Source of the DNA: Pseudorhizobium pelagicum
Lineage (GTDB): Bacteria; Pseudomonadota; Alphaproteobacteria; Rhizobiales; Rhizobiaceae
Length of the DNA: 64,000 nt
Assembly (NCBI GenBank): GCA_000722615.1
Contig: JOKI01000008.1
Location: 133,511 to 197,510 of the forward strand
Direction of reading: 5' to 3'
In this document: piece by piece, positions 1 to 64,000 of the stretch
Numbering within the stretch: the stretch's first letter is position 1
Layout of the letters: each line of letters begins with the position of its first letter
Translations under genes and position numbers: made by a program
Notes under the pieces: model-generated
Told to the model about the DNA's origin: nothing
The model's database searches: none
Seen by the model: the letters and a program-made list of their open reading frames with translations, nothing else

Positions 1-657
1 AAGTCCCGAGATGAAGAAGATGATGAACATCGGGAAGAGCGGCAGCCAGTGCCAGTCGAGGAACGAGGCCGGCAGACCCATCATCGTGCCGAGGCCGTCC
101 CGCTGGGCAAAGACCATGTCGGAAAGATTGAGCGATCCGACGCAGAGCAGAACCGTGACGAGGACGAAGCCGATCGAGACCTCATAGGAGACCATCTGCG
201 CCGCCGAGCGCAGCGCGCCGAGGAACGGATACTTCGAGTTCGACGCCCAGCCCGCCATGATGATCCCGTAGACCTCCAGCGAAGAGATCGCGAAGATGTA
301 GAGGATGCCGACGTTGATGTTGGCGATCACCCAGTTCTCGTTGAACGGGATCACGGCCCAGGTGGCGAGCGCCAGCGTCACCGAGACGAGCGGCGCCAGC
401 AGGAAGACCCCCTTGTTGGCACCCGAGGGGATGATCGGCTCCTTGAAGACGAACTTCAACAGATCCGCGAAGGACTGGAACAGACCCCAGGGGCCGACGA
501 CGTTGGGGCCGCGACGCAGCTGCACGGCCGCCCAGACCTTGCGGTCGGCGTAGAGGATGTAGGCGATGAAGACCAGGAGACAGACGAGGACCAGCAGCGA
601 CTGGGCAATCATCACCAGCGCGGGCCAACCGTAGGTCGAGAAGAATGTATCGTCCAT
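1..657 (-). CDS. nuoH: NADH-quinone oxidoreductase subunit H (3' part missing)
   Basis: This is the membrane subunit of complex I that sits at the quinone-binding junction between the hydrophilic arm and the proton-pumping arm. The 219 codons present begin [16 protein letters not shown] and carry a first membrane helix, then the conserved [20 protein letters not shown] loop, which lines the quinone cavity in NuoH/ND1 proteins. More hydrophobic helices follow up to the window edge, where the frame is still open. The gene begins 8 bases after the nuoG stop, as expected for the nuo operon. The full protein is normally about 345 aa, so roughly the last third lies outside the window. Confidence 0.95.
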
Positions 658-665
658 AATTCCTG

Positions 666-2747
666 TTACTCCGCCGCAGCCTTGAAATTGTCGCGGGCCA
701 ATGCCGAGCATTCGGCCATCACGGCCGACGCGCGGGCAATTGGGTTCGTCAAATAGAAGTCTTTGATCGGCGACGCAAATCCAGACTTGCTCATCTCACC
801 GGCTTTTTCGCCAAGTGCGGCGATTTCGCTGACGTTGCCCACCGCAATCTCGTCCAGAGCGGCAAAATGCGGGTAGGCCTCATAGAGCTTGGCGCGCAAT
901 GCGTAGAGAGAATCAAACGGCAGCTTCTGGCCCAGCACGTCCGACAGAGCCCGGATGATCGCCCAGTCCTCACGGGCCTCACCCGGCGCGAAGCCTGCCC
1001 GGTTGCCCATCTGGACGCGCCCTTCGGTGTTGACCCAGGTACCGGACTTTTCGGTATAGGCTGCCGCCGGCAGGATGACGTCGGCGTGATGGGCACCGGC
1101 ATCCCCGTGGCTGCCGATGTAGACGGTGAACTTCGCACCCTTGCGGGAGAAGTCCAGCTCGTCTGCACCGAGCAGGAAGAGGACATCCATGCCGGTCAGC
1201 ATCTCGGCTGCATTGACGCCCTTGGCGCCGGGCACGAAGCCGAGATCGAGACCGCCGACACGCGAGGCTGCCGTATGCAGGACGCCGAAGCCGTTCCATT
1301 CGTCCGTCAGCGCACCGACGGCGTTTGCAAGCTTCGATGCGGCGTTCAGGATGGCAGCGCCATCGGCACGCGTCAGGGCGCCCTGCCCGACGATGATCAT
1401 CGGGTTCTTGGCGTTGCGCAGCTTGTCGAGGAAGTCGCCGGTACCATTGACGAGTTCGCCCAGGGTGTCGGGGCCTGATCCGAGGTACTCGTAGTCGTAG
1501 CGCAGATCGCCACCCTCGCCGATCACGCCGATCGGGAAGTTGCCGCGGCGCCAGCGCTTGCGAATGCGGGCGTTCAGCACTGCCGCCTCGAGCCGCGGGT
1601 TGGCGCCGATCAGGAGAAGCGCGTCGGCCCGGTCGATGCCTTCGATGGTCGGGTTGAACAGGTAGCTGGCGCGGCCGAGCGACGGGTCGAGCGCAACACC
1701 ATCCTGGCGGCAGTCGAGGTTGTCGGAGCCGAGCGAGCGGATCAGCTCCTTCAGGGCGTACATTTCTTCGACGGCAGCGAGATCGCCGGCAATTGCGCCG
1801 ATCTTGTCGGCCGAGGTGGCCGACACGGCCGCCTTGATGGCAGCGAAGGCTTCGCCCCAGCTGGCAGCCTGCAGGCGGCCGTCACGGCGCACGTAGGGCC
1901 GGTCAAGGCGCTGCGTCTTCAGGCCGTCCCAGATGAAGCGGGTCTTGTCGGAGATCCACTCCTCGTTCACCTGCTCGTTGATGCGCGGCATGATGCGCAT
2001 GACTTCGCGGCCGCGCGTATCGACGCGGATCGCGGAGCCCAGCGCATCCATGACGTCGATCGATTCGGTCTTGCCGAGTTCCCACGGACGCGCGGTGAAG
2101 GCGAAGGGACGCGAAGTCAGCGCACCGACGGGGCAGAGGTCGATGACATTGCCCTGCAGCTCGGAGGTCATGGCGTGTTCGAGATAGGTCGTGATCTCGG
2201 CGTCCTCGCCGCGGCCGATCAGGCCGAGCTCGGAAATGCCGCCGACTTCCGTCGTGAAGCGGACGCAGCGCGTGCAGTGAATGCAGCGGTTCATCACGGT
2301 CTTGACGAGCGGGCCGATGTATTTGTCTTCGACGGCGCGCTTGTTCTCCGTGTAGCGGGAGGCGTCCATGCCGAAGGCCATGGCCTGGTCCTGCAGGTCG
2401 CATTCGCCGCCCTGGTCACAGATCGGGCAATCCAGCGGGTGGTTGATGAGCAGGAACTCCATCACCCCTTCGCGGGCCTTCTTGACCATCGGCGTGTTGG
2501 TATAGACCTCCGGCAGCTCGCCATTCGGGCCGGGACGGACGTCGCGCACGCCCATGGCGCAGGAGGCGGCGGGCTTCGGCGGACCGCCCTTCACCTCGAC
2601 CAGACACATGCGGCAGTTGCCCGCCACGGACAGGCGCTCGTGGAAACAGAAGCGCGGAACCTCGGCGCCGGCTTCCTCGCACGCCTGCAACAGCGTGAAA
2701 TGATCCGGAACCTCGATTTCCTTGCCGTCAACCTTCAGCTTTGCCAT
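666..2747 (-). CDS. nuoG: NADH-quinone oxidoreductase subunit G
   Basis: This is the largest peripheral-arm subunit of complex I and carries several Fe-S clusters in the electron path from FMN to quinone. The 693-aa protein has an N-terminal ferredoxin-like [2Fe-2S] domain with C34, C45, C48 and C63. Next comes a His/Cys cluster site at H103, C107, C110 and C116, then a CxxCxxC site at about C155-C161. The rest is a molybdopterin-oxidoreductase-like domain that is non-catalytic in this family. Length is normal for alphaproteobacteria. The gene lies between the H3TH-domain gene and nuoH. Confidence 0.98.
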
Positions 2748-2799
2748 CGTCTCACTTACGTCCTGTGTTCATCCCGCGGCCTGAAGCCGGGGAAAATCC

Positions 2800-3435
2800 T
2801 TACTCTGCCAGCTTCCTGGCTTGGCCGACCCAGTCGTCCCTGCCGATGCGCCCATCGAGCCCGAGAGCCTCGTCGAATTTGGCAATATCGTCCTCGCTCC
2901 ACGAAGCGATCTGAGCGACGCGGCTCACACCGTTTTCCTGCAGCACCTGTTCAAGCTTCGGACCGATCCCCTTGATCTTCTTCAGGTCTTCCGTCTTGGC
3001 ACCGGCTGCAGGCTTGCTGGCCGGCTTTGCCTTGGCGGTGCGCTTCGGCTGCGCCTTGGGTTCTGTCCTGGCCTTCGCAACCTTGGCCGCCGGAGCGCCG
3101 GCCGTCTTCTGACGCGGCGCTCTGGGCTTTGGAGCGGGAGCCGGTTCGGCGGGCGTCTGCGCCGTCTTTTCCGGCGGCGCGGCGACCCCACTCGTCTCCT
3201 GTGCGCTGTTCAGGCGCTTCGAGGTTTCCAGGGCGCTCTGGAGCGCACCGAAGAAGGCGCTGGCGAACTGGCTGGTGATCGTCAACCCGACCGCCGTTGC
3301 GGTCGCCATGGCGGCGGCCGACTGCGCCATCAGTGGGTTCATGGCCAGAGCTTCGGCGAAAGGCGCGCGCGCGGGATCGGCCGCAGGCTTGTCTGCCGCC
3401 GCCTTCCCCTCGGGTCCTGTCACCGGTTGCTTCAC
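2800..3435 (-). CDS. Helix-hairpin-helix (H3TH, COG3743-like) protein in the nuo operon
   Basis: This 211-aa protein is encoded inside the complex I operon between nuoF and nuoG. Residues 1-75 contain a hydrophobic Ala-rich stretch and residues 80-145 are a Pro/Ala/Lys-rich, probably disordered linker. Residues 150-211 form a compact domain with the motif KKIKGIGPKLEQVLQENGV, typical of helix-hairpin-helix folds that databases label 'predicted 5' DNA nuclease, flap endonuclease-like'. I chose the GTG at 3435, which starts 4 bases after the nuoF stop and has GGCGGAG upstream. The longer frame would begin inside nuoF. A role as a complex I accessory or assembly factor is inferred from position only. 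No nuclease active-site residues are evident. Confidence 0.85.
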   Translation of the reverse strand: MKQPVTGPEGKAAADKPAADPARAPFAEALAMNPLMAQSAAAMATATAVGLTITSQFASAFFGALQSALETSKRLNSAQETSGVAAPPEKTAQTPAEPAPAPKPRAPRQKTAGAPAAKVAKARTEPKAQPKRTAKAKPASKPAAGAKTEDLKKIKGIGPKLEQVLQENGVSRVAQIASWSEDDIAKFDEALGLDGRIGRDDWVGQARKLAE

Positions 3436-3439
3436 CAGA

Positions 3440-4744
3440 TTACTCCGCCGCTTCCATGACGGCGCCATGGGCCATCGCGTTGTGGGTATAGCGATCGATG
3501 CGCGCCTCGATCTCCGGACGGAAATTGCGGATCAGGCCTTGGACCGGCCAGGCCGCAGCATCGCCGAGCGCGCAGATGGTATGGCCCTCGATCTGCTTCG
3601 ACACCTGCAACAGCATGTCGATTTCGCGCTTCTGGGCGTTGCCTGTCACCATGCGCTCCATCACCCGCCACATCCAGCCGGTGCCTTCGCGGCACGGCGT
3701 GCACTGGCCGCAGCTCTCGTGCTTGAAGAAGGCCGAGAGACGGGCGATCGCCTTGATGACATCCGTCGACTTGTCCATGACGATGATCGCCGCGGTGCCG
3801 AAGGACGACTTCTTCTCACGCATGCCGTCGAAGTCCATGATCGCGTCTTCCATGTCCTCGCCCCGGATGATCGGGCAGGAGGCGCCGCCTGGAATGACAG
3901 CCATCAGATTGTCCCAGCCGCCGCGCACGCCACCGGCGTGCTTCTCGATCAGCTCCCGGAACGGGATGCTCATCGCCTCTTCCACGGTGCAGGGCTTGTT
4001 GACGTGGCCGGAGATCATGAACAGCTTGGTGCCGACGTTGTTCGGGCGGCCGATCGAGGAGAACCAGCCGGCGCCGCGGCGCAGGATGGTCGGCGCAACG
4101 GCAATCGACTCGACGTTGTTGACGGTCGTCGGGCAGCCGTAGAGGCCCATGTTGGCCGGGAACGGCGGCTTCAGGCGCGGCTGGCCCTTCTTGCCTTCCA
4201 GGCTCTCCAGGAGCGCCGTTTCTTCGCCGCAGATATAGGCGCCGGCGCCGTGATGCACGAAGATGTCGAAGTCCCAGCCGTTCTTGTTGTTCGTGCCGAG
4301 GAGGCCCGCGTCGTAGCACTCGTCGATGGCCGCCTGCAGCGCCTCGCGCTCGCGCATGTATTCGCCGCGGACGTAGATGTAGGCGGTGTGTGCGCCCATG
4401 GCGAAACCGGCGATGACGCAGCCTTCGATCAGCGTGTGCGGATCATGGCGCAGGATCTCGCGGTCCTTGCAGGTGCCCGGCTCCGATTCGTCGGCATTGA
4501 CGACGAGGTAATGCGGACGTCCATCGGATTCCTTGGGCATGAAGGACCACTTGAGACCGGTCGGGAAGCCGGCGCCGCCGCGGCCGCGCAGGCCCGACGC
4601 CTTCATCTCGTCGATGATCCAGTCGCGGCCCTTCTCGATGATCTGCTTGGTACCGTCCCAGTGGCCGCGGCTCATCGCGCCCTTCAGGGACTTGTCCTTG
4701 AGACCGTAGATATTGGTAAAGATGCGATCCTGGTCTTTTAGCAT
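3440..4744 (-). CDS. nuoF: NADH-quinone oxidoreductase subunit F
   Basis: NuoF is the NADH-oxidising subunit that binds NADH, FMN and one [4Fe-4S] cluster. The 434-aa sequence shows the glycine-rich nucleotide-binding segment [16 protein letters not shown] at about residues 50-65. The FMN-site segment [16 protein letters not shown] and the cluster motif [10 protein letters not shown] near residue 345 are also present. Length and all motifs are normal. The start ATG follows an 89-base gap after nuoE, and the stop is followed almost at once by the H3TH gene. Confidence 0.98.
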
Positions 4745-4833
4745 GATCTATTCCACCGGTCCGCCGACATCCGAGGTCGGCCATTGATATGCATCATGCG
4801 GCCAACGGCATGGCCACACAACAATAGCATTGC

Positions 4834-5769
4834 TTACGAAGTCTCACCGTCCGGCGAGGGCTTCTTGCGTGTGCGCTTCGGCTTGGCGTCGCCCGAGACG
4901 GCACCCGGCTCCGGCGGCGCGCCTTCGGCGGCGCTGCCGGCGCGCTTGCGGTCGGGCTTCGCCGTCGCCTTCGTTCCCGACAGCGGCTGCGTCTCGGCCG
5001 TCTCGACGCGCTCCTGGGCGCCGGCCTTGTCGGTCACCGGCGTCTTGATAGACTTGTCACCCTCTTCCGCCGTGTCCTTGGCGCGACCGGCATCGGTCGG
5101 CGCCATGGGGGCTGATTGGGCCTCCGGCTTCGACTCCAGGTTGGTGCGCACCGGGCGGATCTCTTCCGTCAGCGTCGTCGGGCCGCCGACGGGGGCAGAC
5201 ACCAGACGGTCCACCTGCGGACCGGGCGTGATTTCATTGCCTCGTCCGGCGTGGAAGCGATCGATGATGTGCTCGAGCTGCGTCGGCGTCAGGTCCTCAT
5301 AGGCATCCTTGAAGATCATCACCATCGGTGCGTTGACGCAGGCGCCCTGACATTCCACCTCTTCCCAGGACAGCGTGCCGTCCTCGTTGAGGTGGAGGGG
5401 GTCGGCGTGGATCTTGCTCTTGCAGACCTTGATCAGGTCCTCGGCGCCGCGCAGCATGCAGGGCGTCGTGCCGCAGACCTGCACGTGGGCGCGGGTGCCG
5501 ACCGGCTTCAGCTGGAACTGGGTGTAGAAGGTCGCCACTTCCAGGACGCGGATGAAGGCCATGTCGAGCTTCTGCGCGACGAATTCGATGGCCGCGCGCG
5601 TCACCCAGCCGTCCTGCTCCTGGGCCCGCATCAGAAGCGGGATCACGGCGGACTGCTGACGCCCCTCCGGATACTTGCGGATGGTGGCCTCGGCCCAGCC
5701 GGCGTTCTCCTCGTTAAAGGCGAAGGCTGACGGTTGGACATTGTCTTCGGCTAGTCGACGAACGGACAT
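4834..5769 (-). CDS. nuoE: NADH-quinone oxidoreductase subunit E with long C-terminal tail
   Basis: NuoE is a thioredoxin-fold [2Fe-2S] subunit of the NADH-oxidising module, paired with NuoF. The first ~195 residues are the conserved domain, with the cluster ligands in CGTTPCMLRGAED and CQGACVNAPMV. The protein is 311 aa, against about 160-220 in many bacteria. The extra 110 or so residues are rich in Pro, Ala, Thr, Glu and Lys and look disordered, ending in a basic RTRKKPSP segment. Such tails are familiar in rhizobial NuoE proteins, but their role is not known to me. The gene starts 6 bases after a 22-codon ORF that follows nuoD. Confidence 0.96.
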   Translation of the reverse strand: MSVRRLAEDNVQPSAFAFNEENAGWAEATIRKYPEGRQQSAVIPLLMRAQEQDGWVTRAAIEFVAQKLDMAFIRVLEVATFYTQFQLKPVGTRAHVQVCGTTPCMLRGAEDLIKVCKSKIHADPLHLNEDGTLSWEEVECQGACVNAPMVMIFKDAYEDLTPTQLEHIIDRFHAGRGNEITPGPQVDRLVSAPVGGPTTLTEEIRPVRTNLESKPEAQSAPMAPTDAGRAKDTAEEGDKSIKTPVTDKAGAQERVETAETQPLSGTKATAKPDRKRAGSAAEGAPPEPGAVSGDAKPKRTRKKPSPDGETS

Positions 5770-5775
5770 TCTTTC

Positions 5776-5844
5776 TTACGCCTTATCAGTCTTGGAACCG
5801 CACTGCCCCGAAGCAGCGCCTGTTGAAGCCACGAAGCGGGTCAT
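5776..5844 (-). CDS. Candidate 22-aa small protein between nuoD and nuoE
   Basis: The nuoD stop overlaps an ATG (ATGA) that opens a 22-codon frame, [22 protein letters not shown]. It stops 6 bases before the nuoE ATG, so it fills almost all of the nuoD-nuoE gap. A GAGG about 9 bases upstream could serve as ribosome-binding site. Translational coupling or a true microprotein are both possible. The peptide has no recognisable domain, and chance is not excluded. Confidence 0.35.
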   Translation of the reverse strand: MTRFVASTGAASGQCGSKTDKA

Positions 5845-7034
5845 CAGCGATCCACCTCGCCGAACACGATGTCGAGCGAACCGAGGATCGCCGAGACGTC
5901 GGCCAGCTGGTGGCCGCGGCACATGAAGTCCATCGCCTGCAGATGGGCATAGCCCGGCGCGCGGATCTTCAGGCGGTAGGGCTTGTTGGTGCCGTCGGCG
6001 ACGAGATAGACGCCGAACTCGCCCTTGGGCGCCTCGACGGCCGCATACACTTCGCCGGCCGGCACGTGGTAGCCTTCCGTGTAGAGCTTGAAGTGGTGGA
6101 TCAGCGCTTCCATCGAGCGCTTCATCTCGCCACGCTTCGGCGGCACGACCTTGCCGTCCAGCGACGACACGGGGCCGACCTTGGCGTCGCCCATCAGGCG
6201 GTTGACGCACTGCTTCATGATCTTCACGGATTCGCGCATCTCGATCATGCGGATCACGTAGCGGTCGAAACAGTCGCCGTTCTTGCCGATCGGAATGTCG
6301 AAGTCCATGTCGGCGTAGCATTCGTAGGGCTGCGACTTGCGCAGGTCCCAGGCAGCGCCGGAGCCGCGCACCATGACGCCCGAGAAGCCCCAGGCCCAGC
6401 AGTCTTCCAGCGAGACGACGCCGATGTCGACGTTGCGCTGCTTGAAGATGCGGTTGCCGGTCAAAAGCTCGTCGATGTCGTCCAGCGTGCCGAGGAAGGG
6501 ATCGCACCAGGCGCCGATGTCTTCCACCAGCTCCGGCGGCAGGTCCTGGTGGACGCCGCCCGGGCGGAAGTAGGCCGCATGCATCCGCGAACCGGAGGCG
6601 CGCTCGTAGAAGACCATCAGCTTCTCGCGCTCCTCGAAGCCCCAGAGCGGCGGCGTCAGCGCGCCGACGTCCATGGCCTGCGTGGTGACGTTGAGCAGAT
6701 GCGACAGGATGCGGCTGATCTCGGAATAGAGCACGCGGATCAGCTGGCCGCGGATCGGGATCTCGAGGCCGAGCAGCTTTTCCACCGCCAGACAGTAGGC
6801 ATGCTCCTGGACCATCGGCGCGACATAGTCGAGGCGATCGAAATAGGGCAGCGCCTGCAGGTAGGTCTTCGTCTCGATCAGCTTCTCGGTGCCGCGGTGC
6901 AGCAGGCCGATGTGCGGATCGACCCGCTCGACGATCTCGCCGTCGAGCTCCAGCACAAGCCGCAACACGCCGTGCGCCGCCGGATGCTGCGGTCCGAAGT
7001 TGATGTTGAAGTTGCGGACGTTGTGTTCGTTCAT
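5844..7034 (-). CDS. nuoD: NADH-quinone oxidoreductase subunit D
   Basis: This is the 49-kDa-type subunit of complex I that forms the quinone-reduction site with NuoB. The 396-aa protein begins [20 protein letters not shown], which includes the conserved [10 protein letters not shown] loop that contacts quinone. It continues with the HRGTEKL and DRLDYVAPM segments conserved in the family. I used the ATG at 7034, with GGAGCT six bases upstream; a longer frame adds nine unconserved residues. NuoC is a separate gene here, as in other alphaproteobacteria, not fused as in Escherichia coli. Confidence 0.98.
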
Positions 7035-7108
7035 TCTGTCAGCTCCATGCCGAGCGGCCATGCCGAACGGCGGAATGAAAAGCAGCGACGGCGCCGAGAC
7101 GCCGCTTT

Positions 7109-7711
7109 CTAAACTTTTGCCTTCTCGTCGCCGGGAAGGACATAGTCGGTCCCCTCCCAGGGCGAAAGGAAATCGAAGCTGCGGAACTCCTGGCGCAGCT
7201 CCACCGGCTCATACACAACACGCTTGGCGGCATCGTCGTAGCGAACTTCCACGAACCCCGTCGTCGGGAAATCCTTGCGCAGCGGATGGCCCTCGAAGCC
7301 GTAGTCGGTGAGGATGCGGCGCAGGTCCGGGTGGCCGGTGAACAGGATGCCGTACATGTCCCAGGCTTCGCGTTCGAACCAGTCGGCGCCCGGATAGACG
7401 CCGAAGGCCGACGGGACGGGTTCGTCCTCCGCCACCAGCACCTTGATGCGGATGCGCGTGTTCTGGCGCGGCGACAGGAGGTGGTAGACGACGTCGAAGC
7501 GCTTTTCGCGCTGCGGCCAGTCGACGCCACAGATGTCGATGAAGTTGATGAACCCGAACTGCACGTCGTCGCGCAGGAAGGTCAGCAACGGGATCAGCTT
7601 CTCGGGCGTCGTCATGACCGTCAGTTCGCCAAAGGCGATGTCGGCCGATTCCACCAGTTCCGGATGCATTTCGGCAATATGCGCCGAGAGGTCTCTGAGG
7701 GCTTCGCTCAT
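7109..7711 (-). CDS. nuoC: NADH-quinone oxidoreductase subunit C
   Basis: This is the 30-kDa-type subunit of the peripheral arm and contacts NuoD. The 200-aa protein carries the family signature [11 protein letters not shown]-type segment (here [20 protein letters not shown]) and the motif [20 protein letters not shown] around residue 125. The ATG at 7711 has AAGGACACCGAC upstream, which fits a ribosome-binding site. The longer frame enters the nuoB coding region and is unlikely. Length is normal. Confidence 0.97.
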
Positions 7712-7727
7712 GTCGGTGTCCTTGCCC

Positions 7728-8309
7728 TTAGCGCTCGATCGTGCCGGTACGGCGGATCTTCTTCTGCAGCAGAAGCACGCCGTAAAGCAGTGCCTCTGCC
7801 GTGGGGGGACAGCCCGGTACATAGATGTCCACCGGCACGATGCGGTCGCAGCCCCGTACCACGGAGTAGGAATAGTGGTAGTAGCCGCCGCCGTTGGCGC
7901 AGGAGCCCATCGAGATCACGTAGCGCGGCTCTGGCATCTGGTCGTAGACCTTGCGCAGCGCCGGCGCCATCTTGTTGGTGAGCGTGCCCGCGACGATCAT
8001 CACGTCGGACTGGCGTGGTGAGGCGCGCGGCGCAAAGCCGAAGCGCTCCGCGTCATAGCGCGGCATCGACATCTGCATCATTTCGACGGCGCAGCAGGCG
8101 AGACCGAAGGTCATCCACATCAGCGAGCCGGTGCGCGCCCAGGTGATCAGCTCGTCGGTCGAGGTGACGAGGAAGCCCTTGTCGGCGAGCTCGTTGTTGA
8201 TCTCGCCGAAGAAACGGTCATCGCTGCCGACCGGCTTGCCGGTGGCAGGATCGATGATGCCCTTGGGTTGTGGCGCGACGAGGGTGTTGCCGTGATCGAC
8301 TACTCCCAT
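7728..8309 (-). CDS. nuoB: NADH-quinone oxidoreductase subunit B
   Basis: NuoB holds cluster N2, the last Fe-S centre before quinone. The 193-aa protein shows the adjacent cysteines in [11 protein letters not shown] and the further ligands in [12 protein letters not shown] and [12 protein letters not shown]. These make up the complete N2 ligand set. The start at 8309 overlaps the nuoA stop by 10 bases, and its ribosome-binding site AGGAG lies in the last codons of nuoA, so the two are translationally coupled. Confidence 0.98.
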
Positions 8310-8665
8310 TCCAGCGCTCCTTTCTTCCACTCATAAATGAAGCCGACCGTGAGGACGGCGAGGAATACCATCATCGACCAGAAGCCGAACCAGCCGATCT
8401 CGCCGAAGGACACCGCCCAGGGGAACATGAAGGCCACTTCCAGATCGAAAATGATGAACAGGATCGACACCAGGTAGAACCGGATGTCGAATTTCATGCG
8501 GGCGTCGTCGAAGGCGTTGAAGCCGCATTCGTAGGCCGAGAGCTTTTCCGAGTCGGGCGCCTTGTAGGCGACGGCGAACGGGGCAATCAGCAGAGCCAGT
8601 CCGATCACGAGAGCAATACCAATGAAGATTGCAATCGGGATGTAGGCAGTGAGGAGTTCACTCAT
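8300..8665 (-). CDS. nuoA: NADH-quinone oxidoreductase subunit A
   Basis: This small membrane subunit of complex I has three predicted helices in 121 aa: residues about 8-30, 63-83 and 90-110. The conserved loop [22 protein letters not shown], with the invariant ECG motif, lies between helices 1 and 2. It is the first gene of the nuo operon. Upstream lies a leader with a perfect 9-base inverted repeat, and then tRNA genes, so the operon promoter must lie within 8666-9129. Confidence 0.98.
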
Positions 8666-8712
8666 GGTAGTCGATCCCTGCTTGCCGGTAGCGCCGGGCG
8701 GCGCTCGATCAA

Positions 8713-8741
8713 CAATGCACGGGCAAAGCGAACGTGCATTG
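8713..8741 (-). promoter_or_regulatory. Perfect 9-bp inverted repeat in the nuoA leader
   Basis: CAATGCACG at 8713-8721 is repeated inverted as CGTGCATTG at 8733-8741 with an 11-base spacer. It lies 48-76 bases before the nuoA start. It could be a regulator-binding operator or an RNA hairpin in the 5' untranslated region. No poly-T follows, so it does not look like an ordinary terminator. Confidence 0.5.
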
Positions 8742-9129
8742 CAATTGGCCCGTGACTACCGCAGCGCACGCCCGCACGCAAGACATTTAGCGACCGCCGC
8801 TTGCGCCCAAACGGCACAGTTGCACAGGAACATCCGGGGCAGCCGGACGCTTTGCCGCGCAGCCCAAGGAAAGGCGCAGAAACCGCATCGAAACCTGATA
8901 TCATCTTACAAAGTCACGACGGCCTGAAAAGGCCACAAAAGCGAGAGCGGCGCATGGCCGCCGGGAGAATCAGTCGATCAGCCGCAATCGACCCGGAGCC
9001 GAAGATGGGTGCGCTCCCCTGCCCTCGCAAGAGAATCGATCGCTATTTTTAGCAAACTCTAAAATAAAAAACCGGCACACGGCTGGCAGCGTTTTCAGCA
9101 ACGTTCGGGAGAGAGGAAGAGGGTGAAAC
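8742..9129. other. Non-coding stretch between nuoA leader and tRNA-Asp
   Basis: No credible gene is seen here on either strand. The stretch should contain the nuo promoter. An AT-richer segment around 8895-8940 (minus strand GTAAGATGATAT) is the most promoter-like part, but no clean -35/-10 pair stands out. GGCCTTTTCAGGCC at about 8921-8934 is a small inverted repeat. Confidence 0.4.
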
Positions 9130-9206
9130 TGGCGCGAGTGACGGGGCTCGAACCCGCGACCTCCGGCGTGACAGGCCGGCACTCTAACCAACTGAGCTAC
9201 ACCCGC
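9130..9206 (-). tRNA. tRNA-Asp (GTC), copy 1
   Basis: This is a 77-nt cloverleaf with acceptor stem GCGGGTG/CACTCGC, D-arm AGCTCAGTTGGTTAGAGT and anticodon arm CCGGCCTGTCACGCCGG (anticodon GTC). The T-arm is GCGGGTTCGAGCCCCGT and the 3' CCA is encoded. It is identical to the copy 145 bases away. Confidence 0.97.
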
Positions 9207-9274
9207 GCATATGTTTCCGCCTTTCGGCGATCCGACGCTCTTGTGAGAACATCGGCAGACTTCGAGGATACGAA

Positions 9275-9351
9275 TGGCGCGAGTGACGGGGCTCGAACCC
9301 GCGACCTCCGGCGTGACAGGCCGGCACTCTAACCAACTGAGCTACACCCGC
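9275..9351 (-). tRNA. tRNA-Asp (GTC), copy 2
   Basis: This is an exact duplicate of the neighbouring tRNA-Asp, with anticodon GTC, 77 nt and encoded CCA. The two copies are separated by 68 bases of unrelated sequence and probably share a transcript, with this copy upstream. Confidence 0.97.
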
Positions 9352-9610
9352 GCATTTCGTAAGGGTCAAGACCCTCCCCGGAGCGGCCTCGACCGCCTCG
9401 GATGAGCGGCTAACTAAGAGGTTCGCGAACGGGTGTCAAGCGCGTTTCAAGACAAAAGGATGAAGGGTGCAAGCTTTGCCCACAGCGACCGCGATCCGCC
9501 TGCGACGGCACCAAAAAAATCCGCTTCCGAACAGAAACCCTCTTGCGGTTTCTCCGCGATCCGCATAGATCACGGCCACCGACGCGCCGGACAGGCTCCG
9601 CGACGCGAGA

Positions 9611-9686
9611 GGGCGATTAGCTCAGTTGGTAGAGCGCCTCGTTTACACCGAGGATGTCGGCGGTTCGAGTCCGTCATCGCCCACCA
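9611..9686 (+). tRNA. tRNA-Val (TAC)
   Basis: This is a 76-nt cloverleaf with acceptor stem GGGCGAT/ATCGCCC, anticodon arm CCTCGTTTACACCGAGG (anticodon TAC), T-arm GGCGGTTCGAGTCCGTC and encoded CCA. A run of six T residues follows directly and may terminate transcription. An AT-richer islet begins right after its 3' end. Confidence 0.97.
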
Positions 9687-9778
9687 TTTTTTCCGTAATC
9701 AGAACACTTACTTAAATCGAGTTAGAGACACTGCTGGGTCTCCGGCGGTCGCAAGTGGCAGACGGATGTGTCGAGACT

Positions 9779-11206
9779 TTATAGTCCGCAGCCTTCAGGA
9801 ATAGTCCCTTCGCTCATAACGTCGCGTTGCAGCCTGAGTTCTGGGTCACACAGTAGGGGACCTGCAACTCCGTCAGGAATCCCAACTGGAGGACGATCAG
9901 CCCAAGCCCAAGCTTTGGAGAAGCCGTCCGGAGGATAACGCTCCAACACTTGCTCAGGCGTCTCGTCGGCCGCAACGTGCGCGTCGAACTGACCCTCTGA
10001 AATCTCTAAGCTCCTTTGCGATTGCCCATACCCTCGGTAGAAGATCTGAAGAAGCCTATCAGGAGCATCAGCACCTTCATTTGTCGAACGGTCGTAATCA
10101 TCGAAATGAACCCCGCTGACATTTGCACCACTAGTATCCAATTCACGCATGTCCACCTTCTCGAACCGAGCGTTCGACATATCTACATTAGTCGCGGCAC
10201 CAGAGATCTTGGACTTAAATGCCCATACGTCCTTGAGGTTGGTGATGTTCATTTGCAACGTGATAGAGCCTTCGTTACGACTTTGCTCTACAACTGCTGT
10301 GGATCCAATTGAAATGTCGGAATAACCAATCGTGCATCCTTCACACTCTATGCCGATTTTGCCGCTGATCGTTGTCCCTATCAGCCATCCCTTCCTCACA
10401 AATAAGAAGCAACCCAAAATCTCTGCACTTTCCACGTTTGCGGTGACGGTTGAGTAATACAGCTCAGCCGCATTAAGCTCTATCACCCCGCACTGGTCGT
10501 CGTTTTCCAGAATTTCGATCAAAACCGAGGAAGAGCGTATGAATGATCCGTTGGCCCGCAATCTTCCGAATTGATCGTACCTTAAAGTCTCTCGGTTCAA
10601 GACGTAGACAACTGGAAGCTTGGTCGTGATAGCTGATTCAAGTACGAGGGCCTTCTCAAGGGTGGCGGCCCCTAAAACGGCATCGATCTGTGACCTGATT
10701 ATCAACGCGTTGCTTAGATTTGCTTTAACCAGAACCGAGTCACTAATCACGGATTCGATGATGTCAGCATCATTCAACGACACGTTGGTCATGTTGCTGT
10801 TCGAAATAGCGACTCCAGATAACTCAGCTCTATCTGCGCTGAGGCTTTCCATTTCTGCGTCTTCCAGCGTAAGCCCCTTCAGGGAGACGCCACGATTGCC
10901 ACTCTCCGGCACTAAATGGATATTGTCGAACGTGCTCTTGCTGCGGAACCATGTTTCATTATTAAGGAATTCAAGTTCCCGTGCGACTGAAATACCCGAT
11001 TTTGGATTAGAAATAGCCGACCAAGCCGATGTCGCAGCTTGTAGCTCTCGATCATATTGACTGAAGACAAAGAGCACGACACCGGAAACGACGCTGAGGC
11101 TTGCTAAAACATTGCATATTTTGACTGCCCGATTGAGCGCGTCTCTACTCTTCTGAAGAAAAATCTCTTTCACTGGTCCGCCCCCAACAAGAACAATAGA
11201 CCTCAT
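9779..11206 (-). CDS. Membrane-anchored pentapeptide-repeat-like protein, hypothetical
   Basis: I do not recognise this 475-aa protein as a named family. Residues about 28-50 form one membrane helix (VLASLSVVSGVVLFVFS) after a short basic N-terminus. Residues about 110-185 and 335-375 contain degenerate A(D/N)LXX-type pentapeptide repeats, for example LSADRAELSGVAISNSNM and ANLSNALI, which suggests a right-handed beta-helix. Base composition is clearly richer in A+T than the flanks, and the gene follows tRNA-Val, so horizontal acquisition is likely. The start is uncertain: ATG at 11206 or a GTG at 11173 preceded by GGGGGCGG. Function is unknown. Confidence 0.75.
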   Translation of the reverse strand: MRSIVLVGGGPVKEIFLQKSRDALNRAVKICNVLASLSVVSGVVLFVFSQYDRELQAATSAWSAISNPKSGISVARELEFLNNETWFRSKSTFDNIHLVPESGNRGVSLKGLTLEDAEMESLSADRAELSGVAISNSNMTNVSLNDADIIESVISDSVLVKANLSNALIIRSQIDAVLGAATLEKALVLESAITTKLPVVYVLNRETLRYDQFGRLRANGSFIRSSSVLIEILENDDQCGVIELNAAELYYSTVTANVESAEILGCFLFVRKGWLIGTTISGKIGIECEGCTIGYSDISIGSTAVVEQSRNEGSITLQMNITNLKDVWAFKSKISGAATNVDMSNARFEKVDMRELDTSGANVSGVHFDDYDRSTNEGADAPDRLLQIFYRGYGQSQRSLEISEGQFDAHVAADETPEQVLERYPPDGFSKAWAWADRPPVGIPDGVAGPLLCDPELRLQRDVMSEGTIPEGCGL

Positions 11207-11228
11207 GGAATTCCATTTTTATTTTTTG

Positions 11229-11256
11229 TCTATACTTCAGAATAAATCCTCCCCAA
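11229..11256 (-). promoter_or_regulatory. Candidate promoter of the islet gene
   Basis: On the minus strand TTGGGG is followed after 16 bases by TATAGA, a good sigma-70-like pair in an AT-rich context. It would place the transcript start about 15 bases before the ATG at 11206. Confidence 0.35.
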
Positions 11257-11332
11257 TTTCAATTAGCAATATTCTCCTTGCTTTCCATTTTGGCATCGGC
11301 GCGGAATAATCTCGGCGACATATCGTGCGCCC

Positions 11333-14300
11333 TCACAACCGCACCACATCCACCCCGTCCCCCAGCTCTCGCTTCGCCGTCTCCACCACGCTCGTCTGGT
11401 GGGTGAAGAGCAGCGTCTGATGCGTCTCGCCGGCCGCCGCCAGCGTGCGCAGGCCGGCGGCGGTGCGGTCGTCGTCGAAGGTCTGAAAAATGTCGTCGAG
11501 CACCAGCGGGGCCGGCTCGTTGCGGCGGCAGTAGTCCTCCAGAAATGCGAGCCGCAGCGCGAGATAGAGCTGGTCGCCGGTGCCTTCGCTCAAACCCTGT
11601 AGCGGCACCTGCTCCCCCGTCTGGCGCTCGACGGCAAGCTGCAGTTCGTCGCGCTCGTCATAGACCTGCAGGAGGCGGGCGAAGCGGCCGCCGGTGAGGC
11701 CGGAGAACAGCTCCCCTGCCCGCTTCATCACCGGATCGGCCTGGCGCTCGCGGTAGGCCTCCATCGAGGAGGAGAGAAGGCTGGCGGCGAGCTTCAGTAC
11801 CACCCAGCGGCGGGCAAGCTCCTTCGCCTCTTCCTCGGCTGCGAGCTTCTGGAAGACCGCGCGTTCGGCGCCAATGCCGGTCTCCAGGTCGCGGCGGCGG
11901 CGCTCGTTTTCGGCCTGCAGGATGCCGAGCGCATTCATCCGCTCGATCAGCCGGTCCTCGCCTGACGTCAGCCGATCGACCTCGATGTCGGCGGCGATCC
12001 TGTCGAAGCCGGTAAGGGCTGCGCGGATCTCGTCCTCCGAGGCGCCGCCGGCGTGTTCGGCAAAGCGGTCGCGGCAGTTGCGCAGCTCCCGCTCCAGATG
12101 CTGGCGCCGGCGCAGGTCGTCGAGCACCTGCGGCAGGTCTTCCGGCGTTTTCTGCAGCCGCGCGGCAAGGCGCTCCGCTTCCTGCGCCAGGTCCGCCTGC
12201 TCCACCGCAAGCCGGGTGAGCGTCAGCCCGACGCGTTCCAGTTCGGCCGAGAGCGCCGCGCGGTGCTTGTTCTCCGCCGTCTCTGCCATCAGCCGCTCGT
12301 GCAGGAGGCTTGCCGCCACTTCGGCGGGAACCCCGGCGAGATCGGGGGCGACGGCCGCAACGGCCTTGGCGCTTGCCGCCTCGAAGGCCTCCATGTCGCG
12401 CATCATGCCGCGCACGCGGCGATCGCGATTCTGGCGCTCGAAGAGCGTTTCCGGCACCGTGCGCCAGGCCTCGAGTGCGGCCAGCGCCATGGGCGGCTCG
12501 GCATCCTCCGGCAGGCCGACGGCAGTGAGCGCGCTCGCAAAGCCGGATTGCCAACGGGCGATCTCGTCGAGCAGGCCCCGCTCGCGCTCCTCGAGACGGG
12601 CAAGCGCCTGTTCGGCCATGGCCCGCTTCGTCTCGCCGGCGCGGCTTTCCACCCAGGCCTGGGCAATCTCGTTGAGGCGCCGCTCCAGCCCGCGGGCGAT
12701 CGCCGTGGTCGGCAGGGCGGCGGCGGCAAAGCCGGTCGCATCGGCAAGCGACAGCAGCGCCGGGCGCACCCTGTCCTCCTTCAGCTTCAGCGCCTCCAGC
12801 TCGTCGCGGAGCGAGTCGCTCTCGCGCAGCTGGCGGAAGAGTTCGTCGACGCCGCGGCGCCAGTCGATCATCCGCTCCGGCGCCACGGGGCGGATGCCGG
12901 CGGCGCGAAAGCCGTCCTCATAGTCGGTCAGCTCGTCGGAGAGCGTTATGTCGGCCTCCCTCGCCTGCTTCGTCGCAGCCGTCAGGCCCTGCTCCAGCTC
13001 ACGTTGCCGAAGCAGCAGCTGTGCGTGGCGCGACACGCGCTCGGCATCGGAGAGCGCCGTGTCGGCCAGCGCGTCGGCCCCGGCGATGGCGCCCGCCAGC
13101 CGGTCGAAGCCGGATGGCTCCGGCGTGGTACGCAGATCGATGAGAAGGCTGTCGCGTTCGGCGCGGCTGGCGGCCAGATCCTCGCGGGAAACGATTCGGC
13201 CGGTGCCTTCCAGCGCCGCCAGCTGGTGCGCCGTCTGTGCCGCCTCCTCCTCCAGCGCCGTCACCCTTGCGGTCGCCGCCTTCGCCTGCAGGCGGGCCTC
13301 CTCGATTCGGCGTCGGTGTTCGGCGAGCGTGCCGGCTTCCGGCAGCGGCAGGGCAAGAAGTGCGCGCAGATCCGTGACCGCCGGGACAAGGCGGGTCATG
13401 GCGGCGGAGAGATCCGATTCGGCGCGGGAGAGGCGCACCTGCAGCGTCTCTGCGCGCTGCAGGTCGGCAAGCTCCGGCTGCAGCGCCGCCAGCTGTTCCG
13501 TCCAGGGTTTGGGGTCGAGCAGCCGCCGGTCGGGGCCGCTCTCCTCCATCCGCCGCAGCGTGTCGTGCTCCTCCTCGATGCGGTCGCGGACATCGCGCAG
13601 CGCGCGGTCGAGCTTTGTCCCCTCCTCCACCAGCGTGCGCAGCCGCGCCAGATCGGCATCCGGCGGCTGGCCGCTTTCCAGGTCGGCGACACCGGACAGG
13701 CCGAGGCGTCGCGCGGCCTGCGCCAGCCGCTGGTCGAAATCCTCCACCTCGGCGCGCACCCGGCCGATGTCGTTGCGGGCATTCACATAGGCGCCGATGC
13801 CCGAATGAGCGGCCATGATGGCGGCGGAGGCCGCAAGCAGCGGATCATTGACGTGGATGGCGCGCAGATCGTCTGAAAATTTCGCCCGGTCGGCCTCCGA
13901 GGCGCGGAGTGCCGCCTCGTTCTCGCGCAGGCGGTCGAGCAGCAGGGCAAGCTCGGCCTCGAAATCCGCCGGCAATCCCGCCAGCGCCTCGAACTGCGCC
14001 AGCTGCTCGCGCTCCCGGTCGATCTCGCGGATGATCGGGTCGAGCCGCTGCAGCAGGCGAAGGCTCTCCAGCGCCCGCTTCGTCTCCTGCCGCTCGGAGG
14101 AGACGGTCTGGAGATCCGATTCGACCTCGGCCTGTTCGGCGATCAACCGCTTCCAGTCGCTCGCCTTCAGCTCGTTGTCGCGCTCGGCCCGGCGGGCTTC
14201 CTCGTGCGTGTCCAGCACCTGATAGAACAGCCGGTCCTTGGAGCGGCGGGGCGCATAGATGACATCCGCCTCCGCCTCCAGGTCCTTGCGCATCTCGGAG

Positions 14301-14776
14301 AGACCCGTGAGCCCCGAGGCTGCGGAAAAGAGCAGGCTGCCGATCTCGCCGCCGCTCTTCAGCATGCTCTCGCCGCCGGCCCGCAGCGAGGCGGAGTTGA
14401 GGCCGAAGGCGCGCTCGAAGACGTCGCGGCTCAAGCTTCCTAGGAAGGGCGTCAGCGCATCGTCGGCCAGCGCCTCCTCGGCGTCGGTCGCGGCAAGCAG
14501 CGTGCTCTTGCGGCCCCGGCGGCGGCGGAAGGTCAGGCTCGCGCCATCGCGCGAAGCGACCGATGCCCCGACGCGCAGGGAGGCGGGATCGTGCTGGAAA
14601 CTGTATTGCGCCGCCGTCGGGAAGCCGAACAGCAGGTCGGAGATCGCCGAGAGCGCCGAGGATTTGCCGGCCTCGTTGGGGCCGTAGACGATGTGCAGCT
14701 TTGCATCGGCGCGAAAGACCAGGCTGCGGTCGGTGAGCGCGCCGTAGCGCAGGATGTCGAGGCGTTCGAAGCGCAT
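11333..14776 (-). CDS. YhaN/SbcC-like SMC-family ATPase
   Basis: This 1147-aa protein has a split ABC-type ATPase with a very long coiled coil between the halves. Walker A (GPNEAGKSS) is at residues 32-40. The C-terminal half has the signature-like segment LQGLSEGTGDQLYLALRLAF, then Walker B LVLDDIF and a D-loop, from about residue 1060 onward. Heptad-rich charged helices fill residues 170-950. Its start overlaps the stop of the calcineurin-like nuclease gene (ATGA), so the pair resembles YhaN-YhaO and SbcC-SbcD, which process DNA ends. The DNA-repair role is inferred from the family pairing. Confidence 0.9.
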   Translation of the reverse strand: MRFERLDILRYGALTDRSLVFRADAKLHIVYGPNEAGKSSALSAISDLLFGFPTAAQYSFQHDPASLRVGASVASRDGASLTFRRRRGRKSTLLAATDAEEALADDALTPFLGSLSRDVFERAFGLNSASLRAGGESMLKSGGEIGSLLFSAASGLTGLSEMRKDLEAEADVIYAPRRSKDRLFYQVLDTHEEARRAERDNELKASDWKRLIAEQAEVESDLQTVSSERQETKRALESLRLLQRLDPIIREIDREREQLAQFEALAGLPADFEAELALLLDRLRENEAALRASEADRAKFSDDLRAIHVNDPLLAASAAIMAAHSGIGAYVNARNDIGRVRAEVEDFDQRLAQAARRLGLSGVADLESGQPPDADLARLRTLVEEGTKLDRALRDVRDRIEEEHDTLRRMEESGPDRRLLDPKPWTEQLAALQPELADLQRAETLQVRLSRAESDLSAAMTRLVPAVTDLRALLALPLPEAGTLAEHRRRIEEARLQAKAATARVTALEEEAAQTAHQLAALEGTGRIVSREDLAASRAERDSLLIDLRTTPEPSGFDRLAGAIAGADALADTALSDAERVSRHAQLLLRQRELEQGLTAATKQAREADITLSDELTDYEDGFRAAGIRPVAPERMIDWRRGVDELFRQLRESDSLRDELEALKLKEDRVRPALLSLADATGFAAAALPTTAIARGLERRLNEIAQAWVESRAGETKRAMAEQALARLEERERGLLDEIARWQSGFASALTAVGLPEDAEPPMALAALEAWRTVPETLFERQNRDRRVRGMMRDMEAFEAASAKAVAAVAPDLAGVPAEVAASLLHERLMAETAENKHRAALSAELERVGLTLTRLAVEQADLAQEAERLAARLQKTPEDLPQVLDDLRRRQHLERELRNCRDRFAEHAGGASEDEIRAALTGFDRIAADIEVDRLTSGEDRLIERMNALGILQAENERRRRDLETGIGAERAVFQKLAAEEEAKELARRWVVLKLAASLLSSSMEAYRERQADPVMKRAGELFSGLTGGRFARLLQVYDERDELQLAVERQTGEQVPLQGLSEGTGDQLYLALRLAFLEDYCRRNEPAPLVLDDIFQTFDDDRTAAGLRTLAAAGETHQTLLFTHQTSVVETAKRELGDGVDVVRL

Positions 14777-16014
14777 CAGCCGGCCCCTCCCGCGCGCCCG
14801 ATCAGGAGCTCGCGAGCCTCCGCCAGCAGCGCTGCGGCATCGTCGCCGAGCGCCAGTTCGCGCGCGCCGATGCCACCCGGCAGGCGCGCGGCGATCTCCG
14901 CCAGCCGCGCCTCGGCCTCCTCCAGCAATTCGGGCGGCAGCGCACCGGAGATCAGGCCCTCGAGCCCGAGGCCGCCGGCCGGTCCCGCCATCGCGCCAGT
15001 CGTGCCGGCGTCCTCGACGCGCACGTCGAGCTTCTCCAGCCAGATGTCCTCGTGGCAGCGGTGGCAGGCGGCCTGCGCCTCGTCCTTGAAGTCCTGCGCC
15101 CGGGCAAGCAGCTCGCGGCGGAACCGGGTCTTGCCGGTCAGGCGGATGCGCAGCGCCAGCGGCCGGCCCTCCATGATCTCCGCGACATGCTCCAGCGCCG
15201 CCTCGATGCGCCGCAGGATCGCCGGAAGATCCTCGTCCGGCTCGACCGTGACGCTGGCTTCGGCAAAACGGGCGCCATCGGTGATGATCCGCTCGTGGCG
15301 GATCTCGCCGTCCTCGACGGTCACGAGGACGGCCCCCTTGGCGCCCTGCTCGCGGATGCTGCGTCCCTGCAGATTGCCCGGGAAGACAATCAGCGGGTCC
15401 TCTGCCACCACCTCGTAGTCATGCACATGGCCAAGCGCCCAGTAGTCGTAGCCGCGCGAGCGCAGATCCTCGACGGAACAGGGGGCATAGGTCGCATGCG
15501 GCTCGCGGCCCGTCAGCGAGGTGTGCAGCACGCCGATGTTGAACCAGCCGGGCTGCGGCGGCGGATAGGCGAGCGACAGATTCTCCGTTGCCGAACGTTC
15601 GGCAAATCCCTGGCCGTGCAGCGCCACCTTGAGATGATCGAGCGTGAAACTGCCGGGCTTGTTGACCGGAAACTCGCGAACGTTCTTCGGCAAAGTGATC
15701 GTCTTGGTGATGACGCTTTCGGCGTCGTGGTTGCCCTTCAGGAGGAAGACCGGGATGCCGGCCCGCTCCAGGCGCGCGACCTCGCGGTTGAAGAAGAGGC
15801 CGATCTTGTTGTCCTTCCAGTCGCCGTCATAGACGTCGCCCGCCACCAGGAAGAAATCCACCTGCCGTTCGACCGCCTGGTCGACGAGCGTGGAGAAGGC
15901 CTTGCGGCTTGCTTCCAGGAAGAGTTCCGCGACGGCGGCATCCTTCATGGCCAGCCCCTGGAAGGGGCTGCCCAGGTGCAGGTCGGCGGAATGGATGAAA
16001 CGGAAGGAGGACAT
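14776..16014 (-). CDS. YhaO/SbcD-like metallophosphoesterase (DNA repair exonuclease)
   Basis: This 412-aa calcineurin-like phosphoesterase has the metal-binding motifs in order: DLHLG near residue 11, GDVYDGD near 59, GNHD near 96, and later HTSLTGREPH and GHVHD. These match the SbcD/Mre11/YhaO exonucleases, which cut DNA with Mn2+ and are opened by a partner ATPase. The partner is the downstream YhaN-like gene, coupled through an ATGA overlap. The C-terminal third is the less conserved cap region. Confidence 0.92.
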   Translation of the reverse strand: MSSFRFIHSADLHLGSPFQGLAMKDAAVAELFLEASRKAFSTLVDQAVERQVDFFLVAGDVYDGDWKDNKIGLFFNREVARLERAGIPVFLLKGNHDAESVITKTITLPKNVREFPVNKPGSFTLDHLKVALHGQGFAERSATENLSLAYPPPQPGWFNIGVLHTSLTGREPHATYAPCSVEDLRSRGYDYWALGHVHDYEVVAEDPLIVFPGNLQGRSIREQGAKGAVLVTVEDGEIRHERIITDGARFAEASVTVEPDEDLPAILRRIEAALEHVAEIMEGRPLALRIRLTGKTRFRRELLARAQDFKDEAQAACHRCHEDIWLEKLDVRVEDAGTTGAMAGPAGGLGLEGLISGALPPELLEEAEARLAEIAARLPGGIGARELALGDDAAALLAEARELLIGRAGGAG

Positions 16015-16128
16015 CGAATCGCTTGCTTTGGTTGTCTCTGCTGAGCAGGTGTTTTAGGCAATTGCCGGGCATGGCGATAGCGCGGGTATTCGGCCTGTGG
16101 ACAGCCTGCCGATATTACGGAGGACTTC

Positions 16129-17115
16129 ATGAGACAGCACGCGTTCGGGCGCACATCCTTCACCGTCAGCGAGATCGGCTTCGGCGCCTGGCAGATCGGT
16201 GGTTCCTGGGGCGACGTCAGCGAGGCGGACGGCCGCGCGGCGCTGGAAGCCGCGCTTGACGCCGGCGTCACCTTCATCGACACGGCCGACGTCTATGGCG
16301 ACGGGCGCTCGGAAAAGATCATCCAGAGCGTGCTGGCCGCGCGTGGCGGCAAGCGCCCGATGGTCGCGACCAAGGCGGGACGCAGGCTCAGCCCGCACAC
16401 GGCGGACGGCTATACCAAGGCGAACCTCGAGGCCTTCATCGACCGCAGCCTTGCCAATCTCGGCGTCGAGACCCTCGACCTCGTGCAGCTGCACTGCCCG
16501 CCGACCGAGGTCTTCTACCGCCCGGAGGTGTTCGGCGCGCTCGACGACCTGCGCCAGGTCGGCAAGATCCAGAGCTATGGCGTCAGTGTCGAGAAGGTCG
16601 AGGAGGCGCTGAAGGCGATCGAATATCCCGACGTCGTCAGCATCCAGATCATCTACAACCTCTTCCGCCAGCGTCCGGCCGACCTGTTCTTCAAGGAGGC
16701 CAGGCGCAAGAACGTGGCGGTGATCGTCCGGGTGCCGCTCGCCAGCGGCCTTCTGTCCGGCAAGATCAACCGCGAGACGGCGTTCGCGGCCGACGACCAC
16801 CGCAACTTCAACCGCCACGGCGAGGCCTTCGACGTCGGCGAGACCTTTGCCGGCGTGCCCTTCGAGGTCGGCCTCCAGGCCGTGGAGGAAGTGCGCAAGC
16901 TGGTGCCGGCGGGCGCTTCCATGGCCGCCTTCGCGCTGAAGTGGATCCTGACGAACGAAGCCGTTACCGTGGTCATTCCCGGCGCCCGCAACGCCGAGCA
17001 GGCCCGGTCCAATGCCGCCGCCGCCGATCTGGCAGCGCTCTCCGACGACGTGATGACGGCGACCAGGGAAGTCTACGCGCGGCTGATCGCGCCGCATGTC
17101 CACCAGCGCTGGTAG
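16129..17115 (+). CDS. Aldo/keto reductase
   Basis: This 328-aa TIM-barrel NADPH-dependent oxidoreductase has the AKR catalytic tetrad visible as D51 and Y56 (in FIDTADVYGDG), K82 (VATKAG) and H122 (VQLHCPP). A C-terminal segment WILTNEAVTVVIPGARNAEQ matches the cofactor-binding end of the family. The substrate cannot be told from sequence. The gene is transcribed alone and ends at a strong terminator. Confidence 0.92.
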   Translation: MRQHAFGRTSFTVSEIGFGAWQIGGSWGDVSEADGRAALEAALDAGVTFIDTADVYGDGRSEKIIQSVLAARGGKRPMVATKAGRRLSPHTADGYTKANLEAFIDRSLANLGVETLDLVQLHCPPTEVFYRPEVFGALDDLRQVGKIQSYGVSVEKVEEALKAIEYPDVVSIQIIYNLFRQRPADLFFKEARRKNVAVIVRVPLASGLLSGKINRETAFAADDHRNFNRHGEAFDVGETFAGVPFEVGLQAVEEVRKLVPAGASMAAFALKWILTNEAVTVVIPGARNAEQARSNAAAADLAALSDDVMTATREVYARLIAPHVHQRW

Positions 17116-17140
17116 CAGGACAAGGCTCGCGACAAACAGA

Positions 17141-17170
17141 AAGGCCGGGCATCGCTGCCCGGCCTTTTTG
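17141..17170 (+). terminator. Rho-independent terminator, probably bidirectional
   Basis: AAGGCCGGGCA (17141-17151) pairs perfectly with TGCCCGGCCTT (17156-17166) over a 4-base loop and runs into TTTTT. It closes the aldo/keto reductase gene. The A-rich left flank could let it serve the convergent minus-strand gene too. Confidence 0.9.
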
Positions 17171-17187
17171 ATTCGATCTTGAAGAGA

Positions 17188-19383
17188 TCAGTTGGTGATA
17201 TTCAGGTCGACCTGCCAGAACAGCGTCTCGCCGGAGGAGTCATCGACACCGTCGTTGTCGGTAACGGCATAGGCCGTGCCGGCGGCGTCGAAGGCAAAGC
17301 CTTCCAGCTTGTCGACGGCGTAGCCGTTGGTCGCGGCCTTCAGGTCCGGCAGGAAGTCGTGGACTTCTTCCTTGGTGACCGTGGGCAGTTCCTCGCCGAT
17401 CTTGCCGGGCTTCAGGTCGGCGATCGCAACGCGATAGAGCTTCTTCAGCTTGGCATTGTCGCCGATCTGATTGTCGCGCTCGACGATGTAGACGTAATCG
17501 CCACGGGCGGTGATTTCGGAAAGACCGACCCAGCCGGCTTCCGTCTTTTCGAGCGGATAGTGGACGGCGCCCCATTCCTTGGACTTCGGATTGTAGGAAA
17601 CGAGCTTGACCATGCCCTTCCCGTCGTCCTTCCACTCGCGCTGGACGGCCATCCAGAGCGTCATGTCATCGCCGGTGCCGACGGAGGTGATGCCTTCGAG
17701 GCCGAAGCGGGTCTGGCCTGCAAGCAGTTCGACCGGGAAACCGATCTCCGACTTGATCGCGCCCTTGGCATCGACGTTGTAGATGCCGTGGCCGGTGAGC
17801 TTTGCCGGGTCGCCTTCGGAGGCCAGCCAGAAGCCGCCCTTGCCGTCGAGCGCGATGCCTTCGATGTCGAGCTTCTGGGCCGCGGCGCCACCGCGGGTGA
17901 CCGGAAGCGCCGAGGTGATCATGGCCGGCTTCTGGGTTGCGTCGATCGTGAAGATCGTCGGCTGCGCACCGTAGAAGCTGTCGTTGACGGCGTAGAGCGT
18001 GCCGTTCTTTTCGGCATCGCCGACGAGACCGGAGAGCGCACCCCAGCCGATCGGCGCACCGTCGACCATGGCGGACTGGAGCGTCGGATAGGCTGCTTCG
18101 CCTTCCGCCAGTTCGTAGAGCATGACGTGCGAGCGGGCGCCGCCATCTTCACCGAGATCGGCCTCGTTGGAGGTCGCCAGCAGGTTGCGGGCCGGGATGG
18201 CGATGGCGCTTTCCGGCGAGATGCCGGAAGGCAGCAGCTGCACCAGTTCCGGCTCGGCGCCGGTGTCCTTGTAGACGGCAACGATCGACGAGCGCTCGGC
18301 CATCACGAAGAAATACTTCTGGTCGCCGAAGGTCGCGGCTTCCAGGCCTTCAGGTTCGACGCCCTTCGACTTGGCCCGCTTGTCCGGGAAATGACCGATC
18401 TGGGCGATTGCCAGCTCGAGCGACGGGCCGGATTCGTAAAGCACCTTGCCGGTCTTGTCGAAGATCGTGAAGCCGCGCGATCCGCCCTTGTAGTCGCCTT
18501 CGTTGGCGATCACGAAACGGTCGTCGTCCAGCCACTTCAAGGCGTCCGGCTCGCGTGCAACAGCTTCCAGCTTGCCGGTGAACTTCAGCGCACCGTCCGA
18601 CTTGGTGTCGACGCCGTCGAGATCGACCGTGCCGGCGGAGAAGTGGGTCTTCACTTCGCCCGTCTTGCCGTCGATGATGACGATGTGGTTGTTCTCCTGC
18701 AGCGTCAGGGCGATTTCGCCGAGGCTGTTGATGGAGACGAATTCCGGCTCCGGATCGTCACCGGCTACATCGGCAAGACCGGTCACGTCGACATGCTTGA
18801 TCGAACCGCAATCCGCTACGCCGTCTTTCAGCGTGATGATCGCCAGGTCGCCGGCAGGCATCTGCGGGATTTCGCCGTCGTTGAGATCCTCGTCGCGCTC
18901 GTTCTCGATCGCAATTGCCGCGAAGCTCTTGTCTCCGGAGATGGCAACCGAGTCTGGCTGGCCGCCCAGGTCGCAGCTGGCTTCGATCGACTTCGATGCG
19001 ATATCGACGACGACGAACTTGCCCGACGGCTTCACGAAGCTTTCGGACGTGTTGACGGCGACCAGAACCTTGGAACCGGCAACGGTAACGGATGTGGGTT
19101 CGCCATCCATCATCAATGCACCGGCAGCCTTGGGCGCCTTGGCATCGGTGATGTCGACAAAGCCGATGCCGCCGAGCGGGCTGTCGGAATAGATCAGCGT
19201 ATTGCCGTCCTCGGACGCGGTGATGATCTCGGCCGATGTCGGCGTCAGCTTTTCCTTGTCGGTCGGCAGGTTGGAAGCGACGGGGAACGACGCGATGCGG
19301 TTGAAGACCGGATCGGCAGACGCGGGAAGTGCAGCGGAAGCAAGCAGTGCCGCAGTCAGTGCGGCGCGTACGGAAATTCTCAT
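17188..19383 (-). CDS. Secreted esterase-like activity of phytase / choice-of-anchor-I-like beta-propeller protein
   Basis: This 731-aa protein starts with a clear Sec signal peptide (MRISVRAALTAALLASAALPASA, cut before DPVF). The ATG at 19383 has AGGAGGG upstream. The N-terminal part (about 30-330) has repeated surface-loop/beta segments of WD/lactonase propeller type, such as SPLGGIGFVDITDAKAPKA. The C-terminal part (about 390-720) resembles the 'esterase-like activity of phytase' domain, with FGLEGITSVG and DKLEGFAFDAAGTAYAVTDN. It is likely periplasmic. A role in phosphate-ester use is a family-level suggestion only. Convergent with the aldo/keto reductase. Confidence 0.85.
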   Translation of the reverse strand: MRISVRAALTAALLASAALPASADPVFNRIASFPVASNLPTDKEKLTPTSAEIITASEDGNTLIYSDSPLGGIGFVDITDAKAPKAAGALMMDGEPTSVTVAGSKVLVAVNTSESFVKPSGKFVVVDIASKSIEASCDLGGQPDSVAISGDKSFAAIAIENERDEDLNDGEIPQMPAGDLAIITLKDGVADCGSIKHVDVTGLADVAGDDPEPEFVSINSLGEIALTLQENNHIVIIDGKTGEVKTHFSAGTVDLDGVDTKSDGALKFTGKLEAVAREPDALKWLDDDRFVIANEGDYKGGSRGFTIFDKTGKVLYESGPSLELAIAQIGHFPDKRAKSKGVEPEGLEAATFGDQKYFFVMAERSSIVAVYKDTGAEPELVQLLPSGISPESAIAIPARNLLATSNEADLGEDGGARSHVMLYELAEGEAAYPTLQSAMVDGAPIGWGALSGLVGDAEKNGTLYAVNDSFYGAQPTIFTIDATQKPAMITSALPVTRGGAAAQKLDIEGIALDGKGGFWLASEGDPAKLTGHGIYNVDAKGAIKSEIGFPVELLAGQTRFGLEGITSVGTGDDMTLWMAVQREWKDDGKGMVKLVSYNPKSKEWGAVHYPLEKTEAGWVGLSEITARGDYVYIVERDNQIGDNAKLKKLYRVAIADLKPGKIGEELPTVTKEEVHDFLPDLKAATNGYAVDKLEGFAFDAAGTAYAVTDNDGVDDSSGETLFWQVDLNITN

Positions 19384-19497
19384 GGGAAGCCCTCCTGTCC
19401 ATGAAGCGAACAAGGGCGCTTGTGCGGCACGTGCGTGACAGGCAGATGACACGCCACTCACGTTAGACGGTGCTGAATAACACCCGTCACCAGAACG

Positions 19498-19525
19498 AAA
19501 AAAGGCCCGGACAACTCCGGGCCTT
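19498..19525 (-). terminator. Terminator of hupB
   Basis: On the minus strand AAGGCCCGGA, loop GTTG, TCCGGGCCTT is followed by a T run (19498-19501 read as TTTT). It lies about 25 bases after the hupB stop. Confidence 0.88.
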
Positions 19526-19548
19526 CCAAGACGACAAGCGGCAAAGCC

Positions 19549-19827
19549 TTACTTGTTGTTGACTGCGTCCTTCAGGCCCTTGCCGGCCGAGAACTTCGGC
19601 ACGTTGCGTGCCGGGATGTCAACTTCGGCGCCGGTCGAGGGGTTGCGACCCTTCGATGCTTCACGCCGGGAAACGGAAAAGCTGCCAAAACCGGCCAGGC
19701 GGATATCGCCGCCATTCTTCAGTTCGGACTGAACAGTCTCAAATACGGCGTCGACAGCCGAAGCGGCATCAGCCTTGGAAAGGCTAGCCTTTTCCGCAAC
19801 TGCGGCAACCAGTTCATTCTTGTTCAT
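19549..19827 (-). CDS. hupB: DNA-binding protein HU
   Basis: This 92-aa HU-type histone-like protein begins MNKNELVAAVAEKASLSKAD. It has the DNA-binding arm sequence FSVSRREASKGRNPSTGAEVDIPARNVPKFSAGK at residues 48-81, with the RNP triad that intercalates into the minor groove. It bends and compacts the nucleoid as a dimer. It lies downstream of lon on the same strand, separated by a terminator, an arrangement common in Rhizobiaceae. Confidence 0.97.
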   Translation of the reverse strand: MNKNELVAAVAEKASLSKADAASAVDAVFETVQSELKNGGDIRLAGFGSFSVSRREASKGRNPSTGAEVDIPARNVPKFSAGKGLKDAVNNK

Positions 19828-19957
19828 GTTTCCACCCTTTCAAACGGTATTGAAACGACTCAAGTTTAATCGGGCCCAGCACAAATCGGTGTGAGCCTTC
19901 CCCCGTCACAAGCGCCGCTATCGCCTGAAAAACAAGAGGTATGAAGCCCTTTTCACC

Positions 19958-19987
19958 AAAAAAAGCCGGCTTTTAACCGGCTTTTTT
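19958..19987 (-). terminator. Terminator of lon (A/T tracts on both sides)
   Basis: AAGCCGG (19963-19969), loop CTTTTAA, CCGGCTT (19977-19983), flanked by runs of A on the left and T on the right. On the minus strand it ends the lon transcript. A second GC hairpin without a T tract (GCCCCCA/TGGGGGC at 20017-20035) lies just before it. Confidence 0.85.
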
Positions 19988-20042
19988 CGTTATCGTGCCA
20001 ATTTGGCATAGTCCCAGCCCCCACATATTGGGGGCAAGGGTG

Positions 20043-22463
20043 TCAGTGGGCGAAGGTGCTTCCCGGTTCGTCGACACCGTCGACCGTGGCGATCACCGGA
20101 GTCTCGACGGTCCCATCCCATTCGATGGGCTCGGGCTTGCGCAAAAGCGCATGCTCGATGACTTCGCCCATCCGGGAAACCGGGATGATCTCCATGTTGT
20201 TCTTCACGTTGTCCGGGATCTCGGCCAGATCCTTGGCGTTCTCTTCCGGGATCAGAACCTTCTTGATACCGCCGCGAAGGGCTGCCAGCAGCTTCTCCTT
20301 GAGCCCGCCGATCGGCAGGACCCGACCGCGCAGGGTGATCTCGCCCGTCATCGCGACGGTCTTGTCCACCGGAATGCCGGTCATGATCGAGACGATCGCC
20401 GTGGCCATGGCGACACCGGCGGACGGACCGTCCTTCGGGGTTGCCCCTTCCGGCACGTGCACGTGGATGTCCGACTTGTCGAAGCGCGGCGGCTCGATGC
20501 CGAAATCGACTGCACGCGAACGGACGTAGGACGCCGCCGCCGAAATCGATTCCTTCATCACTTCCTTCAGGTTGCCGGTGACCGTCATGCGGCCCTTGCC
20601 CGGCATCATGACGCCTTCGATGGTCAGCAGCTCACCGCCGGCTTCCGTCCAGGCAAGACCGGTGACGACGCCGACCTGGTCCTCGCCCTCGGCTTCGCCA
20701 TGGCGGTACCGCGGAACGCCCAGATAATCGGCGATGTTGGCAGCCGTGACATGGATCGACGTCGACTTGCCCTTGATGATCTCGGTGACCGCCTTGCGGG
20801 CAAGCTTCATCAGCTCACGCTCGAAGTTACGGACACCGGCTTCGCGGGTGTACTGCTGGATCACCGACATCAGCGCATCGTCACTGACCGAGAACTCGTT
20901 CGGCTGCAGCGCATGCTCCTTGATCGCCTTCGGCAGAAGGTGACGCTTGGCGATTTCCCGCTTTTCATCTTCCGTGTAACCGGCGATGCGGATGATCTCC
21001 ATGCGGTCCATCAGCGGTGCCGGGATGTCCAGCGTGTTCGCCGTGGTGATGAACATCACGTCCGAAAGGTCGTATTCGACCTCCAGGTAGTGGTCCATGA
21101 ACGTCGAGTTCTGCGCCGGATCCAGCACTTCCAGGAGTGCGGACGACGGATCGCCGCGGTAGTCCTGGCCGAGCTTGTCGATCTCGTCGAGAAGGAACAG
21201 CGGGTTGGACTTCTTCGCCTTCTTCATCGACTGGACGACCTTGCCGGGCATCGAGCCGATATAGGTGCGGCGGTGGCCGCGGATCTCGGCTTCATCGCGA
21301 ACGCCGCCGAGAGCCATGCGGACATACTCGCGGCCGGTCGCCTTGGCGATCGACTGGGCAAGCGATGTCTTGCCGACGCCCGGAGGGCCGACGAGGCACA
21401 GGATCGGGCCTTTGATCTTCGCAGAGCGGGCCTGGACTGCAAGATACTCGACGATCCGTTCCTTGACCTTATCGAGGCCGAAGTGGTCCAGCTCGAGGAC
21501 CTTCTCGGCGTGGTTGAGATCGGTCCTGACCTTCGACTTCTTGTTCCACGGGATCGACAGGAGCCAGTCGAGGTAGTTGCGCACGACGGTCGCTTCCGCG
21601 GACATCGGGCTCATCGACTTCAGCTTCTTCATTTCGGCGTCGGCCTTTTCGCGGGCCTCCTTCGAAAGCTTCGTCTTGGCGATGCGCTCTTCCAGTTCGG
21701 CCATCTCGTCGCGACCGTCCTCGCCGTCGCCGAGCTCCTTCTGGATCGCCTTCATCTGCTCATTCAGGTAGTATTCGCGCTGGGTCTTTTCCATCTGGCG
21801 CTTGACGCGCGAGCGGATGCGCTTCTCGACCTGGAGGACCGAGATCTCGCCTTCCATGAAGCCAAGCGCCTTTTCCAGACGGCCCTTGACGCTGACCGTC
21901 TCGAGCATCTCCTGCTTCTCGGTGATCTTGATGGAGAGATGCGAGGCGACCGTATCGGCAAGCTTCGAATAGTCCTCGATCTGGCTGGCAGCACCGACGA
22001 CTTCCGGAGAGATCTTCTTGTTCAGCTTGACGTAGTTCTCGAACTCGGAAACCACGGAGCGCGACAGGGCCTCGACCTCGACGGGATCTTCTTCCGGCTC
22101 GTCGAGCACGGAAGCCTTTGCCTCGTAGAACTCCTCGCGGTCGGTATAGCTCGAGATCTTGGCGCGCGAGCGGCCCTCGACCAGCACCTTGACGGTGCCG
22201 TCGGGCAGCTTCAGCAGCTGCAGGACGTTGGCGACCGTTCCGACCTCATAGATTGCCGAAGGCTCGGGATCATCGTCACCGGCATTGATCTGGGTGACCA
22301 GCATGATCTGCTTGTCGGAGCCCATGACTTCTTCGAGGGCCCGGATCGACTTCTCGCGACCGACGAAAAGGGGGACGATCATATGCGGAAAAACCACAAT
22401 GTCGCGCAGGGGCAGCAGCGGGAAGGTATCGACGCTTGGTGCCTCGGACGTTGAATTTGTCAT
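20043..22463 (-). CDS. lon: ATP-dependent protease Lon
   Basis: This 806-aa cytosolic AAA+ serine protease degrades misfolded and regulatory proteins. The N-terminal substrate domain (about 14-210) is followed by a coiled coil and then the ATPase with Walker [10 protein letters not shown] at 359-367. The C-terminal protease domain has catalytic S681 in PKDGPSAG and K724 in GGLKEKLL. The ATG at 22463 has AGGAAGAAG upstream, and a longer frame adds only five residues. It stands between clpX and hupB with its own leader and terminator. Confidence 0.98.
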
Positions 22464-22519
22464 TCTTCTTCCTTTCATATCCCGTTACCGGGATTGCCCC
22501 AGACCACTCATCCGGGGAT

Positions 22520-22540
22520 TCCACTTGAGCCGCAAGTGGA
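22520..22540 (-). promoter_or_regulatory. Perfect 8-bp hairpin in the lon upstream region
   Basis: TCCACTTG (22520-22527) pairs with CAAGTGGA (22533-22540) over a 5-base loop. It sits 57-77 bases before the lon start. No T run follows. It may be an operator or an mRNA hairpin. Confidence 0.4.
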
Positions 22541-22621
22541 GTGTCTGACTGATGATTTCAAGCCTCGTTCACCCTTTGCCCCCGTCGACAGCCGACGGCG
22601 CCAGGAGCGAGGAACGCAGGT

Positions 22622-22650
22622 ACTCTGTATGCCGGAGATGGCGCTTCAAG
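22622..22650 (-). promoter_or_regulatory. Weak heat-shock-like promoter candidate for lon
   Basis: The minus strand reads CTTGAAG at 22650-22644, the RpoH -35 core. At the expected N17 spacing the -10 is CAGAGT, a poor match. lon is a classic RpoH target, so the -35 is worth noting, but the call is weak. The remaining upstream sequence (22464-22785) holds no gene that I can see. Confidence 0.2.
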
Positions 22651-22781
22651 CAATCATTGCCTGGGCCGCCATCAGCGCCGGCGATTCCCGATCTCAACTC
22701 ATACCCCCAAATCGGAAGCGAGCGAAGCGCTATCCACCATATCACAGTTCGGTGACGTCGCTGAACCGAAAGGCGGAAACG

Positions 22782-22803
22782 AAAAGAGGCCCTTGCGGGC
22801 CTC
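22782..22803 (-). terminator. Terminator of clpX
   Basis: On the minus strand GAGGCCC, loop GCAA, GGGCCTC is followed by TTTT (22785-22782). It lies 24 bases beyond the clpX stop. Confidence 0.87.
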
Positions 22804-22827
22804 TCACGTTACCTGTCGAATTGGCTA

Positions 22828-24105
22828 TCAGGCCGAGACGTTGGTCTTTTCGTCCTGCCGATCGGCATAGATGTAGAGCGGACGGGCATTGCCGCGCACG
22901 ACATCCTCGGAGATGACCACTTCCCGCACGCCTTCCAGCGCCGGCAGTTCGAACATGGTGTCGAGCAGGATCTTCTCCATGATGGAGCGCAGTCCGCGGG
23001 CACCGGTCTTGCGGGTGATCGCCCGACGGGCAATCTCGCGCAGGGCGTCCTCGTGGAACGTCAGTTCCACGTCTTCCATCTCGAACAGGCGCTGGTACTG
23101 CTTGACCAGCGCGTTCTTCGGCTCTGACAGAATCTGGATCAGCGCATCGGCATCGAGATCTTCGAGCGTCGCCAGAACCGGCAGACGACCGATGAATTCC
23201 GGAATGAGGCCGAACTTGACTAGGTCTTCCGGCTCCAGCTCGCGCAGAACCTCGCCGACGCGGCGATCGTCCTCTGCCTTGACGGTCGCACCAAAGCCGA
23301 TCGAGGTCTTCTCGCCGCGGGCGGAGATGATCTTGTCGAGGCCGGCAAATGCACCGCCGCAGATGAACAGGATATTGGTCGTGTCCACCTGCAGGAACTC
23401 CTGCTGCGGATGCTTGCGACCGCCCTGCGGCGGCACCGATGCCACGGTGCCTTCCATGATCTTCAGAAGCGCCTGCTGGACGCCCTCGCCCGACACGTCG
23501 CGGGTGATCGAAGGGTTGTCCGACTTGCGGGAAATCTTGTCGACTTCGTCGATGTAGACGATACCGCGCTGCGCGCGCTCGACGTTGTAGTCCGCCGACT
23601 GCAGCAGCTTCAGGATGATGTTCTCGACATCTTCGCCCACGTAGCCGGCTTCCGTCAGCGTCGTTGCGTCGGCCATGGTGAACGGCACGTCGATGATGCG
23701 GGCCAATGTCTGGGCAAGATAGGTCTTGCCGCAACCCGTCGGGCCGACCAGCATGATGTTCGACTTCGCCAGCTCGACGTCGCCGCCCTTGGACGCATGC
23801 GCCAACCGCTTGTAGTGGTTGTGCACGGCGACCGAGAGGATGCGCTTTGCCTGCTGCTGGCCGATGACGTATTCGTCGAGAACCTTGATGATGTCCTGTG
23901 GGGTCGGCACGCCTTCGCGCGACTTCACCATGGAGGTCTTGTTCTCTTCGCGGATGATGTCCATGCAAAGTTCGACGCATTCATCGCAGATGAACACCGT
24001 CGGTCCGGCGATCAGCTTCCGGACTTCGTGCTGGCTCTTGCCGCAAAACGAACAATACAGGGTATTCTTGGAGTCGCCGCCGTTGCTGCCGCTGACTTTG
24101 CTCAT
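22828..24105 (-). CDS. clpX: ATP-dependent Clp protease ATP-binding subunit ClpX
   Basis: This 425-aa AAA+ unfoldase feeds substrates to ClpP. The N-terminal zinc-binding domain has C18, C21, C40 and C43. Walker A GPTGCGKT is at 121-128 and Walker [11 protein letters not shown] near 180. The pore and ClpP-docking regions are conserved. Length is normal. clpP lies upstream on the same strand 279 bases away, so clpX may have its own promoter as well as read-through from clpP. Confidence 0.98.
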
Positions 24106-24384
24106 ATCACTTTCCTTCCAGCACTCCGCTCTCCCGTTTCCGGGTGCGGTCCACTCTTGCTTGCCGCCACGTTCACCTTGCGTGACAACGCGCCGGCCTT
24201 GCCTGGGGTACTTCTACCGGTCTGGACGCCGGTCCGGATCGGCGGCAACGAATCCCCTTCAGAATACCAAATGCTATGCGGCAAAAATCTACACAACATT
24301 AACTGGTACTAATACCGCTTTCCTTGCCGGTTGAAACCCCTGCGCCGTCACATGCGGGTGACATTGGAAAGCGATACTAGAAGA

Positions 24385-25017
24385 TTAATTCGCCGGAGCG
24401 CCCTCAAGTTCCTCACGCGAGGTAAGGATCTTGTCGATGACGCCCCATGCCTTGGCCTCGTCCGCGTCCATGAAATGGTCGCGATCGAGCGTCTTTTCAA
24501 CTTCCTCGTACGTCCGACCGGTATGTTTCTCGTAAACCTGGTTCAGACGACGCTTCATTTTCAATATGTCGCGAGCGTGGCGTTCGATATCGGAGGCCTG
24601 CCCCTGGAACCCGCCCGAAGGCTGGTGCACCATGATGCGCGAGTTCGGTGTCGCGAACCGCATGCCGTTGGCGCCAGCTGCCAGCAGCAGCGAGCCCATC
24701 GAGGCAGCCTGGCCGATGCACAGCGTCGAAACGGCCGGACGGATGAACTGCATCGTGTCGTAGATGGCCATGCCGGCGGTTACGACGCCACCCGGCGAAT
24801 TGATGTAGATCGCAATCTCTTTCTTCGGGTTTTCGGCCTCGAGGAAGAGAAGCTGCGCGCAGACCAGTGACGCCATGTGATCTTCGACCGGGCCTGTCAG
24901 GAAGATGATCCGTTCCTTCAGCAGCCGCGAATAGATGTCGTACGACCGCTCGCCGCGATTGGTCTGTTCGACGACCATCGGGACCAGAGCCATGGCTGTA
25001 TCGACGGGATTTCTCAT
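24385..25017 (-). CDS. clpP: ATP-dependent Clp protease proteolytic subunit ClpP
   Basis: This 210-aa serine peptidase forms the tetradecameric chamber of ClpXP. The catalytic triad is S106 (GQAASMGS), H131 (MVHQPSGG) and D180 (LDRDHFM), at the spacing found in Escherichia coli ClpP. The N-terminal 15-20 residues are probably removed by self-processing, as in the family. Upstream are a TTGACA-N17-CCTATT promoter and an overlapping heat-shock-like element. Confidence 0.98.
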
Positions 25018-25070
25018 ATCAGTCCTTTGTCATCGCTTGCCCGGGCGGAGAAGCCCCGGAATCAAAGTGG

Positions 25071-25115
25071 AATAGGTCAATCCCTACATAGAGTGTCAAG
25101 GGCAGGCACTTCAAG
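25071..25115 (-). promoter_or_regulatory. Overlapping vegetative and heat-shock-like promoters of clpP
   Basis: The minus strand has TTGACA (25099-25094), 17 bases, then CCTATT (25076-25071), a good housekeeping promoter ending about 54 bases before the clpP ATG. Overlapping it, CTTGAA (25115-25110) is followed 18 bases later by CTATGT (25091-25086). This resembles the rhizobial RpoH pattern CTTGAA-N17-CCANAT, though the -10 is imperfect. Confidence 0.5.
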
Positions 25116-25360
25116 ACGGAGCAGGCGATATCCTTAATCGCCAACGCAACTGCAAGCTAGCTGTAGCCGATCAGGGTCACCTGAACACGCCGCCACTATC
25201 GCAAATGGCCGAGCTTCACATCTTTGTGCTGGAACGTGGTAAACCGAAGATGAATTTCGATGAAGCTAAATTTGCACGCTGCCTCGTGCCGGACGGCAAC
25301 GCGCCTTTAAGCACTCCAGAGTAGAGCTATGGCATTGTGGCTTGAAAAGAGGCGCTGAGG
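25116..25360. other. Intergenic stretch between clpP and the diguanylate cyclase
   Basis: No convincing gene is seen here. A plus-strand 39-codon frame from ATG at 25205 has no ribosome-binding site. The stretch should include the promoter of the plus-strand GGDEF gene, but no clear -35/-10 pair was found. Confidence 0.3.
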
Positions 25361-26614
25361 ATGGACATCTTGACCGGGCTGGTGATCTGGGCCGCGCAGG
25401 CACTGACGCTGAGCGTTCTGCTGTTTGCCTGGTGGAGCCGCGACCAGAACCAAACCTATCAACTGAGCTGGAGCGGTGGTTTCGGGATGCTAGGCGTCGG
25501 CCTGATCCTGGTCGGCCTTCGGGGCGAGATCCCCGGTTTTCTCTCGATCGACATTGCCAACACGCTCATCCTCTTGTCGATCGGCGTATTCATCGGCGGC
25601 ATGCTGCAGTTCGACGGAAGGCGTGTCGAGCCTTTCATCATCGTGCCGGCGCTTCTCTGGATCGGCGGACTGCTTCTGCCCGTCGTCCGCGAGACCTTTT
25701 CTGCCCGTGTCGTTCTCTACACACTCTCATCCGGTGTTGGCTTCGCCATGCTGGCCGCGATCCTCCTGCGACGACCGGGAAGATCGCCCTGGACCGGCAA
25801 CATTCTGGCGGCCGTTCTCGGCATCTACATTCTCACGAGTCTTGCACATGCAGCGACCGCAGTGGTCTATGGCGCAACCTCCTTTGAGACCCTCCCCGTG
25901 CCGTCTCTCGTTCTGATTCCCGGTGCTTTCTGTTTCGTGGCATCCGTGCTGATTGGTGCGCAGATGCTGACGGAGCGGTCCGAGCGACGACTGAAGGTGC
26001 TTGCCGCCACCGATCCCCTCACCGGTGCCCTCAACAGGCGCGGGTTGATCGATGAATTCCAGCACCTGCGCCAGAAGGTCCAGCCGGAAAAGCCGTTCCT
26101 GGCGCTCCTGCATTTTGACCTCGATAACTTCAAGCAGATTAACGACCGCTGCGGCCACCAGGGCGGTGATGCGGTTCTCGTCGCCTTCTGCCAGCTGGCA
26201 GCCGTCTCCTTCAACAGCCGCGGATCCTTCGGGCGGATGGGTGGCGAGGAATTCGCCAGCATCCTGCGCGTCACCGACATGGTCGAGGCGGCCAGTATCG
26301 CGGAAGGTTTGCGCATGACGCTGGCGCTGCAGACCATCCGTACAGGCGAGGACCAGATCACCGTCACCGTCAGCGCCGGAATTTCACTGCAGCCTGCAGC
26401 CGATGCCGATCTTGACCGGCTTCTGACGGCCGCGGACCGGGCGCTCTACGCCGCCAAGGCGGCCGGGCGCAACTGCTCGGCGGTCGATCAGAACGGCGTT
26501 GCCTCCATCGTCCCGTCTGCGGCTATGCTGACGCAGCACGACATGACGCTGGAGATCCAGGCGAGCGAACAGGTGACGGCGCTTCGCCGCCTGGCCCAGG
26601 CAGCCAGTTCGTAA
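25361..26614 (+). CDS. Membrane diguanylate cyclase (GGDEF domain)
   Basis: This 417-aa inner-membrane protein has six or seven predicted helices in residues 1-202, then a cytoplasmic GGDEF domain. The domain begins with TDPLTGALNRRG at about 217-228. The active site is GGEEF at 294-298 with the metal site DLDNFKQIND near 253-262, so c-di-GMP synthesis is expected. No RxxD inhibitory site is present five residues before the active-site loop. The N-terminal sensor does not match a named family that I recognise. It is divergent from clpP and could tie c-di-GMP to the exopolysaccharide genes 13 kb away, which is speculation. Confidence 0.92.
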   Translation: MDILTGLVIWAAQALTLSVLLFAWWSRDQNQTYQLSWSGGFGMLGVGLILVGLRGEIPGFLSIDIANTLILLSIGVFIGGMLQFDGRRVEPFIIVPALLWIGGLLLPVVRETFSARVVLYTLSSGVGFAMLAAILLRRPGRSPWTGNILAAVLGIYILTSLAHAATAVVYGATSFETLPVPSLVLIPGAFCFVASVLIGAQMLTERSERRLKVLAATDPLTGALNRRGLIDEFQHLRQKVQPEKPFLALLHFDLDNFKQINDRCGHQGGDAVLVAFCQLAAVSFNSRGSFGRMGGEEFASILRVTDMVEAASIAEGLRMTLALQTIRTGEDQITVTVSAGISLQPAADADLDRLLTAADRALYAAKAAGRNCSAVDQNGVASIVPSAAMLTQHDMTLEIQASEQVTALRRLAQAASS

Positions 26615-26729
26615 TCCTCGCGCGTTCCGCTTTTTTTCACTTGCCGGACGGCCTCGCTGGCCCACATGCTGAAGATGGCAAAAGGCACGCCTGCCTCTCC
26701 TTGCGCAGGCGACACGGCGGGAGCGCGAC

Positions 26730-28499
26730 ATGCAGACGAAGCGACTGATCGGCATCACCCTGTCCCTCCTGCTCCCGGCCCTGATGCCGGGCGGCCCACT
26801 GCAGGCCCAGCAGGCCTCCGACACGACCGCACCGGAGCGTGCCACCGGCATGGCCTCCGCGCAGCGGACCGAAGCGAAGACCTTCATGGTCGCGGCGGCC
26901 AATCCGCTGGCGGCGGAGGCCGGGCGCAAGGTGCTCGCCGATGGCGGCAATGCCATCGACGCGATGGTCGCCGTGCAGTCCGTGCTGGGGCTGGTCGAGC
27001 CGCAGAGCTCCGGCCTCGGCGGCGGTGCATTCCTGGTCTACTACGACGCCTCCTCCGGCAGGCTGACCACCTTCGACGGGCGCGAGACGGCGCCGATGGA
27101 GGCGACGCCGACACTGTTTCAGGACGACCAGGGGCAGCCGCTGAAGTTCATGGAGGCCGTGGTCGGCGGCCGATCGGTCGGGACGCCCGGCACCGTCAGG
27201 CTGCTGCACGAGGTCCACGGCCGCCTCGGCAAGGCGGAATGGGCCAGCCTCTTCGAACCTGCCATCACGCTCGCTTCGGAAGGCTTTGCCGTATCGCCAA
27301 GGCTTGCGAGCCTGATCGCCGCCGAAGGCGACAAGCTGAAGACCTTCGACAGCACCACGCGCTATTTCTTCGATGCAGCAGGAGCGCCCCTCGCCGCCGG
27401 CGCCATGCTGAAGAACGCCGCCTATGCGGAGACGCTCAAGGCGATCGCGGCGGGCGGCGCCGATGCCTTCTACAAGGGTCCCATCGCGGAGGCGATCGTC
27501 AAGACGGTGCGCGAGGCAGCCGGCAATCCCGGCGTCCTCTCCCTCTCCGACCTCGCCAACTACCGGATCAAGGAACGTGATCCCGTCTGCATCGCCTATC
27601 GGGCGCTCGACGTCTGCGGCATGGGGCCGCCCTCCTCCGGCGCCGTGGCCGTCGGCCAGATGCTCGGCACCCTGGAGAACTTCGACATCCGCGGCCTCGG
27701 CTCGGAAAGCGCCGAGAGCTGGCGGCTGATCGGGGACGCGCAGCGGCTCGCCTTCGCCGACCGTGAGCGCTACCTCGCCGACACCGACTTCGTGCCCGCG
27801 CCGATCAAGGGGCTTGTCAGCAAGACCTATTTGGAACAGCGCGCCGCGCTGCTTGACCGGGAGACGGCACTGGCGAAGGACGAGGTGAAGGCCGGCGAAC
27901 CGGAATGGGATCACGCCCTGCTCTTCGGCGATGGCGAAGCGATCGAACTTCCCTCCACCAGCCACTTCGTCATCGTCGATGCGGACGGCAACGTCGTCTC
28001 GATGACCACGACGATCGAAAACGGCTTCGGCTCCCGCCTGATGACCAACGGCTTCCTGCTCAACAACGAGCTGACCGATTTCTCCTTCAAGACGCATGAC
28101 GCGGGTGTCCCCGTCGCCAACCGCGTCGAGCCGGGCAAGCGGCCGCGCTCGTCGATGGCGCCGACCATCGTGATGAAGGACGGCAAACCGCTGCTGGCGA
28201 TCGGCTCCCCGGGCGGCAGCCAGATCATCGGCTATGTGGCGCAGGCGCTCGTCGCCTATATCGACTGGCAGATGCCCGTCGAGGCGATCGTCGCCATGCC
28301 GCACCTGAACAACCGCTTCGGCACCTACGACCTGGAGGCCGGCACCGCCGCCGAGGAGCTGGCCGAGCCGCTGCGGTCGCTCGGCTACGAAGTCAAGGCG
28401 GGAGAGATGAACTCCGGCCTGCATGCCATTGAAATTACAGCGGAAGGCCTGGCGGGCAGCGCCGATCCGCGCCGTGAGGGCGTAGCGCTGGGCGACTAG
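26730..28499 (+). CDS. ggt: Gamma-glutamyltransferase
   Basis: This 589-aa periplasmic Ntn-hydrolase cleaves glutathione and transfers the gamma-glutamyl group. Residues 1-27 are a signal peptide (GITLSLLLPALMPGGPLQA). The self-cleavage site and new N-terminal nucleophile is T410 in LPSTSHFVIVDADGNVVS. The substrate-binding segments PQSSGLGGGAF (about 91-101) and the C-terminal PRSSMAPTIV and GSPGGSQIIG are all present. Length is normal for the family. Confidence 0.95.
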   Translation: MQTKRLIGITLSLLLPALMPGGPLQAQQASDTTAPERATGMASAQRTEAKTFMVAAANPLAAEAGRKVLADGGNAIDAMVAVQSVLGLVEPQSSGLGGGAFLVYYDASSGRLTTFDGRETAPMEATPTLFQDDQGQPLKFMEAVVGGRSVGTPGTVRLLHEVHGRLGKAEWASLFEPAITLASEGFAVSPRLASLIAAEGDKLKTFDSTTRYFFDAAGAPLAAGAMLKNAAYAETLKAIAAGGADAFYKGPIAEAIVKTVREAAGNPGVLSLSDLANYRIKERDPVCIAYRALDVCGMGPPSSGAVAVGQMLGTLENFDIRGLGSESAESWRLIGDAQRLAFADRERYLADTDFVPAPIKGLVSKTYLEQRAALLDRETALAKDEVKAGEPEWDHALLFGDGEAIELPSTSHFVIVDADGNVVSMTTTIENGFGSRLMTNGFLLNNELTDFSFKTHDAGVPVANRVEPGKRPRSSMAPTIVMKDGKPLLAIGSPGGSQIIGYVAQALVAYIDWQMPVEAIVAMPHLNNRFGTYDLEAGTAAEELAEPLRSLGYEVKAGEMNSGLHAIEITAEGLAGSADPRREGVALGD

Positions 28500-28554
28500 G
28501 ATCTGCCGGTCGGACCTCTTTCGCCGGGGCGACGATTGCGCTAGGCGTTGAGCC

Positions 28555-29802
28555 ATGAACGCTATGCCCTCCTGTCTCCGCATCGACCCTGCCACCCGCC
28601 ACGTCTCGCTCGACGGCCGAGATGCGGCCTTCTACGGCGATCCCAATCGCGTCTATGCCGCGCTCCACCAGCACTGCCCGACCTTCTACTGGGAAGAGCA
28701 GCGGCAATGGTTCTTCACCGGCTACGACCACGTCAACGCGCTCCTGCGCGACCGCCGGTTCGGCCGCCAGATCCTCCACATCGCCAGCCGCGAGGAGCTT
28801 GGGCTGCCGGAACCGCAGCCGCATCTCGCCAACTTCGACCTTGCCGAGCGCCACTCGCTGCTGGAGATCGAGCCGCCGGAGCACACGCGGCTGCGCACGC
28901 TCGTCAACCGCGCCTTCGTCTCGCGCCACGTCGAGCGGCTGCGGCCGGAGATCGCCGGTCTGGCGGAGACGCTCATCGACGGCTTCGAGCGGGACGGCAG
29001 GACGGAGCTTCTCTCCTCCTTCGCCGATATCATCCCGGTGACGATGATCGCGCGGATGATCGGCATCCCGGACGAAATGGGACCGCAACTGCTGAAATGG
29101 TCCCATGCCTATGTCGGCATGTACATGTTCAAGCGGACGCCGGAGGACGAGCTGGCGGCCGACCAGGCTGCCCGGGAGTTCGCCGATTACGTCAAGAGCC
29201 TGATCGCCGAGCGCCGCAAGGCGCCGCGGGAGGACCTCCTCAGCCACATGATCCACACCGAGCACAAGGGCCAGCACCTGAGCGACGACGAGCTAGTCTC
29301 GACCACCATCGTGCTGCTGAACGCCGGCCACGAGGCGACCGTGCACCAGATCGGCAATTCGGTCCGGGTGATCCTCGAGAGCGGCCTTCCCGTGCCAGAG
29401 ATGTTCCGCGACGAGGCGGCGACCGAGCGGACGGTCGAGGAAACCATGCGGATCTGCGCGCCGGTCCACATCTTCCAGCGCTGGGCGCTGGAGGACATCG
29501 AGGTGGACGGCATCGCGTTGCGGCGCGGCGACAAGGTGAGCCTCATCCTCGCTGCCGCCAATCTGGATCCCACGAAGTTCTCCGAGCCTCTGGTCTTCAG
29601 ACCGGACCGGCAGGAGGCTCCCAACCTCTCCTTCGGCGCCGGCATCCACTTCTGCATCGGTGCGCCGCTTGCCCGGCTGGAACTCAACACCGTGCTCCCC
29701 ATCCTCTTCCGCCGCCTGCCCGGATTGCGGATCGCGAAGACGCCGACGGTCAAGGACGTGTACCACTTCCACGGGCTGGAGCGGCTTGAGCTGGCGTGGT
29801 GA
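28555..29802 (+). CDS. Cytochrome P450
   Basis: This soluble 415-aa class I-type bacterial P450 has the I-helix oxygen-activation motif AGHEAT at 257-262 and the ExxR motif EETMR at 295-299. The haem-binding loop FGAGIHFCIGAPLARLE has C367 as thiolate ligand. No fused reductase is present and no ferredoxin gene is nearby, so electron donors must come from elsewhere. The substrate is unknown. The gene follows ggt by 55 bases with only a weak ribosome-binding site. Confidence 0.95.
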   Translation: MNAMPSCLRIDPATRHVSLDGRDAAFYGDPNRVYAALHQHCPTFYWEEQRQWFFTGYDHVNALLRDRRFGRQILHIASREELGLPEPQPHLANFDLAERHSLLEIEPPEHTRLRTLVNRAFVSRHVERLRPEIAGLAETLIDGFERDGRTELLSSFADIIPVTMIARMIGIPDEMGPQLLKWSHAYVGMYMFKRTPEDELAADQAAREFADYVKSLIAERRKAPREDLLSHMIHTEHKGQHLSDDELVSTTIVLLNAGHEATVHQIGNSVRVILESGLPVPEMFRDEAATERTVEETMRICAPVHIFQRWALEDIEVDGIALRRGDKVSLILAAANLDPTKFSEPLVFRPDRQEAPNLSFGAGIHFCIGAPLARLELNTVLPILFRRLPGLRIAKTPTVKDVYHFHGLERLELAW

Positions 29803-29835
29803 GTTGGCCCCGGCCTTGATCGCAGCGTGGCCGGG

Positions 29836-30180
29836 CTACACCCGGATGACATAATCCTTGCGAGTCGTTTCAATCACTTCCCAGGTTCCCCTGAAGCCGG
29901 GCCTGAGGACGAGCCGGTCGCCGGGGCGGAGGTGGAAGGTCTCGCCGCCCTCCTCCGCCACGATCGAATAGCCTTCCAGGATGTGGAAATATTCCCACTC
30001 GTCATAGACGATCCGCCACTTGCCGGGCGTCGATTCCCATACGCCGGCATAGAGGCCGCCGGCGGCCTCCTCGAGGTTCCATGTGCGGAACTGCGGATTG
30101 CCGGAGATCAGCCGGTCGGGCGCAGGCGCACCCTCCTCCGGCTCGATGGCGGTGAGGTCGAAGGCGAGTGCGGCGGACAT
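29836..30180 (-). CDS. Cupin domain protein (DUF861-like)
   Basis: This 114-aa single-domain cupin has the segment WRIVYDEWEYFHILEGYSIV followed by FHLRPGDRLVLRPGFRGTW. These match the small (S)-ureidoglycine aminohydrolase-like/DUF861 cupins that are often encoded near amino-acid or ureide genes. The start MSAALAF at 30180 lies 7 bases after the metY stop, so the two form an operon. The role is not established. Confidence 0.85.
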   Translation of the reverse strand: MSAALAFDLTAIEPEEGAPAPDRLISGNPQFRTWNLEEAAGGLYAGVWESTPGKWRIVYDEWEYFHILEGYSIVAEEGGETFHLRPGDRLVLRPGFRGTWEVIETTRKDYVIRV

Positions 30181-30187
30181 GGCGGCC

Positions 30188-31471
30188 TCAGATCTTTGCG
30201 AGCGATTGTTCGAGGTCGGCGATGATGTCCGCCGGGTCCTCGATGCCAATCGACAGGCGCACCACGTCCGGGCCGGCGCCGGCGGCCACCTGCTGCTCCT
30301 CGGAGAGCTGGCGGTGGGTGGTGGAGGCCGGGTGGATGACGAGCGAGCGGGTGTCGCCGATGTTGGCCAGATGCGAGAACATCTGCAGCCCCTCGACGAA
30401 GGTCTTGCCGGCCTCGTAGCCGCCCTTCAGGCCGAAGGTGAAGACGGCGCCGGAACCCTTCGGCGCATACTGCTGCTGCAGCGCGTGGTTCGGATCGTCC
30501 TCCAGCCCGGAGTAGCTGACCCAGGAGACCTTCTCGTGCGCCTTCAGCCAGGTGGCGGCGGCGAGCGCATTGTCGCAGTGGCGCTGCATCCTGAGCGGTA
30601 GCGTCTCAATGCCGGTCAGGATCATGAAGGCGTTGAACGGCGAGATGGCCGGGCCGAGATCGCGCAGGCCGAGCACCCGGCAGGCGATTGCGAAGGCGAT
30701 GTTGCCGAAGGTCTTGTGCAGCTCGACGCCGGCATATTCCGGACGCGGCTCCGAGAGCATCGGGTAGCGTCCGGACTGCGACCAGTCGAAGGTGCCGCCG
30801 TCGACGATCATGCCGCCCATGGAATTGCCGTGGCCGCCGAGGAATTTCGTCAGCGAATGGACGACGATGTCGGCGCCGTGCTCCAGCGGCCGCAGCAGAT
30901 AGGGGCTCGCCATCGTGTTGTCGACGATCAGCGGCAGGCCGTTGCGCTGCGCGACCTCGGCGATCGCCGCGATGTCGACGAAGGTACCGCCCGGGTTCGC
31001 CAGGCTCTCGATGAAGATGCCCTTGGTGCGTTCGTCGATCTGGCTCTCGAAGCTTGCCGGATCGGCGGGATCGGCCCAGCGGACCTCCCAGCCGAAGTTC
31101 TTGAAGGCATGGCCGAACTGGTTGATGGAGCCGCCATAGAGCTTGCGGGCGGCGAGGAAATTGTCGCCCGGCTGCATGATCGTGTGGAAGACCAGCATCT
31201 GCGCCGCATGGCCGGAGGCGACTGCAAGTGCTGCCGCGCCGCCCTCCAGCGCCGCGACGCGCTCCTCGAGCACCGCCTGTGTCGGGTTCATGATGCGGGT
31301 GTAGATATTGCCGAACTGCTGCAGGCCGAAGAGGGCGGCGGCATGGTCGGCGCTCTCGAAGACGAAGGACGTGGTCTGGTAGATGGGAGTTGTGCGGGCG
31401 CCGGTGGCGGGATCGGGCTGGGCGCCCGCGTGAACGGCAAGCGTCGCAAAGCCCGGATTGTGTGTCGACAT
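30188..31471 (-). CDS. metY: O-acetylhomoserine sulfhydrylase (PLP enzyme)
   Basis: This 427-aa Cys/Met-metabolism PLP enzyme would make homocysteine from O-acetylhomoserine and sulfide. Marks are the N-terminal [39 protein letters not shown] and the PLP lysine K209 in [12 protein letters not shown]. The length with the insert typical of MetY/Met17, rather than MetB/MetC, favours this assignment. ATG 31471 has GGGAGGAAGAC upstream. It leads a two-gene unit with the cupin. Confidence 0.93.
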
Positions 31472-31522
31472 GTCTTCCTCCCTGAAATGCAGAACTGGTG
31501 TCGCTTCAACAAACCTCCTCGG

Positions 31523-31536
31523 TTGATCCCGATCAA
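31523..31536 (+). promoter_or_regulatory. Perfect FNR/FixK-type box
   Basis: TTGATCCCGATCAA is an exact TTGAT-N4-ATCAA dyad, the consensus site of FNR, FnrN and FixK regulators. Its centre is about 59 bases before the DUF6455 ATG, which fits activation at -41.5 with a short leader. It is 52 bases before metY on the other strand. Confidence 0.8.
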
Positions 31537-31588
31537 GGAAATTCCGTCGACGCAGGCTAGCCTTTCGAGAAACAGAGAGGGGATTGCT

Positions 31589-32017
31589 ATGGAAACCGAT
31601 GCGCACCGCCAGACACAGTCACTGACATCGCGGCTGTTGCAGTGGTGTTCGCAGGCCTGGGAGGCGGCAACCGAGACGGATGTCATCGGCCAGCTGGACG
31701 ACCGGACCTTGGCTGAGCTTTCCCGCGACTGCGGCGTCTCGACCGATCAGCTGAAGCGGCTGGCGAGTGCCGGTCCGCATGCCGCCGACGAGATGGTCGC
31801 CCTGATGCTGGCCATCAACATCGACCCCGCCGAGGTGGCGAGGCTCTATCCGGAGCAGTTCCGCGACATGCAGGTCAACTGCTCGCTCTGCGAATCCAAG
31901 GACCGCTGCCGGCACGACCTCGGCGAGCAGGTCATCGATCGGGAATATCTCCGCTACTGCAGCAACGCCGACCATCTGAAGGCGCTGCAGCAGGAGGCGC
32001 CGCTGCTGATGGCCTGA
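31589..32017 (+). CDS. DUF6455 protein with a four-cysteine motif
   Basis: This 142-aa soluble protein is largely helical and ends in a cysteine-rich domain with C98-x2-C101-x5-C107-x16-C124 (CSLCESKDRC then YLRYCSNAD). The pattern suggests a metal or Fe-S site. The ATG at 31589 has AGAGAGGGG upstream. A perfect FNR/FixK box lies 53 bases before it, so oxygen-dependent expression is likely. The exact function of the family is not known to me. Confidence 0.85.
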   Translation: METDAHRQTQSLTSRLLQWCSQAWEAATETDVIGQLDDRTLAELSRDCGVSTDQLKRLASAGPHAADEMVALMLAINIDPAEVARLYPEQFRDMQVNCSLCESKDRCRHDLGEQVIDREYLRYCSNADHLKALQQEAPLLMA

Positions 32018-32020
32018 GCG

Positions 32021-32449
32021 TCAGGCCACCAGGCGCGGGTATTCGATCGCCGGGCAACGGTTCATCACCACCTTGATACCGGCGGCCTCCGCCTTGGCGG
32101 CAGCATCATCGTCGCGCACACCGAGCTGCCCCCAGATCACCTGGGGCGGCTGCGGCAAGGCCGCCGCCTCGGCGACGATCCCGTCCAGGAATTCCGGTGC
32201 CCGGAAGACATCGACCATGTCGACCGGCTGCGGAATGTCCGACAGCTTCGCATAGACCGTCTGCCCGAGGATCTCCTTGCCCGCCTGCCCCGGATTGACC
32301 GGGATCACCGTATAGCCCTTCGACAGCAGGAAGCGCATGACGCCGTTGCTCGGACGGTCGGGGTTCGGCGAGGCGCCGAGCAGCGCGATCGTCTTCGTCG
32401 TCTTCAGGATGTCGGCGATATAGGCGTCGTCGTAGCGGTCGTGGTTCAT
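32021..32449 (-). CDS. CoA-binding protein (YccU-like)
   Basis: This 142-aa Rossmann-fold protein has the family start region KTIALLGASPNPDRPSNGVMRFLLSKGY, which forms the dinucleotide/CoA-binding loop, and the downstream VIWGQLGVRDDDAA and MNRCPAIEYPRL. Proteins of this family bind CoA; a precise cell function is not settled. ATG 32449 has GGAGGCTACCC upstream. Its stop lies 3 bases from the convergent DUF6455 gene. Confidence 0.9.
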   Translation of the reverse strand: MNHDRYDDAYIADILKTTKTIALLGASPNPDRPSNGVMRFLLSKGYTVIPVNPGQAGKEILGQTVYAKLSDIPQPVDMVDVFRAPEFLDGIVAEAAALPQPPQVIWGQLGVRDDDAAAKAEAAGIKVVMNRCPAIEYPRLVA

Positions 32450-32589
32450 GGGTAGCCTCCGGAGAAAAACGAACTCACTCCAAGATCTAGGGACGCTTGA
32501 CGGGAATGGACACCCCGCGGCGCATTTTTGACAGCCTCCTCCCGATCGGTCATGCACCTACCGAGGTCGCATCGAGTGGAGGAGAACAC

Positions 32590-33021
32590 ATGCAGCCGAT
32601 CATGACCGTCCGGGAGATCGAGGATTTTCTCGACCGGGAGTTTCCGCAGATCCATGCCGACGGGCGGGTTCTCTCCATCGCCGATTTGCGTCCCGGTGGT
32701 CTCACCATGCGCTTCGACCCGCAGGAGCGACACCTGCGGCCCGGCGCCACCATTTCCGGCCCCTCGATGGTGATGGTCGCGGATGTCGCCGCCTATGCCG
32801 CCATCCTGGCGCATCTCGGTCCGGTGGCGCTGGCGGTGACCACCAGCCTCAACGTCAACTTCCTGCGCAAGCCGGAGATGCAGCCAATGTTCTGCGATTG
32901 CAGGATCCTGAAGCTCGGCAAGCGGCTGGCGGTCATCGACGCCATCCTGCGGCAGGACGGCCTGCAGGACGCCGTGGCGCAGGCGACCGTGACCTATTCG
33001 ATTCCTCCGGTCGGACGGTGA
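32590..33021 (+). CDS. PaaI-family hotdog thioesterase
   Basis: This 143-aa hotdog-fold protein has the central helix region RPGATISGPSMVMVADVAAYAAILAHLG, with the acidic residue of the active site in VADVAAY. The strand TTSLNVNFLRKPEM follows. It probably hydrolyses an acyl-CoA of unknown type. The ATG at 32590 has GGAGAACAC just upstream; a longer frame lacks a signal. Confidence 0.88.
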   Translation: MQPIMTVREIEDFLDREFPQIHADGRVLSIADLRPGGLTMRFDPQERHLRPGATISGPSMVMVADVAAYAAILAHLGPVALAVTTSLNVNFLRKPEMQPMFCDCRILKLGKRLAVIDAILRQDGLQDAVAQATVTYSIPPVGR

Positions 33022-33025
33022 TTGT

Positions 33026-33047
33026 ATGGGGTACTTGATTACCCCAT
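33026..33047 (+). terminator. Hairpin after the thioesterase gene
   Basis: ATGGGGTA, loop CTTGAT, TACCCCAT is a perfect 8-bp stem starting 5 bases after the thioesterase stop. No strong T run follows, so it may end transcripts weakly or protect a 3' end. Confidence 0.5.
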
Positions 33048-33101
33048 CACCAAGCCGATGATTTTGCTATCTAATTTTTCCGAGGCCGCAAAACCCGCAT
33101 C

Positions 33102-33130
33102 TTGACCGGGAAAAGGGCTGCCGGTATAAA
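33102..33130 (+). promoter_or_regulatory. Strong housekeeping promoter of rplM-rpsI
   Basis: TTGACC at 33102-33107, then exactly 17 bases, then TATAAA at 33125-33130. This is a near-consensus sigma-70 promoter. It leaves a leader of about 120 nt before rplM. Confidence 0.75.
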
Positions 33131-33258
33131 CCGCCACAGATTGCGGGCCCCTGCGGCCTGCTTTCTCTTTTGGCGCAATGCCGCCAATTCAAGCAACAAG
33201 AAACGCCCTTGCTTCGAAGCTTTCGAAGGCTCGGGTCCAGATGTAGAAAGCACACACC

Positions 33259-33723
33259 ATGTCAACCTTCGTTCAGAAGCCCGCCGAGGTGGAGAAGAAG
33301 TGGGTGATCATCGACGCGGAAGGTCTCGTCGTCGGTCGTCTCGCCACCCTCGTTGCAAACCGCCTGCGCGGCAAGCACAAGGCCACCTACACCCCCCACG
33401 TCGACGATGGCGACAATGTCATCATCATCAACGCGGAAAAGATCGTCCTGACCGGCAAGAAGTACACCGACAAGAAGTACTTCTGGCACACCGGTTACCC
33501 GGGCGGCATCAAGGAGCGCACTGCTCGCCAGATCATCGAAGGCCGTTTCCCGGAACGCGTCGTTGAGAAGGCTATCGAGCGCATGATCCCGCGTGGCCCG
33601 CTCGGCCGTCGCCAGATGAAGAACCTGCGCGTTTACGCCGGCTCGAACCATCCCCATGAAGCACAGCAGCCGGTCGCTCTCGACGTGGCATCGCTGAACA
33701 GCAAGAACGTAAGGAGCGCCTGA
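33259..33723 (+). CDS. rplM: 50S ribosomal protein L13
   Basis: This 154-aa large-subunit protein binds 23S rRNA early in assembly. It shows the L13 core [16 protein letters not shown], then [19 protein letters not shown] and the basic [18 protein letters not shown]. It forms the usual operon with rpsI, whose ATG lies 2 bases after the rplM stop. Confidence 0.98.
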
Positions 33724-33725
33724 TA

Positions 33726-34193
33726 ATGGCCGATCTCTCCTCTCTGAAGGACCTCGCTCCGGCGGCTGAAAACCAGGCTCCGGTTCACGTCCGCAAGGTC
33801 GACACCCTCGGCCGCTCCTATGCCACCGGCAAGCGCAAGAACGCCATCGCCCGCGTCTGGATCAAGGCCGGCTCCGGCAAGATCATCGTCAACGGCAAGG
33901 ACTTCTCCGCCTATTTCGCACGTCCCGTGCTGCAGATGATCCTGCAGCAGCCGGTCGTCGCAGCTGCCCGCACGGGCCAGTTCGACGTCATCGCAACGGT
34001 GACCGGCGGCGGTCTCTCCGGCCAGGCCGGTGCCGTTCGTCACGGCATCTCCAAGGCGCTGACCTACTTCGAGCCCAGCCTGCGCGGCGTGCTCAAGAAG
34101 GGCGGCTTCCTGACCCGCGACAGCCGCGTCGTCGAGCGCAAGAAGTACGGCAAGGCGAAGGCCCGCCGGTCCTTCCAGTTCTCCAAGCGCTAA
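33726..34193 (+). CDS. rpsI: 30S ribosomal protein S9
   Basis: This 155-aa small-subunit protein carries the C-terminal [11 protein letters not shown] tail, which reaches the decoding centre and contacts P-site tRNA. It also has the S9 core [20 protein letters not shown] and [14 protein letters not shown]. An N-terminal extension of about 30 residues is usual in alphaproteobacteria. It is the second gene of the rplM operon and is followed by a strong terminator. Confidence 0.98.
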
Positions 34194-34220
34194 TCCCGCT
34201 CGGACAATACCATTCGAAAA

Positions 34221-34245
34221 GGCGGGGCTTCGGCTCCGCCTTTTT
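34221..34245 (+). terminator. Terminator of rplM-rpsI
   Basis: GGCGGGGC, tetraloop TTCG, GCTCCGCC (34221-34240, one G:T pair) followed by TTTTT. The stable TTCG loop and T run make a strong intrinsic terminator. Confidence 0.9.
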
Positions 34246-34310
34246 CTTTTGCGGCTTGTATTTGGAGCGAGGCCGGAGCAGTTTTCCGCGACAACAGGAT
34301 ACCAGCGGAC

Positions 34311-35264
34311 ATGCCCCGGAAAACCATCGATCACGCCTTCACCTCCCGCAGCCTCACCGCCGCTGCCAGCGACCCGACCTTTGCCGGCGCCCTCTCCTTC
34401 ATGCGCCGCAGGTTCACCAAGAATCTCAAGGGCGTCGATACGGTGGTCTGGGGCATCCCCTTCGACGCCGCGACTTCCAACCGCCCCGGCGCCCGCTTCG
34501 GGCCGCAGGCGATCCGCCGGGCGTCGGCCATCTTCGACAATGATCCGCAGTATCCCTTCGGGCACAATCTCTTCGAGCAGATGGCGGTGATCGACTACGG
34601 TGATTGCCTGCTCGACTACGGCAACCACCACAAGACGCCGGCGACCATCGAACGGGAGGCGGCCCGCATCATCGCGGGGGGCGCCTTCCTGCTGACGCTC
34701 GGAGGCGATCACTTCATCACCTGGCCGCTGCTGAAGGCGCATGCGGCCAAGCACGGACCGCTGGCGCTCGTGCAGTTCGACGCACACCAGGACACCTGGT
34801 TCGACGACAACCGGCGCATCGACCACGGCTCCTTCGTGGCGCGTGCCGCCCGCGAGGGGCTGATCGACACGAACCGCTCCATTCAGGTCGGCATCCGCAC
34901 CCATGCGCCGGAGGATTGCGGCATCCGCATGCTCTACGGGCATGAGCTGGAGGAGATGACGGCGGAGCAGATCGCGCAGGCGATCCTTCAGCAGGTCGGT
35001 GACGCGCCGGCCTATCTCACCTTCGATATCGACTGCCTCGACCCCGCTTTTGCCCCAGGGACCGGCACCCCGGTCGCAGGCGGCCCGTCGAGCGCCAAGA
35101 TCCTCTCGGTGCTGCACAGGCTGAAGGGCGTCGATGTCCGTGGCGCCGACGTCGTCGAGGTGGCGCCGGCCTACGATCACGCCGATATCACCGCCATTGC
35201 AGGCGCTACCGTCGCGATGTATATGCTCGGCCTGCGTGCGGAGCGCCTTTCCGCCGGCACATGA
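34311..35264 (+). CDS. speB: Agmatinase / ureohydrolase family protein
   Basis: This 317-aa Mn2+-dependent ureohydrolase has metal ligands in GGDH (131-134), FDAHQDT (156-162) and [16 protein letters not shown] near 238. The family splits agmatine to putrescine and urea; related members act on guanidinobutyrate or guanidine. SpeB-type agmatinase is the best guess by overall sequence, but the substrate is not proven. It lies just upstream of argC, and both enzymes touch arginine-derived metabolism. Confidence 0.88.
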
Positions 35265-35334
35265 CGGCTTTCCGGAGCTCAGGACCTCGGGTCCGCCGCT
35301 TCGGGCAAGCGATCGAAACAACAGGGTATCGACC

Positions 35335-36264
35335 ATGGCGAAGATCTTCATCGACGGCGAACACGGCACCACGGGCCTGCAGATCCGCACCCGCCTCGCC
35401 GCCCGCCGCGACGTGGAGATCCTGTCGATCCCCGAGGCCGAGCGCCGCAATGCCGCCATGCGCGAGGATCTGCTCAACAGCGCCGACATCGCCATCCTCT
35501 GCCTGCCGGACGACGCCTCGCGCGAAGCCGTCGGCATGCTGTCGGGCAACAACAGTGTCCGGATCATCGACACGTCGACGGCCTACCGCACCGATCCGAA
35601 CTGGGCCTACGGTTTTGCCGAGATGGACAAGGCGCAGGCGGCGAAGATCCGCGCCGCGCGCCTGGTGTCCAACCCCGGCTGCTATCCGACCGGCGCCATC
35701 GGCCTGATCCGGCCCCTGCGGGCGGCCGGCATCCTGCCCGACGACTATCCGGTCAGCGTCAACGCCGTCTCCGGCTATACGGGCGGCGGCAAGCAGATGA
35801 TCGCGCAGATGGAAGATCAGACCCGCGACGACGCCATCCAGGCGAACCACTTCCTCTACGGCCTGTCGCTGAAGCACAAGCACGTGCCGGAGATGACGAT
35901 CCACGGACTGCTCGACCAGGCGCCGCTGTTTGCGCCGTCGGTCGGACGCTTCCCGCAGGGGATGATCGTGCAGGTGCCGCTCTTCCTGCACAACCTGAAG
36001 AACGGGTTCACCCGCGAGAGCATCCACAAGGCGCTCGTCGGGCATTACGCCGGACAGGATGTCGTCGAGGTCGTCGGGCTCGAGGAAGCCAACGGGCTTG
36101 CCCGCATCGACGCCGAGGAACTCGCCGGCAAGGACACGATGAAGCTCTTCGTCTTCGGCAGCGCCGGCGGCGAGCACGTCAATCTCGTGGCGGTGCTCGA
36201 CAACCTCGGCAAGGGCGCCTCGGGGGCCGCCGTGCAGAACATGGATCTGATGCTGTCGGCCTGA
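35335..36264 (+). CDS. argC: N-acetyl-gamma-glutamyl-phosphate reductase
   Basis: This 309-aa short (type 2) ArgC catalyses the NADPH-dependent third step of arginine synthesis. The Rossmann start [19 protein letters not shown], the catalytic C116 in SNPGCYPTG and the VSGYTGGGK loop are present. The ATG at 35335 is 70 bases after speB. In rhizobia argC often follows rpsI, so the position is conserved. Confidence 0.95.
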
Positions 36265-36342
36265 ATTGAGCGCAGGATCGCCGGTCCAAAAACCACTAAC
36301 TGTAAAACGGCTTAGCAGGCGAGCTGCGGTGCCTGGAAATGC

Positions 36343-36470
36343 CCTCTTCTCCCCAACGGGGAGAAGAGCCGAGCGGATGCGAGGCGATGAGGGAGTGCGA
36401 AGCCATTGCTCATCCGGCCCCCCTCATCCGGCGCTACGCGCCACCTTCTCCCCGCTGGGGAGAAGACGAG
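36343..36470. repeat. Rhizobial intergenic palindromic element (RIME-like)
   Basis: Two copies of the dyad CTTCTCCCC-N3-GGGGAGAAG (36346-36366 and 36445-36465) frame about 78 bases. That stretch contains CCCCTCATCCGG and the palindrome GGCGCTACGCGCC (36430-36442). This layout matches short mosaic repeats scattered between rhizobial genes. It lies between convergent argC and ctaA and may act in transcript ending. Confidence 0.75.
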
Positions 36471-36518
36471 CGGACAGCGCACAGCCCCTTGCAGAAATCG
36501 TCGCAGCCCTTTTGACTC

Positions 36519-37619
36519 TCAGTTCCTGACCTCCACCGTCACTTCCTGCGGATATTCACCGGCGAAGCCGCGCCAGTGGGCGACGGCGAAGCCGAGGACG
36601 ATCAGGGCCATGCCCTGGTGCAGGAGTGCGGTGTGCAGGTGCACCTGCGAGAGCAGCGTCAGGATGCCGATGCCGGCCTGCATGCAGATCAGCGCAAACA
36701 GCACGACCGACCGCCGCGCATGCGTCGTGCCCGCCGCGTCACGCAGCATCGCCACCATGTGCCACAGCGCCAGCAGCAGCAGCGTGTAGGCTCCCATGCG
36801 GTGCACGAACTGCACCGTCTTCGGGTTCTCGAAGAGGTTGATCCACCAGGGCTGCTGCACGAAGAGGCCGCTCGGCACGAGCGCGCCGTCCATCAGCGGC
36901 CAGGTGTTGTAGCTCAGCCCCGCATCCAGTCCGGCGACGAGCGCGCCGAGATAGATCTGCACCAGACAGAAGACCGCCAGCAGGACCGCGCCCGCCTTCC
37001 CTCGCCCGGCCGCGGCCGGGTGGCCGCTGTGGGGAGAGAGGCCGCGCATGATCCAGACGCAGGCCGAAAAGATCAGGCAGGCGATCGTCAGGTGGACCGC
37101 CAGCCGGTACTGCGAGACGCTGGTGAGCTTGCTCAGGCCCGACGACACCATCCACCAGCCGATAAAACCCTGGAAGCCGCCGAGCGCCAGGAGACCGATC
37201 AGCGGCCGGCGGATGCGCGGCTCGATCTTGCCGCTCAGCCAGAAGAACAGGAGCGGCACGGCAAAGACGACGCCGATGGCCCGCGCCAGGAAGCGGTGGG
37301 CCCACTCCCACCAGAAGATCGACTGGAATTCGCCAAGCGTCATGCCCTTGTTGATCTGCTGGTACTGCGGAATGCGCTTGTAGAGGTCGAACTCCTCCTG
37401 CCATTCCTCGGCAGAAAGCGGCGGCACCACGCCGTGGATCGGCTTCCATTCGGTGATGGACAGGCCGGAATCGGTCAACCGGGTCGCGCCCCCGACGAGC
37501 ACCAGACAGAAGAGCGTGAAGATGACGACGCCGAGCCAGATGCGCACCACCTTGCGGTCGCTCTCGCGCCGGCGCGTGTGGGACATGATTTGCGCTGCGG
37601 TTACATCGGCCACTGACAT
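36519..37619 (-). CDS. ctaA: Heme A synthase (COX15/CtaA)
   Basis: This 366-aa inner-membrane enzyme oxidises heme O to heme A for aa3-type cytochrome oxidase. Eight hydrophobic helices are visible. Conserved pieces are [21 protein letters not shown] after helix 1, [13 protein letters not shown] (first haem-ligand His), [13 protein letters not shown] and QFVHRMGAY (later His residues). It lacks the cysteine pair of Gram-positive CtaA, as usual for alphaproteobacteria. ATG 37619 has AGGAGCG upstream. Confidence 0.95.
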
Positions 37620-37791
37620 CGTCGCTCCTGAGGTCTGCCCTGGGGGTCTGCCCTGGGGATTTGGAGGGGCGGCAAGACGCCCCATCACTCAGGCGTTGAT
37701 TTGCCCCATGGACCCGTGCAAAACAAGCCCCAGCGCTTTGCGGCATGCCGTCGCGGCCTGATGCACGCCACTGCCGCCGGGAGAAAAGAGA

Positions 37792-38004
37792 ATGCCGCAA
37801 AGGTTGCGGAGCTTCATCGGGACCATCCTGATCATCTGCCTGGTGATCCTGTACGCGCTTCTGGCGACGACCGTCGCGACGCTGACGCTCGCCACCTCCC
37901 CGTGGTGGGTGCACCTCCTCTACTTCCTGCTGTCCGGCCTGCTGTGGATCCTGCCCGCCATGCTGATCATCAAGTGGATGGCCGGCCCGCGGCCGCGCGA
38001 CTGA
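37792..38004 (+). CDS. DUF2842 small membrane protein
   Basis: This 70-aa protein has two membrane helices (residues about 8-31 and 39-62) and ends in the basic KWMAGPRPRD. It matches the DUF2842 family found across alphaproteobacteria, usually beside ctaA or cytochrome oxidase genes. Here it is divergent from ctaA, so a link to cytochrome oxidase biogenesis is plausible but unproven. Confidence 0.85.
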   Translation: MPQRLRSFIGTILIICLVILYALLATTVATLTLATSPWWVHLLYFLLSGLLWILPAMLIIKWMAGPRPRD

Positions 38005-38123
38005 CCCCGCGTCCCGCCGGGATTAACCACGCGCGCTAAAGTTCATGCCGAAGTCAGGCTTTGTAAACTTGTTCTCCAGCGAGATCGGCTATGGTCCGCC
38101 TGCGATGAGAGGTGGGTGACGAG

Positions 38124-39335
38124 ATGCCCCGTTTGAGCGTGCGCACGGACATGGACGCGGAAGACATTGGACTGCCGGGAGCGGTGGCGCCGGCCTTGTC
38201 GTCGGCCGTCTTCGACGTGGTCACCTCGCCCGCTCTCATAGAAGCCGAATGGCGATCGCTCGAAAGCCTGCCCAGAAACTCTCTCGACCAAAGCTACGAC
38301 TGGTGCTGCGCCTGGTGGAACGCGCACGCGCTGTCGCCGGTCATCCTGCGCGCCCGGCTCGGCGAGCGTACGGTCATGCTGCTGCCGCTTGAAATCATCT
38401 CCCGGTACGGGCTGCGCACGGCGCGCCTGCCCGGGGAGCGTTTCAACAACCTCAACACCGGCCTTTTCAGCGCGGATTTTCCAGCCCTCGACGGTGATGC
38501 GCTGAGCACCTTCACCTCGGCACTCTGCCGGTGCCTGTCGCCTCTGGCGGACACGCTCGTGCTGGATTGCATACCGGTTGCCTGGGGCGGCGCGCCTTCT
38601 CCGCTCGCCGGCCTTGCCGCAATGGAAAATCCGAACCCCTCCTTCCAGCTTCCGCTGCTTGCGACCATGGACGAGACGATCGCCCAGCTGAACGCCAAGA
38701 CCCGCCGCAAGCGCTTCCGGCAGCAGTGCCGCCGGCTGGAGGCGATCGGCGGGTTCGAACACTATTGCCCTGCCGGCAGAGACGAACAGCACGCCCTGCT
38801 CGACCTGTTCTTCCAGCAGAAGGCGGAGCGGTTCTCGGGCTTCGGGCTTCCCGACGTCTTCCAGCCGCCGCAGGTCCGGCGTTTCCTCCACGACCTCATC
38901 GACCGATCCGGATCCGGCCCGGACACGGCGTTGACGATGCACGCCCTTCGCCTGCACGGAGAACACGAGGGAAGCCTCGTCGCCATCAGCGGGCTTTCGC
39001 GCAAGGGCGGCCATGTGCTGTGCCAGTTCGGCTCGATCGACGACAAGCTCTGCGCCGATGCCAGCCCCGGCGAACTGCTGTTCTGGCTGATGATCGAAGA
39101 AGCCTGTCTCGAGGGGGCTTCCGTCTTCGACTTCGGCGTCGGCGACCAGCCCTACAAGCGCAGCTGGTGCACGCAGATGACGGTGACGCGCGACCTCGTC
39201 CTGCCGCTGACCGCGAAGGGCCGCATGGCCATGCCGGCCATTCAAGGCCTCGGCAGTCTTCGGCTGGCGATCAAACGCCAACCGAAGCTTTATGCCCTGG
39301 TTCAGAAATTCCGCGCACTGCTGCGCCGCTCGTAG
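38124..39335 (+). CDS. CelD/BcsL-type GNAT acetyltransferase
   Basis: This roughly 403-aa protein resembles the CelD/BcsL-type acyltransferases (Acetyltransf_6) found in bacterial polysaccharide loci. It begins with a short N-terminal extension and then SLPRNSLDQSYDWCCAWWNAH. It has the charged TRRKRFRQQCRRLEAIGG near residue 195 and a C-terminal GNAT-like core with VFDFGVGDQPYKRSW. It likely adds an acyl group to, or helps shape, the exopolysaccharide made by the neighbouring genes. It is convergent with the co-polymerase gene, with an 8-base gap. A GTG at 38112 is an alternative start. Confidence 0.82.
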   Translation: MPRLSVRTDMDAEDIGLPGAVAPALSSAVFDVVTSPALIEAEWRSLESLPRNSLDQSYDWCCAWWNAHALSPVILRARLGERTVMLLPLEIISRYGLRTARLPGERFNNLNTGLFSADFPALDGDALSTFTSALCRCLSPLADTLVLDCIPVAWGGAPSPLAGLAAMENPNPSFQLPLLATMDETIAQLNAKTRRKRFRQQCRRLEAIGGFEHYCPAGRDEQHALLDLFFQQKAERFSGFGLPDVFQPPQVRRFLHDLIDRSGSGPDTALTMHALRLHGEHEGSLVAISGLSRKGGHVLCQFGSIDDKLCADASPGELLFWLMIEEACLEGASVFDFGVGDQPYKRSWCTQMTVTRDLVLPLTAKGRMAMPAIQGLGSLRLAIKRQPKLYALVQKFRALLRRS

Positions 39336-39343
39336 GCGCAGCC

Positions 39344-41491
39344 TCAGGCCGCGCGCCTGCGGCTCGGCACGCCACCGGCCATGATCAGAAGGTTGCGGTA
39401 ACCGGCATCCGTCAGCTGCTGCACGAGCTCGACCACCTGATGATCCTGCCCCTCGGGCATGGACAGCACGATTTCCATTTCCGGCCTGCCACCGAGCTTC
39501 TCCAGGCTTGACACCTGTGCCGTCCCGCATTCCACCAGCACCAGGTCATAGGCATCGACGAGCGCATCGATGATGATCCGCAGCCGGTCGGATGCGCGCA
39601 TGGCGCTCTCCACGTCGGCTGCGCCGCGCGGAATGATATGGGCGTCGGACAGGCGGTCGGAATGGATCGCGTCGCCGAAGGCAGTCTCGCCGCAGAGCAG
39701 GTCCGTGATCCCCGGCAGCCGCATGTTTTCGGCCATCAGTTTCGACGGGCAGCCGGAGCTGGAGAGATCGAGAAGGATGACCGACTTGCCGCGCTCGGCC
39801 ACTTCGCGCGCCAGCATCACCGTGGCCGTCGAGCCCGCGTCACCGCCCGGAGACATGGCAAAGGCGCAGGGAACGCCGTGGCGCAGCAGGGTATTGGCGA
39901 CGCCAACGGTGGAAAAGGCCTCATCCTGAAGGGGCGATGCAGTCGAACCTGTCGCGGGTTCCTCATTGGCCGAGACAAAGGCCGCCGCCGCTGCGGCATC
40001 GACGGGGTCCACGGAGACGCCGGCTTCGGTTGCCGGTGCTCGTTCGCGGACAACCGTCACCGGTTCGTTGGCAGCCGAGGCGTTCGCCTCGCCGGTTGGC
40101 CTGAGCGCCCGGCCGGAGAACAGCGCACCGACCATGATGGCGACCGCCGTCAGGATCAGGCTGGCCAGAGCCACGATGATGACGATCGGAAGGACCTTGG
40201 GGAAATAGGCCTCGGAGGGCTCGAAGGCGCTGGAGATGACGCGCGCATCGGCCGGCGCTGCATTCGGATCGGCGCGGGATGCCGCTTCCCGGTAGCGGGC
40301 CAGATAGGTCTCGAGGAGCTGGCGCTGTGCCGTCGCCTCGCGCTCCAGCGCCCGCAGGCCGACTTCTTCCTCGCCTGCCTTCGACGATGCGGCCTTCAGT
40401 TCGTTCAGCTGTTGGATCAGCTGCCGCTCGCGGATGCGCGAGACCTCGGCCTCGCTGTCGAGGCTGGCGAGGATCTTGCGCGTTTCGCCATCGATCTGCT
40501 GGCGGATGCCGGCCAGCTGCGCGCGCAGGCCCTTCAGCCGCGGGTGGTTCTCCAGAAGAACGGTGGACTGGTCGGCGATCTGGGCCTGGACGTTGGCCTC
40601 GGTCTCGCGCAGCCGCTGGACGACCTGGGAGCCGACGACTTCGGCCAAGGAGTCCGAATTGCGGCCTGCCTCGACGGCGGCGCGCACGTTCTCCGCCCTC
40701 GCTTCGGCATTGGCACGCTCGGCGCGCACACGCGCCAGTTCCGTGGAAATGTTGTTCAGCTGCTGCGCCGTGAAGCTGCTGGTGTCGGACGACTGGAAGA
40801 GCCCGGCGGACGAGCGGTATTCGGCGACCTTGGCCTCGGCCTCGCGAACCTTTTCGGTTAGCGTCGCGATCTCCGGCTCCAGCCAGCGGGTGACGTCGGA
40901 ATTGTTGTCGAGCTTGGCACCGCTCTGCAGCTGCAGATAGACCTTTGCGATCTGGTTGGGCACCGCTGCGGCCAGCCTGGGATCCTCGGAGGAGAATTCG
41001 ACCGCGATGACGCGGGAGTTCTCCACGGCAAAGACCTGCAGCTTCTCGCGGAACTCCTTGATCAGCCTGTCTTCCGGCGGGATGTCGAGGGGATCCTGCT
41101 GCAGGCCGAGCAGGACGAACGGGCTGGGCAGGAACGACTGGCGGTGCGGGTTGAACTCGTCGGTTTCCTCCAGGCGCAGATCCGCCGCCACCTGCCGGAT
41201 GAGGTCCGTGGAGCGCAGCAGCTCCGCCTGGCTGCTGATATTCAAGGCATCCAGAACAGGGTCGTTTGCCGCGGCGGGCGCCGGGCCGTTCGAGAGGTTG
41301 GCGGAGCGCGACTCGATCAGCAGCCGCGTCTCCCCCTTGTAGAGCGGCGTCATCATCGTGGTCGCCAGCAAGGCAACACCGGCGGACACGACCACGATGC
41401 CGGCAACGAGCTTCCGGCGCTCCCATACCGCCGAAAACAACCGCCCCAGATCGATGTCCACGTCCTGATTGTTGCCCATTACGCCCGACAT
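39344..41491 (-). CDS. Polysaccharide co-polymerase (Wzz/ExoP type) with degenerate kinase domain
   Basis: This 715-aa inner-membrane protein sets chain length or drives export of exopolysaccharide. A Wzz domain starts with helix 1 at about 26-47. A long periplasmic coiled coil (about 190-400) and helix 2 (about 432-455) follow. The cytoplasmic C-terminus looks like a BY-kinase fold, but its Walker A position reads SPGGDAGSTATV (547-558) with no lysine. The following strand is ILLDLS in place of LLDxD, and no tyrosine-rich tail exists. It is therefore probably a pseudokinase. The ATG at 41491 has GGAGC six bases upstream. Divergent from the OPX gene. Confidence 0.88.
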   Translation of the reverse strand: MSGVMGNNQDVDIDLGRLFSAVWERRKLVAGIVVVSAGVALLATTMMTPLYKGETRLLIESRSANLSNGPAPAAANDPVLDALNISSQAELLRSTDLIRQVAADLRLEETDEFNPHRQSFLPSPFVLLGLQQDPLDIPPEDRLIKEFREKLQVFAVENSRVIAVEFSSEDPRLAAAVPNQIAKVYLQLQSGAKLDNNSDVTRWLEPEIATLTEKVREAEAKVAEYRSSAGLFQSSDTSSFTAQQLNNISTELARVRAERANAEARAENVRAAVEAGRNSDSLAEVVGSQVVQRLRETEANVQAQIADQSTVLLENHPRLKGLRAQLAGIRQQIDGETRKILASLDSEAEVSRIRERQLIQQLNELKAASSKAGEEEVGLRALEREATAQRQLLETYLARYREAASRADPNAAPADARVISSAFEPSEAYFPKVLPIVIIVALASLILTAVAIMVGALFSGRALRPTGEANASAANEPVTVVRERAPATEAGVSVDPVDAAAAAAFVSANEEPATGSTASPLQDEAFSTVGVANTLLRHGVPCAFAMSPGGDAGSTATVMLAREVAERGKSVILLDLSSSGCPSKLMAENMRLPGITDLLCGETAFGDAIHSDRLSDAHIIPRGAADVESAMRASDRLRIIIDALVDAYDLVLVECGTAQVSSLEKLGGRPEMEIVLSMPEGQDHQVVELVQQLTDAGYRNLLIMAGGVPSRRRAA

Positions 41492-41658
41492 CCGAAGCTC
41501 CAATTCTCTCGCAATCCCGGCAAGGGTAAATCCTTATGGTAATCCAAGCGTTAATGACGCCGCCAAAAAGCATTAGGCGAGGCTTGCGCCTTTACCGCGC
41601 ATTAACCGTAAAAGACCGATAACTGCGTCATCTGATGAACAGCCGGAGCCACCTGCGA

Positions 41659-42234
41659 ATGTCCGTCGCCCGTCGACCACGCCTGATGACGCTCGCCCTT
41701 GCCGCAATGGCGTGTGCCGTCTCGGCCTGCTCAGCCTACCAGCCGGCACCGAAATCCTTCCAGCAGGCGGCCATCCAGCCCTACCGGCTGGACAGCGGCG
41801 ACCGTCTCAGGGTCACCGTCTTCGAGCAGGCGGGGCTTTCCAACACCTATACGGTGGACCAGGCCGGCTATGTCGCGCTGCCGCTGATCGGTCAGGTTGC
41901 CGCACGCGGTCAGACCCTGCCGGCGCTCGAGGGCACCATCGCTGCGCGGCTGAAACAGGGCTTCCTGCGGGACCCGGACGTGACGATCGAGGTCGACCGC
42001 TACCGCCCCGTCTTCGTCATGGGCGAAGTCGGACGGCCGGGGCAATACGCCTATGTGCCGGGGATGACGGCGCAGAACGCGGTGGCGATCGCCGGCGGCT
42101 TCACGCCGCGCGGCAACCAGCGTGACGTCGACATTACCCGCAAGGTCAATGCCCAGGTCCTGACCGGCCGCACGTCGATTGCCAGCCCCGTGCTTGCCGG
42201 GGACACGATCTACGTCCGCGAACGGCTGTTCTGA
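41659..42234 (+). CDS. Polysaccharide export lipoprotein (OPX/Wza-type)
   Basis: This roughly 191-aa protein has a signal peptide and a lipobox-like end VSAC. It is followed by the Poly_export domain YRLDSGDRLRVTVFEQAGLSN and a SLBB-type domain (VFVMGEVGRPGQYAYVPGM). It should sit in the outer membrane and pass the polymer out, working with the divergent co-polymerase. I prefer the ATG at 41659, with GGAG upstream, to the ATG at 41635. The stop is 4 bases before the glycosyltransferase start. Confidence 0.9.
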   Translation: MSVARRPRLMTLALAAMACAVSACSAYQPAPKSFQQAAIQPYRLDSGDRLRVTVFEQAGLSNTYTVDQAGYVALPLIGQVAARGQTLPALEGTIAARLKQGFLRDPDVTIEVDRYRPVFVMGEVGRPGQYAYVPGMTAQNAVAIAGGFTPRGNQRDVDITRKVNAQVLTGRTSIASPVLAGDTIYVRERLF

Positions 42235-42238
42235 TCCG

Positions 42239-43384
42239 ATGGCCGAACCCGAAAAGCTGCGCATCCTTCACTGTTTCCGCTCTCCCGTCGGCGGCATCTT
42301 CCGGCATGTCCGGGACCTGGTCGAGGAGCACCGCGCCGCAGGGCATGATGTCGGCATTCTCTGCGACAGCTCGACGGGCGGAGCGCACGAGGAAAAGCTC
42401 TTCGACGGCATCCGGCCGCACCTGACGCTGGGGCTCACCCGCATCCCGGTGCGCCGCGCCATCGCGCCTTCGGATCTTTCTGCACTCTTGAAGAGTTACA
42501 AGCATATAAAGAGCTTGCAGCCGAACATCCTGCATGGGCACGGCGCCAAGGGCGGCGTGCTGGCACGGATGATCGGCACGGGGCTTCGGGCAAACAGGTC
42601 TCGCGTCGCCCGTCTCTATTCACCGCATGGCGGAAGCCTGCATTTCGACCGGTCCAGCATGTCCGGCCAGGCCGTCCTGCGCCTCGAGCGCCTCCAGGAG
42701 CGCTTCACCGACGCGCTCGTCTTCGTCTGCGACTACGAGCGACGCACCTACGAGGCCAAGGTCGGGACCCCGACGACACGGTGGAAGGTCATTCTCAACG
42801 GGGTCAAGGCCTCGGAGTTCACGCCGGTCGTCGCGCCGGACGATGCCGCCGACTTCCTCTACATCGGCATGCTGCGCGACCTGAAAGGCCCGGATGTCTT
42901 CATCGACGCCTTTGCGCGTACGGAACGGGCGCTCGGGCGCCCGCTGTCCGGGTTGATGGTCGGCGACGGCCCGGACCGCGACCGCTACGAGGCCATGATG
43001 ACGGAGCGCGGCCTCGGCCGCCGCATTCGCATGATGCCGGCCATGCCGGCCCGCGAAGCCTTCGCGATGGCCCGCACCGTCGTCGTCCCCTCGCGCGCCG
43101 AGGCCATGCCCTACATCGTCATCGAGGCGCTCGCCGCCCAGAAGCCGGTGGTTGCGTCGCGCGTGGGTGGCATTCCCGAGATCCTCGGCACCGACAGCGA
43201 GGCGCTTGCCATCCCCGGCGACGCGCAGGATCTGTCGCAGGTCATGGCGGCAGCGGCCGTCGATCCCGGCTGGCAGCGCCGGGTTATGCCGAAGCCGGAA
43301 ACCTTCCGGTCCGTTTTTTCAAGCTCCGTCATGGCCGACAGCATGCTCGACCTCTACCGCAGCGTGCTTCGGGACCAGCCCTAA
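42239..43384 (+). CDS. Family 4-type glycosyltransferase
   Basis: This 381-aa cytoplasmic GT-B enzyme has an N-terminal Rossmann half with HCFRSPVGGIFRHVRDLVEEH and NILHGHGAKGGVLARM. The donor-binding half contains ILNGVKASEF, FLYIGMLRDLKGPDVFIDA and VVPSRAEAMPYIVIEALAAQKPVV, with the EX7E pair of GT4. It would add one sugar to the lipid-linked repeat unit. It is the only ordinary glycosyltransferase in the cluster. Confidence 0.92.
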   Translation: MAEPEKLRILHCFRSPVGGIFRHVRDLVEEHRAAGHDVGILCDSSTGGAHEEKLFDGIRPHLTLGLTRIPVRRAIAPSDLSALLKSYKHIKSLQPNILHGHGAKGGVLARMIGTGLRANRSRVARLYSPHGGSLHFDRSSMSGQAVLRLERLQERFTDALVFVCDYERRTYEAKVGTPTTRWKVILNGVKASEFTPVVAPDDAADFLYIGMLRDLKGPDVFIDAFARTERALGRPLSGLMVGDGPDRDRYEAMMTERGLGRRIRMMPAMPAREAFAMARTVVVPSRAEAMPYIVIEALAAQKPVVASRVGGIPEILGTDSEALAIPGDAQDLSQVMAAAAVDPGWQRRVMPKPETFRSVFSSSVMADSMLDLYRSVLRDQP

Positions 43385-43473
43385 AGGTTTCTTAGCAACT
43401 TCCTGCTAGTCGTCTTGCGACAAGGGAACCGAGCGCGGCGCGACACGACATGCGCTGCAAGAGGACCAGTTGG

Positions 43474-45018
43474 ATGCCCGACGCCGGTATGAAAGGCCAG
43501 TTCGACGCCGATGCCCTGCGCCGCAAGGTCTCCGACCTGCCTGCGGGCGACACGGAGGATGCGCCTTCGGTGCTGAACCCGTTCGCGCTTCAGATCGCCA
43601 GCCAGTTCCGCGACGAGAACACCTCCCCGTCACTGCTGATCGGCCAGATCCGGCTGCTGGAGTTCCTGTCGCTGCTGGCCCTCGGCCTTCTGGCCATGGT
43701 CACCCTCACCGCGCCGGACAATGCCGGCCTTCCCACCCATTTCGCCATTGCCCTTCTGGGGGCGCTGGTGTCGGTCATCGCCATGCAGGCGGCAGACACC
43801 TACCAGATCCCCCTGCTGCGCATCGCCGCGCGAGCCCGCCGACGGGTCGTCGTCGCCTGGCTGATCGGCTTTGCCGCCTCGGCAGGCACCCTGCATTTCG
43901 TCGAAACCGGTTCCATCAGCATCACCGGCCATTTCATCTGGTTCTTCGGTACGGCCGTCTTCCTCCTCATCGAGCGGCAGCTGGTGGCGTTCGGCATCCG
44001 CCACTGGGCGCGCAACGGCATCATGGAACGGCGCGCCGTCATCGTCGGCGGCGGCGAACCCGCCAAGCAGCTGGTCCGGGCGCTGGAACAGCAGCCGGAC
44101 AACGACATCCGCATCTGCGGCATCTTCGACGACCGCGGCTCGGGTCGCTCCCCGCCGGTGGTAGCCGGCTATCCGAAGCTCGGCACCTTCGCCGAACTCG
44201 TCGAGTTTGCCCGGCTGGCGCGGGTTGACATGCTGATCATCGCACTGCCCGCCTCGGCGGAGGCGCGCATCCTGCAGCTCCTGCGCAAACTGTGGGTGCT
44301 GCCGGTCGACATCCGGCTGGCCGCCCATGCCAACCACCTGCGGTTCCGGCCGCGCTCCTATTCGCATGTCGGCGCCGTGCCGATGTTCGACATCTTCGAC
44401 AAGCCGCTGCGCGACTGGGACTCGGTCGCCAAGCGCGTCTTCGACATCGTCTTCTCGCTGCTGGCACTGGTGATGATCTGGCCGGTGATGATCGGCGCCG
44501 CCATTGCCGTCAAGGCGACCTCCAAGGGGCCGGTCTTCTTCGTCCAGAAGCGCCACGGCTTCAACAACGAGGTCATCGACGTGCTGAAGTTCCGGTCGAT
44601 GTACACCGAGATGTCCGACCCGACCGCCAAGAAGGCCGTCACCAAGAATGACCCGCGCGTCACCCCGGTCGGTCGCTTCCTGCGCAAGTCCTCGATCGAT
44701 GAGCTGCCGCAGCTCTTCAACGTCCTGCGCGGCAGTCTCTCGCTCGTCGGGCCAAGGCCGCACTCGATCCATGCGCAGACCGGCGAACGGCGCTATGTCG
44801 ACGTCGTCGAGAGCTATTTTGCCCGCCACCGCGTCAAGCCCGGCGTCACCGGCTGGGCGCAGATCAACGGCCTGCGCGGCGAGCTCGACAGCGACGAGAA
44901 GATCCGCATGCGCACGGCCTATGACCTCGAATATATCGAGAACTGGTCGCTGCTCTTTGACCTGAAGATCCTGTTCCTGACGCCGATCCGGCTGCTCAAC
45001 GTGGACAACGCCTATTGA
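43474..45018 (+). CDS. Polyprenyl-phosphate glycosyl-1-phosphate transferase (WcaJ/ExoY type)
   Basis: This roughly 514-aa inner-membrane enzyme puts the first sugar-1-phosphate on undecaprenyl phosphate. It has four N-terminal helices (about 45-150) and a CoA_binding_3 domain (RRAVIVGGGEPAKQLVRAL). The catalytic PHPT domain shows KRVFDIVFSLLALV, KFRSMYTEMSDP, RKSSIDELPQLFNVLRGSLS and KPGVTGWAQINGLRGE. The likely sugar is glucose, by similarity. Start choice is open: 43474 has GAGG upstream, and 43450 or 43489 are possible. The stop overlaps the next gene. Confidence 0.9.
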   Translation: MPDAGMKGQFDADALRRKVSDLPAGDTEDAPSVLNPFALQIASQFRDENTSPSLLIGQIRLLEFLSLLALGLLAMVTLTAPDNAGLPTHFAIALLGALVSVIAMQAADTYQIPLLRIAARARRRVVVAWLIGFAASAGTLHFVETGSISITGHFIWFFGTAVFLLIERQLVAFGIRHWARNGIMERRAVIVGGGEPAKQLVRALEQQPDNDIRICGIFDDRGSGRSPPVVAGYPKLGTFAELVEFARLARVDMLIIALPASAEARILQLLRKLWVLPVDIRLAAHANHLRFRPRSYSHVGAVPMFDIFDKPLRDWDSVAKRVFDIVFSLLALVMIWPVMIGAAIAVKATSKGPVFFVQKRHGFNNEVIDVLKFRSMYTEMSDPTAKKAVTKNDPRVTPVGRFLRKSSIDELPQLFNVLRGSLSLVGPRPHSIHAQTGERRYVDVVESYFARHRVKPGVTGWAQINGLRGELDSDEKIRMRTAYDLEYIENWSLLFDLKILFLTPIRLLNVDNAY

Positions 45019-46259
45019 GTGCCCTCGTCCAGGATCAGCGCGCCTTTGAGCCGAGGCTTGCCGCCGTGACGCTCTTCGGTTCGGCCATGATCGCCTTCGG
45101 CGTCTTCCTGTCCGGCTTCGTGATGTCGGAGCCGGCACCCTATGAGCTGATCATGGCGGGTCAGATCGCCATCTGGTTCCTCCTCGGCCTTACCATTTCC
45201 CGCACCGTCGGGCTTCTGCTCGCCATGCTGCTCGTCTTCAACGTCGGCGGCCTGCTGGCGATCACGGTGATGAAGGACATGAGCGGCGCACCGCTCTATG
45301 CGGCCGTGTCGATCTTCCTCGCCATGACCTCCGTCTTCTACGCCGCCGTCATCGAAAGCCGCCACCAGCGCCTGACGCTGATCTTCAAGGCCTGGGTCGC
45401 GGCGGCCGTGATTACCGCGATCCTCGGCATCCTCGGTTACTTCCACGCCTTTCCGGGTGCCGGCGCCTTCACGCGCTACGACCGTGCCATGGGCGCCTTC
45501 CAGGACCCCAACGTCTTCGGCCCCTATCTGATCGCGCCCATCCTCTACCTCATGCATCGCCTGCTGACCGGAAAGCTCCTGCAGTCGCCGCTTCTGATCG
45601 CCGGCCTTCTGGTTCTGGTTCTCGGCGTCTTCCTGTCGTTTTCGCGCGCCGCCTGGGGCCTGCTGGCGTTCAGCAGCCTGATGCTGATCGTCATCATGCT
45701 CCTGAAGGAACGTACCGGCGCCTTCCGGATGAAGATCCTGGTGCTGTCGATCGCAGCCCTCGTGCTGTTCGCCGTGGCACTGACCATTGCCCTTCAGTTC
45801 GACCAGGTCTCCAACCTGTTCACCACCCGCGCCAAGCTGGTCCAGGACTATGACGGGGCCCACATGGGCCGCTTCCAGCGCCATAAGATCGGCTTCCTGC
45901 TCTCCATGGAACGCCCGCTCGGCATCGGGCCGATGGAGCTGGGCCGGATGTTCGGCGAGGACGAGCACAACATCTGGCTGAAGTCGCTGACCACCTACGG
46001 CTGGCTCGGCTTCGTCACCTACATCATCATGATCGGCTGGACCCTGGCGACGGGCTTCCGCTACCTGCTGCGCGATCGACCGTGGCAACCGTTCCTGATG
46101 ATCTCCTGGATCGTCATCCTCGGCCACTGCCTGATCGGCAACGTCATCGATACCGACCACTGGCGACACTTCTACATGCTGCTCGGGATCATCTGGGGGT
46201 GTTTTGCCCTGGAACACCGCTTCCAGCGGCAGAGCCGCCGTCCCGCAGGCCTGGCTTGA
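45015..46259 (+). CDS. O-antigen ligase/Wzy-like polymerase
   Basis: This 414-aa protein has about ten to twelve membrane helices and the large periplasmic loop typical of Wzy/WaaL proteins, with MGAFQDPNVFGPYLIAPILY and FSRAAWGLLAF in it. It should polymerise lipid-linked repeat units of the exopolysaccharide. The likely start is a TTG at 45015 that overlaps the previous stop (TTGA), so translation is coupled. No flippase (Wzx) gene is seen in the cluster. Confidence 0.85.
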   Translation: MSALVQDQRAFEPRLAAVTLFGSAMIAFGVFLSGFVMSEPAPYELIMAGQIAIWFLLGLTISRTVGLLLAMLLVFNVGGLLAITVMKDMSGAPLYAAVSIFLAMTSVFYAAVIESRHQRLTLIFKAWVAAAVITAILGILGYFHAFPGAGAFTRYDRAMGAFQDPNVFGPYLIAPILYLMHRLLTGKLLQSPLLIAGLLVLVLGVFLSFSRAAWGLLAFSSLMLIVIMLLKERTGAFRMKILVLSIAALVLFAVALTIALQFDQVSNLFTTRAKLVQDYDGAHMGRFQRHKIGFLLSMERPLGIGPMELGRMFGEDEHNIWLKSLTTYGWLGFVTYIIMIGWTLATGFRYLLRDRPWQPFLMISWIVILGHCLIGNVIDTDHWRHFYMLLGIIWGCFALEHRFQRQSRRPAGLA

Positions 46260-46289
46260 CTTCGGCCACGGCTGCGCCAAATTGGTTCG

Positions 46290-46580
46290 ATGCTGACAGG
46301 AACACAACTGCGCGCCGGGCGCGCCATGATCGGCCTATCGGTCGAAGAACTTGCCGATATGACCGGCATCTCCATCCACGACATCCAGCAGGCAGAAGGC
46401 GCCACCGCCGTCGATCAGGCGGTCGCGGAACGTCTGCGCCTGGCGCTTGAGCCGAAGGGGGTCGTCTTTCTCGCCGCGGGAGAAGACAATCCCGGCGCCG
46501 GACCGGGCGTGAGATTGCGCACGCGCAGCTCGGACGACGGCATCCGCCCGCAGAACCTGAGCTCGGCCAACGACGGCTGA
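46290..46580 (+). CDS. Small XRE-type helix-turn-helix protein
   Basis: This 96-aa protein has an HTH of the Cro/CI type in residues 5-55 (AGRAMIGLSVEELADMTGISIHDIQQAEG) and a short basic C-terminus. It resembles small rhizobial regulators of this type. It follows the exopolysaccharide polymerase gene by 30 bases and may be co-transcribed. Its target is unknown. Confidence 0.82.
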   Translation: MLTGTQLRAGRAMIGLSVEELADMTGISIHDIQQAEGATAVDQAVAERLRLALEPKGVVFLAAGEDNPGAGPGVRLRTRSSDDGIRPQNLSSANDG

Positions 46581-46625
46581 AGAAGGCCTCGGACGGACGC
46601 CGTCCCGAAATTTCGCCTTGCCCCT

Positions 46626-46650
46626 GGAACTTCTTCGCGCGTCCGGCGTT
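46626..46650 (+). promoter_or_regulatory. EcfG/RpoE2-type general stress promoter
   Basis: GGAAC at 46626-46630, 16 bases, then CGTT at 46647-46650. This is an exact match to the alphaproteobacterial general stress sigma factor consensus GGAAC-N16/17-CGTT. It ends 31 bases before the ATG of the 62-aa gene. Confidence 0.8.
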
Positions 46651-46681
46651 TTCGGACATCATCGCGTAGAGGGGATCTGGA

Positions 46682-46870
46682 ATGAGCGAGCGCATCGACG
46701 TTGAACGGTTTCAGGACACCGGACTTCGCAAGGTCTGGAGCGTCAGCGAGTTTTCCAAGCGTTACCGTCTGCAGAGCGACGAAGAGCAGCGCCTTCTGAA
46801 GCTGCTTGGCTCATTCGCGACCGAGCAGGAGCTTCTGATGAATGCCTCGCGGGCGCCGCGCTTCCGCTAA
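46682..46870 (+). CDS. Conserved small protein, 62 aa, general-stress promoter
   Basis: This charged soluble protein begins MSERIDVERFQDTGLRKVWS and has a predicted helix RLQSDEEQRLLKLLGSFATEQELL near residues 29-52. It ends with RAPRFR. No domain is recognised. A GGGGATCTGG lies before the ATG, an exact EcfG-type promoter lies upstream, and a strong terminator follows, so it is a single-gene unit. The promoter suggests a role in stress or stationary phase. Confidence 0.85.
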   Translation: MSERIDVERFQDTGLRKVWSVSEFSKRYRLQSDEEQRLLKLLGSFATEQELLMNASRAPRFR

Positions 46871-46894
46871 TCCCACTGCTTTTGAGAACCGCAT

Positions 46895-46922
46895 AAGCCG
46901 CCGTCATCTCCGGCGGCTTTTT
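46895..46922 (+). terminator. Terminator of the 62-aa gene
   Basis: AAGCCGCCG (46895-46903), 7-base loop, CGGCGGCTT (46911-46919), then TTT. This is a strong intrinsic terminator 24 bases after the stop. Confidence 0.9.
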
Positions 46923-46983
46923 CACGTGCGTGGACAACGGGATACTCCGCGATTGTTGTTTGTGAAAATCGGCGGTGGCGGGA

Positions 46984-47008
46984 GGAACCTCTTCTTCAAC
47001 CGGGCGTT
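46984..47008 (+). promoter_or_regulatory. EcfG/RpoE2-type general stress promoter
   Basis: GGAAC at 46984-46988, 16 bases, then CGTT at 47005-47008, again an exact match to GGAAC-N16-CGTT. It lies 52 bases before the ATG of the 111-aa exported protein. The leader contains a perfect hairpin GCGACCG-TGG-CGGTCGC (47029-47045) and a GGAGG ribosome-binding site. Confidence 0.8.
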
Positions 47009-47060
47009 CACGGGCATTACAATCTAGCGCGACCGTGGCGGTCGCCTGACGGAGGATAGC

Positions 47061-47396
47061 ATGCTGAAATTCCTGGCCCAGGCCGGTCTTACCCTTACCC
47101 TTGCGCTGACTGCCGTCGGAACCACGACAACCGTCGCGTCCGCCCAGGATCTTGAGCTGCGCATCGGTCCTGACGGCGTGCGTCCGATCATCCGCGATAA
47201 CGACCGTCGTGACCGCCGCGATCGCCGCCGTGACGAATGCAGCCCGCGTGAGGCACTCTCCATCGCTCGCGACGAAGGTCTGCGCCGCGCCGAAGTCACC
47301 CGCGTGACGCGCCGCAGCCTGACCGTCGAGGGCATGACCCGCCGTGGCCCGACCCGGATGGTCTTCGCCAATGTCCGCGGCTGCCCCGAAATCTGA
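47061..47396 (+). CDS. Small exported protein, 111 aa, general-stress promoter
   Basis: A signal peptide (about residues 1-28, ending TTVASAQ) is followed by a basic and acidic DRRDRRDRRRDE segment. The C-terminal part, EALSIARDEGLRRAEVTRVTRRSLTVEG, resembles PepSY-like or small periplasmic domains. A single cysteine pair (C60 and C108) could form a disulfide. Its function is unknown. It has its own EcfG-type promoter and terminator. Confidence 0.85.
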   Translation: MLKFLAQAGLTLTLALTAVGTTTTVASAQDLELRIGPDGVRPIIRDNDRRDRRDRRRDECSPREALSIARDEGLRRAEVTRVTRRSLTVEGMTRRGPTRMVFANVRGCPEI

Positions 47397-47418
47397 GCAG
47401 CACACTGCACAAATGGAG

Positions 47419-47445
47419 GCCCCGCTCAAAAAGCGGGGCTTCTTT
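47419..47445 (+). terminator. Terminator of the 111-aa gene
   Basis: GCCCCGCT, loop CAAAA, AGCGGGGC (47419-47439), followed by a T-rich tail TTCTTT. It lies 22 bases after the stop. Confidence 0.88.
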
Positions 47446-47585
47446 CGTTTCCGGCATTGGTGACGGTACGCCCATGGAACTTTGCCCGCGTTGATGGGTT
47501 GCTTGATCATCTTGCGCCATCGGCAGCAGGAAACGTCACGGTGTCGACCTCCGTGGTGCAGCGAATCCGGATGATTGGGGGCTTC

Positions 47586-49856
47586 ATGGCCAAGGATGAG
47601 ACCGTACATTACGACGGCCCGGCAGGCGGCTGGGGATCGGCCAAGGGGATTGCGCGGATCTTTGCCAAGGAGCGCAATTCGCCGGCCGTGCTGGACACGC
47701 TGCGCCGCCAGAACAAGCCGGGCGGCTTCATGTGCGTCTCCTGCGCCTGGACCAAGCCTGCGGACCACAACCCTCTGGAATTCTGCGAAAACGGCGCCAA
47801 GGCGACGCTCTGGGAGCTGACGCCACGCCGAACCACGCTCGACTTCTTCGCCAAGCATACCGTGACGGAGTTACAAGGCTGGAAGGACCATGACCTTGAG
47901 CATGAAGGCCGACTGACGCATCCGATGCGCTACGACAGGCCAAGCGACCGCTACGTCCCCTGCTCCTGGGAAGAGGCCTTCACCGGCATCGGTCGTGAAC
48001 TGAAGGCGCTCGATCCGAAATCGGTCATCTTCTACGCCTCCGGTCGTGCCAGCCTCGAGACCTCCTATCTCTACGCCCTCTTCGCACGGCTCTATGGCAA
48101 CAACAACCTGCCAGACAGCTCCAACATGTGCCACGAGACCACGTCCGTGGGTCTGAAGAAGGTGATCGGCGCCTCCGTCGGCACCTCGGTTTTCCAGGAC
48201 TTCTCCACCTGCGACGCCATCTTCTTCTTTGGTCAGAACACCGGCTCCAACAGCCCCCGTTTCCTGCATCCGCTGCAGCAGGCGGTCAAGCGCGGCTGCA
48301 AGATCGTCACCTTCAATCCGGTCCGCGAAAAGGGCCTGGAGTCGATGATCAATCCGCAGAGCCCGACCGAAATGCTGACCGGCAAGGAAACCCAAATCTC
48401 CTGCCAGTATCACCAGGTCAAGACCGGCGGCGACATCGCGGCCGTGATGGGCATGTGCAAGCACATCTTCGCCAGGGATGACGAGGCCAAGCAGCGCGGC
48501 CGCTCCGTCATCGACCGCGACTTCGTCGCCCAGCACACCGATGGCCTGGAGGCCTTCGAACAGAAGGTCAGGACGACCGGCTGGGATGAGATCGAGCGCG
48601 AGTCCGGGCTTACCCGCGCCGATCTGGAAGCCGCAGGCCAGGTCTACGTCGACGCCGAGCGGGTGATCGGCATCTACGGCATGGGCCTGACCCAGCAGGT
48701 CGGCGGCTTCGACAGCATCGCCATGCTCGTCAACCTGCTGCTCTTGAAGGGCAACATCGGCCGGGATGGCACCGGAATCTCCCCCGTTCGTGGCCATTCC
48801 AACGTCCAGGGACAGCGCACGGTCGGCATCTCCGAAAAACCGGAACTGGTGCCGCTCGACAAGCTCGCCGCCATGTTCGGCTTCGAGCCGCCCCGCGACA
48901 CGGGCATGAATACGGTGGAAGCCTGCGAGGGCATGCTGGAGGGCAGCGTCAAGGCCTTCGTCGGCCTCGGCGGCAACTTCGTGCGCGCCATTCCCGAACA
49001 TGGCGCCATGGAGGAAGCCTGGACGAAGATGCGGCTGACGGTGCAGATCGCCACCAAGCTCAACCGCAGCCACCTCATCAACGGCGAGGTCGCCTATCTC
49101 CTCCCCTGCCTCGGTCGGAGCGAGGAGGACATGCAGGCGAGCGGCCCGCAGACGGTGACCATGGAAGACAGCCTGAGCTGCATCCACGGCTCGGTCGGCA
49201 AGCACAAGCCGGCGAGCGAGCATCTCCTGTCGGAAATCGCCATCGTCGCCGGCATCGCCAAGGCGACGCTCCCGCCCAACCCCAAGGTTCGGTGGGACGA
49301 CTGGCAGGGCAATTACGCCATCGTCCGCGACCTCATCGAGGAGACCTATCCGGACAAGTTCCACGACTTCAACAAGCGCATGTTCACGGCCGGCGGCTTC
49401 TACCGCGGCAACAGCGCCCGCGAGCGGATCTGGAAGACGGAGAGCGGCAAGGCGGAGTTCACCGTTCCGGAGGCACTGTCGGCTGCCGGCTTCGAGGACC
49501 GGGACGGTCGTTACCGGCTGATGACGCTGCGCAGCAACGACCAGTTCAACACTACCATCTACGGCTACAGCGACCGCCTGCGCGGGATCGAGGGCACCCG
49601 CGACGTCCTGCTGATCAATCCGAAGGAGATGGCAAAGCTCGGTCTCACGGAGGGCCAGATGGTCAGCCTGCAGACCGACATCGACGACGGCCGTGAGCGC
49701 AAGGTCGGAGGCCTGAAGGTCCTGCCCTTCGCGCTCCCCGACGGCTGCGTGGCGGGCTACTACCCCGAACTCAACCCGCTGATCCCGCTGTCGCTGCACG
49801 AAAAGCGGTCGAAGACGCCTGCATCGAAGGCCGTCCCTGTGCGCATTCTGATCTGA
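47586..49856 (+). CDS. FdhF/YdeP-family molybdopterin oxidoreductase
   Basis: This 756-aa molybdopterin-guanine-dinucleotide enzyme belongs to the formate-dehydrogenase-like YdeP group. It has an N-terminal C50-x2-C53 and C67 set (FMCVSCAWTKPADH, FCENG) with no obvious fourth cysteine. Then come the SSNMCHETTS and FFGQNTGSN cofactor-binding segments and a C-terminal MopB-binding barrel (VLLINPKEMAKLGLTEGQMVSL). YdeP-like proteins are linked to acid resistance in Escherichia coli; the reaction is not defined. ATG 47586 is chosen because GGGGG lies just upstream and the longer frame enters the leader. No fdhD is next to it. Confidence 0.9.
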   Translation: MAKDETVHYDGPAGGWGSAKGIARIFAKERNSPAVLDTLRRQNKPGGFMCVSCAWTKPADHNPLEFCENGAKATLWELTPRRTTLDFFAKHTVTELQGWKDHDLEHEGRLTHPMRYDRPSDRYVPCSWEEAFTGIGRELKALDPKSVIFYASGRASLETSYLYALFARLYGNNNLPDSSNMCHETTSVGLKKVIGASVGTSVFQDFSTCDAIFFFGQNTGSNSPRFLHPLQQAVKRGCKIVTFNPVREKGLESMINPQSPTEMLTGKETQISCQYHQVKTGGDIAAVMGMCKHIFARDDEAKQRGRSVIDRDFVAQHTDGLEAFEQKVRTTGWDEIERESGLTRADLEAAGQVYVDAERVIGIYGMGLTQQVGGFDSIAMLVNLLLLKGNIGRDGTGISPVRGHSNVQGQRTVGISEKPELVPLDKLAAMFGFEPPRDTGMNTVEACEGMLEGSVKAFVGLGGNFVRAIPEHGAMEEAWTKMRLTVQIATKLNRSHLINGEVAYLLPCLGRSEEDMQASGPQTVTMEDSLSCIHGSVGKHKPASEHLLSEIAIVAGIAKATLPPNPKVRWDDWQGNYAIVRDLIEETYPDKFHDFNKRMFTAGGFYRGNSARERIWKTESGKAEFTVPEALSAAGFEDRDGRYRLMTLRSNDQFNTTIYGYSDRLRGIEGTRDVLLINPKEMAKLGLTEGQMVSLQTDIDDGRERKVGGLKVLPFALPDGCVAGYYPELNPLIPLSLHEKRSKTPASKAVPVRILI

Positions 49857-49870
49857 TCGGCATGATAAAG

Positions 49871-49907
49871 TCCGGCAGGGCGGAGGAAGATCCTCCGTCC
49901 TGCCGGA
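49871..49907. terminator. 17-bp hairpin between convergent genes
   Basis: The bases 49871-49887 pair with 49891-49907 over a 3-base loop, all Watson-Crick except one G:T. It lies between the convergent molybdoenzyme and lipoprotein genes and probably ends transcripts from both sides, although no T run follows. Confidence 0.75.
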
Positions 49908-49951
49908 TGCAGCTCCCACAACTCAGAAAAACTCAAGCCTTTTGCCGACCG

Positions 49952-50458
49952 TCAGTCGCAGTCCGAATAGCCGCGATAGCCGACCCGCATGTCCTGGCCG
50001 ATCTCGAAGAGGAGGGTGGCTTCCTCTTCGCCCGCTTCGAGGCTGGGCGACAGGGTGAGACGGACGGGATCGGCGGCCATGTCTATGCGTGCGTCCGAGG
50101 CGATGGCCGGCAGCTGAATCAGGTGGCCGTTGAGCTTGGCGACTGCGGCGGCCGGAGCGCCGTCTGCGCCTCCACCGAGCGCCAGCACAGGCTTGCCGAA
50201 GCTCGTGTAGCGAAAGACGCACCGTGGCGGCCCGCCGAGCACCGTCTGGATCTCCGCGTCGACCATCGTCGCCGGATCCAGCGTCGCAACCTTTGCGCCG
50301 GCGATGGCTTCACCCGCCGGAAGCACGGTCGGCGTCTCCTCGCCGCTCATGGGATCGGTCACGTCGTCGGCAGCCTCGTTGCCGCAGGCGGCAAGCAGGC
50401 CTGCCATCAGAAGGATGGCCGGCAGCCCCTTCCGCACAGAGTGGTCACAAGCTTTCAT
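49952..50458 (-). CDS. Putative lipoprotein, hypothetical
   Basis: This 168-aa protein has the lipoprotein signal MAGLLAACGNEA (lipobox LLAAC, cysteine about residue 25). An acidic linker follows, then a globular part with PPRCVFRYTSFGKPVLALGG and the C-terminal RVGYRGYSDCD. The partner is not recognised by name. Its ATG overlaps the stop of the DUF305 gene (ATGA), so the two are translated together. It is the last gene of the unit that begins with the cytochrome c gene. Confidence 0.82.
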   Translation of the reverse strand: MKACDHSVRKGLPAILLMAGLLAACGNEAADDVTDPMSGEETPTVLPAGEAIAGAKVATLDPATMVDAEIQTVLGGPPRCVFRYTSFGKPVLALGGGADGAPAAAVAKLNGHLIQLPAIASDARIDMAADPVRLTLSPSLEAGEEEATLLFEIGQDMRVGYRGYSDCD

Positions 50459-50913
50459 CAGTCGCGCGCCTCCAGGTCTTCGATCAGGTACTTCATTTCG
50501 GCGATCTCGCGCTCCTGGGCCTCGATGATCTCGTCGGCGAGCTTGCGTACGCGCGGATCGGAGATCTGCGCCCGCTCGCTGGTCATGATGGCGATGGAGT
50601 GATGCGGGATCATGGCGCTCATGTATTCGGAATCATCGACCGTGGCCTGTCCGCGGACCAGCCAGAGCGACAGCGCGAAGACCGCCACCGCACCGCCAAG
50701 GATTGCCATGTTCAGCATCTTGTTCTTGTACATGCCCAGCATGAAGCCGAGCATGATCACGGCCATCGTCGCTCCCATCACCAGCGCCATCCAGGCTCGC
50801 GTCTCGCTCCAGAAGACGTGCTCGAGCGCGTAGGTGTTGAGGTACATCAGTCCGTACATCACGACCGTCGATGTCGCGATCATCGCGGCGAACCGCCAGT
50901 AAGACATTCCCAT
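50458..50913 (-). CDS. DUF305 membrane protein
   Basis: This 151-aa protein has three membrane helices (about 7-27, 38-61 and 67-87). A periplasmic DUF305 helix bundle contains the signature SAMIPHHSIAIMTSERA at 99-115, with H104 and H105. DUF305 proteins are ferritin-like four-helix bundles often found with copper-handling genes. The stop overlaps the lipoprotein start. A cytochrome c gene precedes it by 36 bases. Confidence 0.88.
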   Translation of the reverse strand: MGMSYWRFAAMIATSTVVMYGLMYLNTYALEHVFWSETRAWMALVMGATMAVIMLGFMLGMYKNKMLNMAILGGAVAVFALSLWLVRGQATVDDSEYMSAMIPHHSIAIMTSERAQISDPRVRKLADEIIEAQEREIAEMKYLIEDLEARD

Positions 50914-50949
50914 CGTTGATAAGCCTCTCTGCTGCTGAATTGCCTGCCG

Positions 50950-51537
50950 CTACAGGCCCTGCGTCGGCGGAACCTCGGGCGGCTGGCCGACGGCGTTACC
51001 GCTCTCGTTGCCGGCCTCTCCGCCTGCCGCGGTGTACTGCTCGGGGGTCATGGCGGGCAGCTGCTTGACGAAGGCTGCAATCTCCCAGAGCCTTTCGTCG
51101 GAATGGGTGGGCCCGAAAGCCGGCATGCCGGTCATCTTCGCGCCGTGCTTGACGAGCCAGAAAACCTCGTTCGCTTCCCATTCGGCCGCCGCCTCCGTCA
51201 GATGCGGCGGAATCGGTCGCATGCCGCCCGCCCATCCGTCGCGCTCGACACCGGGACCGGCATGACAATGCTGACACATTTCCTTGTACGGTCCGGCGCC
51301 GGCGGCAGCCATGGCAGGCGTCAGCTCCGGCACCGCCTCGTCATCCCCACGAACCTCGACGGAATTGCGGAAGGTGGTGTCGAAGAGCCAGCGGGTATAG
51401 GAGGCATGCTCCTCCGTGGCGGCGATGTTGTAGCTTCCGGTATAAGCGACGAATATGCCGATCCCGAACAGCCCGGCCAGAGTGGCCAGAACGCCGGCGG
51501 CAAACGCGGAAGCCGCGGATCTTGGCGGCTTGTCCAT
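50950..51537 (-). CDS. Membrane-anchored mono-haem cytochrome c
   Basis: This 195-aa protein has one N-terminal helix (about 11-33) and then a periplasmic class I cytochrome c domain. The haem is attached at C88 and C91 with H92 (CQHCH), and M138 in MTGMPAF is the likely sixth ligand. The tail is rich in Gly/Asn/Pro. I chose ATG 51537 because GGAGGACAGG lies just before it; an ATG four codons earlier overlaps that site. It heads the cytochrome c-DUF305-lipoprotein unit. Confidence 0.9.
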   Translation of the reverse strand: MDKPPRSAASAFAAGVLATLAGLFGIGIFVAYTGSYNIAATEEHASYTRWLFDTTFRNSVEVRGDDEAVPELTPAMAAAGAGPYKEMCQHCHAGPGVERDGWAGGMRPIPPHLTEAAAEWEANEVFWLVKHGAKMTGMPAFGPTHSDERLWEIAAFVKQLPAMTPEQYTAAGGEAGNESGNAVGQPPEVPPTQGL

Positions 51538-51646
51538 CCTGTCCTCCATAGGTTCAGGAACTTAAAACCTTGGCGACGGCAAATGTTCCAGGCCCGGGGA
51601 AGAACGGCAGCAACCGAGGTACTACGAAGGGATCTCTGGCGCGCAA

Positions 51647-51681
51647 ACAGAAAGGCCAGCTGGCGATCACCAGCTGGCCTT
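51647..51681 (-). terminator. Terminator of tRNA-Pro
   Basis: On the minus strand AAGGCCAGCTGG, 6-base loop, CCAGCTGGCCTT forms a perfect 12-bp stem followed by TCTGTTTG. It lies about 37 bases beyond the tRNA-Pro 3' end. Confidence 0.85.
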
Positions 51682-51717
51682 CATCCGTCGCGGCATTCAG
51701 CGATGCCGCTCTAAATC

Positions 51718-51791
<74 letters not shown>

Positions 51792-52079
51792 ACAAGCTCT
51801 TGCGAGCAGGATTTCCGTAGTCTTTCGACCATTGCGGCGCAAGGGGAAAATTGGACCATGGACGAAAAAGGGAACGGAAGGGGGCCAGCAAGCGCGCTTC
51901 GGAGCGGAAAGCTTCGCTCCGCCGCCCGGTCACGTTTGGTGGAAGAAAATGCCGTGTCAGATGCGTCACTCCACCCCGGCGTGCTTCGCCGTGACGGTTC
52001 GATCAGAACGACCCAGCGTTCTCCCGTCAGCGCAAAGCCCCGAATCCCCGAACGAGGGAGGTGGGATCCTCGACGCAGG

Positions 52080-52244
52080 TTACTTGATGATCGCGCCTGG
52101 CCTGCCTTCGCTGCCGGAACGCCGCCGAGCATCCTTCAGCTCCTCCTCGGGCGTCTTGGTGACGTCGACGCTTTCGGTAAAGCGCCTGTGCCCGTCCTTC
52201 TCGTTGATGTTCTTGTCGGCTTCGTTTGCAGTCTTCTCTGCCAT
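52080..52244 (-). CDS. Small acidic/charged protein, 54 aa, hypothetical
   Basis: A strong AAGGAGAGCGACG ribosome-binding site precedes an ATG for a 54-residue hydrophilic protein starting MAEKTANEADKNINEKDGHR and ending GRPGAIIK. Composition is rich in Lys, Glu, Asp and Arg with no hydrophobic core, so it is probably disordered. No family is recognised. The strong site is the main support. Confidence 0.6.
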   Translation of the reverse strand: MAEKTANEADKNINEKDGHRRFTESVDVTKTPEEELKDARRRSGSEGRPGAIIK

Positions 52245-52486
52245 CGTCGCTCTCCTTGGCTTCCGTCTGCCTAACTGCGGAGAGCAGAAAAAGATGCGCC
52301 GGGCCATGAAGTCTTCGGACAGGCCTCCAGACCAAGCTTGGACGAGAACATCGGCGCCCGCGTCGTCGGCCCTTCACGACCAGGAGAGCCGGTCGGGCGA
52401 GGTTCGACCACCCCGGGGCTGCCGGCGATTTACCGCTTGCTATCTCCTGGCGATGGCGGCATGCCCTGTCGAGCAAGGAGCGCGCC

Positions 52487-52720
52487 ATGTCCTCGGAAAA
52501 ATTCATCATCATCCCCTACAAAAAAGGCAGGGGCGGGCTTGTGCCGGGCGACCTCCGGCAGGCGAGCAATGCGGCCTCCGCCGAACGGATCGCCACGGCC
52601 ATGTCCGAGCGCCATCCCGGCGTCGCGGCCTATTCAGTGATCGTCGACACCGAGACGGGCGACATGACATCTCCCAATTTGATCATCGCCTTCGGGGACG
52701 TTCCGCCGCTTCAGGACTGA
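52487..52720 (+). CDS. Small hypothetical protein, 77 aa
   Basis: It begins MSSEKFIIIPYKKGRGGLVPG after CAAGGAGCGCGCC, a good ribosome-binding site. The pattern looks like a small alpha/beta domain with conserved-looking strands (AAYSVIVDTETGDMTSPNLIIAFG). No domain name can be given. It belongs to a run of short orphan genes between tRNA-Pro and the BA14K gene. Confidence 0.65.
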   Translation: MSSEKFIIIPYKKGRGGLVPGDLRQASNAASAERIATAMSERHPGVAAYSVIVDTETGDMTSPNLIIAFGDVPPLQD

Positions 52721-52903
52721 CGCCCAAGCATGTTTCAGACGCAGATCCGACGGGCAGGCCTTTGGCCCGTCGCCGCGGCGCGGCCGTGCCTGTGCCCGTG
52801 CATCCCCTTCCGCCACATTGGATCTGGGCTCCCCCCGACCAGAGACCAAGTTGACCTCGATCCTTAGCCGTGCAAAGACATCTCTGGGTTGAGGAGATTA
52901 TTG

Positions 52904-53218
52904 ATGTCAGATGTCGAGGGGGTGGACGGGTCCGAGTCCAGCTGGCCGGATATCGTGCAGTATGCCGAGTCCATCGCGGAAAAATCTAAGCATCAGTCGG
53001 TTTACTGTTACCTCCGCGTCCCGCACGGGCTGGAGCGGTCGGCGCGGAAGCTGGTCCGGGACCTGGGCGCCGAGGACAACTTTACCGTTCTTCACCAGAA
53101 CGAGATGTTCCCCTCGACCTGCAGCCGGATCACCACCCTGCGCTCACCGGAGAAGGGTGCATTCTGGTGGCGGGCATTCCGGTCGCTGTTTCCGTCCCGA
53201 ATGATGTCGCCTGCGTGA
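52904..53218 (+). CDS. Small hypothetical protein, 104 aa
   Basis: ATG 52904 is preceded by TTGAGGAGATTATTG. The protein starts MSDVEGVDGSESSWPDIVQY and has an alpha/beta look (SVYCYLRVPHGLERSARKLVRDLG). It ends with a basic RAFRSLFPSRMMSPA tail. It is convergent with the 66-aa gene with 22 bases between stops. No family is recognised. Confidence 0.65.
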   Translation: MSDVEGVDGSESSWPDIVQYAESIAEKSKHQSVYCYLRVPHGLERSARKLVRDLGAEDNFTVLHQNEMFPSTCSRITTLRSPEKGAFWWRAFRSLFPSRMMSPA

Positions 53219-53240
53219 GCCACGTCCGCGACAGGGCTTT

Positions 53241-53441
53241 TCAGCCGGCGGCCATGTCGGCCACGGGTGGTCCCTTGTGCGCCAGGCGCGTGTCGCGCGC
53301 ATAGGAATCGCGAAAGCTGCGTTCGGCCCGGCTCTCGGGATATTTGAGCGTCAACGGAAAGAGCCCGTCGGCATAGGTGCCGGTGGCCATCTCCGGTTCC
53401 GATCCATTGGCCGTCTTCTGCATCATCCAAACAATCATCAC
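53241..53441 (-). CDS. Small hypothetical protein, 66 aa, general-stress promoter
   Basis: It begins MMIVWMMQKTANGSEPEMATGTYADG, with no hydrophobic run long enough for a membrane helix and no domain that I recognise. GGAGGGTCACGTG lies before the ATG. An exact EcfG-type promoter sits 22 bases upstream of that start on the minus strand. This makes expression real and suggests stress control. Confidence 0.72.
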   Translation of the reverse strand: MMIVWMMQKTANGSEPEMATGTYADGLFPLTLKYPESRAERSFRDSYARDTRLAHKGPPVADMAAG

Positions 53442-53463
53442 GTGACCCTCCGTCCGCGCAAAG

Positions 53464-53489
53464 AACGCGGCACCGGCGCCCCGGGTTCC
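53464..53489 (-). promoter_or_regulatory. EcfG/RpoE2-type general stress promoter
   Basis: On the minus strand GGAAC (53489-53485), 17 bases, CGTT (53467-53464). This exact GGAAC-N17-CGTT site directs transcription into the 66-aa ORF. Confidence 0.8.
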
Positions 53490-53562
53490 GGTCGGATCCG
53501 ATCGTTTTCATGAAGTTTTAACGACGTCTGCACCAGCCGCCGCGAGAGACGACCGTCAAACG

Positions 53563-53593
53563 AAAAAGCCGGTCTCGAAGGACCGGCTTTTCA
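53563..53593 (-). terminator. Terminator of the BA14K gene
   Basis: On the minus strand AAAAGCCGGTC, 6-base loop, GACCGGCTTTT runs into further T bases. It lies immediately after the BA14K stop. Confidence 0.88.
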
Positions 53594-53600
53594 CATTCAC

Positions 53601-54005
53601 TCAGTAGGGCGAACGGCACTGGCGCCGTGGCCCGTGGTAGGGCTGGAAGGTGTTGTCGTAGGCGCGGTAGGAGCGGTAGCGCGAGTGGCACCAGTTCACG
53701 TGCGCATTGCCACCGCGATAGTAGCGCGGCTGCTGCTGTGCGGCGATCGCGCCGCCGATGATGGCGCCAGCGGCCAGGCCGCCGATGATCGCACCCGCAT
53801 TGCCGCGATGATGGCGGTAGCGGCGATGGCCGTAGTGGCGCTGGCGGTAGCCGCGATGGCCGCGCCAACCATGGCCGCGGTGCCCCACTTCCTGGATCTT
53901 GGTCGCTTCGACCTTCGGCACGGAGACCGAGGGGAATGCCTGTGCCGGGGCAACGCCCGTGAAGGCCGTGACCATCGAAATCAGGATGACTGCGAGCTTT
54001 TTCAT
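53601..54005 (-). CDS. BA14K family exported protein
   Basis: This 134-aa protein has a signal peptide ([23 protein letters not shown]). A His/Arg/Tyr/Gly-rich segment (45-70) and one Gly/Ala/Ile helix ([19 protein letters not shown]) follow. The BA14K end, [21 protein letters not shown] with a closing cysteine, completes it. The family includes the Brucella abortus 14-kDa immunoreactive lectin-like protein. It is probably cell-envelope associated. Confidence 0.9.
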
Positions 54006-54098
54006 GTTTCCTCACCTCTTTTTCTGCGTCTTCTGAAGCAGATAGTCAGGGCTTGCGCCTGAACCAGAGGTGAACGGTGACGTTTTTGATGGCCTGGC

Positions 54099-54635
54099 TC
54101 AGCGCACCTGGTCGAGGAGCCGCTTGCATTCCAGGAGGTCGAAGAGCGCTTCCTGCAGCAGGGCGCGGTCCTCCTTGCCGATGCCGGACTTGCCGATCGA
54201 CACCTCGAGAGCCTCGTCCTCGGTGCTCGGGCCGAAGCCGAAGAACCGGCCGCTCGGCTTTGCCTTCGGGCGCCCGACGAGCTGGTCCTCCTCGCCGCCA
54301 CCGATCTTCGGCTCGGCCTGCTTGTCGCCGCTGGCGGCAACGATCGCATCCATGGTCGCCAGGTCGCCGGAGGCGATGGCGGACACGAATTTGTTACCAT
54401 TGGTCTTCAGGAGCTTCTGGACGCCCTTGATCGTGTAGCCATGGTCGTAGAGGAGATGGCGGATGCCCTTCAGGAGATCGACGTCTTCGGGGCGATAGTA
54501 CCGCCGCCCGCCGCCACGCTTCATCGGCTTGATCTGCAGAAACCGCGTCTCCCAGAAACGCAGGACGTGCTGGGGCAGATCGAGATCTTCGGCAACCTCG
54601 CTGATGGTGCGGAAAGCGTCCGGGCCTTTGTCCAA
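54099..54635 (-). CDS. MerR-family transcription regulator
   Basis: This roughly 178-aa protein has the MerR HTH at residues 6-75 ([61 protein letters not shown]). A C-terminal linker and helix follow. The fatty-acid gene neighbourhood fabH-ihfA-merR is conserved in Rhizobiaceae. I chose TTG 54635, where GGAG lies upstream and homologous starts begin; the ATG at 54716 adds 27 residues. Its inducer is unknown because the C-terminus lacks the metal-binding cysteines of metal sensors. Confidence 0.88.
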
Positions 54636-54775
54636 CTCAGTCTCCAACGGCAAGCTTGAACATGCCTGCAAGCGAGTCGCGCCGGCACGAAGTGCCATGT
54701 ACGAATCGTCGGTCATTTCAGCGCTCTAAGCGCTGCGATTCAAGTGGGAAGAAAGGCAGTGAACAGACTAATGAC

Positions 54776-55114
54776 TCAGGCTGCCGGAACGGCCGTCTTC
54801 TGCTTCAGCTTTCGGGTATTGTGCGCCCTCAGGATCCGCTGCTTCAGCACGTTCGACGCCTTGAAGGTCATCACGCGGCGCGGCGAGATCGGCACTTCCT
54901 CGCCGGTCTTCGGATTGCGGCCGATGCGCTCGTTCTTGGAGCGCACCTGAAACGTGGCGAAAGACGAAAGCTTGACGATTTCCCCGCGGACGATCGCATT
55001 GCAGATCTCGTCGATGATGGTTTCGACCAGTTCGGCCGATTCAGTTCGGGAGAGACCCACCTTGCGGAATACCGATTCCGCCAGATCCGCCCGTGTCACT
55101 GTTTTTCCGGCCAT
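54776..55114 (-). CDS. ihfA: Integration host factor subunit alpha
   Basis: This 112-aa DNA-bending protein forms a heterodimer with IhfB. It has the sequence [32 protein letters not shown] and the arm [25 protein letters not shown] with the intercalating proline. A basic tail of about 12 residues ([15 protein letters not shown]) is typical in rhizobia. It lies after fabH on the same strand. Confidence 0.96.
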
Positions 55115-55248
55115 GATCCCCGCCCAGTTCTTTACCGCTCTGTACGCCGGGCAAGAGTATTTTGCTTGCAGGCCAGGGTCAAGCTCTACTGTAAAATCAG
55201 CAGGTTCGCCCGCTGTCTTAGCTTGATACAGCCTCGGCGGGGGTGCCG

Positions 55249-56220
55249 CTACCAGCGAACGAGAATTGCCCCCCAGGTGAACCCGCCGCCCATGGCCTCC
55301 AGCATCACAAGATCGCCCTGCTTGATGCGGCCGTCATCGAGCGCAACCGACAGCGCCAGCGGGATGGAGGCCGCCGAGGTGTTGCCGTGCAGATCGACCG
55401 TGACCACCACCTTGTCGGTGGGAATGCCGAGCTTCTTGGCCGAGCCGTCGATGATCCGGCGGTTGGCCTGGTGCGGCACCAGCCAGTCGAGATCGTCGGC
55501 CGTGGTGCCGGTCGCCTCGAAGGCAGCCTCGATGACGTCGGTGATCATGCCGACGGCATGCTTGAAGACTTCACGGCCTTCCATGCGCAGGTGACCGACC
55601 GTGCCGGTGGTCGAGGGGCCGCCGTCGACATAGAGCTTGTCCTTGTGGCTGCCGTCGGAGCGCAGGTGCGCGGTCAGGATGCCGCGGTCGGCAACTGTCC
55701 CCTCCCCCTCGGCCGCTTCCAGCACCAGCGCACCGGCGCCGTCGCCGAAGAGCACGCAGGTGGTGCGATCGTTCCAGTCGAGGATGCGCGAGAAGGTCTC
55801 GGCGCCGATCACCAGCACGCGCCTGGCCATGCCGCCGCGGATATAGAGGTCCGCCGTCGCCATGGCATAGACGAAGCCGGAACAGACGGCCTGGATGTCG
55901 AAGGCGAAACCATGGGTCATGCCCAGCCGCTGCTGGATGTTGACGGCGGTCGCCGGAAAGGTGTTGTCCGGGGTCGAGGTGGCGACCAGGACGAGGTCGA
56001 TGTCGTCGGGCGTCAGGCCGGCGCGATCGAGTGCCGCCCGGGCTGCCTGCTCGCCAAGCGAGGCGGTGGTCTCGCCCTCGCCCGCGATGTAGCGCTGGCG
56101 GATGCCCGTGCGCTGGACGATCCATTCGTCCGACGTCGCGACCATGCCCTCCAACTCGCGGTTGGGGACGACGCGCTTGGGCAGTGCAGCCCCGTAACCG
56201 CGTACCACTGAACGGATCAT
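55249..56220 (-). CDS. fabH: 3-oxoacyl-ACP synthase III
   Basis: This 323-aa thiolase-fold enzyme condenses acetyl-CoA with malonyl-ACP to start fatty-acid synthesis. The catalytic triad C113 (IQAVCSGF), H250 ([10 protein letters not shown]) and N280 (HGNTSAAS) is complete. It is followed by ihfA and preceded by plsX with 18 bases between, so the two are co-transcribed. Confidence 0.97.
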
Positions 56221-56238
56221 GCTATCTCTATCCTGTCG

Positions 56239-57285
56239 TCAGGCCGCTTCAGGGCCAGCCGGTGGCTGGCGGCGGGCATGGTAAGTTTCGAGGTCTTCAA
56301 CGATCTTCTCGGTCAGGCCATTGCGGGCCATGTCGTAGCCGACATCGATCGCCGCGGCGAAGCCTTCGGCATCGGTGCCGCCATGGCTCTTGATGACGAT
56401 GCCGTTCAATCCGAGGAAGACACCGCCATTGACCTTGCGGGGGTCCATCTTCTCGCGCAGGCGGTCGAAGGCGCCCTTGGCGAGAAGATAACCGAGCTTG
56501 GAAAGCCAGGTGCGTGACATCGCCTCCCGGAGCAGTTCGGCGATCTGGCGGGCCGTGCCCTCCGCCGTCTTCAGCGCGATGTTGCCGGTGAAGCCTTCGG
56601 TGACCACCACGTCGACCGTCCCCTTGCCGATGTCGTCGCCTTCCACGAAGCCGTGATAGGAAATCGTCGGGAGATTGGCCTCGCGGATCAACCGACCCGC
56701 TTCCTTGACCTCTTCCTGCCCCTTCACTTCCTCGACGCCGACGTTGAGGAGGCCGACAGTCGGCCGCTGCGCCTCGAACAGGGCGCGCGCCATGGCGCCA
56801 CCCATCAGGGCGAAGTCCATCAGCTGATGGGCGTCGGCACCGATCGTCGCACCGATGTCGAGCACGATGCTCTCACCCTTCAGTGTCGGCCAGATGCCGG
56901 CGATGGCCGGACGTTCGATGTGCGCCAGCGTGCGAAGGCAGAATTTCGACATGGCCATCAACGCGCCGGTATTGCCGGCGGAGACGACGACGTCGGCTTC
57001 GCCGAGCTTCACGGCCTCGATGGACCGCCACATGGTGGAGACGTAGCGTCCCCGGCGCAAGGCAGCACTCGGCTTCTCGTCCATCCCGACGGCAAGCTCA
57101 CAGTCGTGGAAGACCGACCGCTCGCGGAGCTTCGGATGTTTGGCGAGATACGGCTCGCATTCGGCCTGCAGGCCGAACAGCAAGAAGGTAATGTCCGGAT
57201 GTCGTTCCAGCGCCTTTGCAGCGCCGGGGATGACGATTTCAGGACCGAAATCGCCGCCCATGACATCGAGAGAAATTCTGATCAC
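56239..57285 (-). CDS. plsX: Phosphate acyltransferase PlsX
   Basis: This 348-aa enzyme converts acyl-ACP to acyl-phosphate for phospholipid synthesis. It shows [15 protein letters not shown] at the start, [17 protein letters not shown] and [20 protein letters not shown], all family signatures. GTG at 57285 is chosen as start, since the homologous N-terminus begins with [16 protein letters not shown] 15 codons upstream is less likely. Operon with fabH. Confidence 0.95.
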
Positions 57286-57378
57286 GCGTCCCTGATCCTT
57301 TTGCTCGCCACGGGGCGTAACCCTGGCCAAAGTAGTGGCTCCCGCGGTGCTTACAACGCAATAGCGGCGATTTCTACG

Positions 57379-57948
57379 CTAGTCTTGCTTTTTCCAGTCC
57401 TTGAGGGCCGCGAAAGGCGAAGGCCGCGCATCTGGCCCCGAGGCATCGTCCTCAATATGGCCCTCAAATTCGATGTCCTTCTTGCGCGGGTATGGATCGA
57501 TCGCGAGCGCGACGGCCTCCGCGATCACCTCACCGGCATCGATCGTGTCTCCCACGAAGACCTCGGGTGCGTCCGGGCCTTCCGGATCCAGCACCATCTC
57601 GGCCGTGTCGCTGAGCATGACGCGGGCGAGCTTGGAGCCCTCGGGCACGAAGATCTGCTCGAAGCTCTCGTCGATCTTCGACGCGACCGGCTCCAGCGTC
57701 ACGACGCAGGCCTGCTCGACCTCGGCCTTGACGTGCCCCTTGATCCGCACGCCGTCCTTCTTCCAGCGGGTGATCTGGATCTCCGACGTCAGAGAACGGA
57801 CCGCCAGCACCTTCCATGTCTCCGCCAGCCGTTCCAGCTCGGCGGGTGCGGCCTCGATCTGGACGGTGATCGGATTGACCGAAACATGTCCGACCCGCAC
57901 GCGGTAGGACAAGGGAGACTTTTCACTGCCTTGGTGAGTGGGTTTCAT
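57379..57948 (-). CDS. YceD/DUF177 family protein
   Basis: This 189-aa protein belongs to the DUF177/YceD family, seen next to rpmF or plsX in many bacteria and linked to 23S rRNA maturation. It has the core QACVVTLEPVASKIDESFEQIFVPE and the acidic C-terminal DTIDAGEVIAEAVALAIDPYPRK. ATG 57948 has GAGGTATCC upstream. It is one gene upstream of plsX, as in related genomes. Confidence 0.88.
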   Translation of the reverse strand: MKPTHQGSEKSPLSYRVRVGHVSVNPITVQIEAAPAELERLAETWKVLAVRSLTSEIQITRWKKDGVRIKGHVKAEVEQACVVTLEPVASKIDESFEQIFVPEGSKLARVMLSDTAEMVLDPEGPDAPEVFVGDTIDAGEVIAEAVALAIDPYPRKKDIEFEGHIEDDASGPDARPSPFAALKDWKKQD

Positions 57949-57955
57949 GGATACC

Positions 57956-58492
57956 TCAATTTCCTGGCGTCGGCAGCACAATGGCGCCGCGCGCTATCTC
58001 GTCTTCGCTGATCGTCGCCAGCTCGGTCTCCGCCGACAGCATCCAGTCGGCAAGACCGCGCATCGGCTGGGCCGGCTCCACCTTCGGATGGATGTTGCGC
58101 GACAAGGCCGCGGCAAGAGCGTCGGCATCCCTGGCGTCGAGAGCCGCCGCATAGCTTTCCAGCCGTCCGTAGAACATGCCCGCCAGTTTCTTCATCCGCT
58201 TCGGTACGCCCTGATCCCCGATCCCGAGCTCGCGGATCGAATGGTCGATGTCCTGAAAGAAGCTATCGATGATCTCCTGGGCGAGTTCCTTGCCGCTGAC
58301 ACCCGACTTCGCCGTGCGGCGAAAGAACAGGATCATGACGATCGACAACATTTCAAAGCGTCCCATCACAGTGTCGGGAACACCAAGATCGCTGAAGAAA
58401 AAAGGAACTCGGGCTGCCGATGTCAAGGAGGCGTATTGACGATCGACGATCGGCTGGTTTTGATTTTTCTTACGGAACAGACCGAAGATCAT
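57956..58492 (-). CDS. Ubiquinol-cytochrome c chaperone (CBP3/UQCC-like)
   Basis: This 178-aa protein matches the family needed to assemble cytochrome b into the bc1 complex. Landmarks are FFSDLGVPDTVMGRFEMLSIVMILFF and QEIIDSFFQDIDHSIRELGIGDQGVPKRMKKLAGMFYGRL. Translation starts at MIFGLFRKKN; longer frames lack support. Seven bases separate it from yceD. It is divergent from bamE. Confidence 0.9.
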   Translation of the reverse strand: MIFGLFRKKNQNQPIVDRQYASLTSAARVPFFFSDLGVPDTVMGRFEMLSIVMILFFRRTAKSGVSGKELAQEIIDSFFQDIDHSIRELGIGDQGVPKRMKKLAGMFYGRLESYAAALDARDADALAAALSRNIHPKVEPAQPMRGLADWMLSAETELATISEDEIARGAIVLPTPGN

Positions 58493-58718
58493 AAGAATTC
58501 CCACAGTTAGCCGCCACGTGTTGCATGGAGGCGCAAGCTGGTTTACCGAAGCAGGCACGAATTGCAACGTCGTTACCGCATATCACACCGGGGCCGCCGG
58601 AACGTCGGCATCTGCCCTTCCCCGGAATAGCCACAATGATATGGGCAGCAGGGTGGCGGCGAAGGCCGCAATCGGAAGTTTCGGGAAAGCCTCAACGAGG
58701 CAGGTGTTAAGGTCTGAA

Positions 58719-59207
58719 ATGAAGTTCTTGAGCAGCACCGCAGTAGCGGCCATCATCGCAACGGCATCCCTCACCGGCTGCACCTCCATGGACATCGGCC
58801 AGACGATGTACAACGGCTATGTGCTGGACGAGGAGTCGCTGGCGCTGATCCCGGTCGGCTCCAGCCGCGAGCAGGTCCTGCTCACCATGGGCACGCCGTC
58901 GACGACCGCCACCTTCGATTCCGAAGTCCTCTACTACATCTCGCAGAAGCGCGAGCGCCCGGTCGCCTTCATGAAGCCGAGGCTCGTGGAGCAGACGGTG
59001 CTCGCCATCTATTTCGACGAAGAGGGTGTCGTGTCCCGCAAGGCGAACTACACGCTCCAGGACGGCAAGGTGTTCGACAGCATCTCGCGCACGACGCCGA
59101 CCGGTGGACGTGACCTGACCTTCCTGCAGCAGTTGCTCTCGGGCGCTGGTTCGGCCGGCAACGCCAATGCGGCGAGAAACATGTTCCAGAACATGGGCAG
59201 CAACTGA
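58719..59207 (+). CDS. bamE: Outer membrane assembly factor BamE (SmpA/OmlA)
   Basis: This 162-aa lipoprotein (lipobox LTGC, C21) carries the BamE fold with IPVGSSREQVLLTMGTPSTTATFDSEVLYYIS. It is a non-essential part of the BAM complex that inserts beta-barrel proteins in the outer membrane. The ATG at 58719 follows AAGGTCTGAA; longer frames only add low-quality sequence. It is followed by a strong terminator shared with hppA. Confidence 0.93.
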   Translation: MKFLSSTAVAAIIATASLTGCTSMDIGQTMYNGYVLDEESLALIPVGSSREQVLLTMGTPSTTATFDSEVLYYISQKRERPVAFMKPRLVEQTVLAIYFDEEGVVSRKANYTLQDGKVFDSISRTTPTGGRDLTFLQQLLSGAGSAGNANAARNMFQNMGSN

Positions 59208-59227
59208 TCATTCTGCCGATTCTCTGA

Positions 59228-59266
59228 AAAATCCCCGCGAAGCGCAGGCCTCGCGGGGATTTTTTC
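59228..59266 (+). terminator. Bidirectional terminator between bamE and hppA
   Basis: AATCCCCGCGA (59230-59240) pairs with TCGCGGGGATT (59251-59261) over a 10-base loop and has A tracts left and T tracts right. It ends bamE and, read on the other strand, the hppA transcript. Confidence 0.9.
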
Positions 59267-59281
59267 TTGCGCGCTTCCGGT

Positions 59282-61420
59282 TCAGCCGGCCAGCACCGCC
59301 AGCAGCAGCAGCGCGACGATGTTGGTGATCTTGATCGCCGGATTGACCGCGGGACCCGCGGTGTCCTTGTAGGGATCGCCGACCGTATCGCCGGTGACGG
59401 AGGCCTTGTGGGCGTCCGAGCCCTTCATGTGGCGGGTGCCGTCCTTGTCGACGAAGCCGTCCTCGAAGCTCTTCTTGGCATTGTCCCAGGCGCCGCCGCC
59501 CGAGGTCATGGAGATCGCCACGAAGAGGCCGTTGACGATGACGCCGAGCAGCGAGGCGCCAAGCGCCGCAAAGGCCGAGGCCTTGGAGCCGGAGATCAGC
59601 AGCACGCCGAAGTAGACCACGATCGGGGCGAGCACCGGCAGGAGCGAGGGCACGATCATCTCGCGGATCGCAGCCTTGGTCAGGATGTCGACGGCCCGGC
59701 CGTAGTCCGGCTTCACCGTGCCCTGCATGATGCCGGGGTTTTCGCGGAACTGCTTGCGCACCTCCTCGACGATCGAGCCCGCCGCACGGCCGACGGCGGT
59801 CATGGCGATGCCGCCGAAGAGGTAGGGAATGAGGCCGCCGAAGATCAGGCCGGCGACGACATAGGGGTTGGAGAGGCTGAAGGAGATGTCGCCGATCCCT
59901 GCGAAATACGGGTAGCGGTCCGCATTGGCGGCGAAATAGGCCAGATCGTTGGAATAGGCGGCAAACAGCACCAGCGCGCCGAGGCCGGCGGAGCCGATGG
60001 CATAGCCCTTGGTCACGGCCTTGGTGGTGTTGCCGACCGCGTCGAGCGCATCGGTGGACTTGCGCACATCCGAGGGAAGCCCGGCCATTTCGGCGATGCC
60101 GCCGGCATTGTCGGTGACGGGGCCGAAGGCGTCGAGCGCGACGATCATGCCGGCGATGCCGATCATGGCGGTGACGGCGATGCCGGTGCCGAACAGTCCG
60201 GCGAGCTGGTAGGTCGAGATGATGCCGCCGACGATGACGATGGCCGGCAGCGCCGTCGATTCCAGCGAGACCGCCAGGCCCTGGATGACGTTGGTGCCGT
60301 GGCCGGTCACCGAGGCCTGGGCGATGGAATTGACCGGGCGCTTGTTGGTGCCCGTGTAGTACTCGGTGATGACGACGATCAGCGCCGTGACGACGAGGCC
60401 GAGGATGCCGCAGAGGAAGAGGTTGGTGCCGGTGATCTCCATGCCGGCGACAGTGCCTATGGTCCCCCAGCCGATGGTGAGCGAGGTGGCAGCCCCGAGG
60501 CCGACGATCGACAGGAGGCCGGTGACGATCAGGCCCTTGTAGAGGGCGCCCATGATCGAGCCGTTGGTGCCGAGCTTGACGAAGAAGGTGCCGATGATCG
60601 AGGTGACGATGCAGGCGGCGCAGATGGCGAGCGGATAGATCATCACGCTTTCCAAGACCGGCGCGCCGGCAAAGAAGATGGCGCCGAGCACCATGGTGGC
60701 GACGACGGAGACCGCATAGGTCTCGAAGAGATCGGCGGCCATGCCGGCGCAATCGCCGACGTTGTCGCCGACGTTGTCGGCGATGGTGGCCGGGTTGCGC
60801 GGATCGTCTTCCGGAATGCCGGCTTCGACCTTGCCGACCAGATCGCCGCCAACATCGGCGCCCTTGGTGAAGATGCCGCCGCCGAGGCGGGCGAAGATGG
60901 AGATGAGCGAGGCACCGAAGCCGAGCGCCACCAGCGCGTCGATGACCTGGCGCGAGCCGCTTTCGTGCCCGAGGCCGGCGGTCAGGATCCAGAAGTAGAT
61001 CGCGACGCCGAGAAGGGCAAGGCCCGCCACCAGCATGCCGGTGATGGCGCCCGACTTGAAGGCGATGTCGAGGCCGGCGCCGAGGCTCTGCGAGGCGGCC
61101 TGGGCGGTGCGGACGTTGGCGCGCACCGAGACGTGCATGCCGATGAAGCCCGCAGCCCCGGAGAGCACCGCGCCGATGACGAAGCCGATGGCGGCGGTGA
61201 CGGAGAGGAGCAGCCAGGTGATGACGGTCACCACGGCGCCGACGATGGCGATGGTCATGTACTGGCGCGTCAGATAGGCCTGCGCCCCCTCACGGATGTA
61301 GCCTGCGATTTCCTGCATGCGGGCATTGCCCTGATCGGCGGCGAGCACAGCCCGCGTCGCCCAGGCGGCATAGATGATCGATAGCAAGCCGCACACGATC
61401 ACACCGAATAGAACGGTCAT
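59282..61420 (-). CDS. hppA: Membrane H+-translocating pyrophosphatase, K+-independent type
   Basis: This 712-aa membrane protein has about 16 helices and pumps protons using the energy of pyrophosphate. The catalytic motif [11 protein letters not shown] is at 189-199, and DNVGDNVGD at 215-223 gives more acidic ligands. Position 467 is lysine in GNTTKA, which marks the K+-independent subclass. The start MTVLFG at 61420 is supported by GGGAAAAGCGA upstream. It ends at a bidirectional terminator. Confidence 0.95.
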
Positions 61421-61566
61421 TCGCTTTTCCCTCTCCCTTGCGCCGGCAGGCAAGTCCCCCGGCAATGGCCGGCAACCGCCTCCCCTCCCAAGGAACCAAG
61501 GGCTGCCCGCGGGAGGGAGAGTGCCCGCGCGGACAAGGCTGCGTCAAGCCCTACAAAACGGGGAGG

Positions 61567-62787
61567 TCAGGGCTGTTTTTCCGGCCGCTTGCGCATCAGG
61601 AGCAGAATGAGGACGAGGCAGAGGATCGTCACCGGCCAGATGACGAGGTTCATGGCTTCCCAGCCCCAGGCGGTGAAGACCTTGCCCGAGGAGAAGGAGG
61701 AGAGCGCCACGGTGCCGAAGAGGATGATGTCGTGGAAGCCCTGCACCTTGTCGGCCTCGTGCGGGCGGTAGCTGGAGGCGACGATGGCAGTGGAGCCGAT
61801 GAAGCCGAAGTTCCAGCCGATGCCGAGCAGCACCAGCGCGCCCCAGAAGTTCCAGAGCTCGATGCCGGCGTGGGCGACGACGGCGCAGGCCATCAGGATC
61901 ACCAGGCCGGCGGCGACCACCTTCTCGGTGCCGAAGCGGGTGATCAGCATGCCGGTGAAGAAGCTTGGCGCAAACATCGCCAGCACGTGCCACTGGATGC
62001 CGAGCGTGGCGAGATCCGTGGAGAAGCCGCAGCCGATGACCATGGCGAGCGGCGCGCCGGTCATCATGAAGGTCATCAGCGCATAGGTGCCGATGCCGCA
62101 GACCATGCCGGTCATGAAGCGCTGCGTCAGCACGATCTCCTTCAGCGGCCGCGCCGGGAGGTCGCCCGCGGCGCGCACCCCCGTCTCCGGCAGCTTCAGG
62201 GCAGAGAGGATGGCGATGGCGATCAGGCTGAGCGGGATCAGCGCTACGAAGGCGCCGGCGAAGGTGACGGGGAACAGGAGATCCTTGGCGAAGATCGCCA
62301 GCTGCGGCCCCAGAATGGCCGAGACGATGCCGGCGGCGAGGATCCACGAGATGGCGCGCGGCTTGTAGAAGCTCGGCGAGACGTCGGCGGCGGCAAAGCG
62401 GATCTTCTGGGTGAAGCCGCCGGAGACGCCGATCAGCATCAGGCCGGTGGCAAACAGCCAGAAATCGGCGCGGAAGAGCGCGACAGCGGCGACGGCCGCG
62501 CCGGTCGCTCCCATCAGCGCGCCGAGCATGAAGCCCGCCTGGCGGCCGAGATAGCGCGAAGCAATGGCAACGCCGACGGCACCGAGCGCCACGCCGATGT
62601 TGAAGCCGGTCAAGGGTGCTGTGGCGAGCGACTTGTCGTCGCCGAGCATCTGGTAGGTGGCAAGGCCGCCGAGCGCGAAGGTGAGCGGCGGAGCGGAGCC
62701 GAGCAGCGCCTGGACGGCAGACAGCAGGAAGACGTTGCGCCGTGCGGCACTGACCTGCGCCTGTAGCCCGTCGACGCTGCCTTCCAT
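61567..62787 (-). CDS. MFS transporter
   Basis: This 406-aa protein has about 12 predicted helices, with the typical MFS repeat (ASRYLGRQAGFMLGALMGATGA near 75-95). ATG 62787 has AGGAGAGAC upstream. The substrate cannot be told; it may export or import a small compound. It is unlikely to be a drug pump on sequence alone. Confidence 0.88.
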   Translation of the reverse strand: MEGSVDGLQAQVSAARRNVFLLSAVQALLGSAPPLTFALGGLATYQMLGDDKSLATAPLTGFNIGVALGAVGVAIASRYLGRQAGFMLGALMGATGAAVAAVALFRADFWLFATGLMLIGVSGGFTQKIRFAAADVSPSFYKPRAISWILAAGIVSAILGPQLAIFAKDLLFPVTFAGAFVALIPLSLIAIAILSALKLPETGVRAAGDLPARPLKEIVLTQRFMTGMVCGIGTYALMTFMMTGAPLAMVIGCGFSTDLATLGIQWHVLAMFAPSFFTGMLITRFGTEKVVAAGLVILMACAVVAHAGIELWNFWGALVLLGIGWNFGFIGSTAIVASSYRPHEADKVQGFHDIILFGTVALSSFSSGKVFTAWGWEAMNLVIWPVTILCLVLILLLMRKRPEKQP

Positions 62788-62834
62788 GACGCGGTCTCTC
62801 CTATTTGGCCGTCTGGCCTATTTCGCGGCCAAGC

Positions 62835-63326
62835 CTATTTCGCGGTCGGCCCGCGGACCTGCTTGGCGATGCGGTCGAGGACCGCGTTGACGATCTTCGG
62901 CTCCTCGCCCTCGAAGAAGGCCTGGGCGATCTCGACATATTCGGTGACGATCACCGGGATCGGCACGTCCTTGCGCTCGAGGATCTCGAAGGTGCCGGCG
63001 CGCAGGATGGCGCGCAGCGTCGAATCGAGGCGCGACAGCGGCCAGTCTTCCTGCAGCGCGCCGCGCACCACCGGATCGATCTTCACCTGGTCGCGCACGA
63101 CGCCCGACACGATCGAGCGGAACCAGGAGGCATCCGCCTTCAGGTAGGTGTCGCCGTCGAGCTCCTGGCCTAGGCGATGGGTCTCGTATTCGGCGACCAC
63201 TTCCAGCACGCCGGCGCCGCCGACGTCCATCTGGTAGAGCGCCTGCACTGCGGCAAGACGCGCCGCGCCGCGCTGGTTGGCGGTCTTGACCGCCGGCTTG
63301 TCTGCATTCGTCATCGGATCAACCAT
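62835..63326 (-). CDS. nusB: Transcription antitermination factor NusB
   Basis: This 163-aa RNA-binding protein acts in rRNA antitermination with NusA, NusE and NusG. It has the NusB pattern [16 protein letters not shown] near 20 and [29 protein letters not shown] near 110. The ATG at 63326 overlaps ribH by 8 bases, with AGAAGCTGA upstream. An ATG four codons downstream is an alternative. Confidence 0.94.
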
Positions 63327-63774
63327 TCAGCTTCTCGCGAAGCGCAATCATCGTCAGCGCCGCGCGGGCGGCAAAACCGCCCTTGTCCTTCTCGGTGCGG
63401 CGCACGCGCGCCCAGGCCTGCGCCTCGTCTTCCACCGTCATGATGCCGTTGCCGATCGAGAGCGATTCGGAGACGGCGAGATCCATCAGCGCACGCGAGG
63501 ATTCATTGGCGACGATATCGAAGTGGTAGGTCTCGCCGCGGATGACCATGCCGAGCGCCACGAAGCCATCGTAGTGCGTGCCATCGTTTTCGGCCGCATC
63601 GAGCGCCATGGCGATCGCCGGCGGGATTTCGAGAGCACCCGGAACCGTCACCACGTCATAAGTGGCGCCCGCCTCCTTCAGCGCGAACGTCGCGCCGTCG
63701 AGCAGCGCGTCGGCCATGTCGTCGTAGAACCGGGCTTCGACGATCAGGAGATGGGGCTTGGACTGTTCGGACAT
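63319..63774 (-). CDS. ribH: 6,7-dimethyl-8-ribityllumazine synthase
   Basis: This 151-aa enzyme makes lumazine, the last-but-one step of riboflavin synthesis. It shows the active-site region [17 protein letters not shown] and [22 protein letters not shown], whose His and Arg bind the substrates. ATG 63774 (MSEQSK) is preceded by GGGA-like spacing. It precedes nusB as is usual in Rhizobiaceae. Upstream the window ends in sequence without a recognisable gene (63775-64000). Confidence 0.95.
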
Positions 63775-64000
63775 CGGGAGATCCTTGGCGCAAAACGGGT
63801 GCGGCGGCACTGCAATCGGAATGGCGCGGGTCAAACCACGGCGCCGGGTGGAAGGCAAGCGTTTTTAGGCATATCTGGGGTGCAGCGGCGACAGGACGCG
63901 GGGTGCGGGGTGCGCTCCGCTTGCCCGGGGACGACGCGCGGACAGACTACCCCCTTGGTGATCCTCGGAATTTTTGCAGTTCGGACGGGGCGCTGAAAGC

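Follow-up and report, generated by a model that had tools for sequence, protein, structure and literature searches.

A gene of the DUF6455 family in Pseudorhizobium pelagicum is preceded by an exact FNR/FixK box, and comparison with relatives indicates that it is almost certainly under FNR/FixK low-oxygen control. The box is kept before the gene in other genomes, at a nearly fixed distance and together with a -10 element. The pairing of box and gene recurs in other alphaproteobacterial families, and has probably been glimpsed already as a "hypothetical protein" of Bradyrhizobium.

FNR/FixK box and predicted promoter of the DUF6455 gene

The DNA analysed (the window) was a stretch of 64,000 nt. 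The DUF6455 gene is located at 31,589-32,017 on the forward strand. Its 142-aa product matches Pfam DUF6455 (PF20056) at 27.3 bits (cut-off 23.7), and was the one match when the genome was searched for this family. The box TTGATCCCGATCAA (31,523-31,536, forward strand, centre 31,529.5) agrees exactly with the anaerobox TTGAT-N4-ATCAA given for rhizobial FnrN/FixK in the available parts of two papers (PMC7888657; PMC11784457). An earlier note on this DNA had reported an exact dyad about 59 bases before the ATG, and both points were accurate: the box is the only exact TTGAT-N4-ATCAA site in the window, and its centre is 59.5 nt from the ATG at 31,589. When one mismatch was allowed, the window contained 2 sites vs. 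0.79 expected from shuffles. Because 17 of 100 shuffles reached 2 sites, the window by itself is no proof of the box.

In class II FNR promoters, the box is at -41.5. A -10 hexamer, TAGCCT (31,558-31,563, forward strand), has its centre 31 nt further downstream than that of the box. Among loci from relatives (see below), 45 of 60 have A at the second and T at the sixth hexamer position at this offset; at the other 15 offsets (8 per direction in all), the same pattern reached 13 of 60 loci at best. Since this geometry is that of class II FNR promoters, transcription is predicted to start near 31,571 on the forward strand (box centre + 41.5), which would put the box at the class II position. A Shine-Dalgarno-like AGAGGGG follows at 31,576-31,582 on the same strand. 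Scans for sigma-70 promoters and terminators, and an Rfam search, found nothing in 31,400-32,100. Activating boxes are placed at -32 to -34, with the box end unspecified, in the part of PMC7888657 available; with the predicted start, the downstream end of TTGATCCCGATCAA would be at about -35.

Across the whole genome (5.13 Mb), there were 10 exact boxes vs. 0 occurrences of a reversed control pattern; each box, being palindromic, was reported for both strands. We examined 6 kb around each of the nine other exact boxes and profile-scanned the adjoining proteins. Seven of the nine adjoin usual low-oxygen targets. Exact boxes were found by coxB/ctaC (L036), by fixN (L040; ccoN match at C4:139043), by the 5-aminolevulinate synthase gene hemA (L041), by hsp20 (L042), by the universal stress protein gene usp (L043), and at hemN and an FnrL/FnrN-like gene lying back to back (L039). 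Another (L037, box at 3001) is upstream of an arginine/ornithine antiporter gene (arcD) followed by arginine deiminase (arcA), an arrangement comparable to that of arc operons under ANR control. The box of L038 (at 3001) has an unusual setting for an FNR target, flanked by a gene for a GntR/UTRA-type regulator and one resembling alkanesulfonate monooxygenase, and no recognisable gene adjoined the box of L044 in the 6 kb read. The fixN box is also adjoined by a gene for a PAS-like protein and by a divergent one for a hemerythrin-like protein (L040, 1708-2956; named by eye).

The genome encodes an FNR-type regulator. The product of L039:2214-2978 scored 226.7 bits with NCBIfam FnrL (model cut-off 300) and above the cut-off with Pfam Crp and cNMP_binding, and an N-terminal cysteine cluster was recognised by eye. 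This FnrL/FnrN-like gene has its own exact box. Among the closest known systems is the anaerobox regulon of rhizobial FnrN/FixK (fixNOQP, fixGHIS, fnrN, hsp20), which uses the same TTGAT-N4-ATCAA box; in P. pelagicum, exact boxes likewise occur at fixN, hemN, the FnrL/FnrN-like gene and hsp20. The present case differs in that the target belongs to a protein family of uncharacterised function and that the -41.5 position follows from the predicted start. We propose that, when oxygen falls, FnrN and/or FixK would become active, bind at -41.5 and recruit RNA polymerase, and that this class II FNR/FixK-activated promoter would turn on a DUF6455 protein that is small and probably cytoplasmic.

Conservation of the box and its assignment to the DUF6455 gene

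A DUF6455 match was present in 31 of 60 relatives, own genome included, and in 30 of 36 of the same genus. In all 30 loci retrieved, the gene had a box with no more than one mismatch; 18 were exact and the other 12 differed at one position. Seventeen of these sequences were aligned, and the resulting search, which was keyed on one short conserved motif and is therefore not exhaustive, found 62 named contigs; the two sets overlap. The box was exact in 32 of the 62 loci, had one mismatch in 28 and two mismatches in 2. Conservation before orthologues, the check suggested in the earlier note, thus held in 60 of 62 loci at one mismatch or fewer, with no refutation. The two-mismatch loci were both Bradyrhizobium MAGs carrying TTGATCTGCCGCAA, which matches the FixK2-type consensus TTG[AC]-N6-[GT]CAA.

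The distance from the box to the DUF6455 ATG was 57.5-61.9 nt (10-90 percentiles, n = 60), with extremes of 56.5 and 73.5 nt; the extremes exclude one outlier (L077, 179.5 nt) whose value depends on the start chosen. In the 620,701 bases of the 62 loci, there were 60 boxes with no more than one mismatch at the gene vs. 19 elsewhere. A single site in 64 kb is unremarkable alone, as would be expected of a chance palindrome; however, the site, its spacing and the -10 element are conserved across 60 loci. The genome count, this conservation and the rarity of such boxes elsewhere ruled out a chance origin, to which we attach a negligible probability.

The divergent gene at 30,188-31,471 (reverse strand), which we take to be metY from recall and from the earlier note, is a neighbour outside the DUF6455 unit, as is the convergent gene for a CoA-binding-domain-like protein (named by eye) at 32,021-32,449 on the reverse strand. 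Gene order is well kept in the 62 loci: metY and the CoA-binding-like gene were each found in 60, rplM and rpsI in 59, a cupin gene in 48, a P450 gene in 40 and a thioesterase-like gene in 17.

The metY start (31,471) is 58.5 nt from the box. The box is therefore about midway between metY and DUF6455, and the suggestion in the earlier note that it could also influence metY was a fair one. A box serving metY, and lying near DUF6455 incidentally, would fit the midway position in this genome and in a few close relatives (56.5-59.5 nt; L062-L064). However, its distance to metY drifts from 56.5 to 203.5 nt (10-90 percentiles 61.5-113.9 nt, n = 60), and no -10 element toward metY was found at the tested offsets in the 60 loci. 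metY is present in every one of the 22 genus and family genomes that lack a full DUF6455 match, and no box with one mismatch or fewer lies in the 800 nt upstream of it; a weak, C-terminal match to DUF6455 occurs elsewhere in two of these genomes, G529 and G628. At one metY locus with no DUF6455 gene beside it (L167), a site with two mismatches lies 67.5 nt away. DUF6455 also retains the box in other neighbourhoods. Because the metY distance varies and the 22 metY loci are without the box, we assigned the box to DUF6455; metY was rejected as its real target and is very improbable in that role, and the loci compared gave no support for an additional effect of the box on metY.

Low-oxygen control of the DUF6455 gene, as proposed from the window, is strongly backed by box conservation, spacing, the -10 element and the missing box where the gene is absent, and also by published expression of the probable Bradyrhizobium orthologue blr0497, identified from gene order (see below).

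Several observations concern the loci themselves. The nearest named relative for the DUF6455 gene is Pseudorhizobium tarimense, with 75% identity. The gene evolves faster than its neighbours: identity in L062 was 75%, compared with 84-94% for metY, rplM, rpsI and the CoA-binding-like gene. In one MAG (L119, 5001-5425), the DUF6455 frame stops after 68 aa, from sequencing error or decay. A MAG labelled Arenimonas, a gammaproteobacterium, has this locus (L079) with a metY 85% identical, suggesting that the bin was mislabelled or is mixed.

Distribution beyond Rhizobiaceae and the probable Bradyrhizobium orthologue

DUF6455 was found in at least 14 of 289 genomes of the class and, by alignment, in at least 45 of 397 genomes of the order, own genome included in both counts; the scans scored part of the candidates, so that absences are soft. 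We collected 41 loci outside the genus and family. A box with one mismatch or fewer lay within 350 nt of the chosen start in 20 of them, and 33 had either such a strict box or a FixK2-type box, at 50-75 nt from the start in 24. Background in the same loci was ~0.02 (strict) and ~0.04 (FixK2-type) per 360 bases. The remaining 8 loci had neither type within the scanned upstream region, and three loci left out of this count (L056, L057 and L153) had no box with one mismatch or fewer. These rows are not independent, since one family (f193), Bradyrhizobium-like judging from boxes and sequence, supplies 11 of the 41 and a single genome supplies a few. In two of nine plasmid records, CTGATCCACATCAA (Azospirillum brasilense Sp7) and TTGATCCAGCGCAA (an Aminobacter) lie upstream of DUF6455. 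An A. brasilense DUF6455 transcript, OH82_RS00065, which may or may not be that of the plasmid gene, is up under ethylene (log2 1.67) and counts with the 36 that respond most strongly, in the available part of the one paper found to name the family (PMC11819568).

Genes in 20 regions outside the 62 loci were called by a GC heuristic and then read by eye. In one region (L197, 1573-10337) of a distant genome (G683), DUF6455 and a Crp/FNR-type gene point away from each other on either side of an exact box. Within 5 kb there are also nnrS, narI and narH, along with an Rrf2-type gene and one encoding a molybdopterin-binding domain. These neighbours tie at least one DUF6455 member to nitrate and NO metabolism. 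L197 stood out in this respect; no partner gene common to different families was found in the 20 regions, and neighbourhood was set aside as a guide to function. Two regions have more than one DUF6455 gene: L198 has three tandem matches in one genome with a box before the first, and L201 has two facing genes with a one-mismatch box upstream of each.

The L197 setting suits an accessory or repair factor for respiration (cbb3 oxidase, haem, nitrate or NO metabolism) rather than a regulator. The same reading draws on the co-members fixN, hemA, hemN and coxB that share the box in this genome, and on a weak co-occurrence with ccoN, which scored above the cut-off in 39 of 45 DUF6455-positive genomes vs. 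254 of 352 others (p = 0.046, kinship ignored). However, six positive genomes (G044, G569, G590, G634, G646 and G710) have no ccoN above the cut-off, and no respiratory genes were recognised by eye beside DUF6455 in the 19 regions other than L197. We consider a respiratory factor unlikely.

The Bradyrhizobium orthologue was sought through gene order. DUF6455 lies between leuD and asd in L184 and L187, with leuB next in L187. One paper, as far as available, gives leuC as blr0488 and leuB as bll0504 in B. diazoefficiens. If one counts back from leuB and allows for two genes, then asd, the carbonic anhydrase gene, a citE-like gene and one of 250 aa, DUF6455 falls at 0497 and on the same strand as leuC. 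The 250-aa gene occurs in L184 but is missing from L187, and the interval in L186 contains one other gene; the count therefore requires the L184 arrangement in B. diazoefficiens. We take leuD to be blr0495, which fits the count. On gene order over two differing loci, blr0497 is very likely the DUF6455 orthologue of B. diazoefficiens.

The published record of blr0497, in the portions available, agrees with low-oxygen control. The gene was predicted to belong to the FixK core regulon (ortholog set 5478) and depends on FixK2 (Dufour 2010, PMC2908626). At 0.5% O2, its transcript rose 14.1-fold and its protein by log2 3.8; in bacteroids it was up 12.7-fold, and it is marked as a direct FixK2 target (PMC6515984). 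Both papers label it "hypothetical protein" (PMC2908626; PMC6515984), and two further papers include it in lists with no function given. We found no study of its function in the available parts of the FnrN/FixK2/FnrL regulon literature, including PMC4999443, PMC7888657, PMC11784457, PMC2908626 and PMC6515984. Set 5478 thus resembles the present system in being microoxia-induced, FixK2-dependent and probably the Bradyrhizobium DUF6455 gene; it differs in that the portions available do not describe the cysteine site, the family or its recurrence.

The cysteine site and possible roles of the protein

The earlier note had read a CxxC-x5-C...C motif in the protein that could hold a metal. The motif was confirmed as C98-x2-C101-x5-C107-x16-C124, with codons at 31,880, 31,889, 31,907 and 31,958 (site 31,880-31,960, forward strand). 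C98, C101, C107, C124 and N126 were invariant in 71 of 71 aligned members, and D47, D79, R92 and L111 were nearly invariant. The four cysteines were also invariant in 52 of 52 sequences of a core alignment to which four short forms were added. Conserved cysteine ligands, as in an iron-sulfur protein, were therefore present in both sets, with an invariance that is partly by construction because the members were gathered with profiles containing the cysteines.

The protein was predicted to be all-helical, and no signal sequence was seen by eye. The full-length model had a pLDDT of 78.7, with residues 1-40 weak (38-65); the core model (residues 58-142) had six helices, a pLDDT of 90.2 and a pTM of 0.81. 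Neither model gave a fold match in the PDB at E ≤ 0.001. A sequence search of solved structures yielded weak matches only, the best at 0.0085 to entry NF6, which we take to be a designed protein.

Given their invariance, the four cysteines probably hold a bound metal, and we regard the joint claim of FNR/FixK regulation plus a metal site as reasonably likely. The CxxC-x5-C triad is known from Cas4/AddB/Nth-type clusters. Because the protein has one CxxC knuckle only and this triad, a [4Fe-4S] centre is somewhat favoured over Zn. The likeness to the [4Fe-4S] nucleases Cas4 and AddB lies in four cysteines with the triad; the protein differs in that neither sequence nor fold comparison gave a match at E ≤ 0.001 and Pfam showed no nuclease domain.

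A purely structural Zn site, in a stable adaptor that senses nothing, is possible though not the outcome we expect. The four cysteines sit within a small, confidently predicted helical domain, and weak PknG_rubred matches in 3 of 71 members keep a rubredoxin-like or Zn site in play. One Cas4/AddB relative binds Zn with the same cysteine arrangement, according to the part of the paper available (PMC3466216). Against Zn stand the single CxxC knuckle and the low-oxygen expression, which is no less compatible with a labile Fe-S centre; neither of the two points is decisive.

The N-terminal half (residues 1-92; 31,589-31,864, forward strand) resembles two known groups in pairwise profile comparison: DUF1127 (32 sequences) over residues 11-62 at 88.7%, and the Cro/C1-type helix-turn-helix HTH_26 over residues 40-89 at 85.5%. 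These percentages are pairwise profile probabilities, not database searches. In the controls, 45 decoy windows gave ≤2.0%, shuffled columns ≤1.7% and the C-terminal half 0.1% for both profiles. Neither match is specific, since an initial full-length comparison with DUF1127 (6 sequences) gave 29.6% and the two profiles are themselves somewhat alike (HTH_26 vs. DUF1127, 26.9%). By Pfam, the protein belongs to neither group. It was not listed for DUF1127 (PF06568; cut-off 23.3 bits) at E ≤ 1, and 5 of 71 members matched at E ≤ 0.1 (best 0.0026). It scored 15.4 bits with HTH_26 (PF13443; cut-off 22), which 7 of 71 members matched at E ≤ 0.1.

The small DUF1127 proteins, such as CcaF1 and YjiS, thus share a profile resemblance with residues 11-62. 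The available parts of the sources describe CcaF1 as RNA-binding and other DUF1127 proteins as acting on the kinase PhoR, and place the domain often in proteins of <50 aa (PMC12501420). The DUF6455 protein differs in having 142 aa and a four-cysteine domain, and Pfam lists no DUF1127 in it. The likeness to Cro/C1-type domains is confined to residues 40-89 and stays below the cut-off; DNA binding is putative here.

From these elements, we propose that the protein would contain one four-cysteine metal centre, more likely [4Fe-4S], and that its helical, DUF1127-/HTH-like N-terminal half may bind nucleic acid or a protein partner. It could then regulate the low-oxygen state at a second tier, in a metal-dependent way. 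A role as regulator is a tentative suggestion. More doubtful is the fuller proposal that DUF6455 is a class of FNR/FixK-dependent low-oxygen regulators that would combine a DUF1127/HTH-like nucleic-acid-binding part with an oxygen- or NO-labile [4Fe-4S] domain.

DUF6455 is of interest as an unstudied, widespread, cysteine-bearing FNR/FixK target. With a single type of promoter, four fixed cysteines and a probable orthologue known to be induced in microoxia and to depend on FixK2, an anonymous family becomes open to testing as a component of the low-oxygen response of alphaproteobacteria. If the cluster is labile, the protein would add a second oxygen-linked step downstream of FNR/FixK; if the proposed regulator class is real, many alphaproteobacteria would gain a second check on their oxygen or NO state after FNR.
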